DNA from: Rhodothermia bacterium
Lineage (GTDB): Bacteria > Bacteroidota > Rhodothermia > Rhodothermales > UBA2364
Assembly: GCA_017303715.1 (NCBI GenBank)
Contig: JAFLBZ010000025.1
Span: 1 to 64,000, forward strand
DNA length: 64,000 nt
Direction: 5' to 3'
Shown here: one piece after another, positions 1 to 64,000 of the stretch
How the letters are laid out: every line of letters starts with the position of its first letter
How positions within the stretch are numbered: the stretch's first letter is position 1
Made by a program: the position numbers and the translations under genes
The notes under the pieces: model-generated
Databases searched by the model: none
What the model was told of the DNA's origin: nothing
Seen by the model: the letters and a program-made list of their open reading frames with translations, nothing else

Positions 1-42
1 ATAACGTTGGCGGGCAAGAGCTACAAATTGATCTTCGGTCAT
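1..42 (-). CDS. N-terminus of an unidentified gene running off the left edge
   Basis: On the minus strand an ATG opens a frame reading MTEDQFVALARQRY before the window ends. The same frame stays open upstream of this ATG for about 57 codons, back to a stop near 214-216, so the true start could be earlier. A 32-codon ORF in another frame (136-234) overlaps that upstream stretch. The first residues look like a normal soluble N-terminus, but 14 residues are too few to name a family. The adjacent DNA is AT-rich and gene-poor. Confidence 0.4.
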   Translation of the reverse strand, partial: MTEDQFVALARQRY

Positions 43-1159
43 GGTTCGATACGGTTTATAATGAAAGGAGTCTAACTTCCTCAAAATACAACTTTTTACC
101 ACAAATGGGAAGTTTTGAAATGCACCCGTTTTAACAGGCTTAAGCAATACGTTCGAAAACAGGGAGATGTTGCTCCGATGAGTCTTTGTGTCGTCTAATG
201 GTTTTGGTGGTAGTCACGTAAAACTTAATCACATCCATAGTTTGATTAACCAATAATTAAGGCAATATTCTGGAATGTACTTGCCTTAATTTCCTTTCTA
301 ATGACACCTTTAACCATAATAGAGATATAATCTTGAACTTTGAAAGTTGTCCTATATAAATCAAAGGCATCAATAAATATAGTTCAAATGGTCTAATTTA
401 ATCTCGTCTTATGTGGCTCAGCTATTTTAGGCATATTCTTTGTAATATAGGTTGCTTAATAGGTTGCAGAATTGGTAATTAATTGCCTTATCATTGCGTT
501 CGTAACGTCTTTTTTTTTGCAATTGTGTCATGGAGGCGGCTAAGATTAAGTATATAAGATGTAATTTAAATGTATAAAAACTTTTATTTTTAATAATTTT
601 GTTGTTGCTCAATGTTATTCTATGTTATACTTATTTATTATTGATTTGTTTTAACACTTCTTTGGAAAAATAATTTACAAAGAAAGGGATGGTCTTAGAA
701 AAAAGGTCTTAGCAAGATTCAAATTTAGATACGCAACATTACGAAGTCATTCTTTGCAAGAGATGACCTTAGAGTGGTGTGTAGTGCAGCAGGTACTTGT
801 GTAAAAGTCAAGAATTGTTTTTTTAAATCAAACCAAGTTGCTTAAAACGAAATCATATTTTGTAATATGAGGATTCAGAATAACAAATAATAGGAGACTC
901 AACAATCCTGGTAAAGTCATTAAAATCCAAATCAAGATGAAAATAATAAAAAGTTTTGATTTGCCGTTTCTTGGTGTTTTTGTTGCTCTTGATGATGTTA
1001 TGATTCCTTAACCAAGTGGGTGAATAATGTAACATTTTAATCTATAAGATTATAAGATGTTGACAAGGGTGTTTGAAAAATAGGAAACCACTTACTCGTA
1101 AAAAACATACATCATTGTCTTCTAAATTTGTCCGATATTTTCACTTAATCAATAATGTA
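43..1159. other. AT-rich stretch without a convincing gene
   Basis: About 1.1 kb of clearly lower GC than the rest of the window. The short ORFs on both strands are rich in Lys, Asn, Ile and Tyr, as expected of AT-rich non-coding DNA, and none has a recognisable motif. I see no tRNA cloverleaf, insertion-sequence end or clear terminator. The part before 1160 presumably carries the promoter of the haloperoxidase-like gene. Confidence 0.5.
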
Positions 1160-2440
1160 ATGTCTCATTATAGCCTAGTAAAAATATTCTTTATTTGCTT
1201 TTCAGCAATGTTGATATCGGCCTGTGACATATTTACAGGTCCAGAGTCGTACTATCATACGGATACTACTGGTTTACGGTCGCTCATGGCAACAGCCTAC
1301 GCCTCTATCCAACGCGAGGGAACCGTCCCGCCTCATGCAGCACGTATCTATGCTTATACCGCGATCGCATATTATGAAGGACTACGGTTAGGCTACCCTT
1401 CTACAAGGTCTTTAGCAGGACAACTAAATGGGCTATTGGCATTGCCAACACCTTCTAAAAAGCACTTAGAATGGGATCAAGTGGGCATAAATGCAGCATC
1501 CTATGTGTTATCGGAGCTTTTAAAGCAAAACAAAGCCCTCCATCATGATACTGTTCAAGGAATTTCTGCGCTACTTTCTACAAATGCTGGCACAAGCGAA
1601 GTTCAGTATGGCGCATTGCTCGGTAAGGAAATTCTGGAGTATGCCAATACCGATGGATTTTTGACCACGCGCGGAAAACAGTGGTCGGCTCCAGTCTCTG
1701 CACAAGCTTGGGTTCCTACTGCGCCTGCTTTTGCACCCGCACTCGAACCTTATTGGGGGAGTTTACGGCCTTTTGTCATGAAACCGGACTACAGCGAATG
1801 CGTCCCGAAGGCTATACCATCATATAGCGAGGATCCGGAATCGGAAATGTATAAACAAGCAAAAACTGTTTACGACATCTCGAAGTCATTAACAGAAGAC
1901 CAACGAAGTATTGCTATTTTTTGGGCAGATTCTCCCGCCGAAACTGGTACACCACCTGGGCATTGGATAATGATTGGAAGACAAATGATCGAGGAGAAAA
2001 AGCTCTCTTTATTAGAAGCTGCAGATTTGTTTGTGCGTATGAGCATTGGTCTAAATGACGCTTTTATGGCTGGATGGTACTGCAAATACCGCTTTAATTT
2101 GCTCAGGCCAATTACGGCCATTCAACGGTTTATAGACCCCTCTTGGACACCTTTGCTTATAACGCCCAATTTTCCAGAATACGTCTCTGGCCACTCGGTG
2201 GGTTCGGGAGCTTCTTCTTCTGTACTCACCTCACTTTTGGGAACGACTTCTTTTATAGACAGGACTCATCTTTCACGAGGCTTGGGAAGCCGGTCTTTCC
2301 GGTCATTCTTAGATGCGGCCAATGAGGCAGCAAACTCTAGGCTTTATGCTGGTATTCATTACCCAATGGGGAATCATGAGGGCTTGCTTGTAGGCCAATG
2401 TGTGGGTAGTTTGGTTAGTGTTCGGATTCAGACTCACTGA
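1160..2440 (+). CDS. Vanadium-dependent haloperoxidase-like PAP2 superfamily lipoprotein
   Basis: A 426-residue lipoprotein of the PAP2/vanadium haloperoxidase superfamily, whose members are halide peroxidases or acid phosphatases that bind vanadate or phosphate in the same pocket. All three pocket motifs are visible: K309 with RP at 316-317, SGH at 343-345, and R394 with H400 in the last motif (AGIHYP). The ATG at 1160 is preferred to the in-frame TTG at 1073 because it puts a lipoprotein signal directly at the N-terminus (hydrophobic run ending LISAC, lipidated Cys). The protein is therefore exported and membrane-anchored. It stands alone in low-GC DNA, which suggests it may be acquired. 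Halide oxidation versus phosphatase activity cannot be decided from sequence. Confidence 0.82.
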   Translation: MSHYSLVKIFFICFSAMLISACDIFTGPESYYHTDTTGLRSLMATAYASIQREGTVPPHAARIYAYTAIAYYEGLRLGYPSTRSLAGQLNGLLALPTPSKKHLEWDQVGINAASYVLSELLKQNKALHHDTVQGISALLSTNAGTSEVQYGALLGKEILEYANTDGFLTTRGKQWSAPVSAQAWVPTAPAFAPALEPYWGSLRPFVMKPDYSECVPKAIPSYSEDPESEMYKQAKTVYDISKSLTEDQRSIAIFWADSPAETGTPPGHWIMIGRQMIEEKKLSLLEAADLFVRMSIGLNDAFMAGWYCKYRFNLLRPITAIQRFIDPSWTPLLITPNFPEYVSGHSVGSGASSSVLTSLLGTTSFIDRTHLSRGLGSRSFRSFLDAANEAANSRLYAGIHYPMGNHEGLLVGQCVGSLVSVRIQTH

Positions 2441-2460
2441 GAAACGATTTGATCTTAACA

Positions 2461-2492
2461 TGGACATTGCCATTAATGGACATTGCCATTAG
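2461..2492. repeat. Tandem 16-bp direct repeat
   Basis: TGGACATTGCCATTAA is followed directly by TGGACATTGCCATTAG, two copies differing only in the last base, about 20 bp after the haloperoxidase-like stop codon. It looks like a local slippage duplication. I see no link to a mobile element. Confidence 0.8.
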
Positions 2493-2727
2493 CTTATAGC
2501 ATGATGCTTTTAAAACAGTTGCATTTATTTGTTTAACGTGCAGAATTTTATAAATAAGGTATTGTGTTTAGTTCATGCAATTTGAAGGTTTCCCGATAAC
2601 GGTTTTTGTGAGTGTACGTAGAGGTGAAATGCCACCCTGATGAATAAGTGGTGACCCACATTTAGCCGCTATATGGCACTCATGTTAAGCAAAAGAAAAC
2701 CCTGATGTTGAGGTGGATATGGGTTAA

Positions 2728-3000
2728 TCAAACCATCGCTATAATAAGTGTTTTATTTATAAATGCCAGTTGGTTCAGCATTGCCAAATCCTTCCGGTGG
2801 CTTTCTTTTTTGTAGCGAAAAGTGTACCGATGGCTGAGTGCAGCCGAAACCAAGCCTTCCCCCTTAATCTCAACGCCTACGACATCTACTCGTATCGCAC
2901 GGCTGGGCGTCACAAAGTCCAATAAGCGCATGTAAGTATCCAGCAGTGCTGGAGCCACTCGAAAGCCAGAAACCTGAGGTGTTTTGGGTGATAATTTGGG
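2728..3000 (-). pseudogene. Decayed coding fragment without a proper start
   Basis: A minus-strand frame stays open for about 91 codons. It reads like real protein (for example RVDVVGVEIKGEG and SHRYTFRYKKESHRKDLAML), with a mixed, charged composition unlike the AT-rich DNA around it. It has no ATG at its head: the frame starts straight after a stop at 3001-3003, and the first usable codon is an internal GTG at 2958. The likeliest explanation is a gene fragment that lost its 5' end. I do not recognise the family; a transposase or accessory-gene remnant is possible. Confidence 0.35.
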
Positions 3001-3375
3001 CTAATGTCAATAATTTATAAATACTTAAATAGACTTAGTTAATTTTATTTACTTCGTCCAAGTCTAATACGTTTTAACGTCTAAACATAACAACCAGCCA
3101 CCGTGTAAATAAATAACCAAGCTTAATTTCTTTCATAATAATGGTTTGAAATCCTACAACTCATGGGTGAGATCTCGCCAAATCCATCTCCATATTGACA
3201 AATCGCGCTTTACATGTAAACCTTATCTTTTAAAACTTGTTTTTAATCAAAAAAACAGCTTCTGAGAAACTGTCGATTTTCGCAAAGCTTTAAGCACCGT
3301 CTTTTGATTTGGCAGGATTGTTTTTTTATATTGCCCAATTACCCTGCCTTCAGCGACACCTAACCTACGAAGTGT
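3001..3375. other. AT-rich spacer upstream of the FAD/Fe-S dehydrogenase operon
   Basis: Low-GC DNA with no ORF of note and no recognised element. It must contain the promoter of the three-gene operon that follows, but I cannot point to a specific promoter. Confidence 0.4.
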
Positions 3376-6195
3376 GTGGAAGCCGCCCCTTTATTAGAAG
3401 CCCTCGAACAGATTCTTCCCAAAGAAAAAATCCGTGCTCGGCTGATTGACCGCTATGCTTTTGCAAGCGACGCAAGTTTTTATTACATGATTCCCCAGGT
3501 GGTGGTCATGCCGGATACGGTTGGGGAAATCCGATCGTTGTTTGGCTTGTCGCAGCGTATAGGTATTCCGATGACGTTTCGTGCGGCTGGCACGAGTCTT
3601 TCTGGGCAGGCTGTGACAGATGGTATTTTGGTGGACTTGAGCAGAAATTGGCGTAAGCTCTGGGTGGAGGATGAGGGCTGGCGCATCCGTGTTCAACCGG
3701 GCGTTATTGGGGGCCATGCAAACAATGCGCTACGGCGTTATGGGCGCAAAATCGGCCCTGATCCTGCTTCTATCAATGCGGCCATGATGGGCGGGATTTT
3801 GTCTAACAATGCCAGTGGGATGTGTTGTGGGGTAGCACAAAATGCCTATCATACCTTAGAAAGTATGACCTTGGTTTTGCCAAATGGCCAATCTTTTGAT
3901 ACGAATGTCCCTACTTCCTATACCCGATTTGAGCGAGAGGCCAAAGATGTTTTTGATGGCATCCGTAAAATCCGGCGTCAAATTTTAGAAGACCCCGATC
4001 TTGTAGCGATTATTCGCCAGAAGTACCGAACAAAAAATACGGTGGGCTATGGCCTAAATGCCTTTTTAGATTATGAACATCCTTTAGACATTATCGCCCG
4101 TTTGATGATTGGGGGTGAAGGTACGTTGGGCTTCATTGCAGAGGCCGTTTTGGTTACGGTTCCGGATTATCCGCACAAAGCAACGGGCATTTTGTACTTT
4201 CCAGATGCAACCAGTGCCGGACATGCCATCCCCATTTTGCGGGAAACAGGTGCTGCCGCACTCGAACTGATGGATGGTATGGCGCTAAAAAGCATTGCGG
4301 AGTTGCCAGAAGCGCCGGAAGTCCTCAAAACATTGCCCGACGAAGCGGTTGGGCTTCTTTGCGAATACCATGCACCCGATGTGTGGAGTTTAGACCAAGC
4401 GATGGAAATTGCCGACGCTTCTTTTCTACGGCTCCGCATCTTGAACAAGCCCAAATTCTCCCGAAATCCGGTAAATCAGGCGAAGCTCTGGAAACTCCGA
4501 AAAGGGCTTTATCCTTCGGCTGCGGCGCTTCGAGGCCGCGGCGAAGCTATCTTGTTGGAAGACGTAACGTTTCCGGTAGAAAAATTAGGCGAAGCCATAT
4601 CCGATCTCCAGAAACTGCTTCATCGGCACGGGTACGCCAATCCCATTATTTTTGGTCATGCAAAAGATGGGAACCTGCATTTTGTGGTTTCACAGCCTTT
4701 GGAAGATGCCGACGTTGGGCGGTATGCGCTTTTTATGGAGGAACTTTCGGACTTGGTGCTGCTCAAGTATGGCGGATCTTTGAAGGCCGAACATGGCACG
4801 GGGCGGAATATTGCCCCCTTCGTAGAGGCCGAGTGGGGGGGCAAGGCGTATAGCATCATGAAACAAGTGAAGCGCCTATTGGATCCCGACAACTTGCTCA
4901 ACCCCGGTGTCATTCTCAACAACGATAAAGCTGCACATATCCGAAACCTAAAGTCGCTGCCAGTGGTAGAAACCGAGGTGGACAAGTGCGTGGAGTGTGG
5001 TTTTTGCGAAAACCGTTGCCCCAGTCGTGATTTTACCCTTTCTCCACGCCAACGTATCGGAATCCGGCGGGCGATACGCCGCTTAGAAGCTGCTGGAAAA
5101 CACGAAGACGTACGCCAATTACGACAAGAATACCGCTTCGATGGCTTGGAAACCTGTGCCGTAGATGGCTTATGCGCTTTGGATTGTCCCGTGGGGATCA
5201 ATACAGGCGATTTGGTGAAGCGCCTTAGACGGGAAGGCCATTCTCGGTTTGCCCAAAAAATGGCCCTCCAAGTGGCCCAATCGTTCCGGAACACCGTCCG
5301 TGCTACACGTTTTGGACTACAGATGGGCGGCCAAGTAAACCGTGTTTTAGGGCGTAGAGCAATGGAGCGCCTTACGGGCGCCGCAAAAAAACTGAACCAT
5401 ACCTTTCCAAAATGGTCTGACCAATTACAAACACCTCCAGAGCTGATTGCCCATACACCCGCGAAGGCCGATGCCGTGTATTTTGCCACTTGTATCACCC
5501 GTACCTTGGGTGACGGCGAGGGCGGAAAACCGTCTCTTCTTCGTACCTTTATCGAGGTAGCCGAGCGTGCCGGCGTTTCTCTTTTCTTGCCTACCAGCAT
5601 TGGTGGCTATTGTTGTAGCCAAATTTTCTCCTCGAAGGGCTACACACAGGCACAAGAATACATGGCCAATTATGTGGTAGAAGCATTATACCAATGGACG
5701 GAGGGCGGAAAATTGCCCGTCGTTCTGGACGTTTCGTCGTGTACGCAGTCCATTCGCGGTATTCGTCCGGTGTTATCCCCGCGAAATCAACGTTACTTCG
5801 ACTCGCTCACGATCTATGATAGCATCGAGTTCGTCGCCGAATATTTATTGCCACGTCTCGATATTCGACATAAAAAGCACCGCGTCGCTCTTCATCCGGT
5901 TTGTTCGCTCTACAAAATGGGAACGGTTGAGGTTTTAGAGAAAGTGGCCCAAGCCTGTGCGCTGCATACCTTCACGCCGGAACATGCCGGATGTTGTGGG
6001 ATGGCGGGCGATCGTGGGTTTGTGGTTCCCGGTCTGACGGTGGCCGCCACTGCACGCGAGGTTGCCGAACTCCATGCCGTTTCTTGCGATGGATATTATG
6101 CCACCTCCCGTCCTTGCGAATTAAGTTTGGGCGAAACCTCTGGTTTGCCTTTCGAGTCTATTCTTTATTTGTTGGAAGAAGTTACCCGCCCTTAA
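3376..6195 (+). CDS. FAD-linked and Fe-S D-2-hydroxyacid dehydrogenase (YdiJ/D-lactate dehydrogenase-like)
   Basis: A 939-residue fused oxidoreductase. An N-terminal FAD_binding_4 half (roughly residues 35-250, with FRAAGTSLSGQA and GGILSNNASGM) is followed by the FAD-oxidase C-terminal domain (roughly 260-530, with IFGHAKDGNLHF and KAEHGTGRNIAPF). Next come a ferredoxin-type region with CVECGFCENRCP (first Cys at 538) and a second cluster CAVDGLCALDCP, then CCG-type cysteine pairs (YCCSQ, GCCGMAGDRG). This is the architecture of membrane-associated D-lactate or D-2-hydroxyglutarate dehydrogenases that feed electrons to the quinone pool. The start is a GTG; no in-frame ATG lies nearby. It is first in an apparent operon with LptF/G and RsmI genes (gaps of 18 and 13 bp). 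The exact substrate is not determined. Confidence 0.9.
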   Translation: MEAAPLLEALEQILPKEKIRARLIDRYAFASDASFYYMIPQVVVMPDTVGEIRSLFGLSQRIGIPMTFRAAGTSLSGQAVTDGILVDLSRNWRKLWVEDEGWRIRVQPGVIGGHANNALRRYGRKIGPDPASINAAMMGGILSNNASGMCCGVAQNAYHTLESMTLVLPNGQSFDTNVPTSYTRFEREAKDVFDGIRKIRRQILEDPDLVAIIRQKYRTKNTVGYGLNAFLDYEHPLDIIARLMIGGEGTLGFIAEAVLVTVPDYPHKATGILYFPDATSAGHAIPILRETGAAALELMDGMALKSIAELPEAPEVLKTLPDEAVGLLCEYHAPDVWSLDQAMEIADASFLRLRILNKPKFSRNPVNQAKLWKLRKGLYPSAAALRGRGEAILLEDVTFPVEKLGEAISDLQKLLHRHGYANPIIFGHAKDGNLHFVVSQPLEDADVGRYALFMEELSDLVLLKYGGSLKAEHGTGRNIAPFVEAEWGGKAYSIMKQVKRLLDPDNLLNPGVILNNDKAAHIRNLKSLPVVETEVDKCVECGFCENRCPSRDFTLSPRQRIGIRRAIRRLEAAGKHEDVRQLRQEYRFDGLETCAVDGLCALDCPVGINTGDLVKRLRREGHSRFAQKMALQVAQSFRNTVRATRFGLQMGGQVNRVLGRRAMERLTGAAKKLNHTFPKWSDQLQTPPELIAHTPAKADAVYFATCITRTLGDGEGGKPSLLRTFIEVAERAGVSLFLPTSIGGYCCSQIFSSKGYTQAQEYMANYVVEALYQWTEGGKLPVVLDVSSCTQSIRGIRPVLSPRNQRYFDSLTIYDSIEFVAEYLLPRLDIRHKKHRVALHPVCSLYKMGTVEVLEKVAQACALHTFTPEHAGCCGMAGDRGFVVPGLTVAATAREVAELHAVSCDGYYATSRPCELSLGETSGLPFESILYLLEEVTRP

Positions 6196-6213
6196 ATCGG
6201 GGACATACGAGAG

Positions 6214-7665
6214 ATGATGCGTCAGTTGCAATGGATGGTACTTAAACGCTTTCCGGGGCCGTTTTTGGCTGCCTTGGGGCTTTTTATGTTCCTCATTCTG
6301 ATGCAATTCCTCATGCAAAACCTACCTAAAATTGTAGGTAAGGGTTTGGACCCCGTCGTCATCCTTGAACTCATCGCATACAGCTTGGCCTATATGTTCA
6401 CGTTGGCGGTGCCGATGTCTGTATTGGTTGCCACCTTGATCACCTTCTCAAAACTGGTGGAAACCCGTGCTTGGATGGTTATCCGAAATGCGGGCGTATC
6501 TTTAATGCAAATTTTGTGGCCTCTTTTGGTACTTGCAGGATTTATTACCGCTGGAATGTGGCATTTTGCAGGGGAGGTTTTGCCCGAAGCTGGGTTTAGA
6601 AGTAGCGGCCTTTGGTTGGATATTGCCCGAAAAAAACCGGACTTTCTTTTGGAGGAGGGGAAGTTTTATAATGGCTTGCAAGGCTATACACTTCTTGTTC
6701 GCCAAAAGTCTATCTGGAGTGGAGAACTAAGAGGCGTTTTTCTCTTCGATTATTCCAAAGGGAACCGCAGACAAGCCGCCTTAACTGCCGAAAAAGGGTA
6801 TCTTACGAGTGTTGGACGAGACCTTCTCCGGTTGGTATTAGTGAATGGAGAGCTGCACCGTAACGTCCAAGAGCTACCCGACCGCTACGAGCGCGTCCGG
6901 TTTGAACGCTACGAAACCACCTTCGACACCTCCGACCTGATGTTCCGACGGGAAAACAAAGAAGGTATTCGCGGTGATCGGACTATTCCCGTCTCGCGCA
7001 TTATGACCATCGTAGATTCAATGAAGGTGCAACTGGAACGGAAAGAGTATGCGTTTTTTCTTGACCTGCAACAAGGCGTTAACCTAAACCGAAAGGTTGA
7101 CAAACTGGCTACCTTTGAGCTGGAAGCCTTGTTGGATACCGTTCAAGTGGTAGATTCGACAGAAAGAAATCGTGTATTACGTGGTCTTACCCAGCGAAAC
7201 CGTCACCAAGTTTATCAGAAGGCCATCCAATCTGCACAACAAAAGGCTTCGATGATTTCGGTGGAGCAGAGTAATTTTAAGTTCCAGCGTCAAAGGATAG
7301 ACGAGTATATTGTGGAGGTGTATAAAAAGCGGACAATGGCCTTGGCATGTTTGATTTTTGTGCTCGTCGGTGCGCCATTAGGACTGCTCATCCGTAGAGG
7401 TGGCCTTGGCATGGTTGCCGCGATTGCCGGTGTACTGTTTATGTTGTTCTGGTTTGGTATGGTAAATGGAGAAAAGTTGGCAGATCGTGGCTTTGTCCCT
7501 CCGATTATGATGTGGGCGAGTACGGCACTTATGGCTGCTGTGGCCTTTTTTCTAATCTTACGCCATCAGTACGGCCAAATCGGGATTCCTATACGCCGCT
7601 ATTTACAACGTATCCCTTTGCCGAAAATGCCAAAACGAAAAAAAACACTTACTTCTTCATCCTAA
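6214..7665 (+). CDS. LptF/LptG family permease (lipopolysaccharide export)
   Basis: A 483-residue member of the YjgP/YjgQ family. These form the membrane part of the ABC transporter that extracts lipopolysaccharide from the inner membrane and pushes it onto the Lpt bridge. N-terminal membrane segments fall near residues 15-35, 55-80 and 95-120. A long periplasmic region follows (jellyroll-like in the family), then three C-terminal segments near 370-465. A charged, Gln-rich stretch precedes the last membrane block. Only one such gene is in this window; the usual partner and the LptB ATPase must be elsewhere. LptF and LptG cannot be told apart confidently by eye. Confidence 0.88.
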   Translation: MMRQLQWMVLKRFPGPFLAALGLFMFLILMQFLMQNLPKIVGKGLDPVVILELIAYSLAYMFTLAVPMSVLVATLITFSKLVETRAWMVIRNAGVSLMQILWPLLVLAGFITAGMWHFAGEVLPEAGFRSSGLWLDIARKKPDFLLEEGKFYNGLQGYTLLVRQKSIWSGELRGVFLFDYSKGNRRQAALTAEKGYLTSVGRDLLRLVLVNGELHRNVQELPDRYERVRFERYETTFDTSDLMFRRENKEGIRGDRTIPVSRIMTIVDSMKVQLERKEYAFFLDLQQGVNLNRKVDKLATFELEALLDTVQVVDSTERNRVLRGLTQRNRHQVYQKAIQSAQQKASMISVEQSNFKFQRQRIDEYIVEVYKKRTMALACLIFVLVGAPLGLLIRRGGLGMVAAIAGVLFMLFWFGMVNGEKLADRGFVPPIMMWASTALMAAVAFFLILRHQYGQIGIPIRRYLQRIPLPKMPKRKKTLTSSS

Positions 7666-7678
7666 AACCCGCATTTTC

Positions 7679-8350
7679 GTGCTTTATATCGTCCCTACTC
7701 CTATCGGAAATCTCGAAGATATTACTTTACGTGCCCTTAACGTCCTCCGTGATGCCGATGTAGTTGCCTGTGAAGACACCCGAACTTCCGGCGTGCTGCT
7801 ACAACATTACAAGATCGAGACGCCTCGTACCAGTTTCCACGCTTTTAATGAGGCTGGAAAGGTAGATTTCCTCATCTCGCGTTTGCAACAAGGAGAAACA
7901 GTGGCTTTGATTTCGGATGCAGGTACGCCCGGAATTTCTGATCCGGGTTTTTCCTTAGTTCGTGCGGCAGTGCAGGCTGGCGTTTTGGTAGAAGTCTTGC
8001 CCGGCGCAACAGCCTTTGTTCCGGCGCTTGTTGTTTCTGGCTTACCGTGCGACCGCTTTGTTTTTGAGGGATTTTTGCCTGTTAAAAAAGGCCGCCAAAC
8101 CCGCATGAAGGGACTTGCGGAGGAAGCGCGAACGATGGTGTTTTATGAATCGCCCCACCGTATTCTCAAAACCTTAGATGGCTTTGTTGCCTTGTTTGGC
8201 CCTGATCGTCCTGCATGTGTGGCCCGTGAACTGTCCAAAAAATTTGAAGAAGTGGTGCGTGGAACCTTGTCTTCCGTTCGGGCGCATTTTAACAATGATG
8301 CCAAAGTTCGGGGTGAATTTGTCCTCATCATTGGTGGCAAGCCCGCATAA
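7679..8350 (+). CDS. rsmI: 16S rRNA (cytidine(1402)-2'-O)-methyltransferase RsmI
   Basis: 223 residues, matching the SAM-dependent tetrapyrrole-methylase fold of RsmI, which 2'-O-methylates C1402 in the decoding centre of 16S rRNA. Family signatures visible: LYIVPTPIGNLEDITLRAL at the N-terminus, VACEDTRTSG, ALISDAGTPGISDPG, and FYESPHR with ACVARELSKKFEE near the C-terminus. The start is GTG, which places the conserved N-terminus at residue 2. It is the last gene of the FAD dehydrogenase-LptF/G-RsmI operon and converges with the cytochrome gene, 3 bp away. Confidence 0.95.
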   Translation: MLYIVPTPIGNLEDITLRALNVLRDADVVACEDTRTSGVLLQHYKIETPRTSFHAFNEAGKVDFLISRLQQGETVALISDAGTPGISDPGFSLVRAAVQAGVLVEVLPGATAFVPALVVSGLPCDRFVFEGFLPVKKGRQTRMKGLAEEARTMVFYESPHRILKTLDGFVALFGPDRPACVARELSKKFEEVVRGTLSSVRAHFNNDAKVRGEFVLIIGGKPA

Positions 8351-8353
8351 TCT

Positions 8354-9388
8354 TTAGGGGGCAGTTTTCATGTCATGAATCCAAGCCCGAATCAACTCCA
8401 AACCCTCCTGATCTACCATTTTCCGTCCAAGTTCCGGCATCATGATTCCGGGGTCGGTGCTTTTCATTCGATAAAACAAGATAGAAGACTCCGGCTTTCC
8501 GGGCAAGATCGAGAATTGAAGATTTCCAGCGCCTTTTCCCGCAGCAATTGGTGCTTTTAGAACCCCAATGCGCGCGGGATCGGTCTCGGAGGCAGAGAGG
8601 AAAAGCCCCGATGTACTGCCCGGCCCTTTTGGATTGTGGCAATGTGCGCAATTTCCCTCCAAATATGCACGTGCACGCTTTTCGAGTGGGAGAGACGTGT
8701 CGTTGTAGTCTGCTAATTTAGGTACCTCCGTTTGGGGTAAGCCCTCCAGCCAATCTGCATCACGCCAAGCGGCCAGTTGGTTCTTGCCATGGTGCATATT
8801 ACGGTTTAGCTGTTGTGCCGAAGGGCCAATGGGCGTAATCTTCTGGGCGGACTCATGGCATCCTTTGCACTGATTCATGTTCGGAACCACATAGTTCAGA
8901 TTTTGTATCGTCCCATCATGTTTGATCCAAGACAAATCTAGTCGTCCACCTGCAACCTCCAGGGTCGCGTCCGTTTGGGTCTCATTCCATATATACGGTA
9001 GGGCTTTCCAACCATTATCTTGGTGAATAAGCAACCGCGTTTCCAAAATACGTCTGTTTTCATTGGGCCTACGGAAGTCAGCTGGGTAATAGAAATGCTT
9101 GATTAAGACCGTCCCAATAGGGAAATCCATCGGCCCCGTATCCGTAAAATGGATTTTTGTATTTGTGGGCAAGAAGATAAACCGACTTTTATGCGCATAA
9201 TCTGTAAAAAGCGGTGCATTTAGTTCATACGGAAATACACGTTCGGCAGGTTTAAAATCCGCCAAATTCCCTTCAAAAAAGCCATATTCCGAAAGTTTTA
9301 TTTTTAAGGCACGGGTTTCAGGAATTTGGCTTCTAAATGCAAGCAGCGAAAAGAGAACCAAAAGACCAAAAAAGGATTTTTGAAGCAT
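8354..9388 (-). CDS. Di-heme c-type cytochrome of the SO_2930 (TIGR03806) type
   Basis: 344 residues with a cleavable signal peptide (FFGLLVLFSLLAF) and two heme-binding motifs, CKGCH and CAHCH, the second followed by NPKGPGST. Layout and length match the secreted SO_2930 family of predicted di-heme cytochromes, of unknown role. In Shewanella that gene sits beside a parallel beta-helix gene (SO_2931 type). A beta-helix gene of that kind occurs here about 10 kb away (19475-20698), not adjacent. The protein probably carries electrons in the periplasm; the substrate is unknown. Confidence 0.75.
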   Translation of the reverse strand: MLQKSFFGLLVLFSLLAFRSQIPETRALKIKLSEYGFFEGNLADFKPAERVFPYELNAPLFTDYAHKSRFIFLPTNTKIHFTDTGPMDFPIGTVLIKHFYYPADFRRPNENRRILETRLLIHQDNGWKALPYIWNETQTDATLEVAGGRLDLSWIKHDGTIQNLNYVVPNMNQCKGCHESAQKITPIGPSAQQLNRNMHHGKNQLAAWRDADWLEGLPQTEVPKLADYNDTSLPLEKRARAYLEGNCAHCHNPKGPGSTSGLFLSASETDPARIGVLKAPIAAGKGAGNLQFSILPGKPESSILFYRMKSTDPGIMMPELGRKMVDQEGLELIRAWIHDMKTAP

Positions 9389-9483
9389 AGCGCAGCGAGG
9401 TTTTTCTTAGAACCCTTCAGCGGTTAAAGTAAACAAACACACCAACGAAAGGTCATTTCGGATAAAAATGGCCGAGTTTTGGC

Positions 9484-10527
9484 TTATTGGTTTGCCTTCA
9501 AGTCTGAAGCGACCATTTCTTCGATCATTTTTTCGAGGGTATAGACGGGTTCCCAGCCCAATTTTGTTTTTGCCTTGCTATAATCACCCAAGAGTAGGTC
9601 CACTTCTGTTGGACGGAAGTAGCGGGGATCCACCTCTATAACCACCTCGCCGGTATGGGCATTTCGACCTTTCTCGGTGACGCCTTCGCCCTCCCAAACC
9701 AGCGGAATGTCCACATGAGTAAAGGCTTGCTCGCAGAAATACCGTACCGTATGGGTTTTTCCGGTCGCCAAAACAAAGTCTTCGGGTTCATTGTGTTGCA
9801 AAATCCGCCACATGCCTTCCACATAATCGCGTGCATGTCCCCAATCGCGTTTTGCATCTAAGTTGCCTAAGAACAGTTTTTTTTCCAATCCCAATTTTAT
9901 ACGGGCGGCAGCACGGGTAATTTTCCGCGTTACAAAGGTCTCGCCCCGAACAGGACTTTCATGGTTAAACAAAATCCCATTGCAGGCATACATATTATAT
10001 GCCTCGCGGTAGTTTACGGTAATCCAATAGGCATAGAGTTTTGCTACGGCATATGGGCTTCGCGGATAAAATGGGGTTCGCTCTGTTTGTGGCGTTTCTT
10101 GCACCTTGCCATAGAGTTCGCTGGTGGAGGCTTGGTAGAACCGCACTTTTTCCGTTAGCCCTAAAATCCGAATGGCTTCCAAAAGACGTAAGGTTCCGGT
10201 AGCATCGGAGTTTGCGGTATATTCCGGTGTTTCAAAGCTTACCTGCACATGGCTTTGGGCCGCAAGGTTGTAAATTTCGTCTGGCTGTACTTCTTGAACA
10301 ATGCGGATAAGATTGGTCGCATCCGTTAGATCGCCATAATGCAAAAACAGGTTTGCGGTATCCGTATGGGGATCTTCGTAGAGGTGGTCTATGCGTTGGG
10401 TATTAAAGAGGCTGGATCGTCTTTTGATGCCATGCACCTCGTAGCCTTTTCCGAGTAGTAACTCGGCCAAATAGGATCCATCCTGACCCGTAATGCCTGT
10501 AACAAGGGCTTTTTTTTGGTTGCTCAT
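9484..10527 (-). CDS. gmd: GDP-mannose 4,6-dehydratase
   Basis: 347 residues, an extended SDR enzyme that converts GDP-D-mannose to GDP-4-keto-6-deoxymannose, the first step to GDP-L-fucose. N-terminal NAD(P) motif [14 protein letters not shown], then [30 protein letters not shown] and the catalytic [31 protein letters not shown] is a Gmd hallmark. It overlaps the upstream fcl gene by 4 bp (ATGA), so the two are translationally coupled and supply activated fucose for surface polysaccharide. Confidence 0.97.
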
Positions 10528-11483
10528 AGCGCGTTATTTTGTTTATACCACTCATAGACCTGCCTGATCCCTTGTTCCAACGGGATTTGCGGCGTCCAAC
10601 CTAAGTGCTTGATTTTTGTAATGTCTAAAAGTTTGCGGGGTGTACCATCGGGTTTTGTGGTATCCCAAACCATCTCACTGTTTCCGCCGACGACTTGATT
10701 CACCAATGTGGCGAGTTCACGAATGGTGAGGTCTGCGCCGGTTCCAATATTGATCAGACGGTCTGGGGCAATGGCTTCGATGTCGGAAGCAGGGGTTTCC
10801 AATAGTTGTACACATGCTCTCCCTAAATCTTCGCTATGCAAGAACTCCCGCAAGACCGTCCCCGTTCCCCACAGTGTTACGGCAGTGTTGCGCTCACGGG
10901 CTTCGTGGAATTTACGGATGAGGGCGGGCAAAACATGGCTATTCTGAAGGTCGAAGTTGTCGCCGGGACCATACATATTCGTGGGCATTAGGCTGATAAA
11001 ATCATCACCATATTGGCGATGAAATGCCTGACACATCTTGATACCCGCAATTTTGGCAATGGCATACCACTCATTGGTCTCTTCGAGCGGGCCAGTAAGG
11101 AGGTACTCCTCCTTCAGCGGCTGAGGCGCCAATTTAGGATAAATGCAAGAACTTCCCAGAAAAAGCAACCGTTGAACGCCAAACTTGTGTGCGGCCTGAA
11201 TAATGTTGTTTTGAATTTCGAGGTTCTCGTAGATAAATTCCGCCGGAAAGGTACTATTTGCCACAATGCCACCCACTTTAGCGGCAGCAAGAACCACAAA
11301 TTGCGGTCGTACTTCCTCGAAAAAGGCAAAAACCGCTGCTTGCTTGGTCAGGTCTAATTCCGAACGGGTACGCCCGATGATCTGACGATACCCTTTTGTT
11401 TGTAACGCACGGTTTATCGCTGAACCTACCAGACCGCGATGGCCAGCAAGGTAAATTTTGCTATCCAGATTGCTTAAGTGCAT
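10524..11483 (-). CDS. fcl: GDP-L-fucose synthase
   Basis: 319 residues. This epimerase-reductase turns the Gmd product into GDP-L-fucose. Motifs: [13 protein letters not shown] (NADP binding), [23 protein letters not shown], and [13 protein letters not shown] with the catalytic Tyr and Lys. [12 protein letters not shown] and [16 protein letters not shown] are also typical of WcaG/Fcl. The gene lies between the KdsC-like phosphatase gene (8 bp upstream) and gmd (4-bp overlap) in a run of same-strand genes. Confidence 0.97.
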
Positions 11484-11491
11484 AAAAGCGG

Positions 11492-12007
11492 TTAGCTTGT
11501 TTCCCGAATACGGGTAATGGTTTTCTCCAATAGTCCTAAAGATGCCAAGAGGTCTTCTGAAAAGGCCCTAAAAGCGCCCTCACCACCTCCAACCGATGTC
11601 ACACGACGGGCCACATTTTGTACATATCGCGGCGCATTTGGCACGGTAGCCGGCCATCCAACGACTTCCAAAAGGTTCACGTCCATCACATCGTCTCCAA
11701 TATAGGCGATCTGAGACCATGTTAAGCCTCTTTCCAAACGAAGTTCATCTGCAACCGCAAGTTTATTCCGAACACCCGTCCGTATCAATGCTATGCCTAA
11801 GCGTTCCGCACGTGCATGTACCACTGGGTTGTCATCACCCGTTAGAATGCCAACCTCAATACCATTCATATGCAAAGCCAATACGCCAAAACTATCGTAG
11901 GTGTGGAATTTTTTTGCGGGTGGCCCTTCATTGATATAATACAAGCCGCCATCTGTCCACACCCCATCAATGTCTGTCAGCACCAACCGAATATCTGGAG
12001 ATTCCAT
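11492..12007 (-). CDS. KdsC-like HAD phosphatase (3-deoxy-D-manno-octulosonate-8-phosphatase family)
   Basis: 171 residues from the ATG chosen here; an in-frame GTG 36 bp upstream is possible but less likely. It is a capless HAD subfamily IIIA phosphatase with LTDIDGVWTDGG (nucleophile Asp), GILTGDDNPVV and YIGDDVMDVNLL (Mg2+-binding acidic pair). KdsC removes phosphate from KDO-8-phosphate, and close relatives act on sialic-acid-like sugar phosphates or are fused to cytidylyltransferases. Position next to the GDP-fucose genes supports a role in surface glycans, but no KdsA/KdsB gene is in the window, so the substrate is open. Confidence 0.8.
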   Translation of the reverse strand: MESPDIRLVLTDIDGVWTDGGLYYINEGPPAKKFHTYDSFGVLALHMNGIEVGILTGDDNPVVHARAERLGIALIRTGVRNKLAVADELRLERGLTWSQIAYIGDDVMDVNLLEVVGWPATVPNAPRYVQNVARRVTSVGGGEGAFRAFSEDLLASLGLLEKTITRIRETS

Positions 12008-12082
12008 GTGCGTGTTTTTTTGCTCTTTGTCCGAATATAGCACAATTTCACTTGGATTTGCCCAACTGCTCTGGCTCCACGG

Positions 12083-12529
12083 CTATCCCCTTTTAGGAAT
12101 TGGCCGCCATGTATAGCTTTTTTGGACTATTTTCCAGCGTCCCTCATACTTCATCAACAACAAATAGTCTATAAAAATCCGCCAGTCCGGAACCACGACT
12201 TCCACTTTGGCCATTGCCGCATCTTTTTCGTAGTCAAGGGCAATGATCCGTCCAATACGATTAACCTTTACCCCTTCTTTGAAGCCCATGATATAGGCTT
12301 CGCCAGAACGGATTCGGAGGCTGTCTTGCTCGGTGACGGTGTAGAGTTTAAAGTCTGGATGGAAGGCCCGTCGCAATCTTGCTCGATCACCATTGGCCGT
12401 ACCCTCGATGTAGTCCATCAAGGTTTCGGTGATCTGCGCAATATCCGATTCACCGGATGGCGTTTGGGCAGAGATGCTTCCGCTACACCCAAAGATCCAG
12501 AAAAAGCCTAAGAAAAAAATTTGCTTCAT
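12083..12529 (-). CDS. Secreted NTF2-like (lumazine-binding-like) protein
   Basis: 148 residues with an N-terminal signal sequence (QIFFLGFFWIFGCSGSISA). A Cys lies in the signal region, but the context fits ordinary cleavage after SISA at least as well as lipidation. The mature part has the NTF2/SnoaL-like pattern: a helical start (ITETLMDYIEGTANGD), FHPDFKLYTV, and a C-terminal beta run ending in DYLLLMKYEGRWKIVQKSYTW. Such proteins fold as small alpha-beta cones that bind ligands or act as isomerases. No catalytic residue can be assigned, so function is unknown. Confidence 0.7.
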   Translation of the reverse strand: MKQIFFLGFFWIFGCSGSISAQTPSGESDIAQITETLMDYIEGTANGDRARLRRAFHPDFKLYTVTEQDSLRIRSGEAYIMGFKEGVKVNRIGRIIALDYEKDAAMAKVEVVVPDWRIFIDYLLLMKYEGRWKIVQKSYTWRPIPKRG

Positions 12530-12851
12530 GGTAATGTTTATTTGGTGAAAGGAAAGTGATTATACAACCAGAACATCTTGATCTTGAACACAAACAGATG
12601 TTTGGGGCAACGCCGCCAGTCAAGATCGTAAAGATATGTTAAGGTGGATTAGGCATGTTGTTTAAGCCAGACGGAAGCGTATTTAATGAGGTTACACCAA
12701 AAACATGTGACCCCATAAAGAAGAAACGCCCGTCCCACCGAGGCAAGACGAGCATTTCTTAAGGTCCCCTTTAACCTTTATCGTAGCCAAACATGCAGCA
12801 AATTCGGGAATAAGCCCGCAGGACCAGTGCCGTTGTTTGTATCCGCAGCAA
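12530..12851. other. Intergenic region with no recognised feature
   Basis: About 320 bp downstream of glutamine synthetase III and upstream of the NTF2-like gene, both on the minus strand. Only weak inverted repeats are visible and I would not call any of them a terminator. No small gene is supported. Confidence 0.4.
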
Positions 12852-15020
12852 TTAGCGGATAAAGAGCATTTCTTGGTACGTAGGCATTGGCCAAATGTCA
12901 TCAGCGATGAAGGCTTCGAGGCTGTCTGCCAATTCGCGAATTTCGCCCATTTTTGGAAGTACCGCATCTTTCAGGTAAACGGCATGAGCCAGTGTACTGC
13001 CGTCCTCGGTGGTATGACCGAGCAATTCTTCCAACTCATTCAGGTTGTCTTGTAAGACTTTAACGGACAAGGTCATTTTGTCTAAGGTGACCGTATCGAA
13101 CGTAATGCCGACTACTTTCAGATCGGCACAAGTAGAAGCCAATTCGCGTTGGTAACGAATTGCCGCTGGGAAGATTTGCGTCCGTCCCATTTTTAAGGCC
13201 ATTTTCGCCTCCATTTCGATCGTTTTGATGTATTGCTCAAGCGCAATTTCCTGACGGCTTTCCAATTCGGCTTTAGAAAGTACACCAAAGCGCTCGAATA
13301 CCTCTATGGTTTCTGCATACGTCATAGCGGGCAGGGCATCTACAGTCGTCCGCAAATTCGGAAGGCCGCGCCGTTCGGCTTCTTGATGCCATTCTTCGCT
13401 ATAACCATTGCCATCAAAGATGACAGGCCCCACTTCTTGGGCAATTTCGGAAAGTACCGAGACCACATTGGCGTCAAAGTCGCCCGCCATCGCTTCGAGT
13501 TTGGTCGAGATATAGTCCAACGACTCCGCCACAATCGTATTTAGAACGGTGAGCGGCATTGCAATGGCTTGACTGGAGCCTACGGCGCGAAATTCAAATT
13601 TATTCCCAGTGAAGGCAAATGGGCTGGTACGGTTACGGTCTCCGGCATGAGCGGGTAGGATAGGCAAAACATCGGCCCCTAAATTTAGCGAAGACGCTTC
13701 GAGGGACGAGGTTAGCTCACCGTTTTTCAACTGCTCGAAAACGTCGGAGAGTTGCTCGCCGAGATAGACCGACATAATGGCTGGCGGCGCTTCGTTTGCA
13801 CCCAAGCGGTGGTCGTTACTAGCAGAGGCAATGGCGGCACGCATAACAGGGGCATATTTATATACGCCACGAATCACAGCGGTAGCGAAGGTAAGGAATT
13901 GGAGGTTCTCGTGCGGTGTTCTACCTGGCTCCAACAAATTGCCTTGTGTGCTATTGCCCAAAGAGAAGTTTACGTGCTTGCCGGAACCATTGATGCCTGC
14001 GAAAGGCTTCTCGTGCAGGGTGCAGAACAAGCCGTGACGGTCAGCCACACGGGTAAGCAGGTTCATCAATAATTGTTGGTGGTCGTGTGCAATATTGGCA
14101 AATTCATACACCGGAGCGACCTCATATTGCCCCGGAGCCACCTCGTTGTGGCGCGTTTTGATGGGCACGCCCAATTTGTACAGTTCTCGCTCTACTTCCA
14201 ACATAAAGGCTTTAACCCGTGTGGGGATGAGGCCAAAATATTGGTCTTCAAATTCTTGTCCCTTCGGTGGCTTTGCACCAAAAAGGGTACGACCTGTGAT
14301 GTAAAGGTCTGGGCGTGAAACCGCAAAGTTCTTGTCCACCAAAAAGTATTCTTGTTCGGCTCCAGCGGTTGCAGAAACCATGCTCACTTGGTCGTGCCCA
14401 AAGAACTTCAGAATACGTCTGGCTTGGGCATCCAATACCTGCTTAGAGCGCAAAAGCGGGGTTTTGTTGTCGAGCGCCTCGCCCGTCCACGAAACAAATG
14501 CCGTTGGAATGCAGAGCGTAACGCCATTCGGTGTTTCGAGCACATATGCCGGACTTGTAGGATCCCATGCTGTGTAGCCCCGTGCTTGGTGTGTTGCCCG
14601 CAAGCCGCCACTTGGGAACGAAGAGGCATCCGGCTCCTGACGCAACAAGGTTCCGCCCGTAAATTCTACGATCTTCCCGTAGCCATCCGGCTCGAAGAAG
14701 GAGTCGTGCTTTTCGGCGGTACGACCCGTCAAGGGATAAAAAATGTGCGCATAATGGGTAGCCCCTTTCGAGAGTGCCCAGTCCTTCATGGCAGATGCCA
14801 CAGCATCGGCTGTGGTCATATCCAACGGCTTGCCATCACGAATGGTGTCCATAAGGGAACGATAAATCTGCTTCGGTAAAACGTTCTTCATGACGTCTGG
14901 ACTAAAGACATTCGTTCCGTAAAGCGCCCCACTCGGCTCGTTCATATAATCGAACGTATCCCCAACAGGGTCTGCATTGATGATGGTTGAGATCGCATTA
15001 AAGCGTTTGGAAGCACCCAT
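12852..15020 (-). CDS. glnN: Glutamine synthetase type III
   Basis: 722 residues, the long form of glutamine synthetase (ATP-dependent ligation of ammonia to glutamate) typical of Bacteroidota and some cyanobacteria. Recognisable regions: the N-terminal [11 protein letters not shown], then [29 protein letters not shown], and the catalytic [20 protein letters not shown] with the Glu and His residues of the active site. [20 protein letters not shown] follows. The length fits GSIII and excludes the approximately 470-residue type I. An Lrp/AsnC regulator gene lies 40 bp upstream on the same strand, so expression is probably tied to amino-acid or nitrogen status. Confidence 0.97.
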
Positions 15021-15060
15021 TTTTTTGTTTTTTAGCGTTATGTATGGTTGATTTAACTGC

Positions 15061-15546
15061 TTAGTCTAAATCTTGGAATGGCAAGGTCATTGGTTCTACT
15101 GGAAGCTCGCGGGTTTCTTTATAGGTAGAAAGCACGACGCTGGTAGAAGTCCCATGCACATGCGGCCAAGACTGAAGCCGAGAGAGCAACTGCTCTAAGG
15201 TGGTGGTGTTCTTCGTCCGAATCTTGAGGATATGCGAACCTTCTCCCGTAATAGAGTGGATTTCCAACACCTCGGCAAGTTTCAAGGCATGGTCAATAAA
15301 AGGCTTATAGTGTGCTGAGCCATCCACGGTTACGCGGATGTAAGCGGTGATGTCCATGTTCACCCGTTTGGCATCTATTACGGCATGATAGCCACGAATA
15401 ACGCCTTTCTCTTCCAACTTTCGCATCCGTTCACTGACAGAGGGGACGGAAAGCCCGACTTTCTCCGCAATATCGTTCCGTTTCATCCGGCCATTGGCCT
15501 GTAAAAGGTTTAGAATCTGAACATCGGTGTAATCAATTTTGTCCAT
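15061..15546 (-). CDS. Lrp/AsnC family transcriptional regulator
   Basis: 161 residues with the standard two-domain layout. The N-terminal helix-turn-helix reads [39 protein letters not shown] in overlapping parts, for example [19 protein letters not shown]. The C-terminal RAM/ligand-binding domain spans about residues 60-145 ([13 protein letters not shown]). Such proteins form octamers and sense amino acids. The gene is immediately upstream of glnN, 40 bp apart, which suggests co-transcription and that the regulator controls glutamine synthesis. Confidence 0.93.
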
Positions 15547-15603
15547 AGCAAGGTTAAAGGGTAGGTTGAATAAAGGGGATGGCAGAAGATAATCAATTAT
15601 GGA

Positions 15604-15682
15604 AACTTAAAAAATTAAGTTTTATTTAATTAAATGCCTTTTTTCTTTAGGAAAGCGTTTTCGGAAACGAAAAAGCGTTTTC
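15604..15682. promoter_or_regulatory. Candidate regulatory region of the lrp-glnN operon
   Basis: Upstream of the Lrp gene lies an AT-rich inverted repeat, AACTTAA-4 bp-TTAAGTT (15604-15621). It is followed by two direct copies of AAAGCGTTTTC (about 15652-15662 and 15671-15681) with related sequence between them. Lrp/AsnC proteins commonly autoregulate by binding AT-rich, imperfect palindromes near their own promoter. The operator role is inferred from position and symmetry only. Confidence 0.4.
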
Positions 15683-15701
15683 ATATCGAGTCCGTCACAT
15701 C

Positions 15702-15741
15702 AAAAAAAAAAACCGAAGCCCAAACAAGGACTCCGGTTTTT
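15702..15741 (-). terminator. Rho-independent terminator of the AmpG-like transporter gene
   Basis: Read on the minus strand, ACCGGAG pairs with CTTCGGT (one G-U pair), followed by a run of about ten T. It lies 20 bp after the transporter stop codon and separates that gene from lrp. Confidence 0.75.
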
Positions 15742-15762
15742 GAGATCAAGCAGGCTTCTTGG

Positions 15763-17046
15763 TTAACTTTCTTTCTTACCGTAAGACGCTGGTACGTCGC
15801 GAATCAGCCACGCCATCAGAAAACTTGGAAGAGTGGCCACCATTACCCATATGAAAAAGAATTTATACCCGATTAGGTCTTGCAACCAACCACTCCACAT
15901 TCCCGGAATCATCATGCCCAAGGCCATAAGCCCTGTTCCAAACGCATAATGTGCCGTTTTATGCTCGCCTTGTGCCACATACATCATATACAGCATATAA
16001 GCCGTAAACCCAAACCCATAGCCCAGTTGTTCGGCAACAACGGCTGCAGTGACCACAAAAAAGCTATTGGTTGGGAAAAGAGCCAATAATACATAAACAA
16101 TATTTGGAATATTAATGGCGAAAGCCATCGGAAGAATCCACTTCCGGAGTCCTCCTTTTGCAATGGCAATCCCGCCAACGATGCCGCCAATGGTCAATCC
16201 CAAAATTCCAAAGGTGCCATAAATTAGCCCCACATCGGAGGTCAAAAGTCCCAATCCTCCTTTTTCGGGCGTATCCAACAAAAACGGGGAGGCCATTTTC
16301 ACCAACTGCGACTCGGCAAAGCGATAGAACAAGAAATAGGCCGTAGCAGCAAGAATACCGGGCTTCGAGAAAAACGTAAGGAACGTCTCCACGAATGTGG
16401 CTACTACGCCTTTTTGGGGATTGCTGTTCGGGGCATCGGTCTCAGGATGGGGCAATACCCACAAGTGATAAAAGCAGAAGAGCAGAAAAATGGCCGCAAT
16501 GGCTGCAAAAGCGAGCGTCCATGCCATGGTAAAATCATTGTTATTGGCCTCGGCAATTTTACCCGCCGCAAACACAACCAACCCTTGCCCCAAGATCATG
16601 GCGGCACGATAAAACGTACTCCGGATGCCCACATACAACGATTGGTCTCCCTCCGAGAGTGCAATCATATAAAACCCATCTGCGGCAATATCGTGTGTGG
16701 CCGAGCTAAACGCCATTAACCAGAAGAAAGCGAGGGTCACTTGGAAAAAGAAGGAGGTTGGGATAGTGAAGGCAACACCCGCCAATGCTACACCAATCAC
16801 AAATTGCATGGTAAAAATCCACCAGCGTTTCGTTCGGAAAATATCCACAATTGGACTCCAGAACGGCTTGATCACCCAAGGCAGGTATAACCAACTGGTA
16901 TAAAGCGCCAACTCGGTATTGGAAATTTTCAGGTTTTTGTACATAATCGTCGAGACGGTCATGACCATTACATAGGGCAGACCTTGCGCGAAGTAAAGGC
17001 TTGGAACCCACCACGAAGGATGTCTGGAGGCTGTTGCGGCTTTCAC
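15763..17046 (-). CDS. AmpG-like MFS transporter
   Basis: About 427 residues with roughly twelve hydrophobic segments. The N-terminus SWWVPSLYFAQGLPYVMVMT, then LYTSWLYLPWVIKPFWSPIV and FRTKRWWI, is typical of the AmpG/SLC33 branch of MFS permeases, which import muropeptides or acetyl-CoA-type ligands. No ATG lies in frame near the family N-terminus. A GTG at 17044-17046 (reading MKAATASRHPSWW) is the best start. An ATG at 17080 opens a good-looking N-terminus in the neighbouring frame (MSHSKLQTPEIRESRNS), so an indel in the genome or assembly is possible. Substrate is not determined; muropeptide recycling is the family default. Confidence 0.8.
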   Translation of the reverse strand: MKAATASRHPSWWVPSLYFAQGLPYVMVMTVSTIMYKNLKISNTELALYTSWLYLPWVIKPFWSPIVDIFRTKRWWIFTMQFVIGVALAGVAFTIPTSFFFQVTLAFFWLMAFSSATHDIAADGFYMIALSEGDQSLYVGIRSTFYRAAMILGQGLVVFAAGKIAEANNNDFTMAWTLAFAAIAAIFLLFCFYHLWVLPHPETDAPNSNPQKGVVATFVETFLTFFSKPGILAATAYFLFYRFAESQLVKMASPFLLDTPEKGGLGLLTSDVGLIYGTFGILGLTIGGIVGGIAIAKGGLRKWILPMAFAINIPNIVYVLLALFPTNSFFVVTAAVVAEQLGYGFGFTAYMLYMMYVAQGEHKTAHYAFGTGLMALGMMIPGMWSGWLQDLIGYKFFFIWVMVATLPSFLMAWLIRDVPASYGKKES

Positions 17047-17224
17047 GAATTTCAGGGGTTTGCAGTTTAGAATGGGACATCGCTTTTTAGCTTTCAGACG
17101 ATGTATAATTTCCAAGATACACTTTCCTTCACCTAAAAGCCACAAGACCCTGCCGTAAAAATCCAAATTACGTTTCCCTCGTCATGGTATATTGCCCATT
17201 CCTCTTCCTCCAACGTTATTGGTT

Positions 17225-17905
17225 ATGCAAACACGGGCTATTTCCAGATTTTATGGATTGTTGTGTATTATCTACCTAATTTCTCAAAGCTTACCGCCGC
17301 TTTCTTGGTTGCTCTGGGTACTAAAACCGCTCTTGGTTCCAACGCTACTGCTGTTGGTGGTTAGGGCTGTAAATCGTCCGCTTTCTGCCTTCTATCAAAA
17401 AACCTGCTTAGCCTTATTTTTTGGATGGCTCGGTGACGTCTTGTTGATGTTTGCACATCGTGGAGAAATCTGGTTTTTATTGGGCTTAGGGGCATTTTTG
17501 GTGGGTCATGTTTTTTACATCCTTGTTTTTCTTCAAACACCTAAACCACCGAATTACCTGCGGCGACATCCGTTTTCCGCTTGGCCTATTGTGGCATTTG
17601 CCGTCTTGTTGCTTGTTGTGCTCGTCCCACATGTGGGCCACTTATGGCTCCCGATAACCGTATATGCTCTTGTCATCATGACGATGTCCCTTTTTGCACT
17701 CCATCGTAAAGGCCAAGTGGCGGCATCCAGTTTTGTTTGGGTGTTCGTCGGCGCCATCTTGTTTATGATCTCGGATGGCCTCATCGCCATCAACAAATTT
17801 GTGATCCCTTTTCCCGCATCAGCTTTCTTCATCATGTCCACGTATATGGCCGCACAATACTTAATTACGATTGGGCTAATCCGTCAGACCGTAAAATCCA
17901 TTTAG
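17225..17905 (+). CDS. YhhN/TMEM86 family membrane protein (lysoplasmalogenase-like)
   Basis: A 226-residue integral membrane protein with about eight hydrophobic segments. It carries the YhhN hallmarks: KPLLVPTLLLL near the start, then FFGWLGDVLLMF, LGAFLVGHVFYI, and ILFMISDGLIAINKF with AQYLITIGLI at the end. The conserved Asp residues lie in membrane segments. Characterised eukaryotic relatives hydrolyse the vinyl-ether bond of lysoplasmalogens; the bacterial role is not established. The ATG at 17225 is used instead of an upstream in-frame TTG because the hydrophobic core begins soon after it. Confidence 0.85.
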   Translation: MQTRAISRFYGLLCIIYLISQSLPPLSWLLWVLKPLLVPTLLLLVVRAVNRPLSAFYQKTCLALFFGWLGDVLLMFAHRGEIWFLLGLGAFLVGHVFYILVFLQTPKPPNYLRRHPFSAWPIVAFAVLLLVVLVPHVGHLWLPITVYALVIMTMSLFALHRKGQVAASSFVWVFVGAILFMISDGLIAINKFVIPFPASAFFIMSTYMAAQYLITIGLIRQTVKSI

Positions 17906-18054
17906 GAATCGCTTTCTTTGGCATTTTCAAACAGGGATTTCATGCGGGGATCATGAAGGCGGGGCTTTGCCAAGATGAATTGACCCTATTTTTATGTTTT
18001 CGGATTTGCGGCCTTCGGCGGCGACCTTAAACATTCCTTTTCTTCAGGTACATC

Positions 18055-19203
18055 ATGGAACAAGCTTTCCCATTGGTAAACGAAACATACCGGATCAATA
18101 CGCCATCCTTAAGTGTTCCCCAACGCTTATTGCTCGGCCCCGGCCCTTCCAATGCCCATCCTCGTGTTCTTGAAGCGCTGTGTACGCCCATAGTTGGTCA
18201 TTTAGACCCCGCTTTCCTTAGCATTATGGATGAAGTCCAAGACCTCTTGCGGTATGCGTGGCAAACGTCTAACCTGCTCACCGTGCCCATTAGCGGAACT
18301 GGTAGTGCGGCCATGGAAGCTACTCTTGCGAACGCCATCGAGGCGGATGACAAGGTGGTCGTAGGGGTAAATGGTTATTTTGGAAACCGTTTGGTGGACA
18401 TGGCTGGACGTTACGGTGCGGACGTGGTGGCGCTCCGTAAACCGTGGGGACAGGTGTTTGGACTTGAGGAGTTAGAAGCTGCACTCAGCAAACACCGTCC
18501 GGCAATTCTGGCATTGGTTCATGCGGAAACCTCAACGGGTGCTTGTCAACCTATGGAGGGCGTGGGTACACTTTGTCGGAAATACGATTGTCTGTTGCTC
18601 TTGGATACCGTCACCAGTTTAGGTGGTGTTCCGCTTTTTTTGGACGAATGGGGGGTGGACTTGGCTTATAGCGGAACCCAAAAATGCTTGAGTTGTCCAC
18701 CCGGTCTTGCACCTTTTACCATGAACGAACGTGCTATCGAGAAGCTAAACCGACGGAGTGGTAAAGTGCCCAACTGGTACTTAGACATGTCTCTGTTGGC
18801 TTCTTATTGGGGTAGCGAACGCACTTATCACCATACTGCGCCCATCAGCATGAACTATGCCCTACGAGAAGCCCTACGCTTGGTCGCCGAGGAAGGACTG
18901 GAAGCCCGCTGGGCAAGACACCGCAAAAATGCCGAGAAACTCTGGAAAGGGCTTGCTAATTTGGATCTTTCTTGCCATGTGGATGAGGCTTTTCGCTTAC
19001 CCAGCCTCACAACCATACGTGTGCCTAAAAACGTGGATGCAAAGCACATCAGCCAGCGGCTTTTGCGTGAGTATAACATCGAAATGCCGGGTGGCCTCGG
19101 AGAATTGGCCGGAAAGGTCTGGCGTGTAGGTCTTATGGGCTACAACAGCCGTTCGGAAAACGTGCAAACCTTGCTCAATGCGTTAAAGGATGTGCTTAGA
19201 TAA
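18055..19203 (+). CDS. Class V aminotransferase (alanine-glyoxylate/serine-pyruvate type)
   Basis: 382 residues with the fold-type I PLP signature. LLGPGPSNAHPRVLEAL at the N-terminus, the PLP-phosphate region ISGTGSAAMEATLAN, LLLDTVTSLGGVPL, and the Schiff-base Lys at residue 210 in YSGTQKCLSCPPGLAPF match AGXT-like enzymes. These exchange amino groups between alanine or serine and glyoxylate or pyruvate. The gene stands alone, with about 150 bp upstream and 270 bp downstream free of genes. Related phosphonoacetaldehyde-forming transaminases have a similar look, so the substrate is a family inference. Confidence 0.9.
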   Translation: MEQAFPLVNETYRINTPSLSVPQRLLLGPGPSNAHPRVLEALCTPIVGHLDPAFLSIMDEVQDLLRYAWQTSNLLTVPISGTGSAAMEATLANAIEADDKVVVGVNGYFGNRLVDMAGRYGADVVALRKPWGQVFGLEELEAALSKHRPAILALVHAETSTGACQPMEGVGTLCRKYDCLLLLDTVTSLGGVPLFLDEWGVDLAYSGTQKCLSCPPGLAPFTMNERAIEKLNRRSGKVPNWYLDMSLLASYWGSERTYHHTAPISMNYALREALRLVAEEGLEARWARHRKNAEKLWKGLANLDLSCHVDEAFRLPSLTTIRVPKNVDAKHISQRLLREYNIEMPGGLGELAGKVWRVGLMGYNSRSENVQTLLNALKDVLR

Positions 19204-19474
19204 ACATTATTTTTGTAGTTTAGATTTTTGTTATTAAAAGAATTAGCGCTTCAATTGGTTTTTAGTGGATATATTTTGAACACCTTGGCTTTGGCCATGC
19301 GCTGCCACCGGAATTCGAGTGCAAACTGTTAGCTACATTTTAAAGGTCGCCCCGATGTGGTACTGCGTTTCGTTTGGGAATGGATTTTAGCTTTAAAATG
19401 CTGGAGACAGGTAAAACTTATTCATTCTTTTCGACTTTGCATAAAAAAATACAGACAGTGACGCAATGGGGCAG

Positions 19475-20698
19475 TCAACGGCGAGGATGATAAGATGCTT
19501 TGTCTGACAGAACTGCCACGTTGATCTTGGGTAGTTCGCAGCGCATTTGTGGAGGATTAATGGTTAACTTTTTAAACTTGTTCCCCGCATCCAAGTTGGC
19601 AAAGCGGATATTGTTTTCCAGCACACATACTCGGTGTTCGGGTTTATACTGCCCATCGGAGCCAGTAAGGGTTGGATTTAGGATGCCGTCGTACACAATA
19701 TGGGGCGTTTTCCTTCTGAATTTGAGCATAAACAATTGCCCCATACGGTTTTTGAGGTCTGGCGTGGAACGGCTTTGTTGGTAGGTGTTTTTGTGGATAA
19801 AAATATTTGCCGGAAATGGATTGTATTCTTTGTCTTGAATTGGAATTTCCGTCATTAGATAACTGGCAATGGCCACCGAGACCGTTTTATGACCTTCAAT
19901 CCGGTTTCCTGTAATCTCAACGCCCGATGTGGCCAGAACAATAACCCCAGTTCCAGCGGGAACCGTAGCCACCATATTGCCTTTCGGTGCGAAGTTGCGG
20001 TAATTGTTGTTGTGGATATGGTTGTTATACACCCTCACCATGCCGCCTTGTTTTTTGAGAAGACCCGGTAAATCAAAAACCAAAATGCCGCCCGTGTTGC
20101 CCGTAGATTCGTTGTCATAGACCTCGGCATTGGTGGTGTTTTCAATTTCGATACCAGCCACATTCTGAAATGCACGAGATTTGCGCACAATCACCCGATC
20201 TGATTGTCCCACATAAATACCCGCATCGGAAGCGCCAATGGCCTCGCTGCCCTCGATGAGGACGCGGGTGCATTGCACGGGATAGAGGCCATACGCCCCA
20301 TTTTTTTCACTTCCTTTGGCCGTCCACGCTGTTTTGATGTTCCGAAACGTAATGCCATCCACCTTTTGCACCTTAATGGCGTCCCCTTTTGCATCCACCA
20401 CCGAAAAATCCTCCAGCAGGATGTCTTGCCCGTCCGTAATGCGTATCCCCTCCGCGCCTTCTGTTTGACCTTTAAAGTTAAGAATGGTTTTGTCTTTACC
20501 AGCCCCTTTTATGGTAACGCGCTTTTTGCCATCCATCGAGAGGGAGCCTTGAATCTGAAACGCGCCTTCGGGGAGTTGAACCGTTTCGCCATCCGCTACC
20601 ATAATCAGTTTGGTTTGGATTTGTTTTTCCACCTCGGCTTGGGCAAGCACAATATGAGGCAATGAGCATAGAATAAACAACAATAAATACTTACGCAT
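19475..20698 (-). CDS. Secreted right-handed parallel beta-helix protein (TIGR03805-like)
   Basis: 407 residues with a signal peptide (YLLLFILCSLPHIVLAQA). The body shows repeated short strands typical of pectate-lyase/NosD beta-helices, for example VTIKGAGKDKTILNFKG, ITFRNIKTAW and GIEIENTTNAEVYDNES. The Cys-containing C-terminus resembles the SO_2931-type family. Those proteins are usually encoded beside a SO_2930-type di-heme cytochrome, which here is about 10 kb away. The gene follows a TonB-dependent receptor by 35 bp, so the two are probably co-expressed and act at the cell surface. No catalytic residues are assignable. Confidence 0.78.
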   Translation of the reverse strand: MRKYLLLFILCSLPHIVLAQAEVEKQIQTKLIMVADGETVQLPEGAFQIQGSLSMDGKKRVTIKGAGKDKTILNFKGQTEGAEGIRITDGQDILLEDFSVVDAKGDAIKVQKVDGITFRNIKTAWTAKGSEKNGAYGLYPVQCTRVLIEGSEAIGASDAGIYVGQSDRVIVRKSRAFQNVAGIEIENTTNAEVYDNESTGNTGGILVFDLPGLLKKQGGMVRVYNNHIHNNNYRNFAPKGNMVATVPAGTGVIVLATSGVEITGNRIEGHKTVSVAIASYLMTEIPIQDKEYNPFPANIFIHKNTYQQSRSTPDLKNRMGQLFMLKFRRKTPHIVYDGILNPTLTGSDGQYKPEHRVCVLENNIRFANLDAGNKFKKLTINPPQMRCELPKINVAVLSDKASYHPRR

Positions 20699-20733
20699 GT
20701 TAATTTTGGTCAGAATGAAAAAAGCGGGTCATA

Positions 20734-23091
20734 TTAAAAGTCCACCTCCCACGTTAAGACGGGGATAAATTCGGACTGATACGAGAAATAATAGGTTTTT
20801 GATTGTGGGTCATATTGTTGCCACTGCGGGTTTTTTCGGCTACCAATGTTCATCATGTCCAACGACAGGGTATAGTTGTATGTACTGCGGTTTTTGGTAA
20901 GAGCAACCCGGCCATCCACACGGAAATAATTTGGAACTTGTGCCGTAAAGATACGATTTTCATCCGAGACATAGTATCCGGCCAAAGCAGATTTTACTTC
21001 GTCGGGAGGGGTGTAGCGGTTTCCGCCATTCCAAGCAATGCGGCTCCCAACTTGCAAAATGCCTCCTTTTCGCAGGGCAAATTCTTTTCCTGCCATGTAA
21101 CTGGAAGTGAACCGGCTATCGTATTGGGTAGAATAAGTTTTTCCGTTTGGCAACTCAAAGAATGAGCGGAAATATGCGCCTGTCAATAGGAAGAAATAGC
21201 GGTCGCCAAAATAGCGTTCCACCACCAAGTCAAGTCCATAATTGCGGCCTGTTCCCTTGGGGGTCAAGCCCGTTTGCCCAAATCCCTCCATGTCGTTAAA
21301 AAACCAGTAGCTATTTTCGCCAGAGGCCAATGTAGGGACGTTAAACAATTTTTGATAATACGCCTCGGTTTGGATGTGGAATTGCTCTACTGGAACATAA
21401 TTATGGCTCATTACCACGTGGTGTGCCTTGGCAAACGGCAGCTTATAGTTGGGCAGTGCGGTATCCGGTACACAGTTTGGCATTATGGTCGGGCAAATAT
21501 TCCGCTTAAAATACAGGCCAATGGGCAAAATGCGGCTATGTAGGCCATAGGCGAGTGTAACCGTTTGGCGGGGCGAAATTGTGGAGGTAAGGGCAAGACG
21601 AGGTTCTACACTTGATGTTTTGTTCAACGCAAACCAAAGCCCATGGAGACCTGCAAGGATAGCAGTCCGTGAGGTTAAATCATACTTGGCTTGTGCATAG
21701 ATGTTGGCCTGTCCGGTAGTGCCCTCTGCATCCATAGCGGTTTGCCAAAAATTGCGTACCAAGCGATCAAAAAACAGGTTATACTGGAAAATGCTTACGT
21801 TAAATCCGGCTTTCAGTGATAAAAACGTAGAGACTTTTTGGCTATAATGCGAGGCCAAACTTAAACGTGTATCGCGGGCATTATTGTGTGCGGTAATGGC
21901 GGGTGTCCGAACGTTATTGAGCGTGTCTTCTACAATCGAGTTGTAGTTATCCATCAGCGCAAGGGTGGTTTTAAGGTATGATTTTGGGGTAAGTAAATAG
22001 GTATTGGTCACGCCCAAGACCCCCAAATTGGTTTCAAAGTCCGACCTTTGGCGGTCTCCACGGGTTTTCCATTTGCTTTGGTCTTTTAATTCGGAATGGC
22101 GTTCCAAACTCAACCCACCAAAACCAAAGACGGTGGTGGTAGATTTGCCGTTTGCCGAAGGGAAATAAAGCAGAAAAGACAGGTCTTGGAAGGTATTGCT
22201 CGTCCGTTCCGAGACAAAATTGAAGCCCAAGCCCGATAGAATGCCGAGGGTGGAGTAGCGATAATTGGCTACATACGAGCTTTTCCCTTTCTGGATAGGC
22301 CCCTCGGCTCCCAGTTCTAAACCAATAAGGCCAATGCGTCCGGTATATTCGCGTTTTTCGGTGTTCCCATGCCGGAAACGCATGTCAAAAACCGCCGAGA
22401 GGGCATTACCGTATTCTGCCGCAAACGCACCGGAGGAGAAGTCGGAATTGGCCAAAAGGCTCGCCGAAAAGGCGCTAATCCCACCACCAGAAGAACCCGG
22501 ACGGGCAAAATGATTGGGATTTGGGATGTCCACCCCTTCTAATCGCCACAAAACACCGGACGAGGTGTTGCCACGTACCACAATATCGTTGTTGTTGTCC
22601 TGTGTATTTGTTACGCCCGGATAGCCCGCTACCAAACGGCTGGGGTCATTGATGGTGGCCGCATAGCGTTTGGTTTCCTCCACCGAAAAAGACCGCGCCG
22701 ATACTACCGACATCTCGTTGAGTGGGTCGTTTTTCCGGCTTGCAACAATGGTTGTTCCCGTTAGTTCCGTATTAAGTTCAGACATTTCGATGGTCAAATC
22801 GGTTTCTTTGGCCGAAGTGATCTCAATTCTGTTTAAAATAACCTCCGCATATCCCAGAAATTGCACGCGAACGGTATAAACGCCAACCGTTACCCCTTCC
22901 AGTCGGAAACGCCCGTCTGCGCCGGAGGTTGTGCCTTTAAGAGGTTTGGATTCGGGCAAGGTAATCGTTGCACCCGTGAGTGGGTGGCGGGAAGTTTTGT
23001 CTATCACTACGCCTTTCAGGGTTTGTTTTGGGCGTTGTGCCACCACGAAAAGCGGGCCTAACAGGAGGAAACAAAGGAGATAACGGTACAT
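20734..23091 (-). CDS. TonB-dependent receptor with carboxypeptidase-regulatory-like domain
   Basis: 785 residues. Signal peptide YLLCFLLLGPLFVVAQ, then a carboxypeptidase-regulatory-like beta sandwich (TLKGVVIDKTSRHPLTGATI, about 22-105). A plug domain follows (about 115-230, with NDIVVRGNTSSGVLWRLEGV), then a 22-strand-type barrel rich in aromatic alternation that ends in Trp-Glu-Val-Asp-Phe, a standard outer-membrane C-terminus. It is an energy-coupled outer-membrane importer; the cargo is unknown. It is first in a two-gene unit with the beta-helix protein, which could be a surface partner. Confidence 0.92.
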   Translation of the reverse strand: MYRYLLCFLLLGPLFVVAQRPKQTLKGVVIDKTSRHPLTGATITLPESKPLKGTTSGADGRFRLEGVTVGVYTVRVQFLGYAEVILNRIEITSAKETDLTIEMSELNTELTGTTIVASRKNDPLNEMSVVSARSFSVEETKRYAATINDPSRLVAGYPGVTNTQDNNNDIVVRGNTSSGVLWRLEGVDIPNPNHFARPGSSGGGISAFSASLLANSDFSSGAFAAEYGNALSAVFDMRFRHGNTEKREYTGRIGLIGLELGAEGPIQKGKSSYVANYRYSTLGILSGLGFNFVSERTSNTFQDLSFLLYFPSANGKSTTTVFGFGGLSLERHSELKDQSKWKTRGDRQRSDFETNLGVLGVTNTYLLTPKSYLKTTLALMDNYNSIVEDTLNNVRTPAITAHNNARDTRLSLASHYSQKVSTFLSLKAGFNVSIFQYNLFFDRLVRNFWQTAMDAEGTTGQANIYAQAKYDLTSRTAILAGLHGLWFALNKTSSVEPRLALTSTISPRQTVTLAYGLHSRILPIGLYFKRNICPTIMPNCVPDTALPNYKLPFAKAHHVVMSHNYVPVEQFHIQTEAYYQKLFNVPTLASGENSYWFFNDMEGFGQTGLTPKGTGRNYGLDLVVERYFGDRYFFLLTGAYFRSFFELPNGKTYSTQYDSRFTSSYMAGKEFALRKGGILQVGSRIAWNGGNRYTPPDEVKSALAGYYVSDENRIFTAQVPNYFRVDGRVALTKNRSTYNYTLSLDMMNIGSRKNPQWQQYDPQSKTYYFSYQSEFIPVLTWEVDF

Positions 23092-23393
23092 GACGGCTTA
23101 GTTTGTGGAACCGATAGAAAGTACTTCATGATTTCTGCATTTCAAATTAAAAAATGGCTGACCTCTCGGCATGTGTATATATCCGCTGTAAATTTTCTAT
23201 CACCTTTTTACAGTATTATGGGAGGGATAAGGGTTTAATGCCAGTATCTTCTTTTGATAGCCCTGCGCTTAAAGGCAATGGATGGTAATTCATGTTTGCA
23301 CAAGTGCGCTTTTAAGGGAGAGTTTAGGTACAGCATTAAATGCCGCATTAGAAATTTGCGTATAGCCTTCATTGGTTTAATCCCTCCTTCATC
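23092..23393. other. Divergent intergenic region
   Basis: About 300 bp between the TonB receptor gene and the acyltransferase gene, transcribed away from each other, so it should hold both promoters. It is AT-richer than its flanks. I see no clear operator, riboswitch or small gene. Confidence 0.4.
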
Positions 23394-24164
23394 ATGGAAA
23401 CCCCATTTTTTTCTAAGCCGAAAGAAACCTCGGAAGACAGGCTCCGGCCTTCGCTCAAGACCATCGGTTTGGCAGCTTGGATTGGCCTATCGGGAAGTCT
23501 TTATACGGCTTTTTGTTGTATCGTTGTGCTTGTACACAACATGATCCGTCCGGGACTCGCCACTTTCCACCAATGGAGCAGGCGTTGGGGGCGTGGAATG
23601 CTGGCCCTGATGGGCATTCGGGTACTGGTAGAGCGGTCTTATGCCTTAGACCCCGCAAAACCTTATATTTTTCTGGCAAACCACCAGAATGTATTGGATA
23701 TTTTGGTCTCCACCGGATTTATTCCTGTCCCGTTTGGCTTTTTGGCAAAAGTGGAGTTGAAAACCGCTCCCTTTATCGGTTGGGTCTTACAACGCTTCTG
23801 TATTTTTGTGGATCGTTCTACGCCGCGAAAAGCGGTCGAGAGCATCCAAGCGGCGGGTAAAATGGTTCGTGACGGACATGCGGTGCTGGTGTATCCAGAA
23901 GGTGAGCGGACTTGGAGCAACCATATGGTTCCTTTTATGCGGGGTGCTTTTGAGATTGCGATTGCGGCGGGTGTGCCCATCGTACCCATCTCTTTTATCG
24001 GCTTTTATGCCTTTGCCGATGAGCGCCGTTATTTGGTTTCGCCCGGAAAAATACGGGTCGTATTCCACCCACCCATCGAAACCACAGGACTTACCCGAAA
24101 AGACCTTCCGGCTTTGATGGAAACCGTTTTCGGGATCATTCAGCGTGGACAAGAGCGGGATTAG
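23394..24164 (+). CDS. plsC: 1-acyl-sn-glycerol-3-phosphate acyltransferase (PlsC family)
   Basis: 256 residues with an N-terminal membrane segment (about residues 20-45). It carries the four acyltransferase blocks: NHQNVLD (the HX4D motif), GFLAKVELKTAPFIGW, VYPEGERTWS (an EGxR-like block) and VPIVPISFIG. PlsC adds the second acyl chain to make phosphatidic acid at the inner membrane. Its 3' end overlaps the convergent PLP decarboxylase gene by about 29 bp. Confidence 0.9.
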   Translation: METPFFSKPKETSEDRLRPSLKTIGLAAWIGLSGSLYTAFCCIVVLVHNMIRPGLATFHQWSRRWGRGMLALMGIRVLVERSYALDPAKPYIFLANHQNVLDILVSTGFIPVPFGFLAKVELKTAPFIGWVLQRFCIFVDRSTPRKAVESIQAAGKMVRDGHAVLVYPEGERTWSNHMVPFMRGAFEIAIAAGVPIVPISFIGFYAFADERRYLVSPGKIRVVFHPPIETTGLTRKDLPALMETVFGIIQRGQERD

Positions 24165-25623
24165 CGATTTCCAATTTTTCGGCAACGTCACGGATTACAT
24201 ACAGCAAATTATCTATCGCCGCCATATCTTTCCGGTGGTTGATGAGACAAGCACGTAAAACAAACCGCCCTTTCAGTTTGGTTCCCATGATAAAAACGCG
24301 ACCATCTTTTTCTAAAGCGGGAACCAATTTTTTATTGAAAGCCTCTATCGCCGCCGCTGACGTCAACCTACCCCGATACTGGAAGCAGCCCACTGCCAAT
24401 TTTGCGGAGGCAACCCACTCAAACGCTGGTTCAGACGTCACTTTTTCTTTTAAATATTGGGTAAGGGCAATGTCTTTTCGGATCATCTCGCGGAAACGGT
24501 CAAATCCATATGCCTTGAGGGACATCCAGACCTTAAACGCTTTGGCGTTACGTGAAAGTTGGAAATAATGGTCGTTAAAGTCGAATTGTGCCTGAGGTGC
24601 GTCGAATGTATTGTCCAGATATTCGGCATAATGCTGGTACGAACTACGGAGTGCTTGCCAATTACGAACCAAAACACAGCCCACTTCAAAGGGTTGATAG
24701 AGCCACTTATGAAAATCTAAGGCCACCGAATCCGCACGTTCCAAGCCCTTATATGCAGGTTGTAACTCTGGCAATGCCGAGGCCAAACCGCCATAAGCGC
24801 CATCCACATGAAACCACAAACCATATTTTTGAGCCAGATCAGCCAATTCGTCTAAGGGATCTATTGCGCCCATGTTCACGGTTCCGGCATTGCCAATGAT
24901 GCAAAACGGCTGAAAACCTAACGCCACGTCTGCTTGGATTTGCTGTTCGAGCAGGTCTGTACGGATGGTATAATCTCCACCAGTGGCAATTTTCCGCAGA
25001 TGTTTGCTTCCCAGACCCAGTAGCGACATGCTTTTTTCAATGCAATTATGGGTTTCTTCGGAGGCATAAACCATGAAAGGCTTCAGGCCAAACAGGCCGT
25101 TTTTTTGAAGGTTCAACTGTTTAAAAAACGTGTTTCGGGCAACGGTCAGCCCTGCTAAGTTGGCCTCCGATCCTGCACTGACCATTGCGCCGCCGGCTTC
25201 TTTGGTAAAGCCAACCATTTCAGCTGCCCATTTTACTACCCGTTTCTCGATCTCTGTCATAGCGGGGGCCAAGTGCCACTTGGTATTGTTTTGGTTCAGG
25301 GTTGCCATGATAAACTCTGCTACGGTCGAGACCTGATTCCCCCCAGACATAACATAGGCATACATGTTTTTACCAAAATTTCCGGTGGCCGTTGCCACTA
25401 TATTGGTTTGTATTTCCTCAAATAGCTCCGAGATTGGGATCGGATTTTCCGGCAACGATTCTTCAAACAATGCCGCCATTTCCTCCGGCGAATGGGCATT
25501 AAACCCTTTTTGATGGGCCATGTTTTGATAATAGGCCACGACCATCTGGAACGTGCGGTTCAACAGGTCTTCAAATTCGGGCAAGGGGAAGTCAAGGGTC
25601 TGGGTTTCTTGTATGGCAAGCAT
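24136..25623 (-). CDS. Group II PLP-dependent amino acid decarboxylase
   Basis: About 495 residues from the chosen ATG (MLAIQETQTLDF). A 31-residue in-frame extension is possible but looks non-coding. Family signatures: NPIPISELFEEIQTNIVA, GMMVSAGSEANL-like GAMVSAGSEANLAGL, NAGTVNMGAIDPLDELA, WFHVDGAYGG, and the PLP-Lys motif in VALDFHKWLYQPFEVG. This is the aromatic-L-amino-acid/glutamate/tyrosine decarboxylase fold. The exact amino acid is not readable from motifs. Its 3' end overlaps plsC tail to tail. Confidence 0.88.
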   Translation of the reverse strand: MLAIQETQTLDFPLPEFEDLLNRTFQMVVAYYQNMAHQKGFNAHSPEEMAALFEESLPENPIPISELFEEIQTNIVATATGNFGKNMYAYVMSGGNQVSTVAEFIMATLNQNNTKWHLAPAMTEIEKRVVKWAAEMVGFTKEAGGAMVSAGSEANLAGLTVARNTFFKQLNLQKNGLFGLKPFMVYASEETHNCIEKSMSLLGLGSKHLRKIATGGDYTIRTDLLEQQIQADVALGFQPFCIIGNAGTVNMGAIDPLDELADLAQKYGLWFHVDGAYGGLASALPELQPAYKGLERADSVALDFHKWLYQPFEVGCVLVRNWQALRSSYQHYAEYLDNTFDAPQAQFDFNDHYFQLSRNAKAFKVWMSLKAYGFDRFREMIRKDIALTQYLKEKVTSEPAFEWVASAKLAVGCFQYRGRLTSAAAIEAFNKKLVPALEKDGRVFIMGTKLKGRFVLRACLINHRKDMAAIDNLLYVIRDVAEKLEIANPALVHAE

Positions 25624-25793
25624 TTTTTCGTCCAAGATAAGCAAGGCCGCGCCGCAATAAACTTCCCATTGGTTCATCCATCCAAGAAATTTATATGCCC
25701 ATCCCGCATTTCCCAACCGATATTCGTTTTCGCAAATGGCTTAGAGGGCAAAGCAAATGGCTTTAGTGACAAAACTGTGCAACTCAAACACGG

Positions 25794-26390
25794 CTACCGG
25801 AGGATCAACGTTTTATAGATCGGTTCCCACCACAGCGGCGGATCAACCCAAAATAAAAAAGCCAAAACCCCGACCATCATGGCCACAGGCCGCCAACGTG
25901 TATCCTCTTTTTTGCGATAAAACCGGAATAGAAATGCACTTGCCACAATCAAGATCAGCGCTTCGGTGGGTGTACGGACAAGACGCAGTGCCAAATAATT
26001 TGCCACAATCTGACCACAAAGTATCCAAATAAACGATCCCGCCATAGGAAATGCACCCAGCGGCGACTTGATGAGCGCGCCTCCTTGCCATTTTTTAGGA
26101 AAAAGATCGAAGCACATATGAATGGCATAACCCGGAAAAAAGCCCAAGCCGAAAAACCGCAACAGCCGCGACCAATCCTCGGCATTCAGTTTGGCATCTT
26201 CAAAATAAGGGTCTGCAAAATTATACCCAGAAACCAACAACCACCAGACGATAATCGGTACTATCATGCCATGTGTCCAGAATGAACGGTGGTCGAAAAA
26301 TGGTAGTTTGTGATCCCAATCGGCCATATGTAGCCCAATAGAAATGCCTGCCACCAGCGCCATGAGGTTCGGAATCCAATCTTGAATCAT
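25794..26390 (-). CDS. YdjM-like membrane protein (putative metal-dependent hydrolase)
   Basis: About 198 residues starting at MIQDWIPNLM; upstream in-frame residues look non-coding. It has several hydrophobic segments. Near the N-terminus is a His/Asp cluster, HMADWDHKLPFFDHRSFWTH, reminiscent of the DxDHxxP...HR..TH motif of the DUF457/YdjM family. A second conserved-looking stretch is PGYAIHMCFDLFP. Such proteins are annotated as membrane-bound metal-dependent hydrolases, without proven substrate. It stands between the decarboxylase and nhaA on the same strand with generous gaps. Confidence 0.6.
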   Translation of the reverse strand: MIQDWIPNLMALVAGISIGLHMADWDHKLPFFDHRSFWTHGMIVPIIVWWLLVSGYNFADPYFEDAKLNAEDWSRLLRFFGLGFFPGYAIHMCFDLFPKKWQGGALIKSPLGAFPMAGSFIWILCGQIVANYLALRLVRTPTEALILIVASAFLFRFYRKKEDTRWRPVAMMVGVLAFLFWVDPPLWWEPIYKTLILR

Positions 26391-26604
26391 GTTTATTACA
26401 TATGTTTTGTTGTTTGTAATATAATTCGTGGACATGGAATTTGCAAACGATCCCACGAAAGGAAAGGCTCTTTTTTACGTGTTGCTCAACTTCCTATAAG
26501 CCCGTGTGAAATCCAACAGTGCTTGACCCTTTTGTAGGCTGGTTTTTGCGTCGAAAACGACAGGCTGTAAACGTGTGTTTTTCGTCTGTATTGCTTTTAC
26601 GAAA

Positions 26605-26637
26605 CGAAAAACCCCGTCACCAAAGCGTAACGGGGTC
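26605..26637 (-). terminator. Rho-independent terminator of nhaA
   Basis: On the minus strand ACCCCGT pairs perfectly with ACGGGGT across a 12-base loop and is followed by a T run. It lies 25 bp past the nhaA stop codon. Confidence 0.85.
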
Positions 26638-26661
26638 TCTAATGTAAAAGCGTAAGGTTTC

Positions 26662-27849
26662 TTAGTGTACGTAGGTATCTTCTTCGTCCGCCTCTGCTGT
26701 TGGTTTGGCGGCAATGCCCAAAATAATCAACCCTATAATTGCGGAGAAAACAGAGCCAATCAGAATGGCTAATTTTGCAACATTGAGCAAAGAGCCTTCA
26801 GGAAACGATAGCGAAGCAATGAACAAAGACATCGTAAAGCCAATCCCTGCCGTAAAACCAATGCCCAAAATCTGCAACCATGTGGCATTAGAAGGTTGTT
26901 TGGCCCAGCCAACTTTAATCGCAATAAATGTTGTGACAAAAATGCCCAATGGTTTTCCGAACATTAGACCAAAGACAATACCATAGCTGAGGTTAGAAAA
27001 CAACATGCCCACCTCGTCGAATGGGATAAGAATGGCCGTATTTGCCAATGCAAAAATCGGGAGAACGCCATAATGAATGGGCTTGTGCAGGGCGTGTTCT
27101 AAGTCCTCTACTTTGGATAGCGGAATGGTAAGTGCCAGCAAAACACCGGCGATGGTGGCATGAATCCCCGATTTAAGGATCAAAAACCAAAGGACGAACC
27201 CCAAAATGGCATAAGGGGTCATTTGTTTTACCCCGCCTTTGTTCAACAGAAAAAGCACACCCATCACCAGAACGGCCAAGCCAAGCATTGCCAATTTGAT
27301 CCCTGATGAATAGAAGACGGCAATAATCAAAATGGCGGCCAAGTCGTCAATAATGGCTAAGGCAGTCAGGAAAACTTTTAGCGCGAGCGGAACCCGTTTG
27401 CCAAGTAAGGACAAGACCCCCAAGGAAAACGCGATGTCGGTTGCGGTGGGAATAGCCCAACCATCCATGTATGGGGTTCCCCAGTTGAAGGCCATGAAGA
27501 TAAGGGCTGGAACCAATAAACCGCCAATGGCTGCGGTTGCAGGCAGAATGGCCTTTTGCATGTCCGACAATTCCCCTTTAAGGAGTTCCCGCTTAATTTC
27601 TAAGCCCACCAAAAAGAAAAAAAGCACCATCAAGCCATCATTAATCCAGTGACCAAGTGACTTTTCGAGCATCCCAGCGCCGACTTGCACCTGCCAAATG
27701 TTTTGATAGGCTTCTTTGGTTGCTTCAAAGTTGGTCAGAAAAATGGACAATAAGGTGGCGAGAACCAACAATATCCCGGATAACTTCCCGTCTTCTGCCC
27801 ATTCTTTAATGGGGTGAACAAAAATGGGATGAAGCAACTTCTTTACCAT
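26662..27849 (-). CDS. nhaA: Na+/H+ antiporter NhaA
   Basis: 395 residues with about twelve membrane segments. Typical NhaA stretches: GHWINDGLMVLFFFLVGLEIKREL in overlapping parts (for example FFFLVGLEIKRELLKG), ALIFMAFNWGTPYMDGWAIP, and ATDIAFSLGVLSLLGKRVP. ALAIIDDLAAILIIAVFY carries the paired Asp residues of the ion-binding site. The protein exports sodium in exchange for protons at alkaline pH or high salt. A strong terminator follows directly. The C-terminal tail is acidic (EADEEDTYVH). Confidence 0.97.
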   Translation of the reverse strand: MVKKLLHPIFVHPIKEWAEDGKLSGILLVLATLLSIFLTNFEATKEAYQNIWQVQVGAGMLEKSLGHWINDGLMVLFFFLVGLEIKRELLKGELSDMQKAILPATAAIGGLLVPALIFMAFNWGTPYMDGWAIPTATDIAFSLGVLSLLGKRVPLALKVFLTALAIIDDLAAILIIAVFYSSGIKLAMLGLAVLVMGVLFLLNKGGVKQMTPYAILGFVLWFLILKSGIHATIAGVLLALTIPLSKVEDLEHALHKPIHYGVLPIFALANTAILIPFDEVGMLFSNLSYGIVFGLMFGKPLGIFVTTFIAIKVGWAKQPSNATWLQILGIGFTAGIGFTMSLFIASLSFPEGSLLNVAKLAILIGSVFSAIIGLIILGIAAKPTAEADEEDTYVH

Positions 27850-27993
27850 AAGCGTTGTATTTTAAGGGTTTATAGAAGGGTCAACACAACAATTTGCCCG
27901 ATTGCGGCCATCAGGCTCAGGTATTGACTACGTGCCAACTGGGTTGAACGTTCCAATCTTTTTTACGATTCTTGATGAATGAAGCGAAAAGCC

Positions 27994-30954
27994 TTAAAGT
28001 CCCAGCCCTGCCGAGAACAAAATGGTGCGGTTTTGTGGCATGGTAAAACGCTCCTGTCCCCATGAAAACGTGCGTGTTCCAAGTGTCCGAACGGTGGGGT
28101 CTAAACCACTATACCGCGTGAGGATACTAAGATTGGTGATGCTTAAACCCAGCGAAAAACGTTTTAGGTGGCCCTCACCTCGCTTTATGGGAAGGCGCTC
28201 GTTGTGGTATCGGATTTGTAACAACGAGAACCGGAGAAAATCGGCGCGTTCCACAAAATTTCCCGCATAATTGGGGTCGGATAAGGCAACCAAACGAGAC
28301 GCATTTTGATATGCCTCGGTTCCGGGAAGGAATGGTGTGACGTCGTTCCGAGTGAGAAGGCCAATTTGCGCACGGGCGATATTCACCGCCTGATCGCCTC
28401 CGGCATTTACCCTGAAATGGCGTGATCCATTATAGACGGAAGCCCCTTGCGCACCGTCGAAGGTGGCGGCAATTTGCCAATTCCGCCATTGCGCCTTCAC
28501 CTCCGCCACGCCCAGCCATGCGGGTTGTGCATTCCCCAAGAACGCATTTCCATTTTCGTCCACGGTTTTGCCGTTATACGTGGTTCCGGCAGAGGCCAAA
28601 ATGGGACGCAGATATTTTTGGGTGGTGGCGTCAAATTCCGCCCCAACCACTACGGGGGCATAAAAGGCCAATCGCGAAAATCCGGGCTTGATGACGTTTA
28701 GTTTATTGCCATCATACATATCGGGGACATCGTTTAGCGTTGTCACCCGATTTTGTTGCCCGTGTAAACCTAAGGCGAGCCAAACACCGTATTCCGTTGA
28801 TTGGAACATAGCGTAATTTAGTTTTGCCAAAACCCCATATCCCACCGACTCTCCGCCGTTTTGTGGTAGCAAGACTTTGCCCAAGCCAGATGAAGGCGTT
28901 GGGAGTGCATACACGACGGCATCTGTGGTTTGCTGCCAATAAGTCGAGGCAGAAAAATCCAGCTTTTGTGCCCATTTGCTCTTGATCCCTGCCTCCCATT
29001 CGCGAATTTGTTCGGGTTTTAAGTTCTTGTTCCCCGCCGAGGCAACCACCCATCCATTCCCAAACCCGCCGGGTACGCTTATCCAAAAAGTTCCTTTGGC
29101 ATCTAAGGCATTGGGCAAATTACCCGCCTTGCCAAAGGCCAAAAAGACCTCGTTACGGCTTTCCGGCAAAAAGGAGAAATACAAAGGAAGCACAAAACGG
29201 GCAAAGGGTAAATAGGAAAATCCGGCCTCTTGGCCAATTCGGTCGGCATCCTCTACCGTAAGTCCCAATTGGAGTTTCATCCCGCTTTTCCAAACAAGGT
29301 CTTCCTGCACGAATATGCCCATTTCTCGTTGTCCAGAGCGGACTTCCTCGTTGGTCACTAGATCTCGACCCGTCCCCACATCGGTGGGATCCTCTTCTGT
29401 AAAGCCATCTTTTGCAATCAACAGTTGATAGGCATTGAGGTCGAAGGCGCGGATACCTGCCTCGGTTGTGGCGGAAAGGCGGTTGTTTTTATTCCACACA
29501 TAACGCAGTGCTGCTTCATATGAAAAAGCTGCTGATTTCCGGCTAATGACCGACCGGCGCACCAAGCCAATCCCGACCAAGGCATTCGGTGGGCGGTTTT
29601 GTTCGCCCTGCAAATCGGTTCCTTCGTAGCCCATTTTTCCGGTGATAAACAAGTTTGGAAGGGGCTCAAGTTTTGCGCCAAAATGTGCCAATGTTCGGCG
29701 GTGTTCATGCAATGTGGTAAAGCGCCGGATCAGGCTGCTATCTGCCAAACCATATGCTTTTGCGGTTCCGGTGGTGTTGAGCAAATAGCCATAAACACTG
29801 GTGCCACCCTGTGGTGATCCGGTCTCGGCTTGGGCATGGGACAAGGTGGCGGTAAGCTGTAGGGTCGAAAAAGGTGTTGTAGTAAGATGTAGGCGTGCCC
29901 CACGTTCGCGCAAGCCATCATTCAGGACGGCCCCGTCAGCACGTCCTACATAGCCATTGGCATAGTATTGGGTTTGTGCTTGACCGCCCTCAAAACGTAG
30001 GCCATGCCGAACAATCGCTCCCGTCCGCAAGCCATCATTGGCGGCTTCAGGATTCGAGGCGGTGGAGAAATCGAAAGGCGTGGCTATCTGGTTTTGTCCA
30101 ATTTCTACGTGGTAGTTGGCCTGTGTTTTACCAACCGTTCCAGCGCGTGTGGTAAGGAGAATGACGCCCGCGCCCGCCGAGACACCCCAACGAGCAGAAG
30201 CGGCGGGGCCGGATAAACAGGTCACGTCTTGAAGGTCTTCCGGCTTAAGATCAGTTAAGGCGGAGACGCCTTGGCCGCCCAATTCCAAAAAACGGTATTC
30301 TTCGTTCTCCAAACGGATGCCATCCACAAATATCAAAGGGGAAGCAATAGACGTAAGGCCACCGCCATTCCGAAACGTCATAAAAAGGCCACTGCTTTGG
30401 TTGCCGGAGGTGGGTGCAATCCATACATCAGGACAAGTGGCTTGGATGCGCTGGGCAAGATGGCTGTAGTGAAGGTCTGGCGGATTGATTGGAAAAACGG
30501 GGCCTAATGGCATTGTCCGAGGTGCCGGAGACGGGTCTTGCGCAAGGGGCGTCTGGTTTTGCGGAGGTGCGGCTGGCCGAAGGTCTGGATTTGCCGTTTC
30601 GCGGGGTTTATTCGGGACGTCCGCGAGGTTGACTCCGCCAATGGGCCGCAAGCCAATATCGGCGAGGACGTCGCTTGTTTTTACCGTCACGGTTTTGGTG
30701 GCGGGATCATAACCGGAGACATTTACGCTAAGGGTGTAATTTCCGGCACGTACACGCGAAAACGTATAATTGCCCTGCGCATCCGTTGTTGCTGCTTGGC
30801 CACCGGGCTGCATCACCACGCGCGCCCTAAGCGGTAAACCCGTTGTGGCGTCATAGACCGCGCCCACAATCCGTATGGCCTGCGCCTGCACCACCGTAGG
30901 TATCAATCCTATGCCAAAGAAAATGCAAATAACAAACGAAAGAAAACGTCTCAT
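27994..30954 (-). CDS. SusC-like TonB-dependent receptor
   Basis: 986 residues. The signal peptide (IGLIPTVVQAQA) is followed by a carboxypeptidase-regulatory-like domain (about 27-110, GAVYDATTGLPLRARVVM) and a Pro-rich linker with repeated PAP and Gln residues (about 115-160). The plug (about 175-275) contains SPLIFVDGIRLENEEYRFLE and GVSAGAGVILLTTRAG, close to the SusC/RagA plug pattern. A long outer-membrane barrel follows. No SusD-like lipoprotein gene lies beside it, which is unusual for a true SusC. Cargo is unknown. The gene is divergent from the TIGR02206-type membrane protein gene. Confidence 0.88.
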   Translation of the reverse strand: MRRFLSFVICIFFGIGLIPTVVQAQAIRIVGAVYDATTGLPLRARVVMQPGGQAATTDAQGNYTFSRVRAGNYTLSVNVSGYDPATKTVTVKTSDVLADIGLRPIGGVNLADVPNKPRETANPDLRPAAPPQNQTPLAQDPSPAPRTMPLGPVFPINPPDLHYSHLAQRIQATCPDVWIAPTSGNQSSGLFMTFRNGGGLTSIASPLIFVDGIRLENEEYRFLELGGQGVSALTDLKPEDLQDVTCLSGPAASARWGVSAGAGVILLTTRAGTVGKTQANYHVEIGQNQIATPFDFSTASNPEAANDGLRTGAIVRHGLRFEGGQAQTQYYANGYVGRADGAVLNDGLRERGARLHLTTTPFSTLQLTATLSHAQAETGSPQGGTSVYGYLLNTTGTAKAYGLADSSLIRRFTTLHEHRRTLAHFGAKLEPLPNLFITGKMGYEGTDLQGEQNRPPNALVGIGLVRRSVISRKSAAFSYEAALRYVWNKNNRLSATTEAGIRAFDLNAYQLLIAKDGFTEEDPTDVGTGRDLVTNEEVRSGQREMGIFVQEDLVWKSGMKLQLGLTVEDADRIGQEAGFSYLPFARFVLPLYFSFLPESRNEVFLAFGKAGNLPNALDAKGTFWISVPGGFGNGWVVASAGNKNLKPEQIREWEAGIKSKWAQKLDFSASTYWQQTTDAVVYALPTPSSGLGKVLLPQNGGESVGYGVLAKLNYAMFQSTEYGVWLALGLHGQQNRVTTLNDVPDMYDGNKLNVIKPGFSRLAFYAPVVVGAEFDATTQKYLRPILASAGTTYNGKTVDENGNAFLGNAQPAWLGVAEVKAQWRNWQIAATFDGAQGASVYNGSRHFRVNAGGDQAVNIARAQIGLLTRNDVTPFLPGTEAYQNASRLVALSDPNYAGNFVERADFLRFSLLQIRYHNERLPIKRGEGHLKRFSLGLSITNLSILTRYSGLDPTVRTLGTRTFSWGQERFTMPQNRTILFSAGLGL

Positions 30955-31161
30955 GTTCAAGGTCGCTGGAGGAATAAAGGTTCTAAAGATAATTCAAGAA
31001 AATACAGTGCCAAATTTTACACTACGGCGTCATTATCCGCTCATTCATACAAGAATCCCATGAAGCACGGCAAGAATTGTGGTGTTTGGCGGCCTTGGTC
31101 AGCGTATTTGCCTTTTTTGGTTGTAAATTCCCAGCCTCCTGAACTAAACCATTTGCCGATC

Positions 31162-31869
31162 ATGAACGAAGACATAAGCTTGCGTGTAGGGGACGACGAG
31201 ATGCAAGAAGCCACCACACGGATTTTTAGCCCGTTTTGGTTTCGGACGTCTGGTCTCACCTTGGCCATCACCGGTATCTCTTTATTGCTTTTGTTACAAA
31301 TCCCTACCGAACAAACCCGATTTGCCGGACAAATACTCGGTTGGTGGATTTTGGTTTGGGCTGTGTTGCCGCCCATCGTCCATGCCATTAAAAAACAATG
31401 GGATTGGCGCTATGGACTCCCGCTCCAACTCTGTGACATTACCGCCTTTTTTACCGGATGGGCTTTGGTCTCGGAAAACCAGTTGGTTCACGAAATTGCA
31501 CTTTATTGGGGGATGACGGGCGCACTCCATGCCCTGCTGACGCCGCAGTTTACGCAAGGAACACAATTTTTCTTCTTAATTGAGTTTTATGTCTCGCATA
31601 CCGGTCTGATCCTTGGCCCCATGTTCCTGACCTATGCACGCGGGATGGAACTCCGTCCTTGGTCTTGGTTGGAGGCGGGCGGATGGCTATTCATTTGTGG
31701 AATTGTGGTTGGGCTAATGAATTGGCGGCATCAATGCAATTATATGTTCTTGTGCCGACCGCCAACGGCCAAAAACCCCTTTATCATTGGGCAATGGCCT
31801 TGGTATCTGATGGGCTTTGCGGTGGTGATGTTCCTCCACTTTTTGGTGTTTTACCTGATTTTTCGGTGA
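31162..31869 (+). CDS. TIGR02206/YwaF family integral membrane protein
   Basis: 235 residues from the ATG chosen here (MNEDISLRVGDDE); 34 in-frame upstream codons are doubtful. Six or seven hydrophobic segments. Stretches such as YGLPLQLCDITAFFTGWAL, WGMTGALHALLTP, and NYMFLCRPP near the C-terminus match the YwaF family of conserved membrane proteins with unknown function. The conserved His and Cys within the membrane core are retained. It converges with the TPR gene of the ATPase cassette. Confidence 0.75.
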   Translation: MNEDISLRVGDDEMQEATTRIFSPFWFRTSGLTLAITGISLLLLLQIPTEQTRFAGQILGWWILVWAVLPPIVHAIKKQWDWRYGLPLQLCDITAFFTGWALVSENQLVHEIALYWGMTGALHALLTPQFTQGTQFFFLIEFYVSHTGLILGPMFLTYARGMELRPWSWLEAGGWLFICGIVVGLMNWRHQCNYMFLCRPPTAKNPFIIGQWPWYLMGFAVVMFLHFLVFYLIFR

Positions 31870-31887
31870 CCCTTTAGTCAAGCCATG

Positions 31888-33219
31888 CTACGCCGCGCCA
31901 AGTGCTGCCAAGTCGTTCCGAGCTTTGGTTAAAAACCGCTGGTACGCCACCACCAATGGCGCATCCTGCACCAATTCCGCCCATAGCGCAACCGCTTGTT
32001 CAAAATATGGGCGCGCTTGGTTGCTTTGTTTTTGGTTACGGTAAAACACACCCAACTTGAAATACGAAATCGCCAATCCATTTTTGAAACGGACATTGTT
32101 CGGGAAGGTGTCATAGAGTTCTTTGGATAAATCGGCATCTAATTCAAAGTAGGTCAAGGCTTGTTTCAAATCGCCCAACGCACTATGCGTTTCGCCTAAC
32201 TTTGAATACGAAATGGCCAATCCATTTTTGAAACTGACATTGTTCGGGAAGGCGTCATAGAGTTCTATAAATAAGTTGGTTTCTAATTCAAAGTATTTCA
32301 AGGCTTGTTTCAAATCGCCCAAGGCGGTATGGGTTTCGCCTAACTTTTCATAGGATATGGCTATCAGATGTTTATCCCGCAATACCTGTTGCGCTAAGGT
32401 TTTTGCTTTTTCAAAAACGTTAAGTGCTTCTTGGATATCTCCATGTATCAGTAGCACATCTCCACGTAATATCCAAATGGTGGGTTTGTCTTTGTCGTAG
32501 GCGTGTTTTTCCCAAGCCTCCAGCATGGTATAGGCAAGCTCGGTTTCTCCTACGTCCATTGCTTGTTGTACAATTTGTGGGAATAGGGAAAGACGATACG
32601 GGATTTCCGTCTCTGCGGTTTTCTCCAACCGTGTAAGTAGCCGCTGGAGTTCCGTATGGTCTGGAGCGGGCAACTGACTGAAGGGGAGGTCTAAACTTTG
32701 CGTAGTGGTTGGTGTCGTAAATACGTTAGGGATTTCCTTTTCCAAGTCTAACATAAAGGAGCGAAAAGACCACAAATCGGGCATTTTCTCCATAATGGTT
32801 TTGGCATACAGTTCCCCTGTGGTTGCGGGTACAAACACAAAGAGCGCAATCGGGGACTGGGCGAGCTTATCCCTTCTGAGGTTGAGACCAGCCGTAATTT
32901 GGCGACGTCTTTCGTTGTTCTGCGTCATTTGTTCGGTTTCGCGGCCCAAAGAGTTACGTTCTTCTTTCAGCACATCCTCAAAGTTTTGGAGGAAAAAGAA
33001 GCCACGCGCTAAGCCAAAATAGGCATCGATAATTTCGCGATATGTTGCTTTTGCGGCACTTATTTTGGAAATGGGACGGTCTGGAAACCGGATTTTCAGG
33101 TCGGTCTCCAACTGTTGTAAAAACGAATAATGGTTGAAACGCACGATCACAAATCGGAAAGCCTCTGTTCGTAATAATTTAAACAAGGGTGTGGTCTCTT
33201 CGGTGTAGTTATCCGACAT
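31888..33219 (-). CDS. TPR protein of an ATPase-associated cassette
   Basis: About 443 residues starting at MSDNYTEETTP; that ATG overlaps the end of the ATPase gene by 11 bp, implying coupled translation. The N-terminal half (1-190) has no family I recognise: RFVIVRFNHYSFLQQLETDL, a helical EERNSLGRETEQMTQNNERR stretch, then LFVFVPATTGELYAKTIM. The C-terminal half carries TPR-like helices, including two near-identical 48-residue units (ISYxKLGETHxALGDLKQAL...) and a diverged third. Such repeats are common at the C-terminus of bacterial STAND NTPases and act as sensor or scaffold surfaces. Here they are on a separate polypeptide, so it is probably the recognition partner of the adjacent ATPase. 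Confidence 0.7.
   Translation of the reverse strand: MSDNYTEETTPLFKLLRTEAFRFVIVRFNHYSFLQQLETDLKIRFPDRPISKISAAKATYREIIDAYFGLARGFFFLQNFEDVLKEERNSLGRETEQMTQNNERRRQITAGLNLRRDKLAQSPIALFVFVPATTGELYAKTIMEKMPDLWSFRSFMLDLEKEIPNVFTTPTTTQSLDLPFSQLPAPDHTELQRLLTRLEKTAETEIPYRLSLFPQIVQQAMDVGETELAYTMLEAWEKHAYDKDKPTIWILRGDVLLIHGDIQEALNVFEKAKTLAQQVLRDKHLIAISYEKLGETHTALGDLKQALKYFELETNLFIELYDAFPNNVSFKNGLAISYSKLGETHSALGDLKQALTYFELDADLSKELYDTFPNNVRFKNGLAISYFKLGVFYRNQKQSNQARPYFEQAVALWAELVQDAPLVVAYQRFLTKARNDLAALGAA
32071..32358 (-). repeat. Two 144-bp tandem repeats encoding TPR units
   Basis: Two in-frame 48-codon units lie head to tail inside the TPR gene and are almost identical at both DNA and protein level (both contain LGDLKQAL and FKNGLA). 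Downstream a third, diverged unit follows. The similarity points to recent unit duplication, so copy number may vary between strains. Confidence 0.8.
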
Positions 33220-34564
33220 ATTGTTGATAGAGGGGCGAGACTTCAACGATGGGATTAACCCGTTTATAACCCCCATCGTTGTATTCAAAGATAATGAGTT
33301 TTTCTAATAAATCTTGCCACTCCGAATCGAAGGCAAGGTACTTTTCTGCTTCATTGGCTTCTTTAAGCACCTTGAGCAATTCTAAGTCTTTGGTAGAGAG
33401 GTATTGCGACGTTTGTGCAGCCAATTTTTTAATGCCTTTTTCCAAGTCTGCAAGATGGATTTTATTATTGTCTTCGTCGGCAAACATATTGGCATATTCC
33501 AAAACCCGTAACAATTCGCGCGGCGAGCCGCCCCCAAATTGAATTGCTTTCCGAACGGTTTCCGGGCTATCAAAAAGCTTGGCATCAATCCGCCGATAAA
33601 CAAATTCCTCGAAGCGAGACATCGCCTCCTCGACCAAATCCCCGTTTCTTTCCTTAATTTTGACAAAAGGAAACGATACAACTGTACAAAACTGGGTGAG
33701 TTTCTGCGCCTGTGGCATAAGCTCAATGGGCAAGGTGAAGATGGTATTCACCCGAATTTGCCGCATACGGTTTGCTTCATCAATAATAATTTTTTTTCGG
33801 ATGTCGGTGGTGGCGGTTTTCTCCAATCCATCTACCACAAACATAATTTCTTGGGCTATTTTATTTTCTCTTAGAACGATATTAACAGCCTCGATAAATT
33901 CATTTATTTTGAGGGCAAACTCGGTAAAGTTACTTCTAAAGGTAGTTCTTATTTTCTCCGCATTTTCTTTATTGCCATTGATATTGGCTTTTAATTTTGC
34001 GGCAAGTCCTAAAAAGCTAAACAAACTGGGGGTTTCTGCTTTCACTTCCAATTCAAATCCTGATTCACTTCGGATGCTTTTATTGACTTCTTTTACTCGC
34101 TCGCTAAACCAGTCCAACAAAGAGGCGAGTATATCTTGATCCAGTTCCAAATACCATGGTTCCAATTCCTGAAACAACCTTTCCAACTGGAAAATCAGAA
34201 TGTCCATGTACTCCATGTCATTCAGATCTAAACCTTCATCAAGATTGCAGGTGACACAGAAAAAGCAGTTTTTGTTGTGGAGTTTTTTTGTTATTTTGGC
34301 CAATTCCGAGGTTTTTCCAGAGCCGCGCATTCCGGCCAAAAAGAGCATCGTCTTGTTTGCCCGATTGACTTTCCGGTTATAAACAAAGGTTTTGGGGTGT
34401 ACATTAAGTGTTTTATAGATCATTCGATCTTCAAAATCACCGCGTACATCCGAGAAGTCTGTATAGAACTCGTGTTCGGGCGTAATGGGAACGTCAAACC
34501 GTACCGCGTTGTCCACTTCGTCAAGGGAATTTGCTTTTTTGTAAAGATTTAAATTGGGTTCCAT
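33209..34564 (-). CDS. P-loop ATPase (AAA/STAND-like) of an accessory cassette
   Basis: About 451 residues starting at MEPNLNLYKKAN; upstream in-frame codons look non-coding. Walker A GMRGSGKT spans residues 78-85, a Walker B-like IMFVVDGLEK has its Asp near 245, and a GGGSPREL motif near 344-351 fits an AAA sensor-2 or STAND winged-helix junction. Between them is a long helical insert. The C-terminal 90 residues look like a winged-helix or helical lid (KDLELLKVLKEANEAEKYLA). No nuclease, TIR or protease domain is visible in this chain. It is overlapped by the TPR gene downstream and preceded by a truncated membrane STAND gene. Predicted role: nucleotide-dependent switch in signalling or defence. 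Confidence 0.7.
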   Translation of the reverse strand: MEPNLNLYKKANSLDEVDNAVRFDVPITPEHEFYTDFSDVRGDFEDRMIYKTLNVHPKTFVYNRKVNRANKTMLFLAGMRGSGKTSELAKITKKLHNKNCFFCVTCNLDEGLDLNDMEYMDILIFQLERLFQELEPWYLELDQDILASLLDWFSERVKEVNKSIRSESGFELEVKAETPSLFSFLGLAAKLKANINGNKENAEKIRTTFRSNFTEFALKINEFIEAVNIVLRENKIAQEIMFVVDGLEKTATTDIRKKIIIDEANRMRQIRVNTIFTLPIELMPQAQKLTQFCTVVSFPFVKIKERNGDLVEEAMSRFEEFVYRRIDAKLFDSPETVRKAIQFGGGSPRELLRVLEYANMFADEDNNKIHLADLEKGIKKLAAQTSQYLSTKDLELLKVLKEANEAEKYLAFDSEWQDLLEKLIIFEYNDGGYKRVNPIVEVSPLYQQYVG

Positions 34565-34723
34565 ATCAAAAAAATGGTTTTGGCCGTTTTTCAGAACTGT
34601 GGCAGTATCGCATAGCATCAAAAATCAAGAGGCCATAAAGATAAGGCGTTGACGGGGTAAAAAACAGGATTTAGGGCGATGCTTATGTATAATACTTGCG
34701 AGAAGCACGCGCCCAGCCTCCCA

Positions 34724-35260
34724 TCAGGGCTTATGTGCGTAGTTTTCCGTAAAAAACAACTTGTGTAAGGTGTTCAAAACGTCGTCTCGTCCCAGAAACC
34801 GAGGCGGGGTAAAAGGTGGATCTGTAAGGTAGTTGGGTTGATATGTTGGGCCTTGTGGCAAATAGTGGTCAAGTTTCTGAATCCAATCGGGAATGGGCAC
34901 CTGAACAAGGGGCTGGGCACTTTCTTCATTTACATTCACTCTTGCTTCCCAAAACACAAATCCAATCAACAACAATATCAGAACGATAAAAATGATGAGC
35001 CACAAATGACTGTAAGACAAGCCCATTTGTCCGGCAAATTGTGTTAAAATTTCCTTCAAGCCATCTGGCATGAGGTTGGTCACAAACCCCAGTACAATCC
35101 CCAAACCAATGATCACCATCGCGATACTTCCCCTTTTTAGATGGGGTCGCTTTTTGCGTGGCTTTTGTGTTTTTTCAACATGTCTGAGTGTATCGCCGGT
35201 GTCCAGTTCCGTAGGTGCTTCCGCTGGCTGGATCGTCCGATGGTAAGGTATATTATTCAT
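34724..35260 (-). pseudogene. Membrane-anchored STAND-type protein truncated at its NTPase domain
   Basis: 178 residues: a polar N-terminus with a Lys/Arg cluster (KPRKKRPHLKRGS), two hydrophobic segments (AMVIIGLGIVLGFVTNL and SHLWLIIFIVLILLLIGFVF), and a short linker. The last part, FTPPRFLGRDDVLNTLHKLF, reads like the lead-in helix of a STAND/NB-ARC NTPase, but the chain stops about ten residues later, where a P-loop would be expected. No continuation in any frame downstream restores a P-loop. It is either a pseudogene remnant or a short protein that recruits the separate ATPase encoded next. Confidence is in the truncated look, not in a function. Confidence 0.55.
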
Positions 35261-35410
35261 CTTGACGAGTCTTTGTTCAAGTTGAAGTTAAGACAAATTC
35301 CAGTAAAATTGAATGTTATTACAGATTTTGACCCATTCATGCCAACGTTTTTGCGTGTGGCAATTCAACTTCCAACAAGCGGGCGCAAATGCACACTTGG
35401 ACACCAGTGG

Positions 35411-35466
35411 GGTGGCATCTTCATAGAAACCCGTTTCCAGCGAACCGCATACACGCTAGATGATCG
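35411..35466 (+). repeat. Leader element of palindromic repeat block 1
   Basis: GGTGGCATCTTCATAGAAAC followed by a CACGCTAGATGATCG tail. The same leader, with small changes, precedes the other blocks (near 35883, 49459 and 49956), where the first bases also form a CCCC-GTA-GGGG-type hairpin. Confidence 0.7.
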
Positions 35467-35872
35467 TTCAGGGCTAAAGCCCAATGCTATTCGGAGCCTA
35501 CTACTCCGCCCTAAAGGACGGAGTTAATGCCTTGCTCCACTTTACGTCTCTGCCAAGAACCCCGCCCTAAAAGACGGCATTAATGCCTTGCTCCACTTTA
35601 CGTCTCTGCCAAGCTGTTGCTTTTGGATTGCGTTCATTCTCGCCCTAAAGGACGGCGTTAATGCCTTGCATGGCTTTTCGCTATTGCTTTTTGGTCTTGC
35701 GTGCAACTCCGCCCTAACCAGCGGCATTAATGTAGTACTTGGCTTGGTTTTTACTTGCTTTACGTCCCCATTCAAACGAGCGGCGTTGTCCCCTGTTCTC
35801 CGGCATTATATTAACCCCATGCTTCAGCGTGGGGTTGCGTGCGACGGATTCTACCTTCGGCTTTAGCCCTGA
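35467..35872 (+). repeat. Palindromic repeat block 1
   Basis: A 406-bp block bounded by TTCAGGGCTAAAGCC on the left and its inverted copy GGCTTTAGCCCTGA on the right. Inside are several CCGCCCTAAAGGACGG-type hairpins, each followed by GTTAATG, and one strong hairpin CCCCATGC-TTCA-GCGTGGGG (35815-35834). Short ORFs here are by-products of the repeats. No gene is supported. Confidence 0.85.
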
Positions 35873-35882
35873 CTAAGAAAAG

Positions 35883-36338
35883 CCCCGTAAGGGTGGCATC
35901 TTCGTAGAAACCCGTTCCCAACGCATGGCATTCACGCTAGATGATCGTTCAGGGCTAAAGCCCAATGCTATTCGGAGCCGACTACTCCGCCCTAAAGGAC
36001 GGAGTTAATGCCTTGCATGGCTTTTCGCTATTGCTTTGGCCTTGCGTGCAACCCAGCCCTTAATGCCTTGCTCCACTTTACGTCTCTGCCAAGCTATTGC
36101 TTTGGCCTTGCGTGCAACCCAGCCCTGATGGACGGCGTTAATATCGCATTATCCGTAGTTCTTGCTTGATGCCTCCTCCCTAACCAGCGGCATTAATGTA
36201 GCACTTGGCTTTGTTTTTACTTGCTTTACGTCTCCATTCAGACGAGCGGCGTTGTCCCCTGTTCTCCGGCATCATATTAACCCCATGCTTCAGCGTGGGG
36301 TTGTTTGCCACGGATTCTACCTTCGGCTTTAGCCCTGA
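35883..36338 (+). repeat. Palindromic repeat block 2 with leader
   Basis: A leader with the CCCCGTAAGGG hairpin is followed by a 391-bp block (35948-36338) of the same build as block 1: inverted 14-15 bp boundaries, several CCGCCCT-type hairpins and the CCCC..GGGG hairpin near the right end. Blocks 1 and 2 lie in tandem, separated by the leader. Confidence 0.85.
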
Positions 36339-36537
36339 CGTTGAGAACTGAAATAGCGCATCGGGACAGTATCTTTTGCCTACTATCCCGTGATTGGGCT
36401 TCTCGAAACGTGATTCTTAGCGTACTTCTGGACGTAAATGGACAAGTTAATGCAAACCAGATCGTTTAAAAACAATACTATAAGCCATACATTTTGGGTC
36501 AATCCATTATCCGTTTCGTATAAACCGATACAAGTAC

Positions 36538-36588
36538 AAAAGGCGCTTCCGAATGAGAAAGCACTCTTTTGCTGGATAAACGCCTTTT
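36538..36588 (-). terminator. Probable terminator of the CBS-domain gene
   Basis: AAAAGGCG pairs with CGCCTTTT across a loop of about 35 bases that contains a smaller hairpin (AGCA..TGCT). It lies just after the CBS gene stop codon. The long loop makes the call less certain. Confidence 0.45.
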
Positions 36589-36597
36589 GGAGAAGGA

Positions 36598-37266
36598 TTA
36601 AACCTCTAAATACCGTAAAAAAGCCTCTGCGCGGAACTGTAACTCCTCGTCGGTTTCTCGCTCGCCAAAATCGGCCATGATGTGATAGCCATTGTGTTCC
36701 AAAACGTGTCGGATACGAGTGGCATGGTTGGTGTTCAGTTTGAGGGTTACACGCAAACGCCCCTCCCATTCTATGGGCGAATCGGTGGTAAGGGACAAAA
36801 TTTTGCCATTATTTTCCTCGACCAGATACGCAATCCGAGCGGGCGAGAAGTCGCGGGATTCCTTGGCTTCTAATTCTAGCACAACACCATCTGAATGGAC
36901 GTTCAGGATGCTGCAAAACCAGTCGTAGAGTTGTTTACGCTCCACAAGACCCACAAAACGACCATCATTATCTTCTACGGGAATGGTGGTGATGTCGTGC
37001 AAGGACATTAAGCGGGCAACTTCATACGCATGTTCGGAAATATTCACCTTTATGGGCGGTGGAAAATATTGTTGCCCCAGCGTCTCCTCCCAATTACTTA
37101 AGCTGAGCAACTGCTCTTCCGAGACGATGCCCAAAAGCAATACGTGGTCTTGCACTACGGGCAAATGCCTAACCCGATATTCCGCCAGCAACTCCAAAGC
37201 CACTTCTATGGAATCTTCGGGTTTAAGGGACGGTGTTATAGGGCTTAATAATTGGGAAGCAATCAT
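36598..37266 (-). CDS. CBS-domain pair protein with C-terminal ACT-like domain
   Basis: 222 residues. Two CBS motifs occupy about 1-60 and 70-125, seen as VALELLAEYRVRHLPVVQDH and MSLHDITTIPVEDNDGRFVG. The remainder (about 130-205), with VLELEAKESRDFSPARIAYL and an LKLNTNHATRIRHVLEHNGY segment, has the beta-alpha-beta pattern of an ACT domain. CBS pairs bind adenine nucleotides, and ACT domains bind amino acids or similar ligands. It has no catalytic domain, so it is probably a sensory regulator of unknown target. It lies downstream of hflX on the same strand. Confidence 0.85.
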   Translation of the reverse strand: MIASQLLSPITPSLKPEDSIEVALELLAEYRVRHLPVVQDHVLLLGIVSEEQLLSLSNWEETLGQQYFPPPIKVNISEHAYEVARLMSLHDITTIPVEDNDGRFVGLVERKQLYDWFCSILNVHSDGVVLELEAKESRDFSPARIAYLVEENNGKILSLTTDSPIEWEGRLRVTLKLNTNHATRIRHVLEHNGYHIMADFGERETDEELQFRAEAFLRYLEV

Positions 37267-37371
37267 GCAAAGGGCCTGTCGTGGGTTGAAAATTGATTTT
37301 GGCCTATCCTTTAGATTTACAAAAAAACGGTGATAAAAGCAAGAATATTTTTGCCCTAAGTGTTTTTTTAT

Positions 37372-38727
37372 TTACACCAAAACCGAGGTATCGCATGGAA
37401 CGTATTCTGGCAGTGACTCCAAAAGGCCGTCAATTTCCTTAGTCAACTTTGGGGATAAACGGAAGTGCACTCGTGTCACCAATTCTGGTTCGTCGGCATA
37501 TCGTGCTTGCGCCATCACATAGGACTCGTCTAAAACCTCGGCAGAGGTGTGAATATAGGCCACAGCCCGCGTCATGTTCATGGGGAAATAGGCAATGCGT
37601 TCCACATAGTCGCGTTCGATAAAGGCTTGTAATCGGCGTTTCAGTTCTTCGATCCCCATTCCGCGAAGGCCGGAGACCATGACAGCATCAGGGAATTGTT
37701 CGCGTACTGCGGTAAGCAAGCCGCGCTCCTCTAAGGCATCAATTTTATTAAAAACCATAAGGGTTGGCTTTTCTGTTACGCCCAATTCGCGCAAGGTATC
37801 GTTTACAACAGCAATGTGTTGTTCAAAATTAGGATGGTTTACATCCACCACATGCAGCAGCACATCACTTTCGCGCACTTCATCGAGGGTGCTTTTAAAA
37901 CTCTCCACCAATTTATGGGGCAATTTTCGGATAAAACCAACCGTATCAGAAAGTAGGGCTTTCCATTCGGGACTAAGATAGACCGTTCGTGTGGTAGAAT
38001 CTAAGGTTGCAAACAAGCGGTTTTCGGCAAGTACGGTAGCATTTGCCAATGTATTCATAAGCGTGGACTTTCCGGCATTGGTATAACCGACCAATGAGAC
38101 GCGCCATTCTTGCTCACGGTTTTTGCGCTGTGTTGCCCGTTGGCGGTCTATCTCGGCCAATTTCCGGCGGAGAACCGCAATCCGATCACCAATCAACCGT
38201 CGGTCTGTTTCGATCTGTGTTTCTCCCGGCCCCTTCGTCCCGATGCCCCCTTTTTGTCGGGAAAGGTGGGTCCATTGTCGGGTGAGGCGTGTACGCATAT
38301 ACTCCAATTGGGCCAATTCGACTTGCGTTTTGGCCGTAGCGGTTTTGGCACGTCCGGCGAAGATGTCAAGGATCAAGCCCGTTCTATCTACCAATTTGCA
38401 CTTCAGCGTCCGCTCTAAATTCCGAATTTGCATCGGAGATAGATCGTCGTCAAAGATCACCATATCGGTTTTTTCGCGCTCCACCCATTCGGCCAATTCG
38501 GCAATTTTGCCCGAACCGAGATAGGTGGCCGAGTTGATTTTGGCCAGGTTTTGTACAAAGCGCCCCATCACTTTTGCGCCTGCGGTATCTGCAAGAAGTT
38601 CCAATTCGTTCAAGGCGTCTTCCACTTGCCACTTGGAAACCTCTGGGGTAATTAGACCCACCACGATAGCGGTTTCCGGTTTTTTTTGTGTGGGGTTCAG
38701 TTCGTTGAGAAAAGATTCAGCGTTCAA
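37372..38727 (-). CDS. hflX: Ribosome-associated GTPase HflX
   Basis: 451 residues. The HflX N-terminal domain contains DDDLSPMQIRNLE and DRTGLILDIFAGRAKTATAK. A helical linker follows with the glycine-rich QKGGIGTKGPGETQIETDRR. The GTPase domain has VGYTNAGKSTLMN (G1), DTVGFIRKLPHKL (G3) and FNKIDALE (G4). HflX splits stalled ribosomes under stress. The translation begins with a TTG; no in-frame ATG lies nearby upstream, so the exact start is uncertain. A CBS-domain gene follows after about 105 bp. Confidence 0.95.
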   Translation of the reverse strand: MNAESFLNELNPTQKKPETAIVVGLITPEVSKWQVEDALNELELLADTAGAKVMGRFVQNLAKINSATYLGSGKIAELAEWVEREKTDMVIFDDDLSPMQIRNLERTLKCKLVDRTGLILDIFAGRAKTATAKTQVELAQLEYMRTRLTRQWTHLSRQKGGIGTKGPGETQIETDRRLIGDRIAVLRRKLAEIDRQRATQRKNREQEWRVSLVGYTNAGKSTLMNTLANATVLAENRLFATLDSTTRTVYLSPEWKALLSDTVGFIRKLPHKLVESFKSTLDEVRESDVLLHVVDVNHPNFEQHIAVVNDTLRELGVTEKPTLMVFNKIDALEERGLLTAVREQFPDAVMVSGLRGMGIEELKRRLQAFIERDYVERIAYFPMNMTRAVAYIHTSAEVLDESYVMAQARYADEPELVTRVHFRLSPKLTKEIDGLLESLPEYVPCDTSVLV

Positions 38728-38876
38728 ATGGGTATTAGCTTCTGGTTGGAAAAAATGGAATGGCAGATGCCAAAGGTTGGTTTAAGGGTACTTAACACAA
38801 GAAATATGGTCTCTAAAAACAAGGCATAGAACGATTCTTATGGGTATTTGGTTTCGTCATACGGTTTAATTCTCCT

Positions 38877-40613
38877 CTATTTGTCTAAAACAGAGAGCAG
38901 GTCGGCTTGTAAGGTCTTGTGAAAGGCCACATTTTCCGCCCTATTGGTACGCACTTCGATGAGACCGGACATACCAGAGGTGGACATGGTGCGATAGGTG
39001 GCCTCGAAAGATGCAGGTGTAGTAGGTGTGGCGTATGGCAAGCCAAAAAAAAGTGCAACGTCGGCAAAGCGGCGGCCATGTGGCGTACCAAAACAATCTT
39101 CAAAAACATCTACTTCGGTTGCGATGGGTAAGAAGGAGAAAATCCCACCGCCATCGTTGTTAATAACCACCACCGTTATCGGAACAGGACTATTGCGCAC
39201 CATTAGCAAACTGTTTAGGTCATGCAATAGGGAGACATCGCCAATGAGCAAGGTAAGGGGCTGCTTGCGGCCAATTGCAAAGCCTACCGCAGTCGCCACA
39301 AGGCCATCTATGCCACTTGCACCGCGATTGGTTCCGATGGCTACGGATGTTTCAGATGGTTTTGCATACATATCGGCATCTCGGATGGGCATGGAGTTCC
39401 CCAAAAACCACGCATGACCTTCGGGCAAAAGCCGAGAAAGGGCACGCGCAATAAATGGCTCTGAGAGCACCTCCACTTCGGTATCTAAACGGTTAGGCAG
39501 CACCTCGCTCACCTTTTGGTTTGCCGATTGCCAACCTATAAGCCAATCCGTTTGCGTTGGGGCTGCACTATGTATAGATAGGTTGCTGATATAGGTTGTG
39601 GGATTTGCCTCCACAAAATGCGTGACCAAATGTGCGGGATCGCTACGGAAGGGATGGTCTTTCACCAAGAAATACGATTCGGGCATCACTTGTTCTAACC
39701 ACTTTTGTAGGCGCTTAGAAGTAAAACGGCTTCCAATCTGTAAAACCACTTCCGGCGCATGGCTTTCCTGAAAGGACGCCGAGAGCAAGAGTTGGTCGTA
39801 ATAAGGAATGAGCAATGGGTGATCTATCGTCCGAAATTGAGAACCGATGTCTGGCAAAATAGGCCAATTCAGCGCTGAAAGACGCTGTAACCAAAGCGGA
39901 ACCTCCACCGAAGAAATGTTCCATTGCCCCAAAATCACGATGCCTTTTTTTTCAAATGGTGGCATGGGGAATGATGGGGAATGTGCAGGTAAATGATTAG
40001 CGGAAGGGTGATTTTCTCGTTGTGTTTGGAGCGGCGCAAGGTACGTTTTATGGTCAAAAGGGTCTGGATGGGGCGCAAGTGGCTCCCGAAACATACAGTT
40101 TAAATGAACAGGGCCTTTTTGTTGAAGACTTTGTGAGGCCGCATAACGAACTGTGGAAAGCACCATCTGTGCCGGAATGGCCACATCGGGGCATGGCATA
40201 TCAAAGGCCCAGCGTACAAAGGCCCCAAAAATACCCGTTTGTCGAATGGTTTGGTTGGCGTCGGTTTCCCGTAATTCGGGCGGTCGGTCTGCGGTGAGCA
40301 AAAGCATCGGGATGCGGTCATTCGAGGCTTCTACCACCGCCGGCAGGCCATTTGCAACGGCGGTTCCGGAGGTGGTTACCCAAACGGCGGGCTTTCCGGT
40401 GGCACGGGCAAAACCCAAGGCGGCAAAGGCGGTTCCGCGCTCATCTGGGTGGATGACCTTGCGGGCATCGGGGTGGCGGGCAATCGCAACCGTGAGCGGT
40501 GTGGAGCGTGAGCCGGGCGAAATAAAAAAATGATGGATGCCAGACCGGATTAGCGCGCTTACCACGAGATCTGCCCACAGTTGATTGATGTTTACGGTAC
40601 TTGGAGCGTATTC
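38877..40613 (-). CDS. menD: 2-succinyl-5-enolpyruvyl-6-hydroxy-3-cyclohexene-1-carboxylate synthase (MenD)
   Basis: About 578 residues from the ATG giving MEYAPSTVNINQLWADLV. That start avoids a 41-bp overlap with the upstream exonuclease gene. ThDP-enzyme features: FFISPGSRSTPLTVAIARHP and DERGTAFAALGFARATGKPA at the N-terminus, then LGNSMPIRDADMYA, and the Mg2+/ThDP site GDVSLLHDLNSL with NNDGGGIFSFLP. MenD performs the first committed step from isochorismate to menaquinone, so the organism respires with menaquinone. No other men gene is in the window. Confidence 0.95.
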   Translation of the reverse strand, partial: EYAPSTVNINQLWADLVVSALIRSGIHHFFISPGSRSTPLTVAIARHPDARKVIHPDERGTAFAALGFARATGKPAVWVTTSGTAVANGLPAVVEASNDRIPMLLLTADRPPELRETDANQTIRQTGIFGAFVRWAFDMPCPDVAIPAQMVLSTVRYAASQSLQQKGPVHLNCMFREPLAPHPDPFDHKTYLAPLQTQRENHPSANHLPAHSPSFPMPPFEKKGIVILGQWNISSVEVPLWLQRLSALNWPILPDIGSQFRTIDHPLLIPYYDQLLLSASFQESHAPEVVLQIGSRFTSKRLQKWLEQVMPESYFLVKDHPFRSDPAHLVTHFVEANPTTYISNLSIHSAAPTQTDWLIGWQSANQKVSEVLPNRLDTEVEVLSEPFIARALSRLLPEGHAWFLGNSMPIRDADMYAKPSETSVAIGTNRGASGIDGLVATAVGFAIGRKQPLTLLIGDVSLLHDLNSLLMVRNSPVPITVVVINNDGGGIFSFLPIATEVDVFEDCFGTPHGRRFADVALFFGLPYATPTTPASFEATYRTMSTSGMSGLIEVRTNRAENVAFHKTLQADLLSVLDK

Positions 40614-40629
40614 CATAAAAGGTTTTGCG

Positions 40630-41415
40630 TTAAATCCCCGCCAATTCAATCCCGATGGGGCAATGGTCACTGCCCAAAACCTCTGGCCAGATAAAGGCGT
40701 CTTGCACTTGGGGCAGGAGGCGTTCCTCTACAAAAAAATAATCTATTCGCCAGCCAATATTTTTGCCTCTTGCGCCAGCTAAGTTAGACCACCACGAATA
40801 AGCGCCCTCTTTTTCTGGGTGCAGATGCCGGAAGGTGTCCCTAAAACCAGCATTTTGGAAATGATCCACCCAAACCCGTTCTTCCGGCAAGAAGCCAGAG
40901 GTTTTTTGGTTGCCTTTGGGACGCGCCAAGTCTATGGGTTGATGGGCTATGTTGACATCGCCGCAAAAAATAACGGGGCGTGGATCGGAGCTACGGAGGC
41001 GGTTCACATGGTCGAGAAAGGCTTGGTTGTAGGCCAATTTATACGGTACGCGGCTCAAGTCTCGGCGGCCACTGGGGAAGTACGCATTGACCAAGATGAA
41101 ATGGCGGAACCAAGCGGTAATGGTACGGCCTTCGGTATCAAATTGTGGATCGCCCAAGCCTGTTTGGAGGTTTTCCGGTATTTCCTTCGTAAAAAGGGCT
41201 GTTCCAGAATAGCCCGCTTTTTCGGCGGGATGCCACAAGGTGTGCCAGCCTTCGGGTTTTAGTACAGAGGCCGGAACTTGAGCCTCCGTAGCTTTTATTT
41301 CTTGCAGGCAAAGGACATCGGGCGCAGTTTTTAGAAACCATTCGGCAAAGCCTTTTTGCACCACCGAGCGAATGCCATTGACATTCCAAGAAATCAGTTT
41401 TTTGGTATCGGACAT
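40630..41415 (-). CDS. xth: Exodeoxyribonuclease III / AP endonuclease
   Basis: 261 residues of the EEP nuclease fold. Catalytic blocks present: ISWNVNGIRS, LCLQEIKATE, FCGDVNIAHQPIDLARP, and the C-terminal RIDYFFVEERL and GSDHCPIGIEL (with the catalytic Asp-His). It cuts DNA 5' of abasic sites and trims 3' ends in base excision repair. Length is standard for ExoIII. It lies upstream of menD on the same strand, 16 bp apart. Confidence 0.95.
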   Translation of the reverse strand: MSDTKKLISWNVNGIRSVVQKGFAEWFLKTAPDVLCLQEIKATEAQVPASVLKPEGWHTLWHPAEKAGYSGTALFTKEIPENLQTGLGDPQFDTEGRTITAWFRHFILVNAYFPSGRRDLSRVPYKLAYNQAFLDHVNRLRSSDPRPVIFCGDVNIAHQPIDLARPKGNQKTSGFLPEERVWVDHFQNAGFRDTFRHLHPEKEGAYSWWSNLAGARGKNIGWRIDYFFVEERLLPQVQDAFIWPEVLGSDHCPIGIELAGI

Positions 41416-41466
41416 GGTTTTAGGTTGAGGTCAGCAAAAACGAAGTAGGCCATTGGCCACTTTTTG

Positions 41467-42126
41467 TTAGAACATAATACCAAGCGAAACAGAAACGCCC
41501 TGATTGCGCTTGGGGTTGGTGTCATTTTTTACCAAGTCTAAAATGCCCAGATGATACCTTGCATCCAGCATCCACATATACTGCTGGCGCCGGAAGCGCA
41601 ACCCAATTCCAGCAACACTTCCCAAATCTATGCTCCTGACGGACTCATCGGCATTGTCTTCCACCCATTCTTTTTGGCCTTTTATGCCGGCTTTGGTGCG
41701 CGCATCCATCAGGAAAGAAATTTGTGGGCCAACATGAACTTGCGGCGCAATAGCGGCATCTGGTTTTAAATCTACAAGTGCCATCACAGGTACATCCAAG
41801 TAAGCCATGTCAAAGCGGAACAAGTTGACATCCGGAAAGAGGGTGGGGTCATAAAGTTGTGCTCCTTTGGGTGCATAGAGGGCTTCTGCCTGAAAGGCCA
41901 AGCGGTCGTTGGACTGATGATAGAGGATGAGTCCAGTAACGGTACGGGTTGTGGCGGTGAATTTGGTGTCTGGATCATTCCAAAACCGCGTTTGCGCTAT
42001 TCCCAATCTTGCGCCAATCCCATATTGTTGGGCGGTTGCAAGTTGAAAAAAAAGGAAAGTGGGCAGAAGGATTTTACTGCGGAATAGGCTCTGCCACCAC
42101 ATCCAATTCCTGCTCTTCTTCTTCAT
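41467..42126 (-). CDS. Secreted outer-membrane beta-barrel protein (PorT-like)
   Basis: About 219 residues. A long positively charged N-region leads into ILLPTFLFFQLATAQ, a signal peptide. The mature part alternates polar and hydrophobic residues: GIGARLGIAQTRFWND, FRFDMAYLDVPVMALVDL and GLRFRRQQYMWMLDARYHLG. It ends SVSLGIMF, a typical outer-membrane barrel C-terminus. The start overlaps the upstream membrane-protein gene by tens of bases for any likely ATG. It probably forms a small eight-strand barrel; function is unknown. Confidence 0.75.
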   Translation of the reverse strand: MKKKSRNWMWWQSLFRSKILLPTFLFFQLATAQQYGIGARLGIAQTRFWNDPDTKFTATTRTVTGLILYHQSNDRLAFQAEALYAPKGAQLYDPTLFPDVNLFRFDMAYLDVPVMALVDLKPDAAIAPQVHVGPQISFLMDARTKAGIKGQKEWVEDNADESVRSIDLGSVAGIGLRFRRQQYMWMLDARYHLGILDLVKNDTNPKRNQGVSVSLGIMF

Positions 42127-42652
42127 CATCGAAGGTATCGGCTTGTTGTAAAGGAAATTCATCATTTAGGATTATGTCGTGATGGTCTAAGGACAAGCGC
42201 AAATAAGCAGAAGCCTTTTTACGTGAAGGGTAGGTTAGGATCAATGTTAAGAACATCATCCCAAAAATATATTGAAAAAACCGCCGTCCTGTAAGGGCGT
42301 ACCCAATCAGGGTAAAGGCGATGGGAATACATAAAATAGTCCACCTTAAAATACTTGCTGTTTCATAAACGTCCAATTTGTCTAATAATTTCGGGTACTT
42401 GGTTGCAGAAGAAACGATGTACGTAAAAACCACCAAAGACAGAATGATGCCAATAGCGGAAAGAATGGGGACAAAGTAGCTTAGAAAATTAAAGATATAA
42501 TGGACAACCTCTTGAACGATAAAAAGTTTATAACGAACAAGCAGAAGACTAAGCACAAAGAAGCCCAAAAGCACCGCAAGTGTCGCACCATACATGCTTA
42601 GCAGGCGCTCATTATATTGCGTGGGTGTTTTATAGAGGTGTTGTGCATTCAT
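42074..42652 (-). CDS. Hypothetical four-helix membrane protein
   Basis: About 192 residues (start at MNAQHLYKTPTQ; an upstream in-frame ATG is also possible). Four hydrophobic segments: TLAVLLGFFVLSLLLV, VPILSAIGIILSLVVFTYIV, WTILCIPIAFTLIGYAL and YIFGMMFLTLILTY. An acidic C-terminal tail (DDEEEEQELD) is predicted to be cytosolic. No family recognised. It overlaps the start of the barrel gene downstream, so the two are likely co-expressed. Confidence 0.6.
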   Translation of the reverse strand: MNAQHLYKTPTQYNERLLSMYGATLAVLLGFFVLSLLLVRYKLFIVQEVVHYIFNFLSYFVPILSAIGIILSLVVFTYIVSSATKYPKLLDKLDVYETASILRWTILCIPIAFTLIGYALTGRRFFQYIFGMMFLTLILTYPSRKKASAYLRLSLDHHDIILNDEFPLQQADTFDDEEEEQELDVVAEPIPQ

Positions 42653-42746
42653 GATGGAGGCTAATTCATACGACAAAGGGAACGATTGCGGCTAAAATAC
42701 GGTATCTTGCAGCATAAACCGTTTGCGATTTTTCAAAAAAACTGCC

Positions 42747-43784
42747 ATGTTCGTCCGACGTGACACCCCTGAAGAAAGAAAGACTACCCAAGAGGATCGA
42801 ACGCTGAACAAAACCGATCGCTTGTTTGCTTTGTTAATCTTGATCCAAAGCCGTCCCAATATGACGACCCGTCAGTTGGCCGAGCATTTTGGGGTGAGCC
42901 GTCGCACCATTTTCAGGGACTTACAGAGCCTAGAAAAATCGGGCGTACCACTTACCTATGCTGGAGAATCGGGCGGGTACGAGATTTTGGAGGGCTATCA
43001 ACTCCCACCCTTGATGCTTACGGGACGTGAAGCCGCTGTTTTGCTCCTCGGAACCAATTTCGTGAAACTCCAGACGGATGCTTCCCTGCAAAAAGATGCC
43101 GATGAGGTCGCGCTAAAAATAAAATCTATCCTACCACAAGGGATTCGGGACTACATAGGCCGCATTTTGCAACGAACGGTACTCGATCCCTATTGGCTGA
43201 ATACGGTGACCAATGCCCGCCAAGACGATGCAGAGTCGGGAAAATGGGTACAGGTCTCGGAAGCTATTGCACACCGGAACCCGCTGTTTGTGCGCTATCA
43301 TGTGGCCAGCCGCGAAGAAACCACACGCCGCAGAATTGACCCGCTTGGCCTGATTTATTACTCGGATCACTGGACATTGGTGGGGTTTTGTCATTTGCGG
43401 AAGGACATTCGCTCGTTTCGGTTAGACCAGATGGAAGAGGTTTATACCATGAGTGAGCGCTTTTCCGCACATGAGAAATTTGACCTTCAGACGTATTTAG
43501 AAGAAAAAGGCATGGGACGCCGCATGAGGATTGTGTTACGGTTCTCTAAAAAAATCTATGCGCAGGCACGGAGGAGGATTCCAGCACGGATTGAAGAAGA
43601 ACGGACGGGTGAGACCGATAAGACCGTTGTCTTTTACTTTGAAAATCTATATTATATTGCCAATTGGCTGCTCCAATTTGGAACCAACGTGCAAATCGTG
43701 GAGCCGGCAGCCCTCCGTGAGGCATTTGGCCTTTTACTGGGTAAAATGCAAACCGTCTTGCAAGACTCGGTATCCGTGACCTAA
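42747..43784 (+). CDS. YafY-type transcriptional regulator with WYL domain
   Basis: About 345 residues from the ATG giving MFVRRDTPEE; an upstream TTG is less likely. An N-terminal helix-turn-helix (about 40-95, with MTTRQLAEHFGVSRRTIFRD) is followed by the WYL ligand-binding domain (about 160-230, PLGLIYYSDHWTLVGFCHLR) and a WCX-type extension to the end. WYL regulators often respond to nucleic-acid-type ligands or DNA damage, and some sit in defence islands. It is divergent from the four-helix membrane protein gene and directly upstream of a methyltransferase gene, 15 bp away. Confidence 0.88.
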   Translation: MFVRRDTPEERKTTQEDRTLNKTDRLFALLILIQSRPNMTTRQLAEHFGVSRRTIFRDLQSLEKSGVPLTYAGESGGYEILEGYQLPPLMLTGREAAVLLLGTNFVKLQTDASLQKDADEVALKIKSILPQGIRDYIGRILQRTVLDPYWLNTVTNARQDDAESGKWVQVSEAIAHRNPLFVRYHVASREETTRRRIDPLGLIYYSDHWTLVGFCHLRKDIRSFRLDQMEEVYTMSERFSAHEKFDLQTYLEEKGMGRRMRIVLRFSKKIYAQARRRIPARIEEERTGETDKTVVFYFENLYYIANWLLQFGTNVQIVEPAALREAFGLLLGKMQTVLQDSVSVT

Positions 43785-43799
43785 TTACTTCCCCAAAGC

Positions 43800-44615
43800 A
43801 TGTTTTATGACCCCATAAAAGACCGAATGGGCGCTTTTTTTAGCCGTCGCCCATTGCTCCAACGCCTGTTTTATGCCGGTTTGGATATGGTCTTCTTGCG
43901 TACTTGGCACGTTAAAAAACACATCCGCCAAACGTTTCGGGATTGGCCAAGCGATAAACCATTGCGCATTTTGGATGCCGGAACAGGGTTTGGGCAATAC
44001 GTTTGGTTCTTGGTGCGCAACTTCCCGCAAGCCCAAATTCTGGCGGTAGATGTGAAGGAGGATTATTTGGAGAACGCAAAACGGTTTTTAGACCAAACCC
44101 CATACGCCCAACAAGTGCGATGGGCATGGGCAGACCTTACCGATTTTCATTCCGAAGAACGCTTCGATTTTATCTTGTCGGTAGATGTGATGGAACACAT
44201 CGAGGACGACGAGGCGGTCTTTCGAAATTTTGCGGGGGTCTTGGCCGATGGCGGCTGCGTACTCATCAATACACCGTCCGATTTGGGTGGCTCCGATGCC
44301 GAAATAGAGGGCGAAAGCTTCATCAGTGAACACGTCCGCGATGGTTATAACCTGCACGAATTGCATGAAAAGCTTCGACGTGCCGGATTAGCACCCTTTG
44401 GGTCGGTCTATACCTATGGCCGTTATGGTTCTTTGGCATGGCGTTTATTGTTGAAATATCCGATGAAGATGCTGGGTAAAAGTCGGTTCTTAGCGGTTGT
44501 TTTGCCGGTCTATTATTTGTTTGCCTTGCCGATTGGCTTGGTGTTGAATTGGTTAGACGTTCGTGTCCACAATCCACAAGGAACGGGTGTTTTAGTGATG
44601 TCAAATAAAGGTTAA
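43800..44615 (+). CDS. Class I SAM-dependent methyltransferase
   Basis: 271 residues. Motif I reads LRILDAGTGFGQYVWFL, with the acidic residue of motif II in ILAVDVKEDYL. FDFILSVDVMEHIEDDEAVF is the usual post-motif block. The C-terminal third contains two hydrophobic stretches (AVVLPVYYLFALPIGLVLNW), suggesting membrane association. That architecture is seen in methyltransferases acting on lipids, quinones or cell-wall sugars, but the substrate cannot be assigned. It probably shares a transcript with the WYL regulator just upstream. Confidence 0.82.
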   Translation: MFYDPIKDRMGAFFSRRPLLQRLFYAGLDMVFLRTWHVKKHIRQTFRDWPSDKPLRILDAGTGFGQYVWFLVRNFPQAQILAVDVKEDYLENAKRFLDQTPYAQQVRWAWADLTDFHSEERFDFILSVDVMEHIEDDEAVFRNFAGVLADGGCVLINTPSDLGGSDAEIEGESFISEHVRDGYNLHELHEKLRRAGLAPFGSVYTYGRYGSLAWRLLLKYPMKMLGKSRFLAVVLPVYYLFALPIGLVLNWLDVRVHNPQGTGVLVMSNKG

Positions 44616-44823
44616 CCCACCCGCCAAGGTATTGGTTTTAACGCCTTTGGCATACGAAAAGCGGGGCAAATGCCGTTGAAGGAAAGAAGTTGGTGGGTTC
44701 TTCATAGCTGGTTTGTGTTTTTGGTAGGTTTTTTGAAGACCTTAAGCATGAAAAGACCTTGTATTGATGAGCCATTTCATCGGTAAAATGGGTTTGTTCT
44801 TCTTGTTCTAAATTTCTACGAAC

Positions 44824-45969
44824 ATGGCTACACAATGGACTGTTTCCGCCTTTTCTCGTTCACTATTGGCGTGGAGTGGTGGGCTACTACTGATCGGATT
44901 GTGGGCTTCCTTGGCTTGGTTTTCTCCGCTTGCTTCCGAACCCACCCGAACTGCACGAAACGAGGCACGTTATGTATTGGGCAAGTATTTGTTCTTTGAA
45001 AACCAACTCTCGGTAAGTGGAACCAAATCTTGCGGAACGTGTCACGATCCTAAATTGGCTTTTGTGGATCGCTACCGCCGAGGTTTGGGCCTCCATGCCG
45101 AGGTCTTAGCACGTAATACGCCTACCTTGATTAATGTGCGGTATTACAAAACGTTCAACTGGGCCAATCCCGATTTAACCCGCTTGGAAAAACAATTTGA
45201 ACGACCGCTGTTTAATTTACACCCTCCGGAAATGGCCATAGAACGCTCTGACGCCGTTTTGCAAGAGCGGCTCAATAAGTCGGATGCCTACCGTGACCTG
45301 TTTTCCCGTGCTTTCCCCAAAGATGACAATCCGATGCGCTGGGACAATGCCTTGCTGGCTATGGGCGTTTATGTGCGTACCTTAAATTCCTTTAACAGTC
45401 CCTACGACCGATATAAACGAGGCGAAAAACGGGCGATGAGTGCCTCCGCACGGCGCGGTGAGCAACTTTTTAACTCCGAACGCCTACAATGTGCCACTTG
45501 CCATCCCACCCCTTATTTTACCGATAACCGACACGACTCGGATGCCGAGGGATACCACAATATAGGGCTGTATAATGTGGGTGAAAAGGGAGATTATCCC
45601 GACTATGACCAAGGTGTTTTTGCCTTTTCCAAAAAACCGGAAGACCGTGGACGATTCAAAACGCCCTCCTTGCGAAATGTGGAACTGACGCCGCCCTACA
45701 TGCACGACGGAAGTATTGAAACCTTAGACGAGGTGATTACCTTCTTTGAACAAGCCGGACGGAACGTAACACATGGGCCTTATGCGGGAGACGGACGGAA
45801 AAATCCGCACAAGAGTGATAAATTAAAACCGTTTACCCTAACCCCGCGTGAACGCAACGACTTGTTGGCCTTCCTGCGTACACTGACGGATTCTACGGTC
45901 TTGCGCAACCCCGACTTTTTGCGCCCAAAGGACATTTGGGAACAGCCTCCCGTCACCGGAAAGTACTGA
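44824..45969 (+). CDS. Di-heme peroxidase of the MauG/MbnH type (MXAN_0977-like)
   Basis: 381 residues with an N-terminal membrane or signal segment (about 10-35). Two covalent heme sites: CGTCH at 70-74 and CATCH at 223-227. The C-terminal part, with NIGLYNVGEKGDYPDYDQGV, KPEDRGRFKTPSLRNVELTP and PPYMHDGSIETLDEV, matches the MXAN_0977/MbnH branch more closely than classical cytochrome c peroxidase. MbnH oxidises a Trp of its partner MbnP, and MauG matures the quinone cofactor of methylamine dehydrogenase. The usual MbnP-type partner is not next door. Instead an amine-oxidase-like gene follows after 36 bp. It acts in the periplasm. Confidence 0.82.
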   Translation: MATQWTVSAFSRSLLAWSGGLLLIGLWASLAWFSPLASEPTRTARNEARYVLGKYLFFENQLSVSGTKSCGTCHDPKLAFVDRYRRGLGLHAEVLARNTPTLINVRYYKTFNWANPDLTRLEKQFERPLFNLHPPEMAIERSDAVLQERLNKSDAYRDLFSRAFPKDDNPMRWDNALLAMGVYVRTLNSFNSPYDRYKRGEKRAMSASARRGEQLFNSERLQCATCHPTPYFTDNRHDSDAEGYHNIGLYNVGEKGDYPDYDQGVFAFSKKPEDRGRFKTPSLRNVELTPPYMHDGSIETLDEVITFFEQAGRNVTHGPYAGDGRKNPHKSDKLKPFTLTPRERNDLLAFLRTLTDSTVLRNPDFLRPKDIWEQPPVTGKY

Positions 45970-46005
45970 TTTGTAATGATCCTTTAGTTTTGAACCTCTA
46001 TACCT

Positions 46006-47724
46006 ATGAAACCGACTCGACTTCTCTGCATCGCCGTTCTGGGACTCATTTTCTTGTTTCAGGCTGGCTTGGCACAGACCGACTCCACTCAAACCATTTT
46101 TTTGCGTAAAGCCCAAGCCAAGATGGTAGCCGCTCTCCAAAATGCAGTACCTGTGATTAAGTTGGAAAACTTGACAGCCCAACAACAATTTGCACAGGAA
46201 GTGGCGCTTCAACATCCTTTCTTTAAGCAAAACCTGTTCGAGAAAGACACCAATAAACCCCTACGGAACGAGATTTTTGGCATATATCAAGCACGTCCCA
46301 CCGATTATCGCTCCGAGCAAATTGCAGCAGCCTGTGCTTCGGGGGGCTGTTATCGGGTGGAGATGTACAATTATCCGCTGAACATCACAACGATTGGTCT
46401 GGTGAATACCGCATCGAACACGATGTTGGATGGCTATATCATGAACCAAGCACAGCCCAATATTCCTGCTTTTCTGAAAGATGTGGCATTAGAGATTGCC
46501 GTAAATGCGCCAGAAGTGGCAACGGCTTTGGGGTTTAAACCCAGTACAGATCAAGCCTTGATGTCTGACACCAAAACAGCCCTCAACCAAACCCGTTGCG
46601 AGCGCTCCAAAAACCTTTGCGTGGCCCCAACTTTTGTAAAAGGAGACCGCGCTCTTTGGGCGATTGTGAACCTAACAGAGATGAAATTGGTGGGCGTCCG
46701 TTGGACCAATGTGGGAACACCCGGCCCTGCTCCACAAATGACGGAGCGCAAATTCCAGAACGAAGAAATCACCGAAAAATACTGCACGCTACCGCTTTCC
46801 ATCGAACGTAATGGCTGGAAGATGAACTACATCATCACCAGTTCGGATGGCCTACAGGTCTCGAATGCCTCGTTCAATAGCAAGCCCGTTATTGATAGTG
46901 CAAAATTGGTGGATTGGCACGTAAGCTACTCTGAACCAGAAGGATTTGGGTATAGCGATGCCATTGGTTGCCCCTATTTTAGCACGGCAGCCGTGATCGC
47001 CATAGATCCGCCCGTAGTGAGCGACCTTTTGGAGAATGGCAAAACCATTGGTTTTACGATCGTCCAAGATTTCTTTAGCGAATTGTGGCCACAAGCCTGT
47101 AACTATAAATACCAACAACGCTTTGAGTTCTATGAGGATGGGCGATTCCGCGTTTCTGCCGCCAATCATGGGCGCGGATGTGGCAACAATGGAACCTACC
47201 GACCCGTAACCCGCATTGCCTTCCCCACAAAGCCTTATACCTTCTCGGAATGGCAAAATGGTAAGTGGATTTCTTGGAAAACCGAAAAATGGCAACGCCA
47301 AAAACCCACAACCCCTTATACCAAAGAAGGCTACCAATACAAAGTGAATGATACCGCCGGAAATGGGTTCTACATCGCCGCCAACAATGGGCAACTCTAC
47401 AACCATCAACGAAGCGATAATGCTTATGTATTTGTAACCAAACGTAATCCCGCAAAAGACGAGGGCGACTCGGACTTGATTACCATTGGGCCTTGTTGTA
47501 ATTCCGATCATCAGCAAGGACCGGAGAAGTTTATGGTTCCGCCAGAGTCTATCAGCAAAGCACCCTTGGTCATGTGGTACGTTCCCCAAATTCGCAATGA
47601 CGACACTCCCGGACGCGAATTTTGCTGGGCAGATAGCTACATCAACGAGCAGGGGGTATATGCCACCCGAACGTATCCGTGCCTTTCCGGGCCAATGTTT
47701 GTGCCGCTTAAACTTAAGCCATAG
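46006..47724 (+). CDS. Secreted copper-amine-oxidase-like protein with altered metal site
   Basis: 572 residues with a signal peptide (IAVLGLIFLFQAGLAQ). From about residue 250 it resembles the copper amine oxidase catalytic domain: RNGWKMNYIITSSDGLQVSN, then LVDWHVSYSEPEGFGYSD, and CNYKYQQRFEFYEDGRFRVS. In true enzymes the Tyr of an N-Y-(D/E)-Y motif becomes topaquinone; here N366-Y367-K368-Y369 keeps the Tyr but not the acidic residue. The downstream His-x-His copper ligands are replaced: the matching stretch reads NGTYRPVTRIAF (Y398). It is Cys-rich (CASGGC, GPCCN), fitting a disulfide-bonded exported protein. This is recognition of a remote pattern by eye. A structural role, or a cofactor made without copper, are alternatives. 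Confidence 0.55.
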   Translation: MKPTRLLCIAVLGLIFLFQAGLAQTDSTQTIFLRKAQAKMVAALQNAVPVIKLENLTAQQQFAQEVALQHPFFKQNLFEKDTNKPLRNEIFGIYQARPTDYRSEQIAAACASGGCYRVEMYNYPLNITTIGLVNTASNTMLDGYIMNQAQPNIPAFLKDVALEIAVNAPEVATALGFKPSTDQALMSDTKTALNQTRCERSKNLCVAPTFVKGDRALWAIVNLTEMKLVGVRWTNVGTPGPAPQMTERKFQNEEITEKYCTLPLSIERNGWKMNYIITSSDGLQVSNASFNSKPVIDSAKLVDWHVSYSEPEGFGYSDAIGCPYFSTAAVIAIDPPVVSDLLENGKTIGFTIVQDFFSELWPQACNYKYQQRFEFYEDGRFRVSAANHGRGCGNNGTYRPVTRIAFPTKPYTFSEWQNGKWISWKTEKWQRQKPTTPYTKEGYQYKVNDTAGNGFYIAANNGQLYNHQRSDNAYVFVTKRNPAKDEGDSDLITIGPCCNSDHQQGPEKFMVPPESISKAPLVMWYVPQIRNDDTPGREFCWADSYINEQGVYATRTYPCLSGPMFVPLKLKP

Positions 47725-47784
47725 TCCAATATTTTGTCGCTTGTATGAGCGGTTAAATCACGTAAAAACAAGTACTAAACCTGT

Positions 47785-48750
47785 ATGAACATGAAGCATC
47801 TGCTGAAAGGTCTTGTATGGATGGGGCTGTTTTTGGTAACGGCTCATCTGGTCTTTGCACAAAATGCGCCACCAATGACATCACCCGCAAAAGGCCAACC
47901 AGACTGCCGGCGATCGCCCGCTTTTACCCGAAATACCAATATAGATCCGCTGCGTTCGGCCTTCAGTACATCCAATATGCAATACGTTGGGCTGATTTAT
48001 ACAGAGATAAACCTGCCTAATACACCCCCTCAAGACCCAAGTCAAAAACTTAAGGTCTATCAACATCCATCATGGAAAATGGCGGGGTACTTTGGCCCGA
48101 TGATTATTGATGCGGCTGGAAATATCTTTTTGGCTCCGTTACCCTTTGTAAACCTTTACCGCAACAAGCCTTCGCAGCAAAATATGCTTTATCGTGTTGA
48201 ACCAATCACCGCCGCACTGAAAAGCTATTTTACCTTTCCGACAGTTCATAAACCAAACGAACAAAATCCGTATGGGATTCTTGGGATGGGCTACGACTGC
48301 GAGTCCAAGATTATTTACGCCAGTTCGGTACAAGGTTCTGATCGGACGAATGAACGAGGACGGATTTATGCGCTCAAAACGGGTGATAAGCCCGTCATCT
48401 TAGACGTAATCCCCGATGTAGATGCGTTTGGGATCGGAATTTTTACGTTTGAAGGCAAAAAACGGATGATCTTTGGGAAAGCCCGAACGCCAGAAATCTA
48501 TATGGTAGCGCTGACGCCAGAGGGAACGTTTGAGGGAAAACCAGAATTTGTTCTCTCGCTCGAAGGTGTTGGAGCGCGTGGGGATGACCGCGCCCGCAAA
48601 ATCCGAGTGGCAGAAAATGGCGACCTCACGATAAACGGCGTTGAATTTTATTTTAACCTGATTGCGCCCTCAGAACGCCAAGAAACACCCTATACCTTTC
48701 GCTACGATCCTCGCCAAAAAGCATGGGTACTGATCAAAATTGGGCATTAA
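47785..48750 (+). CDS. Secreted protein of unknown function, possible beta-propeller
   Basis: 321 residues with a clear signal peptide (GLVWMGLFLVTAHLVFAQ). The mature chain shows repeating strand-turn units with DAAGNIF, ESKIIYASS, GRIYALKTG and EIYMVALTPEGT, the kind of pattern seen in six- or seven-blade propellers such as NHL or SMP-30 proteins. I do not recognise a specific family. It follows the amine-oxidase-like gene by 60 bp on the same strand, so the three genes from the di-heme peroxidase onward look like one unit. In methylamine dehydrogenase the large subunit is a propeller, an analogy rather than homology evidence. Confidence 0.6.
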   Translation: MNMKHLLKGLVWMGLFLVTAHLVFAQNAPPMTSPAKGQPDCRRSPAFTRNTNIDPLRSAFSTSNMQYVGLIYTEINLPNTPPQDPSQKLKVYQHPSWKMAGYFGPMIIDAAGNIFLAPLPFVNLYRNKPSQQNMLYRVEPITAALKSYFTFPTVHKPNEQNPYGILGMGYDCESKIIYASSVQGSDRTNERGRIYALKTGDKPVILDVIPDVDAFGIGIFTFEGKKRMIFGKARTPEIYMVALTPEGTFEGKPEFVLSLEGVGARGDDRARKIRVAENGDLTINGVEFYFNLIAPSERQETPYTFRYDPRQKAWVLIKIGH

Positions 48751-48783
48751 TCGGCGGCAGACTTTACCTCTACCCAAAAAACA

Positions 48784-49404
48784 ATGAATCCTGACGTAGA
48801 TATTTACTTTGAAGAAGGCTGTGGCCGATGCACTTTGGCCGCTACACCCGACTGCAAGGTGCATTTATGGCCTCGGGAATTGGCCTTACTGCGGACGATT
48901 GTTCTAAAGTGTGGCCTTACCGAGGTGCGAAAGTGGGGTGTCCCGTGTTATACCTACAATGGTAACAATGTTGTCCTCATCGGTGCTTTCAAAGATAATT
49001 GTGTACTGAGTTTTTTTAAAGGTTCTTTGCTACGCGACGAAGCAGGATTGCTGCAAAAGGCGGGAGAACAATCACAAATTGCGCGCGTCATCCGGTTTAC
49101 AAGCCTTCGACAGGTACAAGAACAATTAGATGTCCTGAAAGCCTATCTTTATGAAGCAATCGAGGTGGAAAAAGCAAACCTAAAAGTAGCACGTAAACCC
49201 ATTGGGGAATACGAGATTCCAGAAGAACTGCAAGCAAAATTTACCCTTTTTCCGGCATTCGAGGATGCTTTTCGTGCCTTAACACCCGGACGACAAAGGG
49301 GCTATTTAATTCATTTTGCATCTGCAAAACAAGCCCAAACCCGCGCAACCCGTATAGACAAATACATGCCCAAAATCATGCAGGGCAAAGGGATGATGGA
49401 TTGA
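48784..49404 (+). CDS. DUF1801/YdeI-type protein
   Basis: 206 residues. The first half (about 20-115) has the DUF1801 fold pattern: RELALLRTIVLKCGLTEVRK, GVPCYTYNGNNVVLIGAFKD, and SFFKGSLLRDEAGLL. The C-terminal half, from IPEELQAKFTLFPAFEDAF to GYLIHFASAKQAQTRATRI, matches the YdeI/OmpD-associated extension. Family members are small soluble proteins of unclear role; in some species they are linked to resistance to cationic peptides. It follows the secreted trio but is not exported. Confidence 0.8.
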   Translation: MNPDVDIYFEEGCGRCTLAATPDCKVHLWPRELALLRTIVLKCGLTEVRKWGVPCYTYNGNNVVLIGAFKDNCVLSFFKGSLLRDEAGLLQKAGEQSQIARVIRFTSLRQVQEQLDVLKAYLYEAIEVEKANLKVARKPIGEYEIPEELQAKFTLFPAFEDAFRALTPGRQRGYLIHFASAKQAQTRATRIDKYMPKIMQGKGMMD

Positions 49405-49439
49405 GGCTGCATGTGGATAAAAATGCGTAGAAAACCGCT

Positions 49440-49573
49440 CCCAAACGAGCAGCCCAGCCCCGTAGGGGTGGCATCTTCATAGAAATCTGTCATCAAACGA
49501 GCAGCCCAGCCCCGTAGGGGTGACATCTTCATAGAAACCCGTTTCCAGCGCACGGTATAAACGTTGGGGATCG
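49440..49573 (+). repeat. Tandem leader elements of repeat block 3
   Basis: Two copies of a roughly 53-bp unit, with AACGAGCAGCCCAGCCCCGT and GGGGTGGCATCTTCATAGAAA, run in direct orientation. Each forms a CCCC-GTA-GGGG hairpin. The second leads into block 3. Similar units recur at 49835-50010. Confidence 0.8.
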
Positions 49574-49831
49574 TTCAGGGCTAAAGCCCAATGCTATTTC
49601 GGAGCCTACTACCCCGCCCTAAAGGACGGAGTTAATATCGCATTATCCGTAGTTCTTGCTTGATGCCTACGCCCTGAAGGACGGGTTAATGTAGCATTTG
49701 GCTTTGTTTTTGCTTGCTTTACATCTCCATTCAGACGAGCGACGTTGCCATATGCTCTCCGGCATCACATTAACCCCATGCTTCAGCGTGGGGTTTTCTG
49801 CAACGGTCACCACTTTCGGCTTTAGCCATGA
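49574..49831 (+). repeat. Palindromic repeat block 3
   Basis: 258 bp bounded by TTCAGGGCTAAAGCC and the inverted GGCTTTAGCCATGA (one base changed). It holds CCGCCCTAAAGGACGG-type hairpins and the CCCCATGC-TTCA-GCGTGGGG hairpin near the right end, as in the blocks near 36 kb. Confidence 0.85.
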
Positions 49832-50010
49832 CAAAGCCCAGCCCCGTAGGGGTGGCATCATCGTAGAAATCCGTCATCAAACGAGCAGCCCAGCCCCGTA
49901 GGGGTGGCATCTTCATAGAAATCTGTCATCAAACGAACAGCCCAGCCCCATCGGGGTGACATCTTCATAGAAATCCGTTTCCAGCGCACGGCATTCACGC
50001 TAGATGATCG

Positions 50011-50408
50011 TTCAGGGCTAAAGCCCAATGCTATTTCGGAGCCTACTACTCCGCCCTAAAGGACGGAGTTAATCGCTTTACTTCTCGTCTCTGGCAAGCT
50101 ATTGCTTTTGGGTTTGTACGCCGACTACTCCGCCCTAAAGGACGGAGTTAATCGCTTTACTTCTCGTCTCTGGCAAGCTATTGCTTTTGGGTTTGTACGC
50201 CGACTACTCCGCCCTAAAGGATGGAGTTAATCGCTTTACTTCTCGTCTCTGGCGAGCTATTGCTTTTGGTTGTTCATATCTCCGCCCTAAAGCACGGGTT
50301 AATGTAGCATTTGGCTTTGTTTTTGCTTGCTTTACATCTCTATTCAGACGAGCGGTGTTGCCATATGCTCTCCGGCATCACATTAACCCCATGCTTCAGC
50401 GTGAGGTT
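50011..50408 (+). repeat. Palindromic repeat block 4, right boundary lost
   Basis: It begins with the same TTCAGGGCTAAAGCC boundary and contains the tandem array described next. The AACCCCATGCTTCAGCGTGAGG hairpin near the right end has one arm base changed and no closing GGCTTTAGCCCTGA follows. The block was probably cut when the neighbouring terminator region was joined to it. Confidence 0.8.
50051..50275 (+). repeat. 79-bp tandem repeat array inside block 4
   Basis: Units beginning CCGCCCTAAAGGACGGAGTT start at 50051, 50130 and 50209, a strict 79-bp period. The first two copies are identical over the unit; the third has single-base changes and fades after about 65 bp. Each unit carries the CCGCCCT hairpin. 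Confidence 0.9.
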
Positions 50409-50419
50409 TGGTTGCGAGA

Positions 50420-50453
50420 CAAAAAAGGCTGCTCCGAGATTAGGAACAGCCTT
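50420..50453 (-). terminator. Rho-independent terminator of the lipoprotein gene pair
   Basis: On the minus strand AAGGCTGTTCC pairs with CGGAGCAGCCTT (mismatch near the loop) and is followed by TTTTTT. It lies just past the stop codon of the first lipoprotein gene. Confidence 0.85.
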
Positions 50454-50475
50454 ACCATAAACGATAGGAAGGTGT

Positions 50476-51378
50476 TTAGAACAAACCAGCGGGTAGGGGT
50501 TCGTTCACCTTCGCATCAACCAATTTCAGCCCTTGTTCTACACGATTGGCCGTTGTTTTGGCCAATTGTTGTTCATTCCGCGCAATCATTTTGCGGGCTT
50601 GTTCTTGTTGCTCTTTGGTGGGCAACTGTGGAATCATCTGCTTATTGGCCTCCAACTCTTTGGTGATTTGGGCTTTATCGGCATCCGAAAGCCCAATACC
50701 CTCGCCTTCCATCAACAAGACGGTTTCAAACGGAATCATCAATCCTTTTACATTGCGGAAGTCGCGCCAGATAGAGGTAACCGTAGCAGTTTTGTTTTTG
50801 TCCTTGACTTTCTCGGTGATCGTCGAGCGGATTTGCCGGATAAAGCCCTGTTTTTGATCTACATAGACCCGGACTTGCTCGATCTTGGCAGATTTAGGCA
50901 TCCCTGCAAACGCCATACTTCCCATTGCCCCTACACTTGAGGTCGGCATGGCCAACACATAGGTATCTGCGCCATCTACTTTTTCGGGTTTATCAAGGGT
51001 TGCATTTTTTGCAATCCGTGTAATGGTGCTATCTGCCAAGCCCGCACAGGCTGCACGATCCCACATCTCATAGATATTTTGGTCGCCTACAGGAGTTTCC
51101 TTACCGTCTTGTTTGCGTGCTACACGGGTTTCTACACGGGCTTTGGTGCTACCCGCCACCAAGACTTTTTGGTTATAAATGGTGGCATCGTCTTCCAAGA
51201 CCAAGGCATATTGGTTAAATTTGCCCAACTCTTCGGAGCAATGGCTACGGACTTGTTTTAAAATATCTGCCGTGCTTATTTCTTTTGCGGCAGTTCCGCC
51301 ACCGCCACTATTAGAAGAGGGGTTACAGCCAGCCCATGCTAATGCCACAAAGAGGAAAGTAAAAATAGAATTTCTCAT
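50476..51378 (-). CDS. Lipoprotein of unknown function, paralog A
   Basis: 300 residues with a lipoprotein signal (FLFVALAWAGC, lipobox AWAGC) and a Gly/Ser-rich spacer. The body runs from DILKQVRSHCSEELGKFNQY through beta-rich stretches (DTYVLAMPTSSVG, KGLMIPFETVLLMEGEGIGL) to a long charged helix and the tail NEPLPAGLF. The fold pattern resembles LolA/LppX-like outer-membrane lipoprotein sorting proteins, which bind lipids in a half-barrel. The neighbouring gene 30 bp upstream encodes a clear paralog. A function in lipid or lipoprotein handling is plausible only. Confidence 0.65.
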   Translation of the reverse strand: MRNSIFTFLFVALAWAGCNPSSNSGGGGTAAKEISTADILKQVRSHCSEELGKFNQYALVLEDDATIYNQKVLVAGSTKARVETRVARKQDGKETPVGDQNIYEMWDRAACAGLADSTITRIAKNATLDKPEKVDGADTYVLAMPTSSVGAMGSMAFAGMPKSAKIEQVRVYVDQKQGFIRQIRSTITEKVKDKNKTATVTSIWRDFRNVKGLMIPFETVLLMEGEGIGLSDADKAQITKELEANKQMIPQLPTKEQQEQARKMIARNEQQLAKTTANRVEQGLKLVDAKVNEPLPAGLF

Positions 51379-51407
51379 GAATAAATATAGTTGTAAGTTG
51401 TAAAAAA

Positions 51408-52418
51408 TCAGTTGGATAACCCTTGCATATTGGGTGGTTTAGGCGGTATGGCTGGTGCATTGGGATTAAACAAGCCATCTGGAACGCCCTTGTTGACTTG
51501 AATGTTTTTGAGGTACACTTGTTCTGTCATTTTACCTTGTTGCAAGGCGCGTAGTTGGTCTTCGGTGCGGAGGATGTCGGTTTGGAGGGCTTCTAAAGCC
51601 ATACTTTTATCTTTTTCAGAGAGTTGTATTTGCCCTGACTCCACTTCCCGGACTTGCTGGCGCATTTCTGCAAGCATTTGATCAATCTGGCTTTTTTCTT
51701 CTGGAGACAGGCTCACCCCTTCGCCAGTGATCACGGTTTCTCGGCGTTGCCAAAAGTACATTCCGCCAAAGCGCACTGGTTCTTTCCATGTAATCATAAC
51801 CGTAACGGGTTTGCCTTTAGTCTCGGCTTTCCCTTCAAGTCGGCGGATCATCCAGTTGTTGGGATCCACATAGACCAAAAGCGGGCCAGTTCCGGTGGTT
51901 TGGGTATCATAAAACAATGAACGTCCTTCTTCTGTTGTGAAGAGTTCTTTACGATCCACACTTAGTACATAGCACAATACGTCATCCACAAAGGCTGTTT
52001 CTTTTGCCGTAAAGAATCCCGCAATTTTTTCTGGTTTTTTCAGATTGGCGAAGCCACCTCGGTTCCAAATCTCAAACTGATTTCCGCGATAGGTGATCCG
52101 TTGGCGTCCGGGCGTTACACGATTGGTGGTAAATGCGTTTAAGACGGAGTCTGCGTCCGCTTTTTCTTTACGCACATAAATGCTCAGGTCTTCATCGGTG
52201 GCATATGAGAAGTTGTGGATCGGTAGCAGTTCTTTTTGGTGGTACGCCTGCATTTTCTGCAAGATGGCGACGGGCTGAAGTGGGGGCAACGTGGTTGCCG
52301 CAGTCTTGGCTTTGGTTGTCTTGCCAGAGGCTGGTGCCTCGGTGGGTTGGGCACAGGCAGAAAGCGCAAAACAGCTCACAAACACGAGACAAGACAAAAA
52401 TCCAAACGGAGCGTTCAT
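51408..52418 (-). CDS. Lipoprotein of unknown function, paralog B
   Basis: 336 residues with a lipoprotein signal (FVSCFALSAC) and an Ala/Thr-rich linker (about 25-45). It shares the layout of the downstream gene product: an AILQKMQAYHQKELLPIHNF start, an ETVITGEGVSLSPEEKSQID segment matching ETVLLMEGEGIGLSDADKAQ, a long helical region and the ending NKGVPDGLFNP (compare NEPLPAGLF). The two genes are therefore a tandem duplication that diverged. Function is unknown. Confidence 0.65.
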   Translation of the reverse strand: MNAPFGFLSCLVFVSCFALSACAQPTEAPASGKTTKAKTAATTLPPLQPVAILQKMQAYHQKELLPIHNFSYATDEDLSIYVRKEKADADSVLNAFTTNRVTPGRQRITYRGNQFEIWNRGGFANLKKPEKIAGFFTAKETAFVDDVLCYVLSVDRKELFTTEEGRSLFYDTQTTGTGPLLVYVDPNNWMIRRLEGKAETKGKPVTVMITWKEPVRFGGMYFWQRRETVITGEGVSLSPEEKSQIDQMLAEMRQQVREVESGQIQLSEKDKSMALEALQTDILRTEDQLRALQQGKMTEQVYLKNIQVNKGVPDGLFNPNAPAIPPKPPNMQGLSN

Positions 52419-52701
52419 AAGGGTTTTCGATTTACGGTAAGAACGTCAATATAGGCCATTATTCAGGGCGTTAAAAACAAAAAAACGGATAGGTGATATT
52501 TCGCGAAGGATTATAGATACCAATTCCCTTCAACAAGGTGTTCATTTTTTGCACTCTGCAAGTTGAAATGGTGTGGAGATTTTGGTCTAACGCCAACGTG
52601 GGTGCGTATCCCTCCACCAGCATGGTCTGCTTTGACACACAAACACCATGCGTATTGGCACTGTGGCTGCGCTCTTGGTGGAAATGGGATTCGGGCACAA
52701 C
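52419..52701. other. Intergenic region with no recognised feature
   Basis: Short ORFs exist on both strands but none has convincing codon use or a family motif. I see no terminator for the DUF58 gene upstream on the minus strand. Confidence 0.4.
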
Positions 52702-53634
52702 CTACATGAGCATTCTTCGCTTATTCAGATAATGCAACATCGCTTTGTCGTAAGAAGTCGCCGTATCCAACTCCACAAAATCAATGTTAAACTCGCGGCA
52801 TCGGCGGCGGAAGGACTCCGAAAAAGCAGATACGGCCTCGGTATAAGCATCTCGGATTTGTGCAGGTTGCAGGGTTAGGGTTTCTCCTGTTTCCATGTCT
52901 CGGAACACCATGGGTTGGTCTGGGAAGCGGAATTGCCGCTCGGTTCCAGATTCCAGAATGTGAAAGACCAAAACCTCGTGTTTGCGGTGACGGAGGTGCT
53001 TCAACGCACGCAATAATTCCTCATGTTCGCCTACATTCTCGAACAAGTCCGTCATAACCACCACCAATGCCCGTCGTGTAATGCGCTCGGCCACCTCGTG
53101 TAACGCCGTTGCAGCCGCCGTTTTCCGCGCATCCGGTTTTTGTATAAACTGCTCCAACTGTGCAAGCAAGCCCCGAACATGTTGACTTGTGGCTTTAGGC
53201 GGGATGTAGGTATGTACGTGCTCATCAAACCCAATGAGTCCGGTGGCATCCCGTTGTAAGGTCATCAGATAATGAAAAGCAGCTGCCAGATAAGACGCAT
53301 ATTCCAACTTGGTGACGCCATTCTGGTGTTTGTACTGCATGGAAGAAGAAGTGTCTAAGACAACATATTGCCGGAGGTTTGTCTCTTCTTCATATTGCTT
53401 TACGTGGTATCGTCCGGTTTTACCATACACTTTCCAATCAATGTGCCGCAATTCATCGCCGGGGTTATAGGGGCGATGTTCGGCAAACTCCACCGAGAAG
53501 CCGTGGTAAGGACTTTTGTGCAAACCCGTGATAAACCCTTCCACAATCATGCGGGCACGGAGTTCCATGTTTTTAAGCTGCGAAATGGTGGCCGGCTCTA
53601 AGAATCGGCGCGAACTTACGGGCGTTTCGATCAC
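52702..53634 (-). CDS. DUF58 domain protein
   Basis: 310 residues, start GTG. The N-terminal block HKSPYHGFSVEFAEHRPYNP with GDELRHIDWKVYGKTGRYHV is the DUF58 signature. A vWA-like core follows, with YVVLDTSSSMQYK resembling a MIDAS DxSxS site and RALVVVMTDLFENVGE as the second strand. DUF58 proteins are typically encoded with MoxR AAA ATPases and vWA proteins in chaperone-like modules. No MoxR gene is next to this copy, so its partner is elsewhere or lost. Confidence 0.88.
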   Translation of the reverse strand: MIETPVSSRRFLEPATISQLKNMELRARMIVEGFITGLHKSPYHGFSVEFAEHRPYNPGDELRHIDWKVYGKTGRYHVKQYEEETNLRQYVVLDTSSSMQYKHQNGVTKLEYASYLAAAFHYLMTLQRDATGLIGFDEHVHTYIPPKATSQHVRGLLAQLEQFIQKPDARKTAAATALHEVAERITRRALVVVMTDLFENVGEHEELLRALKHLRHRKHEVLVFHILESGTERQFRFPDQPMVFRDMETGETLTLQPAQIRDAYTEAVSAFSESFRRRCREFNIDFVELDTATSYDKAMLHYLNKRRMLM

Positions 53635-53793
53635 GAGTTTGGGTTTTTAGGGGAATAGGTTTACGAATACAAAACGCAAAGCCGTGGGCTTCGTTCCGTT
53701 AGGGGCAAGTTTTATGCCAATTAAAGCACTTGTATAGGCGATAAAAAAGGTTGTACCTTTGCCGATCCCATTATACACCCTAATCTTCATCGC

Positions 53794-54483
53794 ATGGAAT
53801 CCACTTTACCGCCATTTACGGGCTTTAGTCCTAAAGGGCTTCAATTATTACGTGACTTGGCAGAGAACAACAACCGAGAGTGGTTCGCCGCCCATAAACC
53901 TATCTTTGAAGCAGAACTCTTGACACCAATGCGCTCCTTGGTGGCCGAGGCGGGCAAGGAATGTCAAATGGCCGGACTTCCCTTGATTGGAGACCCGAAG
54001 AAGGGACTTTTTCGGATTTACCGCGACACCCGCTTTTCGGCAGATAAATCGCCATATAAAAACCACATTGGGGCAGTACTTTCAAAGGATGGTGGGACAA
54101 AAGGGATCGGAGATTTGTACATACACATCCAACCGAGCGAAATCTTTATTGGGGGCGGTTATTGGCATCCAGAACCGGACTTGCTGAAGAAGTTCCGCGA
54201 GCGCATCTCGGATGATCCTCATGCTTTTGTTCAAATGGCGACGCAATTGACGTTGGCCGAGATGCCTTTGATGACAGATGATGCCCTGAAAAGGCTCCCG
54301 AAAGGCTTTGAGCAAGAACAAGATAGCCCAGCGGCGGATTTTCTGAAATGGAAATCCTTTTTTTGCATGAGAAAATTACCGGACGCCGATGCCATGACGC
54401 CCGGTTTTGTGTATGAGGTGACCGATGCCGCGCGTACCATGCTCCCATTGTTGCAATATGGCTGGGAGATTCTGGCCGGATAG
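53794..54483 (+). CDS. DUF2461 family protein (TIGR02453)
   Basis: 229 residues. The start, FSPKGLQLLRDLAENNNREW with FAAHKPIFEAEL, and the central FRIYRDTRFSADKSPYKNHI and YIHIQPSEIFIGGGYWHPEP are hallmark DUF2461 stretches. Function in bacteria is not established. It converges with the thioredoxin gene, with a 2-bp gap. Confidence 0.88.
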   Translation: MESTLPPFTGFSPKGLQLLRDLAENNNREWFAAHKPIFEAELLTPMRSLVAEAGKECQMAGLPLIGDPKKGLFRIYRDTRFSADKSPYKNHIGAVLSKDGGTKGIGDLYIHIQPSEIFIGGGYWHPEPDLLKKFRERISDDPHAFVQMATQLTLAEMPLMTDDALKRLPKGFEQEQDSPAADFLKWKSFFCMRKLPDADAMTPGFVYEVTDAARTMLPLLQYGWEILAG

Positions 54484-54485
54484 CT

Positions 54486-55316
54486 TTAGGCATACAGCCA
54501 CATATCAAACGAACGCCGGAATTGCTTGGCCACGGGGTGTGTAAAACCGAGGTACGAGAAAAAGGCAACCCCCAATGACTTCCCTGCCTCATTGTGATAA
54601 GAGCGGTCTTTTTGTAGCAAAGCTATCAGGCCTTCGGCAACAGTGGCAAAGTCCTGCTGGCGCATCGCGACCAAAACAGCTTCGAGGATTGACTTGCCCG
54701 TGCCTTCCGGTAGCGCATCTGGTGGAGTAACAAGCCAAGTTAGCAAATTCGTGAGGCCGGAAATCCGAGGCCATTCCGAAGATAGCTTCGCATTTTGGTG
54801 CGGCGCCAAAAGTTCGGAAGCGCGTGCGGGATCGCTGAACAGCAAGACCTCCGCCAGTGCCAACGCAAATTCCAATTGACTGGGTTTTGCGGCATACAGT
54901 TCCTCTAATAGGGCTACACCAGCACCTATTTCGCCCTCGGCCACAAGCCTTTTGGCCTCCTCAAAGAGTTTCGTTTCTGGAGAAGGGATGTTTTCTGTAA
55001 GCCATTTTCGGAGGGCATGTTCTGGAAGTGCACCAGTAAACTCTGCGGCAACTTTTCCGGCAGAAAACAGCTTGACGGCAGGAATGCCCCGAATTTGATA
55101 CCGTGCAGATATGTCTGGATTTTCATCGGTATTCAGTTTGACCAATGTCCAAACCTCCGATTGTTCTGCGGCCAATTTTTCCAAGATCGGGCCAATCATG
55201 CGGCAAGGCCCACACCAAGGTGCCCAAAAATCTACCAAAACAGGTTTATCGAAACTGGCCTGTATCACCGCCGCTTCAAACTGCGAGGCAGTGATGTCTC
55301 TTGTCGTGATTGTCAT
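54486..55316 (-). CDS. Thioredoxin with TPR-like C-terminal extension (YbbN/CnoX-like)
   Basis: 276 residues. The thioredoxin domain (1-110) holds the intact active site WAPWCGPCRMIGPIL, then KLNTDENPDISARYQIRGIP with the cis-Pro loop. The C-terminal 160 residues are helical TPR-like repeats (GVALLEELYAAKPSQLEFAL and a later VLVAMRQQDFATVAEGLIAL). This is the CnoX/YbbN layout, a redox-active holdase cooperating with chaperones; many YbbN proteins lack one or both active Cys, but both are present here. It acts in the cytosol. Confidence 0.87.
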   Translation of the reverse strand: MTITTRDITASQFEAAVIQASFDKPVLVDFWAPWCGPCRMIGPILEKLAAEQSEVWTLVKLNTDENPDISARYQIRGIPAVKLFSAGKVAAEFTGALPEHALRKWLTENIPSPETKLFEEAKRLVAEGEIGAGVALLEELYAAKPSQLEFALALAEVLLFSDPARASELLAPHQNAKLSSEWPRISGLTNLLTWLVTPPDALPEGTGKSILEAVLVAMRQQDFATVAEGLIALLQKDRSYHNEAGKSLGVAFFSYLGFTHPVAKQFRRSFDMWLYA

Positions 55317-55515
55317 GATGTTTAAATTTTATATTTATTAGATTTATCTATATACACAGGAACCCACCATCATCATACAATCTGTTTTGTCAAATATGTT
55401 TTCGTATATCTTAAAACAGATTTAGATAGATAAAAATTATTGTGCCATTCATCATTCTGTTTCACTGAACTTCTTATCGTTAAGTTTTCTATTAACCTAT
55501 AGCTTAAAATCAACC
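55317..55515. other. AT-rich divergent promoter region
   Basis: About 200 bp between the divergent thioredoxin and WD40-like lipoprotein genes, so it should contain both promoters. AT-rich with no operator I can name. Confidence 0.35.
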
Positions 55516-56685
55516 ATGCGATTGTACGTTTTGTTTTTGATTTTTCTAAGTATTGCGGCTTGTTCGGCTCCCAAAGAGCAACAAAGCAGGATAGCTTCCA
55601 GCCATTATAACCCCTCTACGGACTCTCTGCGCTTTACGGGCGAGGTTCATTTGCGGAACATCAAGCAGCTTACTTTTGGTGGAAACAATGCTGAAGCCTA
55701 CTGGAGCTTCGACGACAAACAACTAATTTTCCAGAGCGATTGGGGCCTAATCAATGGGCAAGGCTGTGACCAAATCTACCGGATGAATGCAGATGGTACC
55801 AAATTACCCAACGGAAAAGCGTATGAAGAAATTTCTACGGGCAAAGGTCGGACGACTTGCGCCTACTACTTGGAGGATGGGCGGATGGTGTTCGGCTCTA
55901 CTCATGGCGCTGCCAAAGAATGTCCGCCTCCGGCCATGTTTGCACAAGGGCGCTATGTCTGGAGCATCTACGACTCCTACGATATTTATGTAACCGATAA
56001 GGATGGGAAAAACCCGAAAGTACTGATTGGAGGGCCAGGATATGATGCGGAGGCAACGACCTCGCCGGATGGCCGCTGGATTGTATTTACGTCCACACGT
56101 AGTGGCGATTTAGAATTGTGGCGCTATGACCTCAAAACGGGCGAAACCAAACAACTAACAAGTGATTTGGGTTATGACGGAGGCGCTTTTTTCTCACGAG
56201 ACTCTAAGTACATTGTCTGGCGGGCCAGTCGCCCACAGGCCGGAGAAGAAGCCGAAACCTATAAATCGCTCTTGAAACAAAACCAAGTAGAGCCTAAGGC
56301 ATTAGACCTCTATGTTTCGGATATTGAAGGCAAAAATGTGCGCCGTGTCACCCGTTTGGCAGGTGCGAATTGGGCGCCATTCTTTACGCCCGATGGAAAA
56401 CGCATTGTTTTTGCGTCTAATCATCATAGCATGAACCGCGCCGGACGGGAAGCGGGCCGAGAATTTGCCGTTTTTATGGTGAATGTGGATGGAACCGGAT
56501 TGCAACAAATCACGAAGTCGGGCACCTTCGAGGCGTTCCCTATGTTTTCGTTTAGTGGGAAAAAGATTGTTTTTGCCTCAAACCGTAATGTGAGCAGAAC
56601 GCCCACACGCGACACCAATATCTTTGTAGCGGATTGGGTGGAAAATCCCGAACCGGTGGATATGAACTTTAAAGGCTGGAAATAA
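55516..56685 (+). CDS. PD40/TolB-like beta-propeller lipoprotein
   Basis: 389 residues with a lipoprotein signal (FLIFLSIAAC). The body has repeated PD40-type blades: NNAEAYWSFDDKQLIFQSDW, TTSPDGRWIVFTSTRSGDLE, GAFFSRDSKYIVWRAS, PFFTPDGKRIVFASNHHSMN and FPMFSFSGKKIVFASNRNVS, fitting a six-blade propeller. TolB-type blades bind proteins or ligands. No amidase or peptidase domain follows, so this is a stand-alone propeller anchored to a membrane. It is followed by a strong terminator. Confidence 0.88.
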   Translation: MRLYVLFLIFLSIAACSAPKEQQSRIASSHYNPSTDSLRFTGEVHLRNIKQLTFGGNNAEAYWSFDDKQLIFQSDWGLINGQGCDQIYRMNADGTKLPNGKAYEEISTGKGRTTCAYYLEDGRMVFGSTHGAAKECPPPAMFAQGRYVWSIYDSYDIYVTDKDGKNPKVLIGGPGYDAEATTSPDGRWIVFTSTRSGDLELWRYDLKTGETKQLTSDLGYDGGAFFSRDSKYIVWRASRPQAGEEAETYKSLLKQNQVEPKALDLYVSDIEGKNVRRVTRLAGANWAPFFTPDGKRIVFASNHHSMNRAGREAGREFAVFMVNVDGTGLQQITKSGTFEAFPMFSFSGKKIVFASNRNVSRTPTRDTNIFVADWVENPEPVDMNFKGWK

Positions 56686-56707
56686 TAAAGCCTCCTACAC
56701 ATGTCAA

Positions 56708-56743
56708 ACGGCCTCCGATCATTTAACGGAGGTCGTTTTTTTT
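56708..56743 (+). terminator. Rho-independent terminator of the PD40 lipoprotein gene
   Basis: CGGCCTCCG pairs imperfectly with CGGAGGTCG over an eight-base loop and is followed by a run of eight T. It lies about 20 bp past the stop codon. Confidence 0.85.
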
Positions 56744-56763
56744 ATATAGCGCACTTATACTAA

Positions 56764-56865
56764 AAAACGACTTTACCCCCTTTTGACGGAGAAACCATTC
56801 CGCATATCGTAGAACACAACACCTTAGCCGTTTATGGCTGGCAGGAAACGGACTTGCTGAGGTAG
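56764..56865 (+). pseudogene. Possible 33-codon coding remnant
   Basis: Between two stops a frame reads like the end of a real protein (PPFDGETIPHIVEHNTLAVY, then GWQETDLLR and a stop) with no start codon. It lies just after a strong terminator and about 50 bp before the fasciclin gene. It may be a gene tail left by deletion. The family is unknown and chance is not excluded. Confidence 0.25.
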
Positions 56866-56913
56866 TTTGACCCATACATCCACCTAATTTCTACAACCTA
56901 ACCCCATACGCAC

Positions 56914-57735
56914 ATGAAAAACCGTTTGGTCGTTTTGACCCTTGTGGTCTTCTGTTTGCCCCTTTTTGCCACCGGACAGGTAAAAAACCTTTTGCAAACT
57001 GCCGAAAGTGCTAGAACCTTTAAAACCTTGCTTGCTGCTATACGTGCTGCTGGGCTGAGCAACACCTTACAAGGCGAAGCCCCCTTGACCGTTTTTGCAC
57101 CAACCGATGATGCTTTTGCCAAATTACCAGCAGGAACCATTCAAAACCTCTTAAAACCGGAAAATCGCGAACGTCTGAAAGCACTGCTGACCTACCATGT
57201 TGTTTCTGGGAAAATAAAATCCAATGCATTATTGACCACAAACAGTACGAAGACGGTCAATGGGGCACGTTTACCTATTGGTCTTACGGTTCAAAATGCC
57301 CGTGTGCTCCAAACCGACATTATCGCAAGCAATGGCATTATCCATGTGATTGATGCCGTTCTGATCCCACCAGACCCACTCTCCGAAACCCGTAACAATG
57401 ATCGGCAGCAAACACGTCATGAAGGCGAAACCTACAGCGAGGAGCAATTCAATACATCGCACGTCCAAGGAGCCAAAACGGATTTCAGCAGGGCCAAGAA
57501 CCAGATTGAACAAAGCATTGCCAGAGGATCGGAGGTATATAACAAGGGCGATGCATCGGCTTGCGCAGCCCTATACATACAAACGGCAAAAAACTTGATC
57601 GTAAATGAACCCCTGACCAATGCCATACAGACACGTTTAGAACAAGCCATACAGGCCGCGAACCATAACCAAAGACCTAATGAACGTGCTTGGTTGATGC
57701 GAAGAACCTTAGAAATGGTTTACGAGGCGTTATAA
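56914..57735 (+). CDS. Secreted fasciclin-domain protein
   Basis: 273 residues with a signal peptide (VVLTLVVFCLPLFATGQ). A FAS1 domain fills about 25-150: FKTLLAAIRAAGLSNTLQGE, PLTVFAPTDDAFAKLPAGTI, LLTYHVVSGKI and NGIIHVIDAVLIPP are the standard H1/H2 signatures. The C-terminal 120 residues are helical and Gln/Asn-rich with no recognised fold (EQSIARGSEVYNKGDASACA). FAS1 domains mediate adhesion or bind small ligands. An 11-bp perfect hairpin follows the stop codon. Confidence 0.88.
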   Translation: MKNRLVVLTLVVFCLPLFATGQVKNLLQTAESARTFKTLLAAIRAAGLSNTLQGEAPLTVFAPTDDAFAKLPAGTIQNLLKPENRERLKALLTYHVVSGKIKSNALLTTNSTKTVNGARLPIGLTVQNARVLQTDIIASNGIIHVIDAVLIPPDPLSETRNNDRQQTRHEGETYSEEQFNTSHVQGAKTDFSRAKNQIEQSIARGSEVYNKGDASACAALYIQTAKNLIVNEPLTNAIQTRLEQAIQAANHNQRPNERAWLMRRTLEMVYEAL

Positions 57736-57744
57736 AGCGCGAAC

Positions 57745-57782
57745 AAGATAGCCGATCTCCACCAAACGACATCGGCTATCTT
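57745..57782 (+). terminator. Hairpin after the fasciclin gene
   Basis: AAGATAGCCGA pairs perfectly with TCGGCTATCTT over a 16-base loop, about ten bases after the stop codon. It lacks a clear T run, so it may protect the 3' end or serve as a weak terminator. Confidence 0.6.
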
Positions 57783-58060
57783 AACCTTAAATCACGACCT
57801 GAAACACCTTAAACCACTCACCGCAAGAGGGCTTCCCCCTATCGAAATAGCATTGAATCGCGCCATCGGTATCCATTATGTTCTCGAATAAAAAGTAGGA
57901 TAGCTGATTGCTTTATTTTGCATTGTTTTTAATTTTGTCATGCAAAAAACGTAAAACACTCTTAAACATATAACTTTTTACAGGTGAAGCATGATTAAAT
58001 ACAATATTTTAAGTCCAAACCATTTGTCTTTATTGATCCTGTAATAAATCATAAATTGCC
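57783..58060. other. AT-rich upstream region of the two-component operon
   Basis: The second half of this stretch is distinctly AT-rich and presumably contains the promoter for the histidine kinase operon. No operator or small gene is identified. Confidence 0.4.
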
Positions 58061-59200
58061 GTGAATGCCCTTACCCTTGCTCCGATAGCCCCAATGCCGC
58101 CCCTCTTCAGATGGCGTGCGCCCAAGACATGGCTCATTTTGTTTTTTGGCTGGAATTTTCCGGCGTTTGTTGCCCTTAGCTACTATTATTTAAACGCTGT
58201 CTTGGCAGGTCAGGAATTTAGCCCCTTGTATGCCTTAACGACCACATTTTCCAACTGGTATTTGTGGATGATTATGACCCCAGGCGCATGGATGACGGCC
58301 CAGCGCCTTCCTTTAGACCCACCCCGTAACTGGCCAGTTTGGGTGGGCACGCATTTATTTGTGATGGCAATCCTTTTGGCCATTCAAGCAATGGGCAACT
58401 TGGCCATTTTCAGGATTTTGGGCTTACACGACGTCATGAACTTCGAACTCTGGAAGGTACACCTCACCTTACGGGCACAAATTAACGTCCTCACGTATGG
58501 TTTGGTTGTGGGCCTCTTTTATGCCTCGGACTATTACCGGCGCTACCACAACCGCGAACAGCAAGCCGCCATGCTACAAGTACAACTGGCGCAAGCGCAA
58601 CTCATGGCCTTAAAAATGCAGCTACAACCCCATTTTCTGTTCAATACCATGAATGCCATCGCAAGCCTTGTGCGGCAGAATGAATCCAAGCGAGCAATCA
58701 CCATGTTAGGCAAATTGGCTGATTTTCTGCGAGTGGTTTTAGAGTCTAAAGGCGAACAAGAAATACCACTAAGCCAAGAAATTTCATTCTTACAACGGTA
58801 TTTAGATATAGAATTGGTTCGCTTTAATGAGCGACTTAAGGTTGATCTACAAATAGATGCCGAGGCAATGCAAGCCTACGTACCCAATTTGCTCCTACAG
58901 CCCTTGGTCGAAAACACGATTAAGCACGGCATTGCTCCACATGCAGACGCCGGAAAAGTATCGGTACGTGCAAAGCGAAAGCAAGACCGTCTCATTTTGG
59001 AAGTGGCAGATGATGGGCCGGGACTTACGGAAGCCCCAAAAAAACAAGGAGTTGGCCTGCAAAATACCCAAAATCGCCTACGTGAACTCTATGGTCCAAG
59101 TGGGTATGTCACCTTTGGTCGGTCGGACTTGGGCGGGCTTTTGGTGACCATAGACATGCCTTATCTGCAAAATCCCTTGCTTCCTCAACATTTATCCTAA
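58061..59200 (+). CDS. LytS/YehU-type sensor histidine kinase
   Basis: 379 residues, GTG start. Four membrane segments occupy about 20-170 (LIFFGWNFPAFVALSYYYL and LFVMAILLAIQAMGNLAIF among them). The phospho-acceptor box QLQPHFLFNTMNAIASLVRQ has its His at 191, a short coiled segment follows, and the HATPase region has PLVENTIKHGIAPH and LEVADDGPGLTEAP. No periplasmic sensor domain is visible, so the membrane part probably senses directly. It is followed by its LytTR response regulator gene after 16 bp. Confidence 0.93.
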   Translation: MNALTLAPIAPMPPLFRWRAPKTWLILFFGWNFPAFVALSYYYLNAVLAGQEFSPLYALTTTFSNWYLWMIMTPGAWMTAQRLPLDPPRNWPVWVGTHLFVMAILLAIQAMGNLAIFRILGLHDVMNFELWKVHLTLRAQINVLTYGLVVGLFYASDYYRRYHNREQQAAMLQVQLAQAQLMALKMQLQPHFLFNTMNAIASLVRQNESKRAITMLGKLADFLRVVLESKGEQEIPLSQEISFLQRYLDIELVRFNERLKVDLQIDAEAMQAYVPNLLLQPLVENTIKHGIAPHADAGKVSVRAKRKQDRLILEVADDGPGLTEAPKKQGVGLQNTQNRLRELYGPSGYVTFGRSDLGGLLVTIDMPYLQNPLLPQHLS

Positions 59201-59216
59201 TCTTTTGGGCTGGCTT

Positions 59217-59987
59217 ATGACCCGTATTGTTATCGCAGATGACGAATCCTTGGCGCGTGACACCATCCGCCTCCTACTCAGCGAACGGCAAGACATGGAA
59301 GTGGTTGCCGAAACCGATAGCGGCGCCACCACAATTGCAGCCATTAAAGCACAAAAACCAGACATCGTGTTTCTGGATATCCAAATGCCAGACGGGGACG
59401 GCTTTTCTGTTTTGGAGGCATTGACGCCGGAAGAATTGCCCGTGGTGATCTTCGTAACGGCATACGACCAGTATGCGGTAAAGGCGTTTGACTTCCACGC
59501 CTTAGACTATTTGTTAAAGCCATACGATGATGATCGGTTCTTTAAAGCGTTGGATCGCGCTTGTCTCCACCTTAAATCCCGTGAAAACGAAAATCTTTCG
59601 GATAAGATAACGGCCTTGCTGACGGCGCGCCAAGAAGAACTCAAGCCTAAGTTCCCAGATCGGTTCTCGGTGCGCAACCGTAACATGATCGAGTTTATTC
59701 CAGTGAATGATATAGACTGGATTGAGGCCGCCGGAGACTATGTGGTTTTGCATGTTGGGAATAGAAGCCATTTGCTTCGGGAAACGATGGAGCGCATGAC
59801 GACACTCTTAGACCCCCTGAAGTTTATACGGGTACACCGCTCCAGTATTTTGGCCATCGAAAAAGTGAAAGCCATACAGCCACACTTTAACGGAGCCTAC
59901 ATTGCCGTTCTGGCAAACAATAAAAAAATTACCATCAGCCGCCGATATTGGGGGCACGTTGAACCCGTCTTAAACCGGAAATCTTAA
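59217..59987 (+). CDS. LytTR-family response regulator
   Basis: 256 residues from the ATG giving MTRIVIADDE. The receiver domain has IVIADDESLARDTIRLLL, the phospho-Asp in KPDIVFLDIQMPDGDGF, FVTAYDQYAVKAF and LLKPYDDDRFF. The C-terminal LytTR DNA-binding domain (about 150-250) shows RNMIEFIPVNDIDWIEAAGD and LDPLKFIRVHRSSILAIEKV. LytTR proteins bind paired direct repeats. The pair with the upstream kinase is a standard cognate system. The SDR gene starts on the next base. Confidence 0.95.
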   Translation: MTRIVIADDESLARDTIRLLLSERQDMEVVAETDSGATTIAAIKAQKPDIVFLDIQMPDGDGFSVLEALTPEELPVVIFVTAYDQYAVKAFDFHALDYLLKPYDDDRFFKALDRACLHLKSRENENLSDKITALLTARQEELKPKFPDRFSVRNRNMIEFIPVNDIDWIEAAGDYVVLHVGNRSHLLRETMERMTTLLDPLKFIRVHRSSILAIEKVKAIQPHFNGAYIAVLANNKKITISRRYWGHVEPVLNRKS

Positions 59988-60722
59988 ATGGCACGTTACC
60001 TTGTTTTTGGTGCAAGTGGAGGAATCGGCCAAGCTGTAGTCCAGCGATTAAACCAACCGCACAACCAACTTGCCCTCGTTGCAAGGAGTACAGCAAAGTT
60101 GAACGCACTCCACGTAGGAACCAATGCACATCTTTTCTCGGCTGATGCGACGCAACCAGAAGAGGTAAACAAGGTTGTGCAAGAAGCCATTACACAAATG
60201 GGAGGCTTAGATGGTGTGGTTAATTGTATTGGCTCGCTTCTCCTAAAGCCTGCACACCTCACCACACCAGAAGACTGGTACCTAACCTTGCGACAGAACT
60301 TAGACACCTCGTTTTTTATCCTCAAAACAGCCACAAGAATCATGCTCCGGCAAGGTGGATCGGTTGTATTGGTTTCTTCTGCGGTTTCGCAATACGGGCT
60401 ACAAAATCACGAAGCCATTGCGGCGGCAAAATCGGGGATTAATGGCTTGGTGCGTGCTGCGGCGGCCACATATGCCAAACGTGGGGTTCGGGTGAATGCG
60501 GTGGCGCCGGGCTTGGTGCGGACGCCCATGACACAACACCTTACGGCAACGGAAACCGCCGAGAAAAGCAGTGCAGTACTCCATGCCTTGGGGAGAATTG
60601 GTGAACCGGACGACGTGGCCAAGGCCATCGTTTTTTTATTAGACAACGACCAAAGTGGTTGGATTACGGGGCAAGTATTGGGGGTAGATGGTGGCCTGTC
60701 TGTTGTTCGATCTACTTTTTAA
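59988..60722 (+). CDS. SDR oxidoreductase with an atypical catalytic site
   Basis: 244 residues. Rossmann motif FGASGGIGQAVVQRL and an N-A-G-like GVVNCIGSLL are intact. The usual catalytic YxxxK is replaced: the motif reads NHEAIAAAKSGINGLVRAAA, with Ile where Tyr is expected, though the preceding SSAVSQYG keeps the Ser. The C-terminus has RVNAVAPGLVRTPM and DQSGWITGQVLGVDGGLSV. Some SDR branches carry this variant, so the protein may still be an enzyme using other residues, or may act by binding. It shares an operon with the two-component genes. Confidence 0.85.
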   Translation: MARYLVFGASGGIGQAVVQRLNQPHNQLALVARSTAKLNALHVGTNAHLFSADATQPEEVNKVVQEAITQMGGLDGVVNCIGSLLLKPAHLTTPEDWYLTLRQNLDTSFFILKTATRIMLRQGGSVVLVSSAVSQYGLQNHEAIAAAKSGINGLVRAAAATYAKRGVRVNAVAPGLVRTPMTQHLTATETAEKSSAVLHALGRIGEPDDVAKAIVFLLDNDQSGWITGQVLGVDGGLSVVRSTF

Positions 60723-60948
60723 GCGATGGGATGCAAAAGGGCTGGGCTTTATCGTTACAGAAGTATTGGTGAATGGAATATGTTGCGATGCTGTATTGGC
60801 GCAATTCAATTAATAGGCAAAGATTAACCCTTAATTTTAATTGAGGACGTATGCTGCTTAACACTGCTCATTAAGTCGGAGACCTCAAGCACGTAAAACA
60901 CTTCTTGACGCCATCCTTCAAGGCACCGTGTAAGCAGGCAAAAAACGG

Positions 60949-61030
60949 AGGGCTTTAGCCCTGAACGATCACACAACGTGTATGCCGTGCGTTGGAAAGG
61001 AATTTCTATAAAACTTTCACCCCTACTGGG
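60949..61030 (-). repeat. Decayed lone copy of the palindromic repeat leader
   Basis: Read on the minus strand this matches the leader of the blocks near 36 and 50 kb: CCCCT..., TTTCTATAAA-like, a CACGGCAT element, and GATCGTTCAGGGCTAAAGCCC. It is shorter and more diverged than the other copies and in the opposite orientation. Confidence 0.75.
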
Positions 61031-61073
61031 TTTTGTAGTGCGTTAATAAAGGGAGTAAACTTTTGAAAAAAAT

Positions 61074-61095
61074 AACTTACGTAATTTCGTAAGTT
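61074..61095. promoter_or_regulatory. Perfect inverted repeat in an intergenic region
   Basis: AACTTACG and CGTAAGTT flank a 6-bp AT core. The symmetry is compatible with a dimeric repressor operator or a cruciform. No gene starts within 200 bp, so a target is not apparent. Confidence 0.4.
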
Positions 61096-61256
61096 CCTCC
61101 ATCATCCTCGTTAGGTAGGACATCAGAAGTGTAGGCGACCGTTACAGGCAGTATAATACCGCAACACCCTTTCCAAATAGGTCTTACAAGAAACAACAAT
61201 ACCAACTAAAGTTAAAATACTCGACCGGAGCGAAATGGTTGCAGAAAAGACAAAAC

Positions 61257-61295
61257 CAAAAGGCCGGAAACTCTTTGGAAGTCCCGGCCTTTTGT
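61257..61295. terminator. Bidirectional terminator downstream of the YidE-like gene
   Basis: AAAAGGCCGG pairs with CCGGCCTTTT over a loop of about 17 bases. T-rich tracts follow on both strands. It lies about 80 bp after the transporter gene stop codon on the minus strand. Confidence 0.85.
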
Positions 61296-61374
61296 ATCTT
61301 GAGCCATGAAAAGTCGTTTTGTTATCGGTAATATACGAAGATAGGATATGGGATGCAAGCCCTTTTTTTAACGC

Positions 61375-63051
61375 CTACATAAAAAACAAGATTAGTAATT
61401 GCGCGGCCATGATCCGCAAAAAAGTAGTAAACGGATATACAGCGGCATAAGTCACCGCAGGCGCATCGGTTCCTGTGGTCTCATTTGCGAAAGAGAGCGC
61501 CGGCGGATCGGTAGAAGCACCCGCAAGCAAACCACACAACTCCATAAAATTTAGTCGGAACACAAACCGTGCAATTGGAGCTACCACCAAGAGCGGAACC
61601 AAAGTGATGAACGCACCCAATAACAACCAAAAAAGCCCATTCCCACTGATGAGCGTTTCGGCAAACCCCGGCCCCGCAGATAGTCCTACACTGGCCAAAA
61701 ACAATACAATGCCCAATTCCCGCAGCATAAGGTTTGCACTTGGTTTGACAAACGTATTCACCGCAAAAAGCCCCCCATAGCGGCTAATCAGAATAGCGAC
61801 CACCAAGGGACCGCCTGCCAGCCCCAATTTTACGGGAACAGGTACACCGGGGATGTTAAAGGGAAGACTTCCGAGCAAAACACCGGCTGCAATGCCCAAA
61901 AACAACGAAGCCACATTGGGGGTACGTAACCTTTTTGGCGAATTGCCAAACTCCTGTGCAAGTGCATCTATGTGTACCACATCTCCGATGACCGTAACGG
62001 TGTCCCCGAATTGTAGGTGCGTGCGACCGTCAGGGATAAACTCAATGCCCGAACGATAAACGCGGGTAATCGTGACATTAAACCGATGAACCACATCCAA
62101 CTCGGCCAAGGTCTTGGTATAGGCTTCTTTGCGGGTAATGTTGATTCTACGAGAAACCAAGTCTTGTTGTGGTGTTTGGGAAAGATCCATCTTACTGTCC
62201 TCCCCAACCACCATCCGGAGCCGGTCAAAGTCTGCACGTTGGGCAACAATCAAAACCACATCGTTTTCGTGGAGGAGGGTATCGGCCATTGCGGGTGAGA
62301 TTTTCCCGTCTTGGTAAATCCGAGAAACCACCAAATTGGTTTTGAGAATATCGTGGATGGCTTTCACGGGACGACCAAAAACCATCGGATTCTTTACGGT
62401 GAGTGTTATGGTACTGGGGGCTGGGTTGATCGCACCTTGTTTTTTATGGTGCAATCGCGCCTCGGCAGGGATGTTTACGTGCAAGACCCGCTTTAGAATG
62501 AGCATCGTAAGAACGATACCCAAGACGCCAAATGGATAGGCAAGGGCATATCCGGCAGCAATAGGCGCATTGGCAAGTTCGGGGTGTTGCATGGCCAAGT
62601 CTGCCAATGTTTGTTGTGCCGCACCAAGTCCGGGGGTGTTGGTAACAGCACCCGACATAATCCCCACCAATGTTGCCATTGGAAGTTGGGTTGTGTAGTG
62701 TAAGACAATAACGACCAGAACACCTACCACCACAATCAATGCGGCGAGGCCATTCAGTTTGAGTCCTTCGCGGCGGAGCGAGGCAAAGAAGCCCGGCCCA
62801 ACTTGCAAACCAATGGTATAAACAAAGAGAATCAGACCCAATTCTTTGGCAAAATGTAGGGCTTCATGGTTTACCTCAAATCCAACATAAGAAAAACCCA
62901 GACCTACAAACAAAACGCAGGCAATCCCAAAAGAAATACCCCAAAGCCTTATTTTTCCGAGACCTACACCAACCGCGATCACCAAACTATACACCAGAAG
63001 GGTATAGGCAACGGCGTTCTTATCCGATAATAAATCAAACAACCAACTCAT
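61375..63051 (-). CDS. YidE/AspT-type transporter with two TrkA-C domains
   Basis: 558 residues. An N-terminal membrane half (about 1-175: LLVYSLVIAVGVGLGKIRLW, LILFVYTIGLQVGPGFFASL), two cytosolic RCK_C/TrkA-C domains (about 195-370, with VVSRIYQDGKISPAMADTL and GDTVTVIGDVVHIDAL), and a second membrane half repeating the first (ELGIVLFLASVGLSAGPGFA). GAVTNTPGLGAAQ and AGASTDPPALSFA are the duplicated re-entrant motifs of the AAE family. E. coli YidE and YbjL and AspT belong here. It may exchange an amino or dicarboxylic acid; nothing near it defines the substrate. Confidence 0.93.
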   Translation of the reverse strand: MSWLFDLLSDKNAVAYTLLVYSLVIAVGVGLGKIRLWGISFGIACVLFVGLGFSYVGFEVNHEALHFAKELGLILFVYTIGLQVGPGFFASLRREGLKLNGLAALIVVVGVLVVIVLHYTTQLPMATLVGIMSGAVTNTPGLGAAQQTLADLAMQHPELANAPIAAGYALAYPFGVLGIVLTMLILKRVLHVNIPAEARLHHKKQGAINPAPSTITLTVKNPMVFGRPVKAIHDILKTNLVVSRIYQDGKISPAMADTLLHENDVVLIVAQRADFDRLRMVVGEDSKMDLSQTPQQDLVSRRINITRKEAYTKTLAELDVVHRFNVTITRVYRSGIEFIPDGRTHLQFGDTVTVIGDVVHIDALAQEFGNSPKRLRTPNVASLFLGIAAGVLLGSLPFNIPGVPVPVKLGLAGGPLVVAILISRYGGLFAVNTFVKPSANLMLRELGIVLFLASVGLSAGPGFAETLISGNGLFWLLLGAFITLVPLLVVAPIARFVFRLNFMELCGLLAGASTDPPALSFANETTGTDAPAVTYAAVYPFTTFLRIMAAQLLILFFM

Positions 63052-63222
63052 ACAAAAACAGGGGAATCAAGTTTTAGGGTAACTGAAGGGGCTGAATTTC
63101 TGGATTATCGCCCTTTAGAACAAGTGTTCTTGCATGAAGATGTTAAGACGGAAGGGCTTTTCAAAGGACCCGAAGGGAAAAATTCTTGTCTGCCTTACGT
63201 TTTCTATTCATTTTCTGCACAA

Positions 63223-63651
63223 TCACGGCTTGCTTTTTTGCCTAAACGAGATCGTGACCATGGGATTTATGCGTTGGATTTCGCGAATAAATCCCATTTT
63301 GTCTTTGGGAGAAACCAAGACCATCTTCCCAAGACCATATCGGATTTCTAAACGGTCTATCGAGGTAGCAGGCGAACTAAGCGGATTGTAGGTTTCTTTG
63401 ATGGCATGAATGGTGCGTATGTCAATCCGTAAGTTTATGAAAAAGCTACTCTTAACAATGAGTAACTCTTTGTCTATCTGGTAATATGTTGTGGTAAAAA
63501 GGTGGTATATGAAGCCGATTACGGGCAAGAGAACAAGTGGCCCTAACCAATGCGGCTCTTCTAATGCCGATAAAACGAGGACTCCTCCTAAGATCAACCC
63601 CATAGGTATGACCAATTCTAAACCGATTTTCGATTTGTAGGTATTTGCCAT
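63223..63651 (-). CDS. Small membrane PH-domain protein (YyaB-like)
   Basis: 142 residues from the ATG giving MANTYKSKIGLELVIP; 87 in-frame upstream residues look non-coding and are excluded. Two hydrophobic segments (LELVIPMGLILGGVLVLSAL and LGPLVLLPVIGFIYHLF) are followed by a PH-like beta domain, YYQIDKELLIVKSSFFINLR and SIDRLEIRYGLGKMVLVSPK. The layout matches membrane-bound bacterial PH (DUF1200/YyaB-like) proteins of unknown role. The same family pairs with other membrane genes in some genomes, but none is close here. Confidence 0.7.
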   Translation of the reverse strand: MANTYKSKIGLELVIPMGLILGGVLVLSALEEPHWLGPLVLLPVIGFIYHLFTTTYYQIDKELLIVKSSFFINLRIDIRTIHAIKETYNPLSSPATSIDRLEIRYGLGKMVLVSPKDKMGFIREIQRINPMVTISFRQKSKP

Positions 63652-64000
63652 AGCCGACCTCCCGAAACAAAAAGATTTACACGATAACGGAATACCAATT
63701 CCGCATTTGAGTACCATATAAAATAAGGACACTGGCCACTTTTGCCGCCATTGAGGTTTAAACACCATTGGATTTTTATACGTGCTTATCAGAATTTGCG
63801 GCGCATAACCGTGCATCCGTGGAATTAAAAAAGTGAGGTTGCCGCACCGATGAGGCGGAATGTAGTCAGGCAACCTTTCTGTTTTCCCAACATCGCCCAA
63901 AAGCACAACCATAGCGCGCAGCTTTTAATACACCCAGATGCCAAGAATGGTCTTTATTTACACATAAAGTATTATTTTAAGCCCAGAATTCCGACACTCC
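63652..64000. other. Right flank with a short palindrome and no supported gene
   Basis: The last 350 bp carry no ORF with a recognisable family. CGGAAT-4 bp-ATTCCG (63688-63703) forms a perfect short inverted repeat. The frame upstream of the PH-domain start stays open to 63912, but its residues do not resemble the family. Confidence 0.4.

Follow-up and report, generated by a model that had tools for sequence, protein, structure and literature searches.

We found a three-gene module in the window (the whole 64-kb stretch of DNA analysed) in which an MbnH-family di-heme enzyme (g1) is encoded ahead of a protein with the fold of copper amine oxidases (CuAOs) but without their copper-ligand histidines (g2), and of a predicted beta-propeller partner (g3). 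Co-inheritance of g1 with a copper-less g2 that has retained the cofactor tyrosine suggests a copper-free route to a protein-derived cofactor. We assign a probability of roughly 0.45 to the reading that g1 is a maturase acting on the former amine-oxidase site of g2, with g2 and g3 forming a secreted two-protein unit. All three genes lie on the + strand, with gaps of 36 bp between g1 and g2 and 60 bp between g2 and g3, and each product has a hydrophobic N-terminus; export is predicted, the N-termini having been judged by eye. The three open reading frames, their spacings and common strand, and the positions of both heme motifs of g1 (CGTCH at residue 70, CATCH at residue 223) were as described in a previous sequence-only reading of this DNA. 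Rfam and tRNA scans of the 64-kb window gave no matches. The genes of the module and the marked sites of g1 are:

44824..45969, + strand: g1, predicted exported MbnH-family di-heme enzyme, 381 aa (from TIGR04039, CCP_MauG, 6e1c and the g2-linked clade)
45031..45045, + strand: first heme motif of g1, CGTCH, residues 70-74, invariant in all g1 homologs; peroxidatic heme by homology
45490..45504, + strand: second heme motif of g1, CATCH, residues 223-227, invariant in all g1 homologs
45745..45747, + strand: codon of Phe308 of g1, axial-ligand column of the second heme (Tyr in MauG, BthA and MbnH), placed by alignment to BthA
46006..47724, + strand: g2, predicted exported CuAO-fold protein without copper-ligand histidines, 572 aa (from the AlphaFold model, structure comparison and profile alignment)
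47785..48750, + strand: g3, predicted exported beta-propeller partner, 321 aa (from the model, its Z score and its place beside g2)

g1 scored 371.9 bits against TIGR04039, the NCBIfam MbnH family (cut-off 362.85), and 143 bits against CCP_MauG, and its closest solved structure is the MbnH entry 6e1c (E 2e-73), which confirms the MbnH-like character proposed for it earlier. Its score against the MauG equivalog TIGR03791 was 178.1 bits, below the cut-off of 443.85. A tree of 57 di-heme enzymes placed 18 of the 20 encoded near g2 in one clade (support 100/99), sister to the MbnHs, one of which adjoins a WxW MbnP-like gene. L047 and L061 were rejected as additional g1-g2 pairs and left out of the pair count because their enzymes fall outside the g2-linked clade and show His or Met in the axial column; the gene near g2 in L061 has Met there, as in ordinary peroxidases. 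The genome containing the window encodes three more MauG/MbnH paralogs, two of which adjoin MbnP-like genes. MbnP-like genes occur in this genome only at C15 and C23 and none lies beside g1, in agreement with the absence of an MbnP-type gene next to the module noted before.

Searches of PDB sequences gave no matches with g2 alone and only weak diamine-oxidase matches with the g2 profile (E 0.7-0.9), and structure comparison was therefore needed. The AlphaFold model of g2 (pLDDT 85) aligned with CuAOs over residues 56-572, the whole mature length, with a Z score of 21.6, and Foldseek matched it to CuAOs with an E value of 3e-19. Profile alignment with eight classical CuAOs had a probability of 97%. 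The g2 of the window scored 18.8 bits against PF01179, below the gathering score of 27, and all 44 g2 homologs matched this model at lower stringency (best E 1.5e-9). The description of g2 as amine-oxidase-like thus held at the level of the fold.

The former active site of g2 was mapped by the profile alignment with the eight classical CuAOs and by a joint alignment, using 44 g2 homologs. The sites in the window are:

46927..46929, + strand: Tyr308 of g2, aligned with the CuAO active-site Tyr (E. coli mature Tyr369) that contacts the topaquinone Tyr in true CuAOs; 44/44 homologs
47098..47112, + strand: C365-N-Y367-K-Y369, with Y367 on the topaquinone Tyr (E. coli TynA precursor Y496); C365, Y367 and Y369 in 44/44 homologs
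47191..47214, + strand: G396-T-Y398-R-P-V-T-R403, site of the lost HxH copper ligands; R403 aligned with TynA R561
47575..47598, + strand: W524 to N531, site of the lost third copper His; W524 aligned with TynA W712, Asn531 in 44/44 homologs if read ungapped

Tyr308, Tyr367, Arg403 and Trp524 are invariant in all 44 homologs, and the topaquinone-precursor motif N-Y-x-Y around Tyr367 is present. In the CuAO alignment, Arg403 is the arginine that follows HxH and Trp524 precedes the third copper His by seven residues. No homolog (0/44) has a His at the copper-ligand places. The joint alignment has gaps at HxH, so that the exact counterparts of the ligands are uncertain and the absence of His is not; an ungapped reading that starts at Arg403 and Trp524 puts Gly/Ala, Tyr and Asn in the ligand places. 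Across the g2 family, the only conserved histidines are His305 and His203, the latter being Asn in the window. The catalytic Asp base of TynA (D413) aligns to a gap, with an invariant Asp (D318) nearby in g2, and Trp361, a neighbour of Tyr367, is near-invariant. Eight cysteines are invariant in g2; Cys540 and Cys559 are both missing in L061, and this joint absence suggests a disulfide. Loss of the copper histidines in 44 homologs while the topaquinone-site Tyr is invariant lends support to the earlier proposal of a cofactor formed without copper-driven self-processing. Two findings go against that proposal or beyond it, namely Phe308 of g1 at the axial-Tyr position and the constancy of g2 with g3 in loci that have no linked g1.

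g3 is, according to its model, a YncE/SMP30-like beta-propeller: the model (pLDDT 91) matched a beta-propeller lactonase with a Z score of 17.2, and 24 of 35 g3 homologs matched the YncE model, which bears out its earlier description as propeller-like. A survey with one genome per species recovered 51 g2 loci from Bacteroidota, Chloroflexota, Gammaproteobacteria and one Acidobacteriota draft; g2 was looked for on plasmids and none was found there. We regard g2 and g3 as a constant unit because g3 adjoins g2 in 43/51 loci; of the eight loci without adjoining g3, five are fragments or lie on cut contigs or at contig ends. A g1 immediately upstream of g2 is nearly confined to Bacteroidota (17/19 rows of that part of the g2 tree), and a linked g1 is absent from most chloroflexotal, gammaproteobacterial and Acidobacteriota g2 loci. 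The module genes do co-occur in other genomes, as expected from the sequence-only reading; the g1-g2 pair is linked mainly in Bacteroidota, whereas the pair that is constant across phyla is g2 with g3. Four gammaproteobacterial loci have a small monoheme cytochrome c gene right after g3 and no g1. Giant SdrD_B/DUF11 adhesin-like proteins are encoded near g2 in 12 loci (F3) of several phyla, and a further adhesin-like protein with a secretion tail is encoded near g2 in Dyadobacter.

Within Bacteroidota and Dyadobacter, g1 and g2 were gained and lost together. Among 296 Bacteroidota genomes, TIGR04039 scores above 350 bits were found in 4/4 genomes with g2 versus 0/292 without (Fisher p 3e-9), and among 48 Dyadobacter genomes a module-type g1 was present in 3/3 with full g2 versus 0/45 others (Fisher p 6e-5); neither p value takes account of shared ancestry. 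The module-type g1 of Dyadobacter scored 494-514 bits, the next best enzyme 243. In the Dyadobacter genome G457, a gutted g2, a g1 remnant and a g3 that is still an open frame are all in the same place. One Chloroflexota family has an unlinked MbnH-like di-heme enzyme in 5/5 genomes with g2 and in 9/95 without, a correlation that may only mean that both genes follow an aerobic life style. Thirteen of 14 of these chloroflexotal enzymes are open frames, of 745-788 aa, and all three that were scanned proved to be beta-helix fusions. The MbnH model had no match at all in 4 of the 27 g2-bearing genomes searched, which are draft assemblies.

The peroxide pocket of g1 is intact: Gln124, Pro128 and Glu136 are kept in 20/20 g1, as are the heme-motif histidines H74 and H227. 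The axial column of the second heme was fixed by alignment to wild-type BthA (6nx0) and to a variant with Met at this position (6v59). In the 37 homologs without linkage to g2, this column is always Tyr; the 18 members of the g2-linked clade have Phe (10), Tyr (7) or Ser (1), and Phe is the residue in each of the three genomes from the window's genus. Judged from this alignment, the clade is evidently one in the process of losing the axial Tyr. The inter-heme Trp is missing in 6/18 clade members. The variants MauG Y294H and BthA Y463H/M abolish the bis-Fe(IV) state, and peroxidase turnover persists in the axial-Tyr variants of BthA (PMC6405878). Given this behaviour and the Phe308 that replaces the axial Tyr, g1 is expected still to activate H2O2, probably not by the MauG route. 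The chemistry in this genome is thus probably not of the MauG bis-Fe(IV) type; MauG-type chemistry for the g1 of the window is doubtful, and the MauG-like mechanism initially suggested for it loses ground.

Under the preferred reading, g2 and g3 would be a secreted pair of a copper-less CuAO-fold protein and a beta-propeller, with g3 as a structural or electron-transfer partner of g2. g1 would be a dedicated periplasmic maturase: with H2O2 activated at its first heme, it would oxidise or cross-link a residue where the ancestral amine-oxidase active site lay in g2. The invariant Tyr367 would be the prime candidate, with Cys365 and Tyr369 (both invariant) and Trp361 as neighbours, and the product would be a protein-derived cofactor made without copper. 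Action of g1 on g2, rather than on g3 or a small molecule, is our inference, as are the modified residue, the product and amine oxidation as the activity. It is likely that MbnH-like enzymes have here a new type of substrate, as originally suggested. A narrower claim, that an MbnH-derived enzyme without axial Tyr builds a Tyr-based cofactor (a quinone or a Tyr-Cys or Tyr-Trp link) in trans in a copper-free CuAO fold, seems rather doubtful to us; under that claim, an outside heme enzyme would have taken over the topaquinone-site chemistry that copper self-processing used to perform. Several observations run against the maturase reading, namely the Phe at position 308 in the window and at the equivalent position in 10/18 clade members, the loss of the inter-heme Trp in 6/18, and the 4/27 g2 genomes without an MbnH match. 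The putative active-site residues of g2 are, moreover, identical in loci with and without a linked g1; among the residue types checked, only C110 and K508 separate the two groups of loci, neither of them at the former active site. A search for g2 residues that track the Phe or Tyr of g1 found a few variable positions and nothing informative.

Phe308 could also fit a g1 that works next to g2 and g3 as a peroxidase or electron carrier, removing H2O2 from g2 or taking its electrons without modifying it. This would be in line with the plain peroxidase turnover of BthA variants with the same kind of loss (PMC6405878), with the cytochrome c that takes the place of g1 after g3 in the four gammaproteobacterial loci, and with the ordinary-peroxidase-type Met of the L061 gene. 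We nevertheless consider it unlikely, since a g2 without copper or identified cofactor would itself require maturation to produce H2O2, 7/18 clade members retain the axial Tyr, and the nearest relatives of g1, the MbnHs, are protein-modifying enzymes.

The invariance of Tyr308, Tyr367, Tyr369 and Arg403 of g2 over four phyla is unusual for a dead enzyme, and most g2 loci lack an adhesin. Both points make it improbable that g2 is a CuAO relative without catalytic activity whose role is to bind or assemble surface material, with g1 oxidising and so cross-linking tyrosines or further groups of g2, of g3 or of an adhesin encoded nearby, even though the copper ligands are gone, no residue clearly corresponds to the catalytic Asp and giant adhesin-like proteins are encoded near g2 in the 12 loci and in Dyadobacter. 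We think it very improbable that the tie between g1 and g2 reflects operon history in Bacteroidota only and that g2 and g3 function without a di-heme enzyme: the identical g2 residues in Chloroflexota, gammaproteobacterial and Acidobacteriota loci, most of which miss a linked g1, would agree with this, but the joint gain and loss in Dyadobacter, the joint decay in G457 and the chloroflexotal correlation with an unlinked di-heme enzyme argue against it.

To our knowledge, the MauG/MbnH family has only a few known substrates; the cofactor of CuAOs is normally made by copper. If the maturase reading is true, the CuAO fold would be added to these substrates, and takeover of a quinone site by an external maturase would become directly testable. 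The Tyr-to-Phe series at a heme ligand within one clade would provide a natural test of whether bis-Fe(IV) is needed in protein modification, and cultured hosts of the module exist, such as Dyadobacter soli DSM 25329. The component families are known, but in the open papers searched we found neither an MbnH-type enzyme paired with a copper-less CuAO nor a clade losing the axial Tyr.

The module resembles MbnH/MbnP (TIGR04039/TIGR04052) in that g1 scores above the family cut-off, its clade is sister to the MbnHs and a gene for an exported partner is linked to it, but this partner is a CuAO-fold protein and not MbnP, and the axial Tyr of g1 is Phe308. With MauG and methylamine dehydrogenase (tryptophan tryptophylquinone (TTQ) synthesis) it shares a di-heme enzyme and a propeller-containing partner unit, methylamine dehydrogenase also having a propeller subunit; in contrast to that system, g1 lies below the MauG equivalog cut-off, lacks the axial Tyr and has a partner with the CuAO fold instead of a TTQ subunit. 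g2 agrees with CuAOs (topaquinone enzymes such as E. coli TynA) in fold, domain order, N-Y-x-Y motif and active-site Tyr, and differs in missing all three copper histidines (44/44 homologs) and in having a MauG-like neighbour and a propeller partner. The nearest precedent is the mtoX-SCO1-mauG operon, the methanethiol oxidase operon, in which the mauG-like gene is proposed to mature a Trp-derived cofactor (PMC5739008). MtoX, an SBP56-family enzyme, binds copper, has conserved histidines and is accompanied by a gene for a copper chaperone, whereas the module has lost the copper ligands and no chaperone gene was seen in it; common to both is a mauG-like gene that shares an operon with another secreted enzyme (PMC5739008).

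Upstream of the gene for the MbnH-family di-heme enzyme (g1) lies the following feature, which is conserved in both of the two sister genomes:

42723-44615, same strand as g1 (+), WYL-domain regulator and SAM methyltransferase

Two more pairs of MbnH-like and MbnP-like genes are encoded elsewhere in the genome that the window belongs to, on contigs C15 and C23 (loci L013 and L014).

At four gammaproteobacterial loci (L055, L056, L058, L060), g1 is absent and a gene for a small monoheme cytochrome c (135-158 aa) overlaps or directly follows the beta-propeller partner gene (g3). In Chloroflexota (L086, L085, L087, and relatives), an MbnH-like di-heme domain is fused to a right-handed beta-helix in proteins of about 740-790 aa, often preceded by a small cytochrome c gene; such fusions were found in all five genomes of one Chloroflexota family that carry the gene for the copper-amine-oxidase-fold protein (g2). 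The L063 contig is labelled Bacteroidetes, agrees in gene order with the Chloroflexota locus L044, and is probably misbinned.

Giant adhesin-like proteins (SdrD_B, DUF11, SprB repeats) are encoded near g2 and g3 at several loci (L021, L024, L026, L028, L031, L035, L038, L041, L050, L065, L069). A module copy in Dyadobacter genome G457 (L135, 3552-5151) is in decay: g1 is reduced to a C-terminal remnant and g2 to approximately 60 codons fused to its C-terminal end, while the open frame of g3 is still intact.
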